From the NCBI GenBank assembly GCA_028696995.1, contig JAQVFY010000006.1:1-33879 (forward strand): DNA of 33,879 bases. Reading direction: 5' to 3'. Position numbers and translations under genes: made by a program. The stretch's first letter is position 1. Every line of letters begins with the position of its first letter. The notes under the pieces are model-generated. The model saw only the letters and a program-made list of their open reading frames with translations. It ran no database searches and had not been told where the DNA came from. This document shows positions 1 to 33,879 of the stretch, piece by piece. Source of the DNA: Patescibacteria group bacterium (GTDB taxonomy: Bacteria > Patescibacteriota > Patescibacteriia > Patescibacteriales > UBA12465).

Positions 1-1278
1 CTAGCCTATATTGAACTCTTAAAAAAAGATTCTAAAAACAAAAAAAGTGATTTTAAAATAGTAGTGGGCAGTGACATGCGCCTCTCCTCCCCAAGTCTTA
101 AAAAATACCTAATAAAAGGACTTTTAAATGCTGGCGCCAATGTTATTGATATTGGTTTAACCTCAACCCCAACCTTTTATTTTGCCGTAGCTAAGTATAA
201 ATATAATGGCGGTATCATGGTTAGTGCTTCGCATAATCCCAAAGAATGGAATGGTTTTAAAATAACTAGAGAAAAAGCTATTCCCGTTAGCGGAAACACC
301 GGAATTAATTTTTTAAAAGAAAAAATAATGACCGGAAATTTAAAAACTTCTAATAAAAAAGGCCTTTTAACAAAAAAGAAGAATGTTTTACAAGATCAAA
401 TTAAATATGATTTGAAATATGGAAACATTAAAAAAATTAAACCTTTAAAAATAGTAGCCGACCCAGCCAACGCTGTAGGAGGATTATTTATAAATGAGCT
501 ATTCAAACATCTCCCCGGAAAATTAATTAAAATTAACTTTAAATTAGACGGAAGTTTCCCGGCCCATGAAGCCGACCCTTTAAAAGAAGAAAATTTAGAA
601 CAAATAAAAAAAGAAGTCAAAAAACAAAAAGCTGATTTTGGAATAAGTACCGATGGTGATGGCGACCGAGTTTTTTTCATCGATGATCAAGGAGAATTAA
701 TTGACCAATCTATTATCAGAGGATTATTAGCCAAACTCTTTTTAAAGAAAAAGCCTCGAGCTAAAATTGGTTTTGATGTTCGACCTGGAAAAATAACCGA
801 AGACCTAATTTTAGAAAACGGCGGAAAACCAATAAAAACAAGAGTGGGTCATTCTCTCATTAAAGAACAAATGCTAAAAGAAAATATTTATTTTTCTGGA
901 GAATCTTCTGGTCACTTTTTCTTAAACATGGAAATTGGCTGTTTTGAAATACCAAATATTGTCATACTAAAACTATTAGAAGAATTTTCGACCCAAGACT
1001 TAAAAATATCAGAACAAATTTCTTCTTATAAAAAATATTTTCATTCTGGAGAAATAAATAAAGAAGTAAACGATAAAGAAAAAGTCTTTCGAGCTTTAGA
1101 AAAAAAATATAAAAACGGAAAAATAAATAAATTAGACGGGATAACAATTACCTTTAAAAACTTTTGGTTTAACGTCCGTGGATCAAACACCGAAAATAAA
1201 ATACGTTTAAACCTAGAAGCGACCAATAAAAGAATAATGGAAGAAAAAAGAGATGAAATCTTAAAAATAATTAATTAA
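1..1278 (+). CDS. Phosphomannomutase/phosphoglucomutase, 5'-truncated by the window edge
   Basis: Frame is open to base 1 (LAYIELLKKDSKNKKSDFKIVVGSDMRLSS...); catalytic-Ser loop GIMVSASHNPKEWNGFK, metal loop STDGDGDRVFF, sugar-binding loop SGESSGHFF. Confidence 0.95.
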   Translation, partial: LAYIELLKKDSKNKKSDFKIVVGSDMRLSSPSLKKYLIKGLLNAGANVIDIGLTSTPTFYFAVAKYKYNGGIMVSASHNPKEWNGFKITREKAIPVSGNTGINFLKEKIMTGNLKTSNKKGLLTKKKNVLQDQIKYDLKYGNIKKIKPLKIVADPANAVGGLFINELFKHLPGKLIKINFKLDGSFPAHEADPLKEENLEQIKKEVKKQKADFGISTDGDGDRVFFIDDQGELIDQSIIRGLLAKLFLKKKPRAKIGFDVRPGKITEDLILENGGKPIKTRVGHSLIKEQMLKENIYFSGESSGHFFLNMEIGCFEIPNIVILKLLEEFSTQDLKISEQISSYKKYFHSGEINKEVNDKEKVFRALEKKYKNGKINKLDGITITFKNFWFNVRGSNTENKIRLNLEATNKRIMEEKRDEILKIIN

Positions 1279-1321
1279 TAAATATAGTTCTTTAAAAATC
1301 AATTAAAAAAACAAAATAATA

Positions 1322-1594
1322 ATGAAAGAAAATATTGTCTTGATTGTTTTAGCTCTGCTATCAATTGGAGTTGGCCTTGGAGTAATCCTCTCTATTATTT
1401 GGAAAATTATCACTAAGATACTACTGCTAAAAAATAATAAAAATCAATTACTAGATATTATTTTTTTAATAACCATTGTTAGCGCTGTTATTTCTCGAAT
1501 ATTTCTAGAAATGGGGAATTCTATTAAATGCGACCTAATAATAGCAACCGGTGCGGGGTTAGGCTCAGCTTTGTTTCTTTTGATAAACAAATAA
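1322..1594 (+). CDS. Small hypothetical membrane protein (about 3 TM segments)
   Basis: 90-aa ORF, hydrophobic, followed directly by a terminator-like hairpin. Confidence 0.55.
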   Translation: MKENIVLIVLALLSIGVGLGVILSIIWKIITKILLLKNNKNQLLDIIFLITIVSAVISRIFLEMGNSIKCDLIIATGAGLGSALFLLINK

Positions 1595-1597
1595 AAA

Positions 1598-1626
1598 AAC
1601 GGGCACTAAAAACCCGTTCTTTTTTT
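1598..1626. terminator. Rho-independent terminator
   Basis: AACGGG-cactaaaaa-CCCGTT followed by ctTTTTTTT; lies between convergent genes. Confidence 0.7.
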
Positions 1627-2341
1627 AATCTTGATACTCTCCAAAATCATATTTAATAATCTTTTTTTTAATAGCCCCAAATAATAAAACGTAAAAAGTC
1701 GAATAAATTATTTTAAAAAATAAATACCAACGTCCTTCTTTCTCAAAGCGCCGAATAGAAAAAAATATTTTTAAACCCTTAATGTTTCTAAACAAACCTA
1801 ATTTAGAAATTCTTTCACAATAAACTTGATCCTCTCCAATAAAAATACTTTCATCAAAACCCCCTATTTTATCATGTAATTCTTTTCTAACCATAATAGC
1901 TGCCCCTAAAGCTAAAGGTTTTAAATATTGAGCCAAAAAAGAAACCCCATTGTAAAAACAATAATAAAATAAATAAAAAAACTTCCTAGACTTAAATTTC
2001 AAATAAAAACCAGCTATTCCTAAATTTCTTTTAGAGAAATCATTAACTGCCTTTTCTAAAAAATTTTTATTACCAAGAAGAGTGTCAGCATCTAAAAAAA
2101 GTAAATGCTTACCTTGCGCTATTTTAGCTCCATCATTTCTTTGAAAAGAAGGATGTCTTTTGTTTTTGTCACCAAGCACTATTCGACAAGCATATCCCTT
2201 TGCCACCTCTACCGTTTTATCATCTGAACAAGCATCAGAAATAATAATCTCATAATCAGAAAAAGTCTGTCCTTTAATTTCCTCTAATAGTTTAGGGAGA
2301 TATTTTTCTTCATTTAAAGTTGGTATTATTATTGACAGCAT
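1625..2341 (-). CDS. Glycosyltransferase family 2
   Basis: MLSIIIPTLNEEKYLPKLLEEIK...IIISDACSDDKTVEVA...LLFLDADTLL: GT-A fold with DxD-like motif. Confidence 0.88.
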   Translation of the reverse strand: MLSIIIPTLNEEKYLPKLLEEIKGQTFSDYEIIISDACSDDKTVEVAKGYACRIVLGDKNKRHPSFQRNDGAKIAQGKHLLFLDADTLLGNKNFLEKAVNDFSKRNLGIAGFYLKFKSRKFFYLFYYCFYNGVSFLAQYLKPLALGAAIMVRKELHDKIGGFDESIFIGEDQVYCERISKLGLFRNIKGLKIFFSIRRFEKEGRWYLFFKIIYSTFYVLLFGAIKKKIIKYDFGEYQD

Positions 2342-2356
2342 ACAATATTATTAAAA

Positions 2357-3370
2357 TTATGGAAATAAAGTTTTAGCAAAATCCCAATATTGAGAATTTT
2401 CTCCCAATTTATATTTAAAATACCACCATTCTGCTCCCCATAAATAAACTTCACTAAACCCAGTATTAATAGCAAACTGCACATTAGCTTTAAATTGCTG
2501 AAGATTAAAAGATTTTTGATACTTTAAATCATAAATATTAGCAATATCTTCCTTTGGTATCCAGGGCTCGGCCTGAAGTTCAATAACCATAGCTCGATCT
2601 AGATTAATATTGGCTAAATTAGCCTTAAATCTATAAAAACTACTTGGATATGGATACTTTATATAACCCAAAAAAGGATTGTGAACAACTCGATACATTG
2701 TAGTCCCAAAAATATCAGCAACTTTAGACTCTTTATTCCAAAAACTAAGTTCCCCAGTAGCCGAAATCACCACTAAACGATCATCCATTTTTTTAACCAA
2801 CTCCAGCTCTTTTTTCAAAAATTCATAATCACTCTTTGGACAAAGCCCAAAAGAATCAAGTAGAGGCTCGTTTTCTAATTGCCAATATAAAACAGTGGGC
2901 TCATCTTTAAAATGTTCAACTACGGTCTCAAGCATCTTTAAGGTTCTCTCCTGCAAATAAGAAATTTCTAAATCTTCCGCCCATAAAGGAAAATGACATT
3001 CTGGCCATCGAGCTACTCTCATACCAAAGTTTAAAATAACATCAACCTCTCTTTTTTCAGCTTCCTTAATCATAAAATCATAATCAGAAAAATCAAAAAC
3101 ACTAGGATCTTTTTCAATATCATCCCAATAAACTGGAATCCTTATTTTCTTAACCCCCAAATCATCCAACATAGCCAAATAAGCTTCTTGCCAATCCAAA
3201 CCAATTTCTTGAGCATATTTCTTAGAATAAGTTATACCAAAAAAACCAGGTTCGTGCTCTAATTTTATTTCTCGAGGATAATATTTAGCAATTTTAAAAA
3301 TATACAAGAAAAACAAAAATACCAAGATAATAATGCCAAGAAGTATAAAAATCTTTCTTCTCTTTTTCAT
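2357..3370 (-). CDS. Glycoside hydrolase-like (TIM-barrel, clan GH-A-like) membrane-anchored protein
   Basis: N-terminal TM anchor; GVKKIRIPVYWDDIE, YWQLENEPLL (acid/base-like NE motif), AMVIELQAEPW (nucleophile-like E). Confidence 0.65.
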   Translation of the reverse strand: MKKRRKIFILLGIIILVFLFFLYIFKIAKYYPREIKLEHEPGFFGITYSKKYAQEIGLDWQEAYLAMLDDLGVKKIRIPVYWDDIEKDPSVFDFSDYDFMIKEAEKREVDVILNFGMRVARWPECHFPLWAEDLEISYLQERTLKMLETVVEHFKDEPTVLYWQLENEPLLDSFGLCPKSDYEFLKKELELVKKMDDRLVVISATGELSFWNKESKVADIFGTTMYRVVHNPFLGYIKYPYPSSFYRFKANLANINLDRAMVIELQAEPWIPKEDIANIYDLKYQKSFNLQQFKANVQFAINTGFSEVYLWGAEWWYFKYKLGENSQYWDFAKTLFP

Positions 3371-3396
3371 AGAAATAAATTAATTCATAATTAAAC

Positions 3397-4347
3397 TTAC
3401 GCCGCGATAAAATAAAGACCAATACCAATAAGAATTATGGCCACAATTTTCTTTATCAACACCGAACGAGAAATGTCTTCTCGCAAAATTTTTGGAAAAA
3501 AAATGGTAAAAAATATTCCCAATATCAATAAAAAAGCATACTGTATCCCTTGTAAAGCGTTTATAAGAGCCACTGGTCCTAAATAAACAGCATAATTTTG
3601 TAAAACAAAACCAGTCGATCCTAATAACTGATTAAGCAAAACAAAGCCTTTATTAACTTTAATTTTTCCTCTAGGCTTATCCTTAAAACTTTTAATAATC
3701 TCTCGGCGATCCTTTCTGTCTAATAAAAATAATAAAACAACTATCAAGCTTCCACCTCTTATCCAAATAAAAGAACTCAAAAATTCTTGATGATTATAGG
3801 CGTATTTAGTGCTAATAAAAAACAAAGAATAAAGAAGGGCTGATATGATTGCCAAAAAAATCCACTTTTTATTATAAGTTCCACTAAAAACAGAAAATAA
3901 TCTCCCCCAGAAAAGACTCCATTTTTTACGCCGGCTAACAATAAAAGAAATAACTATCATTCCTGCCAACAAAAACAAAATTCCTATCCATTGATTAGGG
4001 TTAAACCTTTCACCAAAAAACAAAATAGAAAATATTATAGTAAAAATAGGAATAATTCCCCCAATGACAACCACTACCCGAGAAGCCTCTCCTATTTTTA
4101 AAGACTCATACATAGACCAAAGAGCAAAAACAAAAAAAGCACCAGAAATAATATTAATTAAAAATAAAAAAAGTCCTGGCCATTCTAAAAACCAAGGAGA
4201 AATTACAAAAACAATTGCGCTAAATAAGCCTACGGCAAAAGCATAAGCTTTTCCACTTTTAATCAATTTATCAACAACAAACTTATCCCCTAAATTAACA
4301 ACCGCTAATATTAAATAAGAAACAATTGTTAAAAATAACCAATTCAT
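3397..4347 (-). CDS. EamA/DMT-family transporter
   Basis: About 10 hydrophobic segments with duplicated EamA-like halves (IGEASRVVVVIGGIIPIFTIIFSILFFGERF). Confidence 0.75.
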   Translation of the reverse strand: MNWLFLTIVSYLILAVVNLGDKFVVDKLIKSGKAYAFAVGLFSAIVFVISPWFLEWPGLFLFLINIISGAFFVFALWSMYESLKIGEASRVVVVIGGIIPIFTIIFSILFFGERFNPNQWIGILFLLAGMIVISFIVSRRKKWSLFWGRLFSVFSGTYNKKWIFLAIISALLYSLFFISTKYAYNHQEFLSSFIWIRGGSLIVVLLFLLDRKDRREIIKSFKDKPRGKIKVNKGFVLLNQLLGSTGFVLQNYAVYLGPVALINALQGIQYAFLLILGIFFTIFFPKILREDISRSVLIKKIVAIILIGIGLYFIAA

Positions 4348-4359
4348 AAATTTTAAAAT

Positions 4360-5193
4360 TTATTTTAATATTTTTTTCTGACGAATAGCCTCATAAACAA
4401 TAATACCAACACTAACCGAAACATTCAAGGAGTCAACTCCAGCAATCATTGGTATTCTTATTTTTCTAACCTTAGCCTTTAACCATTTATCACTCAAACC
4501 AAAAGCTTCCGTTCCAAAAACAATAGCTCCTCCTTTTTTAAAATCAACCTGAAAATGATTGTCCTTAGCCGAAATTGAGGTCGCAAAAATATCTATTTTC
4601 TTATTATCTAAATATTTTATAGTTTCAGAAATCGAAGCCAAAACAATTGGCATAGAAAAAATAAATCCCGTACTAGAACGAATAACATTGGGGCTATATA
4701 GATCTGTTTTTTGATCATTTAAAATTATTAGATCTACGCCACCCGCATAAGCCGTCCGAATAATTCCACCTAAATTCCCAGGTTTTTCAACTGACTCTAA
4801 AATTAAAATTATTGGATCTTTTTTTAATTCTATATTTTTCAAATTATTTTCTTGATAAGAAAAAACTGCTAAACAACCATCTGGATTTTTTTTATAAGAA
4901 ATTTTTTCAAAAGCTTTTTTAGATAATTCATAAACATCTTCGGAAAAAGGTATTATTTTTTTAACTTCGTTTTTATTGTTGTTTTTAATAAGGTCTAAAC
5001 AATAAAAAAACTCTTTTATTTCCCAACCAGCCTTCAACGCCTCAGAAATTTCTCTTAAACCATCAACTATAATTATTTTAAATGCTTGTCGTTCTGAACC
5101 ATTTTTTATTAGTTTGGCAATATTTTTTATTTTAGGGTTATTTAAACTAGAAATTTCTACTATTTCTTTTTTAATTATATTTTTTTTATTCAT
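4360..5193 (-). CDS. TrmH/SpoU-family RNA 2'-O-methyltransferase
   Basis: ILESVEKPGNLGGIIRTAYAGGVDLIIL, AIVFGTEAFGLS, IRIPMIAGVDSLNVSVSVGIIVYEA: SpoU motifs 1-3. Confidence 0.93.
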   Translation of the reverse strand: MNKKNIIKKEIVEISSLNNPKIKNIAKLIKNGSERQAFKIIIVDGLREISEALKAGWEIKEFFYCLDLIKNNNKNEVKKIIPFSEDVYELSKKAFEKISYKKNPDGCLAVFSYQENNLKNIELKKDPIILILESVEKPGNLGGIIRTAYAGGVDLIILNDQKTDLYSPNVIRSSTGFIFSMPIVLASISETIKYLDNKKIDIFATSISAKDNHFQVDFKKGGAIVFGTEAFGLSDKWLKAKVRKIRIPMIAGVDSLNVSVSVGIIVYEAIRQKKILK

Positions 5194-5199
5194 ACTACT

Positions 5200-6330
5200 T
5201 TAATAATTTTCTTTTTTATTTTTTCTAAGCAAAAATCCCCAAATAGCTATAAAGGTAGCAATTGGTATCGACAAAATTATACCTAAACTTCCACTTAAAG
5301 CTCTAACAATCTCGGTACTGATAGCTTCATTATTTATAATTTGTTCTAGACTATTAAAAGGGCTATCAGGACTAATAAATAAAATAAGAAGAGGCAAGGA
5401 TGCTCCTGCATAAGCTAAAAATAGAGTATTGGTCATAGAACTAATATGAGAAATTCCTATTTTATAAGACTTTTTAAAAACCTCTCGCCAATTTTGCTTG
5501 GGATTAGCCAAAATAATTTGCTCTACCGCCACTACCTGAGAAATAATTACATCGTCCAAAACACCCAAAGCCCCTATAATCATCCCCGCTAAAAGCATTC
5601 CTTTTAAATTGATAACTTGTTGACCAACATTAATAAGAACAAAAACGTCTTCACTAAAAGCACCTGACAGTCTAGTCAAATAAATAAAAAAATAAGAAAT
5701 ACCAATAACCAAAAGCAAGCTAATAAAAGTTGATAAAGTTGCTAGATGAGAACGGAGATTAAAACCTTCAGTTAAATAAATAACAAGCAATAAAATAAAA
5801 ATAGACCCTATTAAGCTAATTAAAATTGGATTAAATCCGATCATTATTTTGGGAACAATAAAAAATATAATAACTAAAAATGTTAAAGCCAGGGAAATAA
5901 GAGAACGCAAACCCTTCCACCTTCCGATAATAATTAAACAAAATAAAAACAAAGCTAGCATAATTAGTAAGCTAGGGCTTCGAACATAATCGGTTATATA
6001 ATAAGAAAAGGAATCATCTATAGAATTATGCATAGCAGTTACCAAAACTTTATCTCCGTTAGAATAAGTTCTATTTCCAATAACTTCAATATTTCCAATT
6101 CCATAAAAAACAAACTCTTGACCCTGAAAAATATTATCCAGTCCTATTAATTTAATATTTTGTTGAATTATTTTATCTCCTCCAAGAGTTTCCTTTTCTA
6201 CCTCCTCTAAAATATCCAAAACCTTAGCTTTAAAAATTACCTCATCCTTAGAATCTAATTCTACACTACTAGCGCCAAGTAACAATGGAAAAAATAACAA
6301 TAAAAGTAAAAATAAAACTTTTTTGATCAT
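5200..6330 (-). CDS. YibE/F family membrane protein
   Basis: Signal/TM N-terminus, multi-TM, GALGVLDDVIISQ... SSMTNTLFLAYAGASLPLLI typical of the YibE/F family. Confidence 0.85.
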   Translation of the reverse strand: MIKKVLFLLLLLFFPLLLGASSVELDSKDEVIFKAKVLDILEEVEKETLGGDKIIQQNIKLIGLDNIFQGQEFVFYGIGNIEVIGNRTYSNGDKVLVTAMHNSIDDSFSYYITDYVRSPSLLIMLALFLFCLIIIGRWKGLRSLISLALTFLVIIFFIVPKIMIGFNPILISLIGSIFILLLVIYLTEGFNLRSHLATLSTFISLLLVIGISYFFIYLTRLSGAFSEDVFVLINVGQQVINLKGMLLAGMIIGALGVLDDVIISQVVAVEQIILANPKQNWREVFKKSYKIGISHISSMTNTLFLAYAGASLPLLILFISPDSPFNSLEQIINNEAISTEIVRALSGSLGIILSIPIATFIAIWGFLLRKNKKENY

Positions 6331-6474
6331 AAACTTCTATTATTTTACATTCTTTTTTTAATAACTATATTATACAAAAAATAAAACAAAAAGGCCACTC
6401 TAAAAATAAGTTGCTAAAAAGACAGGCTTTTGATAAAATAATCATATAATTAAATTACTAATATTAAATAAAAT

Positions 6475-9372
6475 ATGAATTCATCCTTTAAAAGAAAAAC
6501 TACTAAAAGTAGTTACTATCGACCTAAAACAATTAAAACAGTCTCTAGTAGGCCACCACAAAGAAACAGCTTTAATAGGAGAAATTTTAAAAAAAGAAGC
6601 TTAAAGAATAAAATAATCAAATTTATATTAAGTAAAAGGTTTTTAAAAAATATTTTTATTCTTGCTTTACTTTTACTAGTAACTTTTTTAATATTTATGG
6701 CTGTTTTATCAAAAGATCTTCCTAATCCCGACCAATTAATAGAAAGAGAAATAGCCCAAAGTACAGTTATTTATGATCGTAGCGGAGAAAATATTTTATA
6801 CGAGTTTCATGGAGAAGAAAAAAGAACCTTAATAAACTTGGAGGAAATTCCTGATCACGCCAAACAAGCTACCATCTCTATTGAAGACAAAAATTTTTAT
6901 AAACACCGAGGTTTTAGTATTTGGGCTATGGGAAGAACTCTGATAACCAATATTATTTATAACCGTCGAGCCGGAGGATCAACTCTAACTCAGCAATTTG
7001 TTAAAAATGCCCTACTTTCTTCCGAAAAAAAATATTCTAGAAAAATAAAAGAAATTTTAATTGCCCAAAGAATAGAAAAAAAATTTACTAAAGATGAAAT
7101 ATTACAAATGTATTTAAATGAAATTCCCTACGGCTCTAATGCCTATGGAATTGAAGCTGCTAGCCAAAAATATTTTGGAAAATCAGCCAAAGATTTAGTT
7201 ATTGCTGAAAGCGCTTTACTGGCCGCTTTACCTCAGGCCCCAAGTAGATATTCTCCTTATGGAGCAAACAAAGATTTATTAATTGGACGCCAAAAATACA
7301 TTTTAGATTTAATGGAAGAACAAGGATACATTAACCAAGAAGAAAAAGAAAATGCTAAAAATTATGAATTAGTATTTAAAGGACCAGAAACAAATATTAC
7401 CGCCCCTCATTTTGTAATGTATATAAAAGAAATTTTATCTGAAAAATATGGAGAAAAAACAATTGAACAGGGCGGTTTAAAAATATACACAACCATAGAC
7501 ATAAATAAACAAAAATTTGCTGAAGAGGCTATAAAGAACAGGGCTGAAGAAAACACTAATAAATTCAATGCCAATAACGCTGCCTTAGTGGCCATTGATC
7601 CTAAAAACGGACAAATTTTAGCTATGGTGGGATCGAAAGACTATTTTAATAATGAAATTGATGGCCAAGTAAACGTAGCTATAAGGGATAGACAACCAGG
7701 ATCTTCTCTTAAACCCCTAGTCTACGCTACTCTTTTTACCAAGGGATACAATCCTAATACTATTTTATATGACGTAATCACCAATTTTTCAGCTTCCGGA
7801 ACAGCCTATGAACCACGAAATTACAACAATCAAGAACTTGGACCAATCTCAATCCGAAAAGCATTAGCTGGGTCTTTAAACATTCCAGCCGTTAAGGCTA
7901 TTTATCTAGCCGGAGTAAATAATGTCATTAATCTAGCCCAAGAAGCTGGCTATACTACTCTAACTGACCCAGATCGCTATGGACTATCTTTAGTTCTCGG
8001 TGGAGCCGAAGTAAAACTACTAGAACATGTTAATGCTTACAGCATCTTCGCTCGAGAAGGAGAAGTTAATCCTATCGCTGGAATACTAAAAATAGAAGAC
8101 AAAAACGGAAATATTTTAGAAGAATTTAAAGAAAATAAAAGAACGGTTTTAGATGCCAATATTGCTCGAATGATAAATAGTATTTTATCAGACAACGAAG
8201 CCAGAAGTTTTATTTTTGGTGAAAAAAATAATTTAACAATAAATGGCCGAACAGTAGCAGCTAAAACCGGAACTACTAATGACTTTAAAGATGCCTGGAC
8301 AGTAGGATATACTCCCTCTTTAATTGCTGGTGTTTGGGTAGGAAACAATGATAGCAAAGAAATGAATAGGGGTGCTGATGGTAGTGTCATTGCCGCCCCA
8401 ATTTGGAATGAATTTATGAGAAAATCATTAGAAGGAACTCCTAACGAAAACTTTAAAGAACCAGAAATAAATAAAACTGGTAAAGGAATAATTGACGGAG
8501 AATTAGTTGGTAGAACTATTAAAATAAATAAAGAAAATGGAGAAATTGCTACTGAAAATACTCCTGAAGAATTAATAGAAGAAATATTCTTAACCGAACA
8601 TCACTCTATATTATTTTATGTTGATATTAATGACCCCTTAGGTTCAGTTCCTAAAAAACCAGAACAAGACCCCCAATTTAAAATATGGGAAGAGCGCGTT
8701 TTAGAATGGGCTAAAGAACAAGATAAAAACTATAACCCTGACTTAATTAACCAAGCCGAAGATCTTTACAATCCTGAAAATTCCCCAGTGTTTGAAATAA
8801 TAAACATAAAAGACCAAGAAACCATTAAATCAGAAAATCTAAATGTAAATATTGAAGCTAGCGCCCCAAGAGGAATTTATAAAGTAGAATATTATATCAA
8901 TGACAATCTTTTAGAAAGAAAAACTTCTTATCCTTTTAATCTTAACACCAATATTTCTTTTTTAGATAATGGTTATTACAATTTGAAGGTTAAGGTTTGT
9001 GATGATGTTTTAAATTGTTCTGAAAAATCTGTTGAATTTAATTTACTATTAACAAACAGTTTTAATAATATTCCAGCTAATTTAAATTTAATATACCCAA
9101 CTAGCGGATTAGCTTTAAATTCTACCGACTTCCCATTAAATGTTCAAATGGTTAGCACTAATCCAGAGCAAATAATTAAAATAGATTTAATGCTCCAAAA
9201 AGGAAGTGAAGATCCGGTGATAATAAAAACCATTTCTCCAGTTCTAAATAAAAACATAGAGACTAGCTGGGTTAATCCACCAGAAAAAGGTTTGTACAAA
9301 ATATATGGAGAATTTTATGATTGGAATAAAAATATAAAAAAAAGTAATCAAATAACAATTAATATAAATTAA
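6475..9372 (+). CDS. Class A penicillin-binding protein (transglycosylase/transpeptidase, PBP1A-like)
   Basis: GT51 motifs SIEDKNFYKHRGFS, RRAGGSTLTQQFVKN; transpeptidase motifs RQPGSSLKPLVY, SLN, AAKTGTTNDFKDAWTVGYTP; C-terminal Ig-like region. Confidence 0.96.
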   Translation: MNSSFKRKTTKSSYYRPKTIKTVSSRPPQRNSFNRRNFKKRSLKNKIIKFILSKRFLKNIFILALLLLVTFLIFMAVLSKDLPNPDQLIEREIAQSTVIYDRSGENILYEFHGEEKRTLINLEEIPDHAKQATISIEDKNFYKHRGFSIWAMGRTLITNIIYNRRAGGSTLTQQFVKNALLSSEKKYSRKIKEILIAQRIEKKFTKDEILQMYLNEIPYGSNAYGIEAASQKYFGKSAKDLVIAESALLAALPQAPSRYSPYGANKDLLIGRQKYILDLMEEQGYINQEEKENAKNYELVFKGPETNITAPHFVMYIKEILSEKYGEKTIEQGGLKIYTTIDINKQKFAEEAIKNRAEENTNKFNANNAALVAIDPKNGQILAMVGSKDYFNNEIDGQVNVAIRDRQPGSSLKPLVYATLFTKGYNPNTILYDVITNFSASGTAYEPRNYNNQELGPISIRKALAGSLNIPAVKAIYLAGVNNVINLAQEAGYTTLTDPDRYGLSLVLGGAEVKLLEHVNAYSIFAREGEVNPIAGILKIEDKNGNILEEFKENKRTVLDANIARMINSILSDNEARSFIFGEKNNLTINGRTVAAKTGTTNDFKDAWTVGYTPSLIAGVWVGNNDSKEMNRGADGSVIAAPIWNEFMRKSLEGTPNENFKEPEINKTGKGIIDGELVGRTIKINKENGEIATENTPEELIEEIFLTEHHSILFYVDINDPLGSVPKKPEQDPQFKIWEERVLEWAKEQDKNYNPDLINQAEDLYNPENSPVFEIINIKDQETIKSENLNVNIEASAPRGIYKVEYYINDNLLERKTSYPFNLNTNISFLDNGYYNLKVKVCDDVLNCSEKSVEFNLLLTNSFNNIPANLNLIYPTSGLALNSTDFPLNVQMVSTNPEQIIKIDLMLQKGSEDPVIIKTISPVLNKNIETSWVNPPEKGLYKIYGEFYDWNKNIKKSNQITININ

Positions 9373-9410
9373 TAAAAATTTAAAAATAAAAATTTATAAA
9401 AATTATACAA

Positions 9411-9443
9411 TAAAAAAACCAATCAATATTGATTGGTTTTTTT
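9411..9443. terminator. Bidirectional terminator between convergent PBP and pilin genes
   Basis: AAAAAACCAATCAATATTGATTGGTTTTTTT: near-perfect inverted repeat with A-run and T-run. Confidence 0.85.
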
Positions 9444-9463
9444 CAGAAAAAATATTTATATAA

Positions 9464-9919
9464 TTAGTCACAAGACTCACTAAGCATTCCGGCTGGAGTA
9501 GCACATTTTTCTCCGGCGGTCATGCCACCAGTTGGACCTCCTAAACAAAAGCCAATAGTATAAGAAGCTCCGGAACTTGTTTGAGAGTAGGTGTAAGTAT
9601 TACTAGCGGTTTCACAAGGATCATCGGCTGGAGTTGGTGCAGTTGGGACCACTGCCATATAAACAGAAGTTCCACTGGAAATAGCACCGGCATCCACGGT
9701 AGTAGTAGTAGGATACTCCTGCCAATCATTAAAATATAATTCTAAAGCAGTTTGCATCTGCCTAACATCAGCGATTCTTTTTGCATCACGAGCATTTTTT
9801 CTGGCATTTTGCAAAGCTACTACTGCCAATGTAGCTAAAATACCAATAATGGCAATAACTACTAACAACTCAATTAAGGTAAACCCCTTTCTCTTAAGTT
9901 GTGTTTGATTTCTTTTCAT
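9464..9919 (-). CDS. Type IV pilin-like protein with prepilin N-terminal cleavage/methylation motif
   Basis: KGFTLIELLVVIAIIGILATLAVVALQNARKNARDAKRIADVRQMQTALELYFNDWQEYP. Confidence 0.93.
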   Translation of the reverse strand: MKRNQTQLKRKGFTLIELLVVIAIIGILATLAVVALQNARKNARDAKRIADVRQMQTALELYFNDWQEYPTTTTVDAGAISSGTSVYMAVVPTAPTPADDPCETASNTYTYSQTSSGASYTIGFCLGGPTGGMTAGEKCATPAGMLSESCD

Positions 9920-9985
9920 AGTTTTAATTTTTTTAAATATTTATATTTTTTAATAATAATATTTTTAAATAATAATTATATTTTT

Positions 9986-10014
9986 ATTATAGCAATAATT
10001 TAAAAAGTAGGCAA
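9986..10014 (-). promoter_or_regulatory. Sigma70-like promoter for the pilin gene
   Basis: Minus strand TTGCCT-17 nt-TATAAT. Confidence 0.55.
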
Positions 10015-10025
10015 GTGTTTAATAT

Positions 10026-11366
10026 TTACATAATCCGGACTCTTTCAATTTCATTGATCCTACCCTTTAAAATAATATTTTCAATATTATACGTTCCCAT
10101 CTTAGGGGCGTTTAAAAATCCCATCATTGCAGCCTCAGCCAACCAACCAGAATCTATAAAATCAAATAACCATTCATTAGTATATTTAGGATTTTTACTA
10201 TCTACTCCAGCCCCAATTCCTAAAAGCCAACGACGGTTATAATGCTCTTGTGAGCCAACTGGCTCAGCCATAATAATAGGAAGACCTAGCCCACTATAAA
10301 AACTAAGCTCTGAAGGCTTGGTCCATAAGATGTCAGTAGTTCTTAACGCTATGTTAAACTTTTTAAAATATTCTATTTTGTTTTCATCATAAATAATTTT
10401 TACATTTTCATTATTATTTAAAAAATTATCTTTTAAAGCTTCGCTAAAATATTCATAAACTTCTGGTCGAGATCCAGCTACTAAATTTAATCTAATTTTG
10501 CCATCTTCTATTTTGTTTTTTAAACTCTCTAAAATAGTTTTTCCTAATTCTTTTTGAGCCCCAGCTCCGCCAACAGCGAAAGTTAAAGTTGGAGGCCTAT
10601 CAGCTCCATTAATTTTTTCTTTCGGACAAAGATAATTCTCTATTAATTTTTCATACTTGTTTCTATAAGCACTATTAGGATCAAGAACGGCCAATCTCTT
10701 TCTTAAATCTTCTTTTAAAATAAGTTGCTCGTCGCCAATATTTTCCTTAGGCAAAGGAAAACCAGTAACATAAATATTCATTTCTTTAACTCCATATAAC
10801 ATTAATCTTTCTTTTACTCTTTGATTAGGAGCTAAATAAATAGTATTGCTCTTAGCAGGATCAACTGGAGCCCAGGCTCGAGAAATATCAGCATCACAAA
10901 TTATACAATAAACCTGCCCTTTATAATTATAATATTCTGCAAAATAAACAGCCACAAAAAAAGTGGTTAAAATCGGCAAAGGATCTTTGTTTAATTCTTC
11001 TATTAAATTTTTGCCTAAACCATTTTTGACTTTTCTAAAAAATGTTTGCTGCTGAATATTGGTTTTAGATAAATCTCTACGAGGATAAAAAGAGTCTATT
11101 CTCTGAAAATAATCCATCAAGGAAAAAACCTTATCTCCTAATAGCGGAACTTTTTTAAAACGAGAAATTAATTCATAATTTTTTCTATCTCGATTCCAAA
11201 TTTTTTTTTCAACTAAACTAGCTCCAAGATAATCATTAGCAGTAATAACACCTCCACAAGATGAAGCAATAAAAGGATAAGCTGCCCGCTGATGACCATA
11301 TCCCATATCAACAGATATTAAATGAAAACATCTATTTTTTAATACTTCTTCTTTTTTATTATCCAT
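10026..11366 (-). CDS. Putative GT-B glycosyltransferase-like protein (MGDG-synthase/MurG-type N-terminus)
   Basis: SVDMGYGHQRAAYPF resembles the glycan-acceptor loop of MGDG synthase-type GT-B enzymes; LTFAVGGAGAQKEL; WTKPSELSFYSGLGLPIIMAEPVGSQEHYN. Confidence 0.6.
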   Translation of the reverse strand: MDNKKEEVLKNRCFHLISVDMGYGHQRAAYPFIASSCGGVITANDYLGASLVEKKIWNRDRKNYELISRFKKVPLLGDKVFSLMDYFQRIDSFYPRRDLSKTNIQQQTFFRKVKNGLGKNLIEELNKDPLPILTTFFVAVYFAEYYNYKGQVYCIICDADISRAWAPVDPAKSNTIYLAPNQRVKERLMLYGVKEMNIYVTGFPLPKENIGDEQLILKEDLRKRLAVLDPNSAYRNKYEKLIENYLCPKEKINGADRPPTLTFAVGGAGAQKELGKTILESLKNKIEDGKIRLNLVAGSRPEVYEYFSEALKDNFLNNNENVKIIYDENKIEYFKKFNIALRTTDILWTKPSELSFYSGLGLPIIMAEPVGSQEHYNRRWLLGIGAGVDSKNPKYTNEWLFDFIDSGWLAEAAMMGFLNAPKMGTYNIENIILKGRINEIERVRIM

Positions 11367-11573
11367 TTTTTTAATTTATAAAAATTTTTAACAATATATT
11401 AACATCTTTTCCCCTTCATTAAAACGTCTAATATTAGCTAAAAAAAATACCATAAAAACACACTTGTCCACAAATACTTGGACATAAATCTATCTTCAAA
11501 AAAACACTAATTAATCTGTTTTATATTTAATATTATTTGTTTTTAAATAATTTACACAAATATAATCGTCTTT

Positions 11574-11596
11574 TTTTGTGAACCTTAAGGGACTCG
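11574..11596. repeat. Partial duplicate of tRNA-Ala 3' end (left boundary of hairpin-rich element)
   Basis: ttttgtgAaccttaagggactcg matches 11772-11794 (ttttgtgGaccttaagggactcg) with 1 mismatch in 23 nt; offset 198 bp. Confidence 0.75.
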
Positions 11597-11771
11597 GTCA
11601 CAAGTTTCTAAACTCGCTTACCTGCCAACAGGTAAGCTCATTAAGAACTTTCGACCCCGCCTCGCGGTGTTCACCGCTAAAAGCGGTTCACACATCGCTC
11701 CGGCATTCTCGCCCCTACGCAAGCCAAGCAGTTGGCTTGCTTAAGCTCCCCAAAAATTGCTAACGCAATTA
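11597..11771 (-). other. Hairpin-rich, relatively GC-rich intergenic element; candidate structured RNA or small mobile element
   Basis: Perfect hairpins GCTTACCTG-ccaa-CAGGTAAGC (11616-11637), ACCGCT-aaa-AGCGGT (11673-11687), GCAAGCCAA-gcag-TTGGCTTGC (11719-11740), AATTGC-taac-GCAATT (11755-11770). Strand is assumed to be that of the adjacent tRNA. Confidence 0.5.
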
Positions 11772-11776
11772 TTTTG

Positions 11777-11850
11777 TGGACCTTAAGGGACTCGAACCCT
11801 TGACCTCTTGCATGCCATGCAAGCACTCTAGCCAACTGAGCTAAAGGCCC
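11777..11850 (-). tRNA. tRNA-Ala (GGC)
   Basis: Full cloverleaf GGGCCUU...AAGGUCC-A; anticodon loop AUGGCAU; CCA not encoded. Confidence 0.92.
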
Positions 11851-11882
11851 AAAATTGATTCATAAAAATGAATCAATAAAAA

Positions 11883-12017
11883 TTATTTTTCTAACAAAAC
11901 ATTAATAACGTACATGATAGTTTTCCAACAATAAGTAAAAGCTATCAAAAATCCTAAAACGAAACCAACAACTAATGATAAAAAATCACTTCCAATTTTG
12001 ATCCCCTTTTTCTTCAT
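11883..12017 (-). CDS. Small single-TM protein (44 aa), not in the ORF track
   Basis: Reads MKKKGIKIGSDFLSLVVGFVLGFLIAFTYCWKTIMYVINVLLEK*; located between two tRNA genes. Confidence 0.5.
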   Translation of the reverse strand: MKKKGIKIGSDFLSLVVGFVLGFLIAFTYCWKTIMYVINVLLEK

Positions 12018-12099
12018 AATAATAATATTAATTTTAAAAAATAATTAAATCAAATTTAATTATATTATAAACAATTTTATAAAAAAACACAATAAAAAG

Positions 12100-12171
12100 T
12101 GTCCCCACTACGAATCGAACGTAGATCTAGAACTTAGGAGATTCTTGTTTTATCCATTAAACTATGGGGAC
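12100..12171 (-). tRNA. tRNA-Arg (CCU)
   Basis: GUCCCCA acceptor pairs with UGGGGAC; anticodon loop CUCCUAA; T-loop UUCGAUU. Confidence 0.9.
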
Positions 12172-12260
12172 AAAAAATAAAAAAGTATATTTAAAATATA
12201 AAACATATTCGCATAAAAAACAAGTGCAAAAAAATTGATAAAAAATCATCAAGAAAACCT

Positions 12261-12289
12261 TTGACAAAAAGTAAATATTAGCATAAAAT
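12261..12289 (+). promoter_or_regulatory. Sigma70-like promoter upstream of bactofilin
   Basis: TTGACA-17 nt-TAAAAT. Confidence 0.55.
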
Positions 12290-12350
12290 TATAATACAAA
12301 AGTTAAAGTAATTTTATATTTTAACCTTTACTTAAAATTAATTTAAAAAT

Positions 12351-12776
12351 ATGTTTAAAAAAGAACAAAATTTGAATAATTTAAATGAAGTTGAAACAAT
12401 AATTGGAGAGTCTGTTCAAGTTAAAGGTAATTTTGAAAGTAATGGAAATATTATTGTTAATGGAATACTTGATGGAGAAATAAAAACAAAAGGGGCTATT
12501 TTAGTGGGAGATAAAGCTAAAATAAACGCAAATATAAAAGCTGAGGAAATGGCAGTTAAAGGAAAAGTTATAGGAAACCTCAAAATAAATGGTTATTTAT
12601 CGATTGGAGGATCCGCTGGTGTTTTAGGAGATATAGAATGCTCACAAATTTCGATAGAAAAAGGAGCTGAAATAAACGGAAATATTGTTGTAAATGAAAA
12701 AAACAACAAAAATGATAATAAAATCTCAAAAAAAGAAACTGAAACAGAAGAAGATGCTATTTTAAAAAATGAATAA
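12351..12776 (+). CDS. Bactofilin (polymer-forming cytoskeletal protein)
   Basis: IIGESVQVKGNFESNGNIIVNGILDGEIKTKGAILVGDKAKINANI...VIGNLKINGYLSIGGSAGVLGDI: beta-helical bactofilin repeats. Confidence 0.93.
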   Translation: MFKKEQNLNNLNEVETIIGESVQVKGNFESNGNIIVNGILDGEIKTKGAILVGDKAKINANIKAEEMAVKGKVIGNLKINGYLSIGGSAGVLGDIECSQISIEKGAEINGNIVVNEKNNKNDNKISKKETETEEDAILKNE

Positions 12777-12799
12777 AAACAACACCTAATAAATAAACT

Positions 12800-13519
12800 A
12801 TGAATATTTTTGTTTATGATGCTTATTTAGATAAATATAAAAAAACAATAAGAATTATAGAAGAAAGCTTAAACAAACTTAATTTACAAGGAAAAATTCT
12901 TTATCTGAAAAACATCAAAAATCTAAAAGAGGCTATAACAAACGAAATAGGAAGTGGAGCCAAAACAATAATTTCTGTCGGGAATGATAAAACAGCAATA
13001 TCCATAATAAATATTTTAGCTAATATTAGCGAAAACATACCAATGGCAATTATTCCAATTGGATCAAATAATTATATTGCAGAGTCCATAGGCGTTCCAA
13101 ATGAAAAAGAAGCTTGTTATATTTTGTCTAGCCGAAGAATAGAAAAAATAAAATTAATAGAAGCTAATGACCTTTTATTTATAAACAATTTCTTTATAAA
13201 AAATAAAGGAACAATAGCTAATATTGATAACTCATATCAACTTTCCCCCCAAAAAGACGGAAGTATTTTTGTATATAATTTACCTCCTAAAAAAATATTA
13301 TTTGAAAGTATAAAAATAAATCCTCAAGATAATATCCTAAATCTATGCATAGAAACAAAACCGAATAGCAAAACACATCTACCAATAAAAAGCATAGAAA
13401 TAATAAACGAAAAAGAAAAAGGAATTTTAGATAATTTTACAGAAATAAAGACTCCTATAAGAATAAAAGCATCCGAAAAAAGCATTTCTCTTATCGTTGG
13501 AAAAGAAAGAGCTTTTTAA
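12800..13519 (+). CDS. Diacylglycerol-kinase catalytic-domain-like protein with degenerate motifs
   Basis: VGNDKTAISIINIL (cf. GGDGT), AIIPIGSNNYIAESIGVP (cf. PLGTxNDFA). Confidence 0.65.
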   Translation: MNIFVYDAYLDKYKKTIRIIEESLNKLNLQGKILYLKNIKNLKEAITNEIGSGAKTIISVGNDKTAISIINILANISENIPMAIIPIGSNNYIAESIGVPNEKEACYILSSRRIEKIKLIEANDLLFINNFFIKNKGTIANIDNSYQLSPQKDGSIFVYNLPPKKILFESIKINPQDNILNLCIETKPNSKTHLPIKSIEIINEKEKGILDNFTEIKTPIRIKASEKSISLIVGKERAF

Positions 13520-13539
13520 ATGTTCTACGTAGAACATTT
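13518..13539. promoter_or_regulatory. parS-like palindrome, copy 1
   Basis: AAATGTTCTACGTAGAACATTT, 22-bp perfect palindrome; core TGTTCTACGTAGAACA resembles ParB consensus TGTTTCACGTGAAACA. Confidence 0.7.
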
Positions 13540-13560
13540 TTTTAAAAAATAAAAATCACT

Positions 13561-13582
13561 AAAACCCTTAGAGGGTTTTTAT
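13561..13582. terminator. Rho-independent terminator
   Basis: AAAACCCT-tag-AGGGTTTTT. Confidence 0.7.
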
Positions 13583-13776
13583 TATTACATAAACCTTTAA
13601 TTCTATTTAATAATTATTATTATTAAAAAATAGATTATTCTTAAAAAAGATCTGCTAAGCACTCTTTCTCTTTCTATATTTAAATAAATCATTATTTAAA
13701 TACTTATTTTTTAAAAAATTAAAATCTAAATTACTATTTTTAATATACTTTTATTTATAAAAAATAATTTATACTC

Positions 13777-13824
13777 CTTTTTATTTTAAAAATGTTCTAC
13801 GTAGAACATTTTTAAAATAAAAAG
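13777..13824. promoter_or_regulatory. parS-like palindrome, copy 2, within a 48-bp perfect palindrome
   Basis: CTTTTTATTTTAAAAATGTTCTAC|GTAGAACATTTTTAAAATAAAAAG: both 24-nt arms exactly complementary. Confidence 0.75.
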
Positions 13825-13929
13825 CTTAATAAACTTTAAATAACTATTAAATACACTTTTCTTATTTGCTATATAAAATTATACTATCTTTTTTATATTT
13901 TTATTAAAAAATAAAAAAGCTCCATTCTC

Positions 13930-13955
13930 TATAATGTTCTACGTAGAACATTATA
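13930..13955. promoter_or_regulatory. parS-like palindrome, copy 3
   Basis: TATAATGTTCTACGTAGAACATTATA, 26-bp perfect palindrome, same 16-bp core. Confidence 0.7.
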
Positions 13956-13961
13956 TAAACA

Positions 13962-13998
13962 AAAAAGCCCATTGACCAGAAATCAGTGGACTTTCACG
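13962..13998 (-). terminator. Terminator of the rpmH-rnpA-yidD-yidC cluster
   Basis: Minus strand GTCCACTGA...TCAATGGGC followed by TTTTTT. Confidence 0.6.
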
Positions 13999-14021
13999 TT
14001 TATCTAGAATTTATCAAACAA

Positions 14022-14762
14022 TTATTCTATAACTTTTACAATATTTTCCTCTTCTTTTTTCTTAGATCCTCTAAAGACTATTTTTTGCTGTAAAGCAGTA
14101 AACAAGGTTGTTAAAAACCAATAAAAAGTTAATCCCGCTGGGAAACTAAGGCCAATCAAAACAGTTACTCCTGGCATTATATACAACATCTGTTTATTCA
14201 TTATCGATAACATATTTTCGTCCTTAGAGCCCTCTGTTTTAATTTCTGGCTTTTTAGCCACCATCATTTTGCCTTGCCAAAACTGAGCAATACCGGCCAA
14301 AATAGCTAAAATAACACTTCTCTGAGATAAATCAAAAAAGCCAAAACTAACAGTATTTATAAGCTCAGGATTATTAACAAAAGGATATAAAAGATCTAGA
14401 TGATTTTGAGCGAAACCATCTCTAAAAACTTTAAAAATAGCAATAAAAAATGGAAGCTGAATTAAAAGTGGTAAACAAGAAGAAAAAGGATTAACTTTAT
14501 TTTGTTTATATAAAGCCATTAAAGATAAGCTCATGGCCTGTTTATCGCCCTTAAACTTCGCCTTTAATTCATCTATTTTAGGTTGAAGCTCCTGTAATGC
14601 TTTCTGGGACTTAATAGACTTCTTAGAAAGAGGTAATAATATTAATTTTATTATTAGCGTTAAAAAAATTATAGCTAAACCCAAATCTCCTAAATTGTTA
14701 TATAAAAACACTAACAAATTAAGTATTGGTTGATAAAAAATAGCTTGAAAAAGATTATTCAT
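14022..14762 (-). CDS. yidC: YidC/Oxa1 membrane protein insertase (short form)
   Basis: DLGLAIIFLTLIIKLILLPLSKKSIKSQKALQELQPKIDELKAKFKGDKQ...NPFSSCLPLLIQLPFFIAIFKVF. Confidence 0.95.
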   Translation of the reverse strand: MNNLFQAIFYQPILNLLVFLYNNLGDLGLAIIFLTLIIKLILLPLSKKSIKSQKALQELQPKIDELKAKFKGDKQAMSLSLMALYKQNKVNPFSSCLPLLIQLPFFIAIFKVFRDGFAQNHLDLLYPFVNNPELINTVSFGFFDLSQRSVILAILAGIAQFWQGKMMVAKKPEIKTEGSKDENMLSIMNKQMLYIMPGVTVLIGLSFPAGLTFYWFLTTLFTALQQKIVFRGSKKKEEENIVKVIE

Positions 14763-14790
14763 AAAACAAAATATAATAAATTATAAAAAA

Positions 14791-15060
14791 TTATTTAACA
14801 GGATCATGTCCGCCCTTATTAAAAGGATTGCATCTTAATATTCTCCAAATAGCCTTCATCCCTCCATAAATAACTCCATATTTTTTAACAGCTTCTATCC
14901 CATACTGAGAACATGTTGGTGTAAAACGACAATAACCATGAGGAAAAAAAATTTTTAAAAAACCATGATCGGGGGATATAGTTTTTTGATAAAATTTAAT
15001 AAAACCAATAACTATCCTTTTAGGGATTTCTATCATAAAACAAAAGAAATTACTAAACAT
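14791..15060 (-). CDS. yidD: Membrane protein insertion efficiency factor YidD
   Basis: [11 protein letters not shown]...[21 protein letters not shown]...[13 protein letters not shown]. Confidence 0.96.
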
Positions 15061-15072
15061 ATTTTAAAATAG

Positions 15073-15414
15073 TTAAATATAAAAACAAATCTTTTTTAAG
15101 GAATTTTGCATAACTTCTTTTATTACAGAAAAACTACTTCCCAGAATTTCTTTTTTGCCTATAATTAAACAATCAAAACCCTTTTTTAAAAAAGGCTCTT
15201 CTGCTAATAAAACAGCCTTTATTTGACGACGAATTTTATTTCTTTCTACTGCTTTTTTGCTAATATTAGCCGAAATAACAATGCAATAACGATTAAAATT
15301 TAAATTATTCTTGAGTATTTTAATTCCCAACAAGTCATTATAAAAAGACTTTCCCTTCTTAAAAACATTTTCAATTTCCTTTTTTTTTCTTAAGCGCTGT
15401 TCTTTTTTAATCAT
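15073..15414 (-). CDS. rnpA: Ribonuclease P protein component
   Basis: IKKEQRLRKKKEIENVFKKGKSF...ISANISKKAVERNKIRRQIKAVL. Confidence 0.92.
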   Translation of the reverse strand: MIKKEQRLRKKKEIENVFKKGKSFYNDLLGIKILKNNLNFNRYCIVISANISKKAVERNKIRRQIKAVLLAEEPFLKKGFDCLIIGKKEILGSSFSVIKEVMQNSLKKICFYI

Positions 15415-15453
15415 TTTATTCGAAGTAAGATTTGACGGACTAATTTTAAATAA

Positions 15454-15591
15454 TTATTTACTTAAAACCTTACGACCCTTATCTTTTCGTCTTTTTAAAA
15501 CGTCTTGACCGTCCTTAGTTCTCATTCTCTTCATAAAACCATGTTTTCTTTTGGCCCTTTTAGTGTTAGGCTGAAATGTTCTTTTTGGCAT
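15454..15591 (-). CDS. rpmH: 50S ribosomal protein L34 (not in the ORF track)
   Basis: Translates to [45 protein letters not shown]. Confidence 0.95.
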
Positions 15592-15707
15592 ATTTTTAAG
15601 TTTTGATAAATAAAAAAATAATTAAGCAATAATTATTTTCAAATAATTATATTTATAAAATCACCCTTATTATATTTTAATAAAAAATTTTTGTCAAATT
15701 AAAAAAT

Positions 15708-16130
15708 TTAAAAACAATCTGGCGCCATTTCTTGGGGAAAAGAATAAGAATTAAGGATTGAACAGTCTATCTGGCCATCTCCAGACCAAACAATTTCTAT
15801 ATTTTTATCAACAATAGCAAAAAATTTTCCTCTAAAAACCTCTTGATTATTATAGTTATTTATAAAAAATAGGCCATTAATATGAGATTCTTCTTCCCGA
15901 GCAATAAAAACTTCTATTTCTTTATTGTCTTGATATTTTTTAGATAAAAGATTTTTTATAATAACCTCTCTCTCTTCAAAAGAAGTCTCAAACATTAAGC
16001 CCTCTTCTGCAAAATCATTAAAAATAAAGGTTTTTTCTTCTTTTCTCTGAAAATCAATAAAAACAATAATTACTATTAAAACAATAACGATAGCTAAAAA
16101 CAATAACAAAAACTTTTTATTTTTATTCAT
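15708..16130 (-). CDS. Hypothetical membrane-anchored protein
   Basis: 140 aa with N-terminal TM; no recognised motif beyond the anchor. Confidence 0.55.
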   Translation of the reverse strand: MNKNKKFLLLFLAIVIVLIVIIVFIDFQRKEEKTFIFNDFAEEGLMFETSFEEREVIIKNLLSKKYQDNKEIEVFIAREEESHINGLFFINNYNNQEVFRGKFFAIVDKNIEIVWSGDGQIDCSILNSYSFPQEMAPDCF

Positions 16131-16269
16131 AGTTTTATTATATTAAATATTTTTCTAAATTTATTATATCATATTTTTAAAAAATATCCAAAAAAATAAA
16201 CCTAATTTTTATTTTACTTTTATTTTATTTAGAAGTATAATATAATAAATAATAACTAAAATAAAATAA

Positions 16270-16827
16270 ATGATAATATCTTTTGGAGGATCTCAAGGAT
16301 CAGGGAAAAGTACTATTGCTCAAATGATAGCCAAAGAATTAAAGTGGCCAAGATATTATATGGGAGGAATGAGAAGAGAGGCCGCTTTAAAAAGAGGCCT
16401 AACCTTGGCAGAGTATAATAAATTAGGAGAAAATGATCCAGCTACCGATTTAGAAGCAGACGAATTTCAAGAAGAACTTGGAAAAACCAAAGATAATTTT
16501 ATTATTGAAGGTCGAACCTCTTGGTATTTTATTCCTCATTCTTTAAAAATATATCTATACGTTAGAGAGGAAATCGGGGCTCAAAGAATTTTTAAAAATT
16601 TAAAAACTAAAAATAACCGAAATGAAGATAAAAATTTAAATAGCATTGAAGATGTTTTAAGAAGTATTAAAATAAGACAAGCAAGTGATAATAAAAGATA
16701 TAAAAAATATTTTAATATTGATGTTCATGATAAAAATAATTATGATTTTTTTCTAGACACTAGCGATTTAAATATACAAGAAGTTTTTACAAAAACATTA
16801 AATTTTATTAAAAAAAATCTAAAATAA
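16270..16827 (+). CDS. Cytidylate kinase-like P-loop nucleoside monophosphate kinase
   Basis: MIISFGGSQGSGKSTIAQMIAKEL (Walker A), IIEGRTSWYFIP, RIRQASDNKRYKKYF-like lid region. Confidence 0.75.
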   Translation: MIISFGGSQGSGKSTIAQMIAKELKWPRYYMGGMRREAALKRGLTLAEYNKLGENDPATDLEADEFQEELGKTKDNFIIEGRTSWYFIPHSLKIYLYVREEIGAQRIFKNLKTKNNRNEDKNLNSIEDVLRSIKIRQASDNKRYKKYFNIDVHDKNNYDFFLDTSDLNIQEVFTKTLNFIKKNLK

Positions 16828-16835
16828 ACAACCTG

Positions 16836-16864
16836 TTGACAAAAAACAAATAAAAATATAAGAT
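16836..16864 (+). promoter_or_regulatory. Sigma70-like promoter for rplS
   Basis: TTGACA-17 nt-TAAGAT. Confidence 0.6.
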
Positions 16865-16915
16865 ATAACAACAAGAAAAATCTTGTTTTTTAATTTTAAA
16901 TATAAAACCAAAAAT

Positions 16916-17266
16916 ATGGACGAAACACAAACAAAAAAAGAAGATGCCGTTGATTTAAGGCCAGGAATGACTATTCGGGTTTACCAAAAAATCAAAGAAT
17001 TAAATACTAAAGGAGAAGAAAAAGAAAGAATTCAATACTTTGAAGGTATTATTATTGCCAAAAAACATGGCAAAGAAACCGGAGGAACAATAACCGTAAG
17101 AAAAGTTTCTGATGGAGTTGGAGTAGAAAAAATTTTTCCCTTAAATTTACCAACTATAACTAAAATAGAGATCAAAAAAGAGGCCCGAGTTCGTCGAGCT
17201 AAACTTTATTTTCTAAAAAGAACCTACAAGAAAAAACTAAAAGAAAAGACTATTAAAAAGAAATAA
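16916..17266 (+). CDS. rplS: 50S ribosomal protein L19 (start chosen at ATG 16916 rather than TTG 16883)
   Basis: LRPGMTIRVYQKIKE...ERIQYFEGIIIAKKHGKETGGTITVRKVSDGVGVEKIFPLNLPTITKIEIKKEARVRRAKLYFLK. Confidence 0.96.
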   Translation: MDETQTKKEDAVDLRPGMTIRVYQKIKELNTKGEEKERIQYFEGIIIAKKHGKETGGTITVRKVSDGVGVEKIFPLNLPTITKIEIKKEARVRRAKLYFLKRTYKKKLKEKTIKKK

Positions 17267-17268
17267 GG

Positions 17269-17352
<84 letters not shown>

Positions 17353-17367
17353 CCCAAAAACAAAATA

Positions 17368-17441
17368 GGGCGCATAGCTCAGTTGGCTAGAGCACTTCGT
17401 TTACACCGAAGGGGTCCAGGGTTCGAGTCCTTGTGCGCCCA
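17368..17441 (+). tRNA. tRNA-Val (UAC)
   Basis: GGGCGCA acceptor; anticodon loop UUUACAC; GUUCGAGUCC T-arm. Confidence 0.93.
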
Positions 17442-17452
17442 CGTTTACAAAG

Positions 17453-17475
17453 AACAGACAAAAGTCTGTTTTTTG
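17453..17475 (+). terminator. Terminator after tRNA-Val
   Basis: AACAGAC-aaaa-GTCTGTT followed by TTTTG. Confidence 0.75.
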
Positions 17476-17516
17476 TTTTGTTTATGTCTTTTAAATAATT
17501 GCTTAAATAAATTATG

Positions 17517-17525
17517 TTATCCACA
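17517..17525. promoter_or_regulatory. Consensus DnaA box upstream of dnaA
   Basis: Exact TTATCCACA. Confidence 0.6.
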
Positions 17526-17629
17526 CCTTATAAACACTATTTAAACAGATTAGAAATTGTCTTATTTTAGTTTTTCTACTATAATAAAAATCATAAATTA
17601 ATTATCTAAAATAATTATTATAAAAACAT

Positions 17630-19003
17630 ATGACCAACGAACAAATTTGGCAAGCCGTTTTAGGAGAATTAGAAATAGGAATTTCTCGAGTAAATTTTAT
17701 AACTTGGTTTAAAAACACCTTCATCTATTCTGTTGAAGAAGAAAAAACTATTATCTCCGTGCCAAATGATTTTACAAAAAGATGGTTAGAGCAAAAATAT
17801 TACAAAGCTATAAAAAGCTCTATTGAAAAAATTACTGAAAAAAAAATAAAAGAAATAGAGTTTAAAATAAATTTAAAAAAAGAAAGTTCCGAAGAAAAAA
17901 CTATTGAAAAAAAAGTCGAAAAAAAATTATCAGAAGAACCTTTAAACATAGGAGCTTCTGAGGCTAAAATAAACGTTAGTCGCTTTGGTTTAAATGCTAA
18001 ATATACTTTTTCAACCTTTGTTGTTGGAAAGTCAACCGAATTAGCTTATGCCGCCTGTCAAGCTATTGTTAGTAATCCTGGAAAAGCATATAATCCCCTT
18101 TTTATTTATGGAGGGGTAGGGCTTGGAAAAACACACCTTCTTCAGGCAATGGGAAATGAATTGGCTAAAAATAATAAAAAAGTTCTTTATACTACCAGTG
18201 AACAATTTACCAATAATTATATAGACTCTATTAAGGGAGGAAGGGCTAAAGAATTTAAAAACCTATATAGAAACGTGGACCTATTATTAGTTGATGATGT
18301 ACAATTTATGGGAGGAAAAGATGGAACACAAGAAGAGTTTTTTCACACTTTTAATGAATTACAACAAGGAGATAAGCAAATAGTGTTGTCTTCAGATCGA
18401 CCACCAAAGGCCATCCCGGCAATTGAAAAAAGACTAATCTCTCGCTTTGAATCTGGAATGGTGGCTGACGTTGGAAGACCAGATGTTGAAACAAAAATAG
18501 CTATATTAGAAAAAAAAGCCAAAGAAAAAAACTATATAATAGAAGATGAAATTTTAAGATATATTGCTGAAAGTATACAAAATAACATTAGAGAACTAGA
18601 AGGAGCTTTAAATAAGGTTGTAGCTTATCATGAATTTCACAATCTAAAACCAACCTTAAAAATAGTAAAAAATATCTTAAACGACCTAACCAATAATAAT
18701 CAAATTAAGCCAGTTTCACCCAAGGATGTTTTAGAAAGTGTTGCCCAATTTTATGAAATATCATTAAAAGACCTTATTGGAGAAAAAAGAAAAAAAGAAT
18801 TGGTTAACCCTAGACAAATCGCTATTTTTATAATGAGAGAAGAATTAAAAACATCTTATCCAACAATAGGAGAAGAGTTAGGAGGTAGAGACCACACCAC
18901 AGCAATACATGCTTATAATAAAATAAATAAAGAAAAAGAAGAAAACGAAAAAACAAACCAAGACATTCAATCAATTAAACAGCTTTTATACGGATCAAAA
19001 TAA
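17630..19003 (+). CDS. dnaA: Chromosomal replication initiator DnaA
   Basis: PLFIYGGVGLGKTHLLQAMGNE, LLLVDDVQFMGGKDGTQEEFFHTFNEL, C-terminal GGRDHTTAIHAYNKI DnaA-box-binding signature. Confidence 0.98.
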   Translation: MTNEQIWQAVLGELEIGISRVNFITWFKNTFIYSVEEEKTIISVPNDFTKRWLEQKYYKAIKSSIEKITEKKIKEIEFKINLKKESSEEKTIEKKVEKKLSEEPLNIGASEAKINVSRFGLNAKYTFSTFVVGKSTELAYAACQAIVSNPGKAYNPLFIYGGVGLGKTHLLQAMGNELAKNNKKVLYTTSEQFTNNYIDSIKGGRAKEFKNLYRNVDLLLVDDVQFMGGKDGTQEEFFHTFNELQQGDKQIVLSSDRPPKAIPAIEKRLISRFESGMVADVGRPDVETKIAILEKKAKEKNYIIEDEILRYIAESIQNNIRELEGALNKVVAYHEFHNLKPTLKIVKNILNDLTNNNQIKPVSPKDVLESVAQFYEISLKDLIGEKRKKELVNPRQIAIFIMREELKTSYPTIGEELGGRDHTTAIHAYNKINKEKEENEKTNQDIQSIKQLLYGSK

Positions 19004-19006
19004 AAT

Positions 19007-19303
19007 TATAAAAATGGAAAAACTGTTTAAAAACAAAGAAAAAGGGTTAATAAGAGGTTAATAACTACTAAAATTTCTGTGAAAAAAATATGAAAAACTT
19101 TTAATAACTTGTTTATAAAAAAGTAAAAAGAAAAGTTATTCCCATTATATTACTTTTAAATTCACTTTTTTAAACTGGGTTATTAACAAGAAAAAATTCA
19201 TAAAACATAATTAAAACAAAGCTAAAATAAAAATAAAAAAGATATCCACACCCCTTATTATTACTATTATTTAATATAATATAAAATATATAAAATAAAA
19301 ATT
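19007..19303. other. Candidate oriC: AT-rich dnaA-dnaN intergenic region
   Basis: About 300 bp noncoding; near-consensus DnaA box ATATCCACA (19242-19250); repeated GGTTAATAA/GTTAATAAC motifs at 19045, 19056-19065 and inverted at 19079-19087. Confidence 0.5.
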
Positions 19304-20431
19304 ATGAAATTTGTAACTTTAAAAGAAAATTTAAAACAAGGGTTAACAATTGTTTCTCACTTAACTTCTAAAAATATTAATTTACCAATTCTTAATAATA
19401 TTTTAATTAAAGCAAAAAAAGAGGGAGTGGAACTAACAGCAACTAATCTGGAAATAAGTATAAACCATTTTTTGAGAGGAAAAATAGAAAAGGAAGGAGA
19501 ATTTACAGTTGATGCCAAAATAATTAATGAATATATAGCTTTACTTCCAGAGGATAAAATAGAGGTTGAGCTTTTAGAAGAAGAATTAAAAATTGAATGT
19601 CAAAATTATAAAACAAAAATAAAAGGACAGTTTTCTAATGATTTTCCTGTTTTACCAAAAATAGATCAATCAGACTTTTTTTCTTTTGAAATTAATTCTT
19701 TTAAAGAGGCTTTATCTAGTGTTGCTTTTTCTGTTTCTAATAATGAAAATAGAATTGAATTATCAGGGGTTTATTTTTCTTTTAATGAAGAAAATTTAGT
19801 TTTAGTTGGAACTGATAGTTATCGTTTATCAGAAAAAACAATAAAACTAAAAAATAAAAAAAACAATGATTTTAAAAAAAATATTATTGTTCCTGTAAAA
19901 ACTATTCAAGAATTAATTAGAATTTTAAGTAATTTTAAAACAGAAGATCAAATCGAAGCCGAAGATGAAATAAGAATATATTTAACAGAAAATCAAATTT
20001 TCTTTTCTTTTGGTTTAACTAATATTAGTTCTAGAATAATAATTGGTAATTATCCGGATTATAAACAAATAATTCCTCAAAATGAAAAAACAACTGTAAT
20101 AATTAATAAAGCTTCTTTTGTTCGCGCCGTTAAGGCCTCTGGTTTATTTTCAAAAACAGGAATAAATGATATAAACTTAAATTTTATAAAAAATAAAATA
20201 TTAATATCATCTAGCTCTAGCCAAGCGGGAGAAAATTTTATAGAAATGAATGCCACTATTAAGGGAGCTGATAATGAGATTTTTATTAATTATAAATATT
20301 TATTAGAAGGTTTAAATAATATTAATTCTGATAATATTATTATGAAGGTTATTGATAATAATACCCCTTGTATAATAAAAGCTGAAAAGGAAGATGATTT
20401 TTTATATTTAGTTATGCCAATAAAACAATAA
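19304..20431 (+). CDS. dnaN: DNA polymerase III beta sliding clamp
   Basis: MKFVTLKENLKQGLTIVSHLTSKNINLPILNNILIKAKKEGVELTATNLEI...LVGTDSYRLSEK...LYLVMPIK. Confidence 0.97.
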   Translation: MKFVTLKENLKQGLTIVSHLTSKNINLPILNNILIKAKKEGVELTATNLEISINHFLRGKIEKEGEFTVDAKIINEYIALLPEDKIEVELLEEELKIECQNYKTKIKGQFSNDFPVLPKIDQSDFFSFEINSFKEALSSVAFSVSNNENRIELSGVYFSFNEENLVLVGTDSYRLSEKTIKLKNKKNNDFKKNIIVPVKTIQELIRILSNFKTEDQIEAEDEIRIYLTENQIFFSFGLTNISSRIIIGNYPDYKQIIPQNEKTTVIINKASFVRAVKASGLFSKTGINDINLNFIKNKILISSSSSQAGENFIEMNATIKGADNEIFINYKYLLEGLNNINSDNIIMKVIDNNTPCIIKAEKEDDFLYLVMPIKQ

Positions 20432-20486
20432 TAAAAAACAGAAAATAATTCTGTTTTTTAAATCATAAAATAATATAAAGTAATTG

Positions 20487-20558
20487 AGCGGGTAGGGGGA
20501 ATCGAACCCCCATCCTCAGCTTGGAAGGCTGATATAAAAGCCATTATACGATACCCGC
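20487..20558 (-). tRNA. tRNA-Gly (UCC)
   Basis: GCGGGUA...UACCCGC; anticodon loop CUUCCAA. Confidence 0.92.
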
Positions 20559-20564
20559 AAAGGG

Positions 20565-20638
20565 CGGAATGGACGGGACTCGAACCCGCGACCTCCTGCG
20601 TGACAGGCAGGCGCTCTAACCAACTGAGCTACCACTCC
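20565..20638 (-). tRNA. tRNA-Asp (GUC)
   Basis: GGAGUGG...CCAUUCC-G; anticodon loop CUGUCAC. Confidence 0.93.
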
Positions 20639-20680
20639 AGATTGTTAAAAACAAGAAAATCATAGCAAATATTTTATAGC

Positions 20681-20709
20681 TTGTCAAAACTAATTTTCTA
20701 GTATATAAT
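20681..20709 (+). promoter_or_regulatory. Sigma70-like promoter for the dksA-like gene
   Basis: TTGTCA-17 nt-TATAAT. Confidence 0.6.
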
Positions 20710-20767
20710 ATAGTATAATAAATTGATTTCCTGAAATCAATGTTTTAATTTTCTGTATAATAAAAAT

Positions 20768-21139
20768 ATGATAAAAGATGTAAAAAAAATTAAAGAAGAA
20801 TTAGTAAAAAGAAAGGAACAATTATTAAAAGAATTAAAAGAACTTTCTAAAAAAGATTCTCACGAAGAAGATGGCTCTTCTGCTGTTTTTCCTGAATTTG
20901 GAGACAAACCCGATGAAAATGCCCAAGAAATTAGTGAATATTCTACCATAATAGCTACTGAAAAAGTGTTGGAAAAAGCTATTAATGAAATAGAGGAAAC
21001 CCTAAAAAGAATAGAGAATAAAACCTATGGCCTTTGTAAATATTGTAAAAAAGAAATTGGAGAAAAGCGCTTGTTAGCTAGGCCAACTGCCAGCTCTTGT
21101 ATTGATTGTAAAAAAAAGTTACAAGAAGAAAATGTCTAA
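20768..21139 (+). CDS. DksA/TraR-family zinc-finger protein
   Basis: [31 protein letters not shown] (CxxC...CxxC finger) with coiled-coil N-terminus. Confidence 0.92.
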
Positions 21140-21596
21140 TAAAAAAAATTTTTTTTCAAAAAAAAACATAGTTATTTTATTTTTTTTAACTATGTTTTTT
21201 CTTTTAGATCGTTATTTCAAGTTTTTTATAATAGAAAATAAAAAGGAATTTAGTTTAATTGGTAATTTTTTAAAATTTAGTTTTTATCCAAATAAATTTA
21301 TTTCTTTTTCAATTCCTCTAAAAGGCTCTTTATTATTTTTTTTAATAGCTTTTCTTTTGTTTGTGATTTTGTTTTATATTATTATGTTATTTAAAAAAAA
21401 GGAGAATCAAGAGGCTTTTTTGTGGGTGCTTATTTTTTTGGGATCTTTTAGTAATTTTATAGACAGAATAGTATATTCTTTTGTAATTGATTATTTAGAT
21501 TTTATTAATTTAACAGTTTTTAATTTAGCAGATGTCATGATTGTTTTGGGCTGTTTTTTTGTACTAATTTTACATTTTAAAAACGTTAAGAAATAA
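21132..21596 (+). CDS. lspA: Signal peptidase II (lipoprotein signal peptidase); start chosen at 21132, overlapping the dksA-like stop
   Basis: Four TMs; [22 protein letters not shown] and [11 protein letters not shown] match the LspA catalytic Asp motifs. Confidence 0.88.
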
Positions 21597-22014
21597 TAAT
21601 TTTTCTTTTATTGCTGTTGATGTTTTTAATGGTAATAGTAATTTTTTTTGCTGGTAAATATTTTTTTATTTTTTCTCCCCACTCTATAATTATTATATTG
21701 TTTGTTTCTTTGATTAAATCAAAAAAACCCAAACCTTCTAATTCGATAGTATTTTTTAATCGATAGGCGTCAATATGAATTAGTTTTTTTATCTTTGAAT
21801 TTTTGGGAATAGTGTAAGAATTTAAAATAATAAAGGTTGGGCTAGTAATATTTTTTTTAATTTTAAGTCCTTGAGCAATTCCTTTGCTTAAAGTAGTTTT
21901 TCCGGATCCAAGTTCTCCTGACAAACAAAAAATTTCTCCTCCTTGACAGGACTCTCCTAAAGCTCTTCCGATGGCTCGGGTTTCTTTTTCGTTGTTACTT
22001 ATTAAGTTCATCAT
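21586..22014 (-). CDS. tsaE: tRNA threonylcarbamoyladenosine biosynthesis ATPase TsaE
   Basis: GELGSGKTTLSKGIAQGL, ITSPTFIILNSY, LIHIDAYRL, ELEGLGF, IIIEWGEKI. Confidence 0.94.
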   Translation of the reverse strand: MMNLISNNEKETRAIGRALGESCQGGEIFCLSGELGSGKTTLSKGIAQGLKIKKNITSPTFIILNSYTIPKNSKIKKLIHIDAYRLKNTIELEGLGFFDLIKETNNIIIIEWGEKIKKYLPAKKITITIKNINSNKRKIIIS

Positions 22015-22136
22015 TTGGTAGATATATTTAAATTTGTAAGTTAAGTATTATTTATTATAAAGCAATTTTTATAAAAAACAAAGAGGTCTTGTTAAATTGA
22101 CTTTTATCCTCTTGTTTGTTAAATTATTTTTATAAG

Positions 22137-22208
22137 GTCCCTGTAGTTCAATGGATAGAACATCAGCCTTCTAAGCTGAATATCTAGGTTCGATTCCTAG
22201 CGGGGATA
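22137..22208 (+). tRNA. tRNA-Arg (UCU)
   Basis: Anticodon loop CUUCUAA; T-arm GGUUCGAUUCC. Confidence 0.88.
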
Positions 22209-22233
22209 CTCTATAATAATTAATTTTAAAATT

Positions 22234-22767
22234 ATGAATCTTTTTTTAATGTTATTAATTTTAGCTGTTTTATTGATTATTATGGTTTTTTCTCTTATTC
22301 AGCTTTATAATATTGCTTTTCGCGGTTTTGCCCCTTTTATTTCTACTAAATTTAATGCTATTTTAGCAATTTTAAAAGAATTAAACTTGTCTGGACAAGA
22401 AACAGTTTATGAGCTTGGGGCAGGAAAGGCTGGATTTTTACGAGCCATTGAACAGAAATTTAAAAATGAAAAATTAATTGGGATAGAGTATGCTTGGTGG
22501 CCTTATTGTTTAGCTAGGATGCAAATAATGTTATCAGGCAGTAAGATTAAATTAATCAGAAATGATATTTTTAAAGTTAATTTAAAAGAAGCAGATATTA
22601 TTTATTGTTTTTTAAGTCCCAAAATGATGGATCTTTTAGAAAAGAAGTTTAGAAAAGAATGTCGTCCCGGAACCCTGATTATTAGTTATCATTTCAGAAT
22701 GAAGGGAGAAGAGCCAGAAAAGGTTATTAAGGAGAATAAAAATAGTATATATTTTTACCGAATTTAA
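22234..22767 (+). CDS. Membrane-anchored class I SAM-dependent methyltransferase-like protein
   Basis: N-terminal TM then TVYELGAGKAGFLRAIE (motif I), LIGIEYAWWPY, IRNDIFKVNLKEADIIYCFL. Confidence 0.75.
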   Translation: MNLFLMLLILAVLLIIMVFSLIQLYNIAFRGFAPFISTKFNAILAILKELNLSGQETVYELGAGKAGFLRAIEQKFKNEKLIGIEYAWWPYCLARMQIMLSGSKIKLIRNDIFKVNLKEADIIYCFLSPKMMDLLEKKFRKECRPGTLIISYHFRMKGEEPEKVIKENKNSIYFYRI

Positions 22768-22790
22768 TTTTTTAAGATAATTCGGTTTAT

Positions 22791-22863
22791 GGTGGCTATA
22801 GTTTAGCGGCTAGAACACCGGGTTGTGGTCCCGGAAGTGAGGGTTCGATTCCCTCTAGCCACC
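22791..22863 (+). tRNA. tRNA-His (GUG)
   Basis: Encoded G-1, anticodon loop UUGUGGU, acceptor GUGGCUA/UAGCCAC. Confidence 0.94.
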
Positions 22864-22866
22864 CTC

Positions 22867-22898
22867 TTGACAAAAGTGTATCGATGTGATACACTTTT
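22867..22898 (+). promoter_or_regulatory. Module 1 TTGACA-17-TACACT promoter-like element fused to an 11-bp perfect inverted repeat (operator or terminator)
   Basis: ttgacAAAAGTGTATCgatgtGATACACTTTT; a homologous element lies at 24949-24981. Confidence 0.55.
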
Positions 22899-22931
22899 TT
22901 GTTATAGTAGCACTTTCACAAAGAAGTTAAG

Positions 22932-22985
22932 ATTAGGTTAATTATTAAGTCTATTAGGATTAGTAGATTTAATAATTAATCTAAT
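22932..22985 (+). ncRNA. Leader RNA hairpin of module 1 (22-bp stem, 10-nt loop)
   Basis: ATTAGGTTAATTATTAAGTCTA-ttaggattag-TAGATTTAATAATTAATCTAAT; all 22 positions pair including G-U. Confidence 0.65.
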
Positions 22986-23019
22986 AATCAATCTTTAAAT
23001 AAATTTAGGAGGATAAAAA

Positions 23020-23670
23020 ATGAAAAATTTATTTGTATTTTTTTTATTCATTTTTGTTACCACAATTTGTAGTGCGCAGGCAAAACTTCAAGTAAACAAA
23101 GAGGGTGTTTACAGGGTGCAAGCCGATTCCATTGAATGGGTTAATGCAGAAATAACAGCCCACCCAGAAGCACTGAGATATGATTTAAAGTTTTCTGAAG
23201 CAATTGCAAACCCAGGAAAAGAAATCTTGGGAGAAAGAAGTGAAAAAATTTTGAGACTGAAACTCCCGTTCAAGAAACAGGTAGAGGTCAAAAAATATTT
23301 CATTATCTATGATAGTCAAACAAAAAATATTGGCTACCTAGAGGCCACTCCAGTGAGAAAAGAAGAGCCTTCTTATTTAATATTATTTAGTATTATCTCA
23401 ATTCTTTTGATGATAATATCAAATATATTATATAAGAAAGGTCTGGATGGATTCGCCGCCTTCGCCGCCGCCGCCGTCGTCGTCGCCTTCGCCGCCGCCG
23501 CCGCCGTCGCCGCCTTCGCCGTCGCCGTCGCCGCCACCTTCGCCTTCGCCTTCGCCGCCTTCGCCACCTTCGCCTTCGCCTTCGCCGCCGTCGCCGAGAA
23601 AGATTATAAGGTGTTCTCAGTAATATTTTATATATTAATGGCAGTTCATATCGCTCTGCTGTTTGTATAA
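23020..23670 (+). CDS. Module 1 protein: signal peptide, ~90-aa extracytoplasmic domain, TM, Ala/Phe/Val codon array, TM
   Basis: MKNLFVFFLFIFVTTICSAQ; strong SD AGGAGG 8 nt upstream of ATG; paralogous to 25102-25758. Confidence 0.8.
   Translation: MKNLFVFFLFIFVTTICSAQAKLQVNKEGVYRVQADSIEWVNAEITAHPEALRYDLKFSEAIANPGKEILGERSEKILRLKLPFKKQVEVKKYFIIYDSQTKNIGYLEATPVRKEEPSYLILFSIISILLMIISNILYKKGLDGFAAFAAAAVVVAFAAAAAVAAFAVAVAATFAFAFAAFATFAFAFAAVAEKDYKVFSVIFYILMAVHIALLFV
23452..23595 (+). repeat. GC-rich in-frame codon array (48 codons, only GCC/TTC/GTC/ACC)
   Basis: Manual count 28 GCC, 11 TTC, 7 GTC, 2 ACC; 113/144 G+C. Confidence 0.9.
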
Positions 23671-23691
23671 ATAGTATTGAGAAAAAAATTT

Positions 23692-23722
23692 AATCCCGCA
23701 TACAAATAAGTCGGGATTTTTT
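23692..23722 (+). terminator. Module 1 terminator
   Basis: AATCCCG-catacaaataagt-CGGGATTTTTT; conserved in module 2. Confidence 0.85.
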
Positions 23723-23735
23723 ATTTAAAATAATA

Positions 23736-23815
23736 GTGAGTTACACGGTGGGGTAAACTTGCGGGACATACTTTATCTCCATCAACTCAGTTCTAATGTT
23801 CTCCATGAAGCCACT
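23736..23815. repeat. Intergenic repeat R, copy 1
   Basis: gagttaca...gttctaatgttctccatgaagccact; 62/78 identical to copy 2 without gaps. Confidence 0.8.
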
Positions 23816-23820
23816 TCCTA

Positions 23821-23849
23821 TTGCATATTTATTTAGTTCATGGTATACT
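23821..23849 (+). promoter_or_regulatory. Promoter of the HTH-PRTase gene with overlapping palindrome
   Basis: TTGCAT-17 nt-TATACT; AGTTCATGGTA|TACTATGAACT inverted repeat overlaps the -10; ATG begins 7 nt after the -10. Confidence 0.55.
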
Positions 23850-23856
23850 ATGAACT

Positions 23857-24849
23857 ATGAACCAGATAAACATAAAAAAACAAAAGACCTCAGAAAAAAT
23901 ATTAGAAATTATTTCTAAAAAGGGCCGAATAAGCGCCAACGAATTATCGGAAATTTTAGAGATAAGTCCACGAGCCACTTTTAAACAATTGGCCAGGTTA
24001 GTTTTGGATAATAAGATTGATAAAATAGGTCGTCCACCAAAGGTTTTTTATTTTATTAAAAAAGAAAAAGTCATAGAAGATAAGATTAATTTAGACAACA
24101 AAACAAAAAAAATTATTGAAGAAACATATTTAATTATTACTCCTTCAGGTGAGCGTAAGAGTGGAACAGAGGGGTTTGCTTATTGGTGTAATAAAAATAA
24201 ATTGCCAATTGAAAAAACTGCCCAAGAATATATAAAGACTTTAAAAAAATATGAAAAATTTAAGAAAAATGGCTTAATAAGCGGGATGACCAAAATTAAA
24301 AATACTTTTAAAAAAACTGCTTTGAAAAATTTATTTTATTTGGATTTTTATAGTATTGAAAGATTTGGCAAAACTAAATTAGGCCAATTACTGCTTTATG
24401 CCAAACAAAGTCAAGATAAAAAATTAATGAAAGAGTTGATAGATATAATAAGACCACAAATTATTCAAGTTATTGATAAATACAAAATAGATGGGGTCGG
24501 CTTTATTCCTCCGACAGTAAAAAGAGAAAAACAATTTATGAAATTTTTGGAAAATAATTTGCATCTACAAATTAGGTTAGTAAAAATAAGTAAAGCTAGA
24601 ACTGATATTATGGTTCCCCAAAAAACATTAAATAAACTTGAAGACCGCATAGACAATGCCAAAAAGACAATTATTGTTGAAGATCGCTTGCAATATAACA
24701 ATATTTTATTAATAGATGACGCTGTTGGCTCTGGGGCGACCTTAAATGAAACAGCTACTCAAATTAAAAAAAATGGAGCAAGTAAAAATATTATCGGACT
24801 AGCTATAACAGGTAGCTTCAAAGGATTTGATGTTATAAGCGAGGTTTAA
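23857..24849 (+). CDS. Winged-HTH plus ComF/type I phosphoribosyltransferase-domain protein
   Basis: N-terminal ILEIISKKGRISANELSEILEISPRATFKQLARL HTH; C-terminal ILLIDDAVGSGATLNETATQIKKNGA PRPP loop, preceded by QKTLNKLEDRIDNAKKTI, ComF-like. Confidence 0.82.
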   Translation: MNQINIKKQKTSEKILEIISKKGRISANELSEILEISPRATFKQLARLVLDNKIDKIGRPPKVFYFIKKEKVIEDKINLDNKTKKIIEETYLIITPSGERKSGTEGFAYWCNKNKLPIEKTAQEYIKTLKKYEKFKKNGLISGMTKIKNTFKKTALKNLFYLDFYSIERFGKTKLGQLLLYAKQSQDKKLMKELIDIIRPQIIQVIDKYKIDGVGFIPPTVKREKQFMKFLENNLHLQIRLVKISKARTDIMVPQKTLNKLEDRIDNAKKTIIVEDRLQYNNILLIDDAVGSGATLNETATQIKKNGASKNIIGLAITGSFKGFDVISEV

Positions 24850-24868
24850 TTTTGTCTTTTTTTATAAC

Positions 24869-24946
24869 GAGTTACAAAGTAGGGTAAATTACAAGAATAT
24901 ATTTTACATCTATCAACCCAGTTCTAAAGTTCTCCATGAAGCCACT
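24869..24946. repeat. Intergenic repeat R, copy 2
   Basis: Ungapped 78-nt alignment to copy 1; ends gttctccatgaagccact. Confidence 0.8.
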
Positions 24947-24948
24947 TA

Positions 24949-24981
24949 TTGACAAAAGTATATCAATTATGATACACTTTT
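24949..24981 (+). promoter_or_regulatory. Module 2 TTGACA-18-TACACT element with inverted repeat
   Basis: ttgacAAAAGTATATCaattatGATACACTTTT; homologous to module 1, one mismatch in the repeat. Confidence 0.55.
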
Positions 24982-25012
24982 TTGTTATGCAGATCTTTAA
25001 AAAGAGGTTAAA

Positions 25013-25066
25013 ATTAGGTTAATTATTGAGTTTATTATAATTAGTAGATTTGATAATTAATCTAAT
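25013..25066 (+). ncRNA. Leader RNA hairpin of module 2 (22-bp stem, 10-nt loop)
   Basis: ATTAGGTTAATTATTGAGTTTA-ttataattag-TAGATTTGATAATTAATCTAAT; differences from copy 1 preserve pairing. Confidence 0.65.
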
Positions 25067-25101
25067 TTTTAATTTTAAAAATATAAAATAGGAGGTATAA
25101 A

Positions 25102-25758
25102 ATGAAAAAGTTATTTGTATTTTTTGTATTTACTTTTGTGGCTATAATTTGTAGCGCTCAGGTTGAGTTAGAAGGTAATAAAGAGGGAGTATATCGCGTT
25201 AAAGAAGACACTCAAGAATGGGCACCTTCCAAAATAACTGCAGAGTATGAAGCTATTAAGTATATTAATAAATTCTCTCAGGCAATTAGTAGCCCCGATA
25301 CGCCAATTCTGGCAGAAAGGAGTGAAGAGGTTCTAAAACTAAAACTAATATTTAAAAAGTTAGTAGAGGTTAAAGAACGCTTTATTTTTTATAATAGTCA
25401 AACAAATAATATTGACTATATAGAAACTCTCCCCGCCGAGAGAGAAGAATCTTCTTATTTAATATTATTTAGTATCGCATCAATACTTTTGATGGTCGTA
25501 TCAAATATATTATTTAAGATGGGGAAATGTGGATTCGCCGCCCTCACCGCCGCCCTCACCGCCCTCACCGCCGCATTTGCCCTCACCGCCGGCACCGCCG
25601 TCGCTGTCACCGCCGGCACCGCCGTCGCTGTCATCGCCGCCGCTTTCGTTGCCATCGTCGCCTCCGTCGTCGACGATAAAGATCGTAAAAAATATAAGGT
25701 GGCATCGATAATATTTTATGTTTCAATAGCAGTTCATATTATTTTGCTATTTACATAG
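25102..25758 (+). CDS. Module 2 protein: paralog of 23020-23670
   Basis: MKKLFVFFVFTFVAIICSAQVELEGNKEGVYRVKEDTQEW...; same architecture; SD AGGAGG. Confidence 0.8.
   Translation: MKKLFVFFVFTFVAIICSAQVELEGNKEGVYRVKEDTQEWAPSKITAEYEAIKYINKFSQAISSPDTPILAERSEEVLKLKLIFKKLVEVKERFIFYNSQTNNIDYIETLPAEREESSYLILFSIASILLMVVSNILFKMGKCGFAALTAALTALTAAFALTAGTAVAVTAGTAVAVIAAAFVAIVASVVDDKDRKKYKVASIIFYVSIAVHIILLFT
25534..25671 (+). repeat. GC-rich in-frame codon array of module 2 (46 codons)
   Basis: CTCACCGCC repeats and a 24-bp tandem duplication GGCACCGCCGTCGCTGTCA[C/T]CGCC at 25591-25638. Confidence 0.85.
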
Positions 25759-25779
25759 TATTATTAAAGAAAAGAATTT

Positions 25780-25810
25780 AATCCCGCACTCAAATAAGTC
25801 GGGATTTTTT
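25780..25810 (+). terminator. Module 2 terminator
   Basis: AATCCCG-cactcaaataagt-CGGGATTTTTT. Confidence 0.85.
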
Positions 25811-25823
25811 ATTTATATATAGT

Positions 25824-25928
25824 GAGTTACATGGGGGTGCGTAAAGCGACTTTGTCACCACGCTATTGGAGGGCGGGAATATGTCTCCTATCCATCAAAT
25901 CAATTCTAATGTTTTTTATGAAGCCACC
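25824..25928. repeat. Intergenic repeat R, copy 3 (longer, diverged left half)
   Basis: Starts gagttaca; last ~39 nt match copy 1 with 6 mismatches, ending atgaagccac. Confidence 0.7.
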
Positions 25929-25935
25929 CCCAGAC

Positions 25936-25960
25936 TAGTAGATTTAATAATTAATTTAAT
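25936..25960 (+). repeat. Orphan right arm of the module leader hairpin (third-module remnant)
   Basis: tagtagatttaataattaatttaat, nearly identical to 22961-22985. Confidence 0.65.
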
Positions 25961-25989
25961 GTTTAGTCTTTGAGAAATAGAATGTATAA

Positions 25990-26028
25990 AAAACAGAGCT
26001 TTTAAATTAGCCCTGTTTTTTGTTTTTA
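25990..26028. terminator. Terminator-like hairpin
   Basis: AAAACAGaGC...GCcCTGTTTTTTG. Confidence 0.6.
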
Positions 26029-26034
26029 AGTTTT

Positions 26035-26241
26035 TTATTTTTTAGAAACTCTTCCTAACATAGTTAGCCAATAAATAGCAGATAATCCTACTAGGGCGTA
26101 AACAACTCTAGAAACAATAGACATGTCTCCAAAAATTGCGGCCACTAAATCAAAGTTGAAGATTCCAACTAAAAGCCAGTTTAGACCCCCTACAATTATT
26201 AGAATTAAAGAAATCATTTCTAAGCCATTTAATTTTTTCAT
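26035..26241 (-). CDS. DUF378 family membrane protein
   Basis: MKKLNGLEMISLILIIVGGLNWLLVGIFNFDLVAAIFG...SRVVYALVGLSAIY. Confidence 0.9.
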   Translation of the reverse strand: MKKLNGLEMISLILIIVGGLNWLLVGIFNFDLVAAIFGDMSIVSRVVYALVGLSAIYWLTMLGRVSKK

Positions 26242-26277
26242 AATTTTTATGATTAATTATTAAATAAGAACATTTAT

Positions 26278-26307
26278 ATTATACACTATACCCCCCAGTG
26301 GTGTCAA
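26278..26307 (-). promoter_or_regulatory. Sigma70-like promoter for the DUF378 gene
   Basis: Minus strand TTGACA-18 nt-TATAAT with a GGGGGG tract in the spacer. Confidence 0.6.
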
Positions 26308-26342
26308 GTCATCAAAAACCCCTTATTAATAGGCTTTTTATA

Positions 26343-27194
26343 TTAGGCTACTGCTTTGTTTTTTATTATTTTTCTTTTTAAAGGTTTTTCTTTTGGTGCA
26401 ATTTTTTTAATAGGCGTTGTTTTTTTAGTTCTTTCTTTTTGTGGTTCTTTACAAAAAATAACTACCCCTTTTTTACCGCTTATAAAGTTAGTAACAAAAA
26501 ATTTTTTAGATTTTGGCATAATTGGTCCATCTGTGGTTTGTAAAACATATTTAATGACAGGGTTTTCTTTGTTTGGATAATAGCTAACTAGGCCCTCTTT
26601 AATCTTTCCCTTGCTGTCTTTAAACATTTCTTTGTCCCATTGAATTCTTTCGGGTAAAATTCTTCTATTTATTATTTGAGCATATTTTTCCGGAAAAGAT
26701 TCTTTAAATTCATTTATAGCTGATAATTCCGTTTTTTTAGTTAAGATTTTTTCTCCAGAAGTAGTTTTTTTAAACCATTGTTTAAAAAATTCCTCCATAA
26801 AAGTTTCTTCTTGATCAGAAAACTCTGGTCTTTTATTCATTTTTCTATTGAATTCATTTTCTCTCTCTAATTTTACTTTTTCTATTATTGATCCTATGAT
26901 ATCAATATTTTCAAAGTCTTTTTCTTCAGCTTCTTCAGCCAGACTTTCAATTATTTCCTCTCCTATTTTGATTTTTTGTCCCAATGATCTTGTTTCTGAT
27001 TCTTTGTTAGCAGAATTAAAAATGGGGTCAAAATATCTTTTTTTTGGGTCCAAAACGGGATTTCCTTTTTCATCCAAAATAACTTCTCCTTCAGAATCAA
27101 AAGAATAACCCATTATTTCTAAAGATTCTTTATTAAATTCTTTTTTTAGGTCTTCTTCGGAAGGGCCTGTATAGATTTCTTGAAATTTAGGCAT
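26343..27194 (-). CDS. Hypothetical charged protein with Lys-rich C-terminus
   Basis: 283-aa ORF; no recognised domain. Confidence 0.65.
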   Translation of the reverse strand: MPKFQEIYTGPSEEDLKKEFNKESLEIMGYSFDSEGEVILDEKGNPVLDPKKRYFDPIFNSANKESETRSLGQKIKIGEEIIESLAEEAEEKDFENIDIIGSIIEKVKLERENEFNRKMNKRPEFSDQEETFMEEFFKQWFKKTTSGEKILTKKTELSAINEFKESFPEKYAQIINRRILPERIQWDKEMFKDSKGKIKEGLVSYYPNKENPVIKYVLQTTDGPIMPKSKKFFVTNFISGKKGVVIFCKEPQKERTKKTTPIKKIAPKEKPLKRKIIKNKAVA

Positions 27195-27257
27195 AAATTT
27201 TTTATCTCTAATAAAAATTTTTTATTATTTTTTATTAGAAAGTTAATATTAATTGAA

Positions 27258-27809
27258 TTAATTTTTTTTATTTTTATCTCTAACCTCAAACAAGATATTT
27301 TTAACCTCATAAGGTTGGTTGATATGCCGAATTATTGCTTCGTATCCGTCGCTTCCGGCTGTGCTGATAGAAAGAGTCCCTGTTTTTATTAATCTGTCTA
27401 ATAGAGATTGATCAACGCTAATATCTGTTATTCGGTCATAGTAAATGGTTTTTATTTTGGTTTCGATCCAACCTCTTTTAACAATTATTCTTTTATTAGT
27501 GAAAACAAATTCGTTTGATATTCTGATATAAAAATTATTAAAGAATATTATAAAAGGGGTGACTATCAAAAAAAAGAACAGAGTTATCCCTGTTAGCACT
27601 TGGTTAATAGATAAGTTTGTTTGGGAAAAGTTTTCCTTTGAAGAAAATAGAAATAATAATGATATTATTCCAGAAATAACTATAAAAACAAAAAGCCACT
27701 TAAAAAACAATATTACTATTTTAAGCCTTATATAGCGATTACAAATAGAAAAATATTTTTTTATTTGTTCTTCGGGGTGGATCGTCTTTTTTATCGCTTG
27801 ACTCATCAT
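27258..27809 (-). CDS. Bacterial PH-domain (bPH2/YdbS-like) membrane protein
   Basis: Two TMs then NEFVFTNKRIIVKRGWIETKIKTIYYDRITDISVDQSLLDRLIKTGTLSI. Confidence 0.85.
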   Translation of the reverse strand: MMSQAIKKTIHPEEQIKKYFSICNRYIRLKIVILFFKWLFVFIVISGIISLLFLFSSKENFSQTNLSINQVLTGITLFFFLIVTPFIIFFNNFYIRISNEFVFTNKRIIVKRGWIETKIKTIYYDRITDISVDQSLLDRLIKTGTLSISTAGSDGYEAIIRHINQPYEVKNILFEVRDKNKKN

Positions 27810-27893
27810 GTTTATATTATAACAGATTTTTAAAAATAATAAAATTATGATAGAATTTAATAGAATTATTTAAATTATCTTATTATTTTATTT

Positions 27894-29576
27894 ATGACTA
27901 ATATTAAAAAAAAAGAAGACATTAAAATTGCTTATTTTAGTATGGAAATTGCCTTAGAAAGCGCTATTAAGACTTATTCTGGTGGTCTAGGAATTCTAGC
28001 CGGAGATACTTTAAAATCTGCCGCTGACCTGAGACTTCCGATGGTTGGGCTAACTTTATTGAATGATCAAGGATATTTTAAACAAAAAATAAATAAAAAA
28101 GGAGAGCAAGAGGAGCTGTTAGTTAATTATGACTTTTCTAAATTAAAAAAATTAAAAAACAAAGTAGAAATAAAAATAGGAAAAGACCGGATTAATATTG
28201 GGGTTTGGCAATATGATATTATAGGAAATTGTGGTTTTAAGGTCCCTGTTTATTTTTTAGATGCTAAAATTAAGGGGAATAATCCCAAGTATTCTAATTT
28301 AACTGGTCAATTATATCGAGCTGATAAAGATTATCGTTTAATGCAGGAAATTATTTTAGGAAGAGCTGGCGTGAAAATAGTTCAAAGTTTAGGGCATAAA
28401 AATATTAAAAAATTTCATATCAATGAGGGCCATGGTTCTTTAGCAATGATAGAAATTTTTAATAATTCTAAGAAAAAAAATATTTCAGAGAAAATTGAAG
28501 AGGTTAGAGAAAAATGTGTTTTTACTACTCATACCCCTATTCAGGCTGGTCATGACGTTTTTTCGGTTGACCTTATGGAAAAGTATCAGCCAGATTTCCC
28601 CTTTAATTTACCCAAATTAATAACAAATAATGAGGTTAATATGACTCAAGTCGGTCTTTATTTTAGTTCTTATGTAAATGGAGTCGCTTTGAGCCATCGA
28701 GATCTCTCGAGTAAGATGTTTCCTGGTTATCCTATTCATGCTATTACTAATGGGGTTCATTCTCAAACTTGGACTTCTGATGAATTTAAAGAAATTTTTG
28801 ATAAATATATTCCTAATTGGAGAAATTCTAGTTTATCTTTAAGAAATGCCTTTAATATTCCCCTAACTGTTATTTGGCAAACACATCAAAAGGCCAAGAA
28901 AAGGTTAATTGATTATGTTTATGAGAAGAATAAGATTAAATTAGATTTAAATACTTTTACAATTGGTTTTGCTCGGCGTTTCACGGGTTATAAGAGGTCT
29001 ATCTTATTATTTCATGATATTAAAAAGTTATTAGAGATTCATAAAAAAGTTGGGGCAATTCAAATTATTTATGCTGGCAAAGCTCATCCTAATGACGATG
29101 ATGGAAAAATGATGATTAAAAATATTAATGAAATTAAAGAAAAATACAAAAAAGAAATTAAAATTGTTTTTTTAGAAGGCTATGAAATGGATTTAGCTAA
29201 ATTAATGGTCGCTGGAGTTGATGTTTGGTTAAATACACCTTTACCGCCCAATGAAGCTTCTGGTACTAGCGGAATGAAAGCAGCTCATAATGGAGTCCCT
29301 CATTTTAGTACTTTAGATGGTTGGTGGATAGAGGGATTAGTTAATAGGAAAACTGGTTGGGCTATTGGAGATCGACGTTCGGAATTAGTGCTAAAAGATT
29401 TAAATAAAAAAGATGCAGAAAGTTTATATGAAAAATTAGAAAAAAAGATACTTCCAAGATATTATAATATGCCACAGAATTGGCGCGAAACTATGCGCTA
29501 TACTATCGCTATCAACGCTTCTTTTTTTAATACTGAAAGAATGCTTCAACAATATATTCAAGAGGCTTATCTATAA
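27894..29576 (+). CDS. glgP: Alpha-glucan (glycogen) phosphorylase, short form
   Basis: AYFSMEIALESAIKTYSGGLGILAGD, INEGHGSLAMIE, TTHTPIQAGHDVF, GFARRFTGYKR, GKAHPNDDDGK, PPNEASGTSGMKAAHNG. Confidence 0.94.
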   Translation: MTNIKKKEDIKIAYFSMEIALESAIKTYSGGLGILAGDTLKSAADLRLPMVGLTLLNDQGYFKQKINKKGEQEELLVNYDFSKLKKLKNKVEIKIGKDRINIGVWQYDIIGNCGFKVPVYFLDAKIKGNNPKYSNLTGQLYRADKDYRLMQEIILGRAGVKIVQSLGHKNIKKFHINEGHGSLAMIEIFNNSKKKNISEKIEEVREKCVFTTHTPIQAGHDVFSVDLMEKYQPDFPFNLPKLITNNEVNMTQVGLYFSSYVNGVALSHRDLSSKMFPGYPIHAITNGVHSQTWTSDEFKEIFDKYIPNWRNSSLSLRNAFNIPLTVIWQTHQKAKKRLIDYVYEKNKIKLDLNTFTIGFARRFTGYKRSILLFHDIKKLLEIHKKVGAIQIIYAGKAHPNDDDGKMMIKNINEIKEKYKKEIKIVFLEGYEMDLAKLMVAGVDVWLNTPLPPNEASGTSGMKAAHNGVPHFSTLDGWWIEGLVNRKTGWAIGDRRSELVLKDLNKKDAESLYEKLEKKILPRYYNMPQNWRETMRYTIAINASFFNTERMLQQYIQEAYL

Positions 29577-29606
29577 TTTTAATTATAAATTAAATAATTT
29601 TATAAG

Positions 29607-32327
29607 ATGAATAAAGACTTAAGGGAATTAGAAAAAAATATTAGTTGGCACTCTTTAGAAATAAAAGAGGTTTTTAAAAAGTTGAGATCTTCTGAAAAAG
29701 GGCTTAGTTCGGAAGAGGTTTTGATTCGTCAACAAGAATTTGGTCTAAATTCTTTACCAAGCAGAAAAAAGCCAAGTTTTATTATTATTTTTTTTCGTCA
29801 ATTTTTAAGCCCCCTTATTTATATTTTAATTTTAGCCGGACTTGTTTCTTTATTTCTTCGGGAATGGGTGGATGCCATTTTTATTTTTGTGGTTATTTTT
29901 TTTAATTCAATTTTAGGTTCTTGGCAAGAAAACAAGGCTGAAAAAAATGCTGTTGCTTTACAAAAATTATTAAAAATAAAAGCTTATGTTCGGCGCGATG
30001 AGCTTGAAAAAACAATTAATGCCGAAAATTTAGTGGTGGGCGATCTTGTTTTTTTAGAGTCCGGTGATAAAGTCCCTGCTGATATTCGTTTATTTGAAGC
30101 TAAAAATTTACAAGTAGACCAATCTTTTTTAACTGGAGAGTCAGAGGCGGTTAATAAAAATACTCTCAAAAACAAAAAAGATGCTTCCGTTGATCAAATT
30201 TCTAATATTGTTTTTACTGGATCAACTGTTTCTTCTGGTCGGGCTTGGGGAGTAGTGATTGAAACCGGATTAAAAACAGAAGTTGGGAAAATAGCTGGTA
30301 TTGTCGGTGAGTCTCAAAAAACAAAAGCTCCTTTAATTATTAGAATGGAAAAATTTAATAAAAAAATATCTTTTATTATTTTGTTTTTCTGTTTATTTTT
30401 AGCAGTTGTAGCTATTGGTAAAGGGATTGCTCCTAAAGAATCTTTTTTTCTGGTAGTGGCCTTGGCTGTTTCAGCTATTCCCGAAGGTCTCCCAGTAGCG
30501 ATGACTGTTGCTTTATCAGTAGCGACAACTAGAATGTCGAGAAAAAATGTTATTGTTAGAAGGCTAACAGCTGTTGAAGGTTTAGGGAGCTGTACTATGA
30601 TTGCTAGTGATAAAACCGGAACCCTCACAGTAAATCAGCAGACCGCTAAACTTATTTATTTATCTTCCGGACAAGAATTAAAAGTTTCCGGTCAAGGGTA
30701 TAATGGAATAGGAGAAATAGAGGGGCAAAAAGATCTGAGTAATAGTGATAAAAATCTTTTAGAGAGGACTATTAGAAGCGTTGTTTTAGCTAATGAGGGT
30801 AAATTATGGGAGAAAAAAAAGACTTGGTATTATCATGGGGATTCAATGGATATTGCTTTTTTGGCTTTAGCTTATAAAGCTAAAATGTCTATTGAAAAAA
30901 TTAATTTTACTCATGAAAACTTATTAGAGATTCCCTATGAATCTGAAAGAAGATATTCGGCTAAAATATTTAAAAACGAAAAAAACGAAATAAAAATAGC
31001 AGTAAAGGGGTCGGTTGAAAAGATATTAGAATTTTGTTCTTATCGCTTAGTAAATGGAAAAAAAGTAAAAATAGATAAAAAAGAATTTAGAGAAAAAGGA
31101 ATTTTTTTGGCGGAAAAAGGTTATCGGGTTTTGGCTGTGGCCGAAGGAGACTTTTTTTTAGAAGATGAATTAAACTTAGAAAGTTTTAATAATAGTAAAA
31201 TTAAAAATTTAAATTTATTATCCTTGATTTGTTTTATAGATCCATTAAGAGAAGAGTCACGAAAAGCGGTAGAAAAATGTAAACAAGCTGGAGTGAAGGT
31301 TGTCATGATAACAGGAGATCATCCAGCTACTGCTTTATTTATTGCCAAGGAATTAGGGATAGCTTATTCTTCAAAAGATGTTATTGTCGGGGAAAAATTG
31401 GGATCAGCTGATACTGAAATTGTTCCCGAGTTCTTACAATTAGTTTCTAATGTTAAAGTTTTTGCTGGCGTTTCTCCTTTGCAGAAATTAAAAATAGTTA
31501 AAGCCCTAATGTCTTTAGGGCATTTTGTAGCCGTAACTGGGGATGGAGTAAATGATGCTCCAGCTTTAAAGCAGGCAAATATTGGAGTAGCTATGGGATC
31601 AGGAACTGACGTTGCCAAAGAAACATCAGCTATGATAGTGGCGGATGATAATTTTTCTTCTATTGTTAAGGGGATAGAAGAAGGGCGTTTTGCCTATGAT
31701 AATGTTAGAAAAGTTATTTATTTTGTTATTTCTAGTGGAGCGGCTGAAATAATTATTTTTATTTTAGCAATATTTTTAGGAATGCCTCTTCCTTTATTTG
31801 CTGCTCAGCTTTTATGGTTGAATGTAGTGACGAATGGAATTCAAGATATTTCTTTATCTTTTGAAAGAGGAGAAAAGGGGGCTATGAATAGGCCACCACG
31901 TTCTCCTCAGGAAAGTGTTTTTGATAGACTAATGGTTCAGCAAACGCTTTTATCAGGGGCAGTTATTGGTTTGGTTGTTTTCTTTGTTTGGTTTTATTTA
32001 ATCAGAGTTTTGCAGTATCCGGAAGGCTCGGCTCGTAATATTATTTTAATGTTAATGGTTTTGTTTCAAAATCTACATGTTTTTAATTGTCGTTCTGAGA
32101 AAGCTTCAGCTTTTAGAATTTCTTTAAAAAAGAATTTAATTTTATTAGCTGGTGTCTTTGGGGCTCACCTTCTTCATGTTTTGGCTACCTATAATAATTT
32201 TATGCAAAATGTTTTAGGAATTTCTCCAATAAGTTTTAAGACTTGGATAATATTATTTATTTTAGCTTCTTCTGTTTTGTGGGTGATGGAAATTTTTAAA
32301 GTTGTTAAAAGGAAAAAAAGTTTTTAA
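29607..32327 (+). CDS. Cation-transporting P-type ATPase (P2-type, Ca2+-ATPase-like)
   Basis: SDKTGTLTVNQ phosphorylation site, TGES loop, PEGLPVAMT, GDGVNDAPALKQANIGVAMG. Confidence 0.96.
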   Translation: MNKDLRELEKNISWHSLEIKEVFKKLRSSEKGLSSEEVLIRQQEFGLNSLPSRKKPSFIIIFFRQFLSPLIYILILAGLVSLFLREWVDAIFIFVVIFFNSILGSWQENKAEKNAVALQKLLKIKAYVRRDELEKTINAENLVVGDLVFLESGDKVPADIRLFEAKNLQVDQSFLTGESEAVNKNTLKNKKDASVDQISNIVFTGSTVSSGRAWGVVIETGLKTEVGKIAGIVGESQKTKAPLIIRMEKFNKKISFIILFFCLFLAVVAIGKGIAPKESFFLVVALAVSAIPEGLPVAMTVALSVATTRMSRKNVIVRRLTAVEGLGSCTMIASDKTGTLTVNQQTAKLIYLSSGQELKVSGQGYNGIGEIEGQKDLSNSDKNLLERTIRSVVLANEGKLWEKKKTWYYHGDSMDIAFLALAYKAKMSIEKINFTHENLLEIPYESERRYSAKIFKNEKNEIKIAVKGSVEKILEFCSYRLVNGKKVKIDKKEFREKGIFLAEKGYRVLAVAEGDFFLEDELNLESFNNSKIKNLNLLSLICFIDPLREESRKAVEKCKQAGVKVVMITGDHPATALFIAKELGIAYSSKDVIVGEKLGSADTEIVPEFLQLVSNVKVFAGVSPLQKLKIVKALMSLGHFVAVTGDGVNDAPALKQANIGVAMGSGTDVAKETSAMIVADDNFSSIVKGIEEGRFAYDNVRKVIYFVISSGAAEIIIFILAIFLGMPLPLFAAQLLWLNVVTNGIQDISLSFERGEKGAMNRPPRSPQESVFDRLMVQQTLLSGAVIGLVVFFVWFYLIRVLQYPEGSARNIILMLMVLFQNLHVFNCRSEKASAFRISLKKNLILLAGVFGAHLLHVLATYNNFMQNVLGISPISFKTWIILFILASSVLWVMEIFKVVKRKKSF

Positions 32328-32343
32328 TTTTTTTAAAAAACTA

Positions 32344-32372
32344 TTGTTGATTTATTTTTTTTATGGTATAAT
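32344..32372 (+). promoter_or_regulatory. Sigma70-like promoter for the Lys/Ala-repeat gene
   Basis: TTGTTG-17 nt-TATAAT; 5'UTR contains ATAGGAA...TTCCTAT hairpin. Confidence 0.65.
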
Positions 32373-32438
32373 TTATTTGAACTTAAATATAGGAATTGGT
32401 CGGTTCCTATTCTAAGAATAAAATAATTTTTTACTATT

Positions 32439-32651
32439 ATGAAAAAAGTTGCTAAAAAGAAACCAGTAGCAAAAAAGAAAGTTGCTAAAAAGGTTGTAGC
32501 TAAAAAACCAGTAGCAAAAAAGAAAGTTGCTAAAAAGAAACCAGTAGCAAAAAAGAAAGTTGCTAAAAAGGTTGTAGCTAAAAAACCGGTAGCAAAGAAA
32601 AAGGTTGCTAAAAAGAAAGTTGCAAAAAAGAAAGTTGCAAAAAAGAAATAA
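32439..32651 (+). CDS. Histone H1-like Lys/Ala/Val-repeat protein
   Basis: MKKVAKKKPVAKKKVAKKVVAKKPVAKKK...; promoter, AT-rich leader and terminator all present. Confidence 0.8.
   Translation: MKKVAKKKPVAKKKVAKKVVAKKPVAKKKVAKKKPVAKKKVAKKVVAKKPVAKKKVAKKKVAKKKVAKKK
32448..32603 (+). repeat. 78-bp in-frame tandem duplication within the Lys/Ala-repeat gene
   Basis: Units 32448-32525 and 32526-32603 nearly identical (a few third-position differences near the end). Confidence 0.85.
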
Positions 32652-32670
32652 TACTGTTTCTTTTTCTCTC

Positions 32671-32711
32671 TAAAAAAAGACACTCGGGTTTATCCTGAGT
32701 GTCTTTTTTTA
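32671..32711. terminator. Bidirectional terminator
   Basis: AAAAAAAGACACTCGGGtttatCCTGAGTGTCTTTTTTT. Confidence 0.9.
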
Positions 32712-32828
32712 GATATATTTTTAAATATTATGCTTATAAAATAAGGTTTTTATGGTTTTAATTGCTTATTAGATAAATATTTTGTATAATATAAAACGTT
32801 TTATATATTGAAAATATTTTTTAAAATT

Positions 32829-33879
32829 ATGTATTTGGAAAAACTAGAGATTCAAGGGTTTAAATCTTTTGCCAATAAAAATAAATTGATTTTTTCTGGA
32901 ATATTAAATGATCAGAAAAGAGGAATTACTGTTGTTGTTGGACCAAATGGTTCTGGAAAATCAAACATTGCTGACTCTATTCGTTGGGTGTTGGGAGAAC
33001 AAAGTACTAAATTGCTTCGTAGTAAAAAAAGTGAAGATGTTATTTTTTCTGGGTCAGATAAAAAGGGAAGACTTAATATGGCGGAGGTTTCTTTATTTTT
33101 GAATAACGAAAGTAATAATTTTTTAAAATTTAAAAAAAATAATCAAGAGGATGATTTTTTAAAAGAGGAAGCTAATAGAGAGGGTGATAATATTGATGCC
33201 CTACTTTTTCTTCCGGAAATAGTTTTAACTAGAAGGGTTTTTCGAGATGGTAATAGTGAGTATTTAATTAATGGTAGTAAAGTTCGTTTAAGCGATATTC
33301 AAATATTTTTAGCTAAGGCTAATTTTGGTCAAAAAACTTATAGTGTTATTGGTCAAGGTATGGTGGAAAATTTTTTAAATACTAGCCCTTCGGAAAGGAA
33401 GGCTTTTTTTGATGAGGCTACTGGCGTTAAACAATATCAAATCAAGAGAGATATTTCTTTAAATAAATTAGAAAATAGCCAAGAAAACCTAGCAAAAGTG
33501 GAAATGTTGTTAAATGAAATAAATCCTCGTTTAAAGAGTTTAACTCGTCAAGTTGGAAAACTTAAGAAGCGACAGTCATTAGAAGAAGAACTTTTAATTA
33601 AGCAATTAAATTATTATAGTTGTCTGTGGCAGGAGGTTGGGAATAGGTCTGAAAAATTTCAAAAAGAAATTAATAGACTTCAAATAGAAAAAGATATTTT
33701 AGAAAAAAAAATTGAAACTGACAAAAATAATTTAGAACAGCTTAGTCAAGGAGAAACTATTGGAAAAGAATTTTATGAATTACAGAAAAATTTCTTGTCT
33801 TTGCAGGCCGAACAAGAGAAAATTAAGAAACAGCAAGAAAGGTTAGCCCTGTGGATAACTTTAAACAAAAAGAATAAAA
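32829..33879 (+). CDS. smc: Chromosome segregation protein SMC, 3'-truncated by the window edge (absent from the ORF track)
   Basis: MYLEKLEIQGFKSFANKNKLIF...ITVVVGPNGSGKSNIADSIRWVLGEQSTKLLRSKKSEDVIFSGS..., then coiled coil; no stop before 33879. Confidence 0.95.
   Translation, partial: MYLEKLEIQGFKSFANKNKLIFSGILNDQKRGITVVVGPNGSGKSNIADSIRWVLGEQSTKLLRSKKSEDVIFSGSDKKGRLNMAEVSLFLNNESNNFLKFKKNNQEDDFLKEEANREGDNIDALLFLPEIVLTRRVFRDGNSEYLINGSKVRLSDIQIFLAKANFGQKTYSVIGQGMVENFLNTSPSERKAFFDEATGVKQYQIKRDISLNKLENSQENLAKVEMLLNEINPRLKSLTRQVGKLKKRQSLEEELLIKQLNYYSCLWQEVGNRSEKFQKEINRLQIEKDILEKKIETDKNNLEQLSQGETIGKEFYELQKNFLSLQAEQEKIKKQQERLALWITLNKKNK

Follow-up and report, generated by a model that had tools for sequence, protein, structure and literature searches.

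Tandem repeats inside bacterial coding sequences (VNTRs and trinucleotide repeats), the (CCG)n/(GCC)n triplet repeats that occur at human repeat-expansion loci and the boxA-bearing leaders of rRNA operons are the described systems closest to the locus presented here; a literature search returned nothing on point. Like the bacterial in-frame repeats, the arrays we analyzed have units that are multiples of 3 bp, keep the reading frame and grew by duplication of DNA. Unlike VNTRs, they appear to form a transmembrane (TM) hairpin of kept length, and their codon dialect differs between relatives. The human triplet loci are resembled in that GCC is the commonest unit of the gene A array (28 of the 48 codons), which, however, mixes in GTC, TTC and ACC; the clear periods of the arrays are in the range of 24–60 bp. 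The leaders of gene A and its paralog B contain, as in rRNA operons, a sigma70-type promoter followed by a boxA-like block, but in them a closed hairpin, rich in A and T, and the start codon of a protein come next, and leaders of this type stand before many unrelated genes.

The window, i.e., the whole stretch of 33,879 nucleotides that was analyzed, corresponds to contig C16 in the draft genome of a Patescibacteria group bacterium, which comprises 898,547 bases in 55 contigs. The array within gene A had been described as consisting of 48 consecutive codons drawn from a set of four in an AT-rich background, and the count confirmed it: GCC 28, TTC 11, GTC 7 and ACC 2, with 113 of the 144 bases being G or C (78%) against 29% G+C in the window. 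The third base is C throughout and the second is always C or T. Codon usage alone is insufficient to account for this pattern, as had been argued, since 48 choices of the C-ending synonym have a p of ~10^-42 under the usage of the window; in its 27 other ORFs, GCC makes up 21% of Ala codons, TTC 6% of Phe, GTC 7% of Val and ACC 23% of Thr codons. The statement that alanine codons outside the array depart from the pattern was true only in part: gca and gct do so, but GCC (three times) and GCG (once) also occur there. Outside the array, the third-position G+C of gene A is 30%, which is ordinary for this genome. Neither strand of the window contains a second run of at least six such codons, and (DYC)9, a pattern of nine codons, had no other occurrence in the 898-kb genome. 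The positions of the features are collected in Table 1.

Table 1. Features of gene A, its paralog and related loci.
Feature	Position	Strand	Description and basis
Promoter of gene A	22867..22895	+	TTGACA, 17-nt spacer, TACACT; sequence
boxA-like block AGCACTTTCACAAA	22909..22922	+	Conserved block in 37 aligned leaders
Leader hairpin of gene A	22930..22988	+	AT-rich, 25-bp stem; fold z = -6.5; covariance model 78.7 bits
Gene A	23020..23670	+	216 aa; signal peptide, beta-rich domain, TM1, array, last TM helix; ORF, homologs, AlphaFold2
TM1 of gene A	23377..23436	+	Residues 120-139; helix in model, conserved in homologs
48-codon array of gene A	23452-23595	+	Codons 145-192 of gene A; located at the TM2-TM3 hairpin position
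Last TM helix of gene A	23605..23664	+	Residues 196-215; model, conserved in homologs
Terminator-like inverted repeat CCCGCATACAAATAAGTCGGG-T6	23692..23722	+	3' of gene A; sequence
Leader hairpin of paralog B	25011..25069	+	Fold z = -6.1; covariance model 69.8 bits
Paralog B	25102..25758	+	218 aa; 62% identical to A over the N-terminal part; ~2 kb downstream
Array of paralog B	25534..25674	+	47 codons, 40 C-ending (GCC/ACC/GTC/CTC and others), partly decayed, 24-bp duplication
Array of L003 (G027, another genus)			50 codons: GCC 31, GTC 12, TTC 4, GCT 2, TCC 1
Array of L068 (G349, another order)			~44 codons; GCA/GTA nearly alternating with C- or T-ending codons
Leader hairpin in L070	2915-2973		
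Other leaders that follow a tRNA gene			L209, L215, L206, L212, L230, L231, L235, L245

Candidate counterparts elsewhere were rejected. The DYC arrays in the order were mostly GCC/TCC/ACC runs reading Gly-rich on the opposite strand, and a mixture of GCC with both GTC and TTC of the kind seen here was limited, among the places listed, to G000 and G027. Viral contigs with TTCGCC(KYC)11 gave 80 tabulated loci, and the three inspected closely (L105, L085 and L115) encode acidic or Gly-rich proteins on the opposite strand.

The gene A product is best explained as a small exported, membrane-anchored protein with a beta-rich outer domain of ~95 residues and four helices. Searches of Pfam, NCBIfam and PHROG gave no known family over the cut-off or credible, the weak PHROG matches being located on the low-complexity part, and a fold search with the outer domain gave no significant match to a solved fold. 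Profile searches with the N-terminal part found full relatives in 5 of the 39 genomes of the GTDB family to which the source genome belongs and one in another order of the same class (G349). In a further phylum-wide sample of 384 genomes, no relative except G000 was found with the N-terminal profile, and a three-row profile scan of a contig collection returned only the G027 record. The gene family is rare among the sampled genomes, the searches covering about half of the known species. In its nine known members, the N-terminal domain, TM1 and the last TM helix are homologous, as judged by profile matches and the nine-protein alignment. G034 was rejected as a member, its weak match being limited to the first 50 profile positions and the remaining protein having a different architecture. 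A viral or plasmid origin was rejected as well: the N-terminal domain had no relatives in viral contigs, phages or plasmids.

Several other elements were noticed in the surroundings. A 94% identical copy of the gene A terminator-like repeat stands after gene B. An intergenic repeat of ~85 bp (GAGTTACAC...GAAGCCAC) is present in three diverged copies, after A (23733-23816), before B (24864-24947) and after B (25819-25927). The gene between A and B (23857-24849) encodes a winged helix-turn-helix and a phosphoribosyltransferase domain; its best PADLOC matches were PsyrT (E 6e-17) and ShosT (E 7e-7), both toxins of toxin–antitoxin defence systems. Further away, at 32442-32648, a Lys/Ala-type unit (AAAAAAGTTGCTAAAAAG...) of 78 bp is repeated in tandem, with 2.7 copies, 92% matches and a sub-period of 15 bp.

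The comparison of array length and composition among relatives, proposed together with the original prediction, revealed four genes (A, B, L003 and L068) with arrays at the same position, built from differing codon sets. The array of gene A does lie between two predicted TM helices, as claimed, and itself covers the place of two more. Five other homologs (L004–L008) have two ordinary hydrophobic helices at this position. The span from TM1 to the last TM helix is 58, 60, 65 and 56 aa in the array genes and 58, 57, 60, 53 and 64 aa in the non-array homologs, and the best-window Kyte–Doolittle (KD) hydrophobicity is 2.1–2.6 in both groups. The array replaces TM2 and TM3 and is not an extra stretch. 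AlphaFold2 modeled the gene A array as two helices (residues 143-164 and 171-191), matched by helices 141-161 and 166-186 of the non-array homolog L007. The pLDDT in the array is low (50–68) and the models of A and L007 were built on the same nine sequences, so this placement is support rather than proof that the array inserts in the membrane as two helices, which we consider probable.

The same comparison bears on whether the array is real and read in the right frame. Repeat length can be mis-assembled in a draft genome of 55 contigs, but an assembly or binning artefact is very improbable: like arrays with homologous flanks on both sides are present in three separate genomes, no stop codon interrupts the frame, and the flanks match the contig in being AT-rich. 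Hardly credible is the idea that the array truly codes on the opposite strand, reading Gly/Glu/Asp, as many GCC-rich arrays elsewhere do. The majority of the pattern matches in viruses and other genomes do look like the reverse of Gly- or acid-rich genes, but in the present case four genes show homology of the sense frame on either side of the array, the reverse strand of L068 would read Cys/Tyr/Gly, and there is no minus-strand ORF of at least 80 aa over the array.

The presumed growth of the arrays by in-frame repeat expansion was supported by duplicated in-frame blocks, but with units of 24–60 bp, so that trinucleotide or hexanucleotide slippage is not the only process. In gene A, both ACC codons are part of a 9-codon block that recurs with a period of 30 bp (p = 0.0026 versus codon shuffles); the simplest repeat statistics were borderline for this gene (p 0.06–0.10) and the rare-codon test alone was clear. 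In paralog B, both GGC codons lie in an 8-codon block with a 24-bp period (0 of 20,000 shuffles). For L003, the block has 13 codons and a 60-bp period, and both GCT codons belong to it (p = 0.00015, rare-codon test). All three periods are multiples of 3 bp and the frames are open. Internal repeats exceeded codon shuffles in B, L003 and L068. Since a rare codon and its neighbours are common to both copies of a block, the arrays grew by duplication of DNA and not by convergence of amino acids; replication slippage or unequal recombination would be the mechanism. DNA sharing between any two arrays was no higher than in shuffles, which suggests that each array turned over independently. The arrays of A, B and L003 may derive from one array-bearing ancestor. 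Most simply, the L068 array has a separate origin, and its different codons in another order are the reason for stating that arrays arose at least twice.

The duplicated blocks show that in-frame length changes occur, and the gene A array must be young, as it has no synonymous third-base change over 48 codons. Both facts would suit a contingency locus, in which the array is kept for frequent length change and gives variants of an anchored surface protein within the population. This explanation is nevertheless improbable, because the arrays have 44–50 codons in four divergent genes and the whole TM1-to-last-TM span equals that of the array-free homologs. For the same reason, the length-variable membrane segment originally suggested found no support.

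The explanation that we favor, and consider likely, is that selection holds the length and hydrophobicity of the hairpin and not its sequence, and that in-frame repeats replaced it, probably at least twice. The TM2–TM3 hairpin would be constrained almost solely in these two properties. A T or C as the second codon base gives Ala, Val, Phe, Leu, Thr and similar hydrophobic or small residues; since this holds whatever the outer bases are, in-frame tandem duplications of such codons would be compatible with the membrane. Repeated duplication of 24-, 30- and 60-bp units and homogenisation could then have turned the DNA of an ancestral hairpin, presumably of the non-array form, into a low-complexity array. 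Such a replacement would have happened at least two times in the protein family of gene A, in different codon dialects, with the total length bounded by the requirement for two membrane passes. If the hairpin is a two-pass anchor only, in-frame duplication should be close to neutral as long as the length is kept. What is observed among the array and non-array homologs is that lengths are equal and sequences differ. It counts against this explanation that strict C at all 48 third positions of gene A needs very recent homogenisation.

The same third positions could instead point to selection at the nucleotide level, with the pyrimidine-rich, C-ending pattern acting as a signal in DNA, in mRNA or for translation speed. 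The use of C at the end of all 48 codons runs against the genome usage, and the array RNA is unusually unstructured (fold z = +4.6). We regard such a signal as distinctly unlikely, given that L068 breaks the third-base pattern, B is losing it and five homologs are without it. Because L068 uses GCA/GTA with C- or T-ending codons, what the arrays have in common is the hydrophobic property of the protein and not a nucleotide pattern.

The array genes A, B and L003 are preceded by leaders with a hairpin of ~25 bp, whose folding energies are 6–7 standard deviations below those of shuffles; no such fold was found in the leaders of L004, L005, L007, L008 and L068. A covariance model of the hairpin matched 32 of the 39 genomes of the bacterial family, and its matches include the loci L206–L245. 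In a class-wide sample of 384 genomes, under strict filters, the genomes with a detected hairpin were 15 from this family and a single one from elsewhere in the same order. Among 44 further matches, 41 have an ORF of at least 40 aa in the same orientation that starts 12–31 nt downstream, and 40 of the 44 leaders have an upstream TTG-N18-21-TA---T motif, the promoter pattern also seen in gene A, mostly 54–65 nt before the hairpin. In the alignment of 37 leaders, 12 of 23 hairpin pairs change on both sides yet stay paired. Pairing was retained in 95.5% of cells; the corresponding values were 88.3% for shuffles and no more than 47% after sliding. The structure came from RNAalifold run on this very alignment, which gives it a slight advantage, yet compensatory changes, with 84 cells versus 29 in shuffles, far exceeded the controls. 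Only tRNAs scored over the cut-off in Rfam searches of the window (at gathering scores) and of ten leader loci (at E <= 1), and ten proteins encoded downstream of leaders had no Pfam match over the cut-off. An integron attC site was rejected as an identity for the hairpin: its arms carry GTT at 5' and AAC at 3', the reverse of attC.

The boxA-like block is placed between promoter and hairpin and resembles sequences, short and compared by eye, in rRNA leaders of the same family; from this likeness, a reasonable guess is that it acts in antitermination. The gene A promoter (22867-22895) carries between its -35 and -10 motifs an operator-like palindrome, GTGTATC-GATGT-GATACAC, and a similarly placed, operator-like GTATATC-N6-GATACAC was seen in the gene B promoter (24949-24978); spacers of a similar kind were seen in several leaders elsewhere. 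The leader genes L222, L227, L244 and L208 encode, as gene A does, signal peptides that end in ..AQ. Such endings are common in Bacteroidota.

The leader does not explain the array, as other leader genes were seen without an array and the L068 array has no such leader. In nine of the 44 leaders, that of gene A included (region 22137-22995), a tRNA gene on the same strand stands no more than ~165 nt before the hairpin. L209, in another genus (G032), has a near-identical leader behind tRNA-Arg(tct) and tRNA-His(gtg), a pair that the window also has, but carries an unrelated 93-aa gene. The same tRNA pair and leader with a different gene suggest that the gene behind the leader is exchangeable. 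Tentatively, and with more doubt than confidence, the array genes may be placed in lineage-specific single-gene units composed of a sigma70-type promoter, a boxA-like block, a covarying hairpin and a start codon ~25 nt later, with orphan genes exchanged between genera, often right after a tRNA. These units would represent an undescribed expression or cassette system of the Falkowbacteria-containing family, and the repeat-built hairpin would be one product of fast evolution in it.

The locus offers a natural case in which a transmembrane hairpin has been rewritten by repeat DNA, probably more than one time, with length and hydrophobicity kept. With it, one can test whether certain membrane helices are under selection as greasy spacers and nothing more. 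The leader, a cis-acting element with strong covariation, precedes many orphan genes of a family with reduced genomes, and it may show how these genes are expressed or exchanged.
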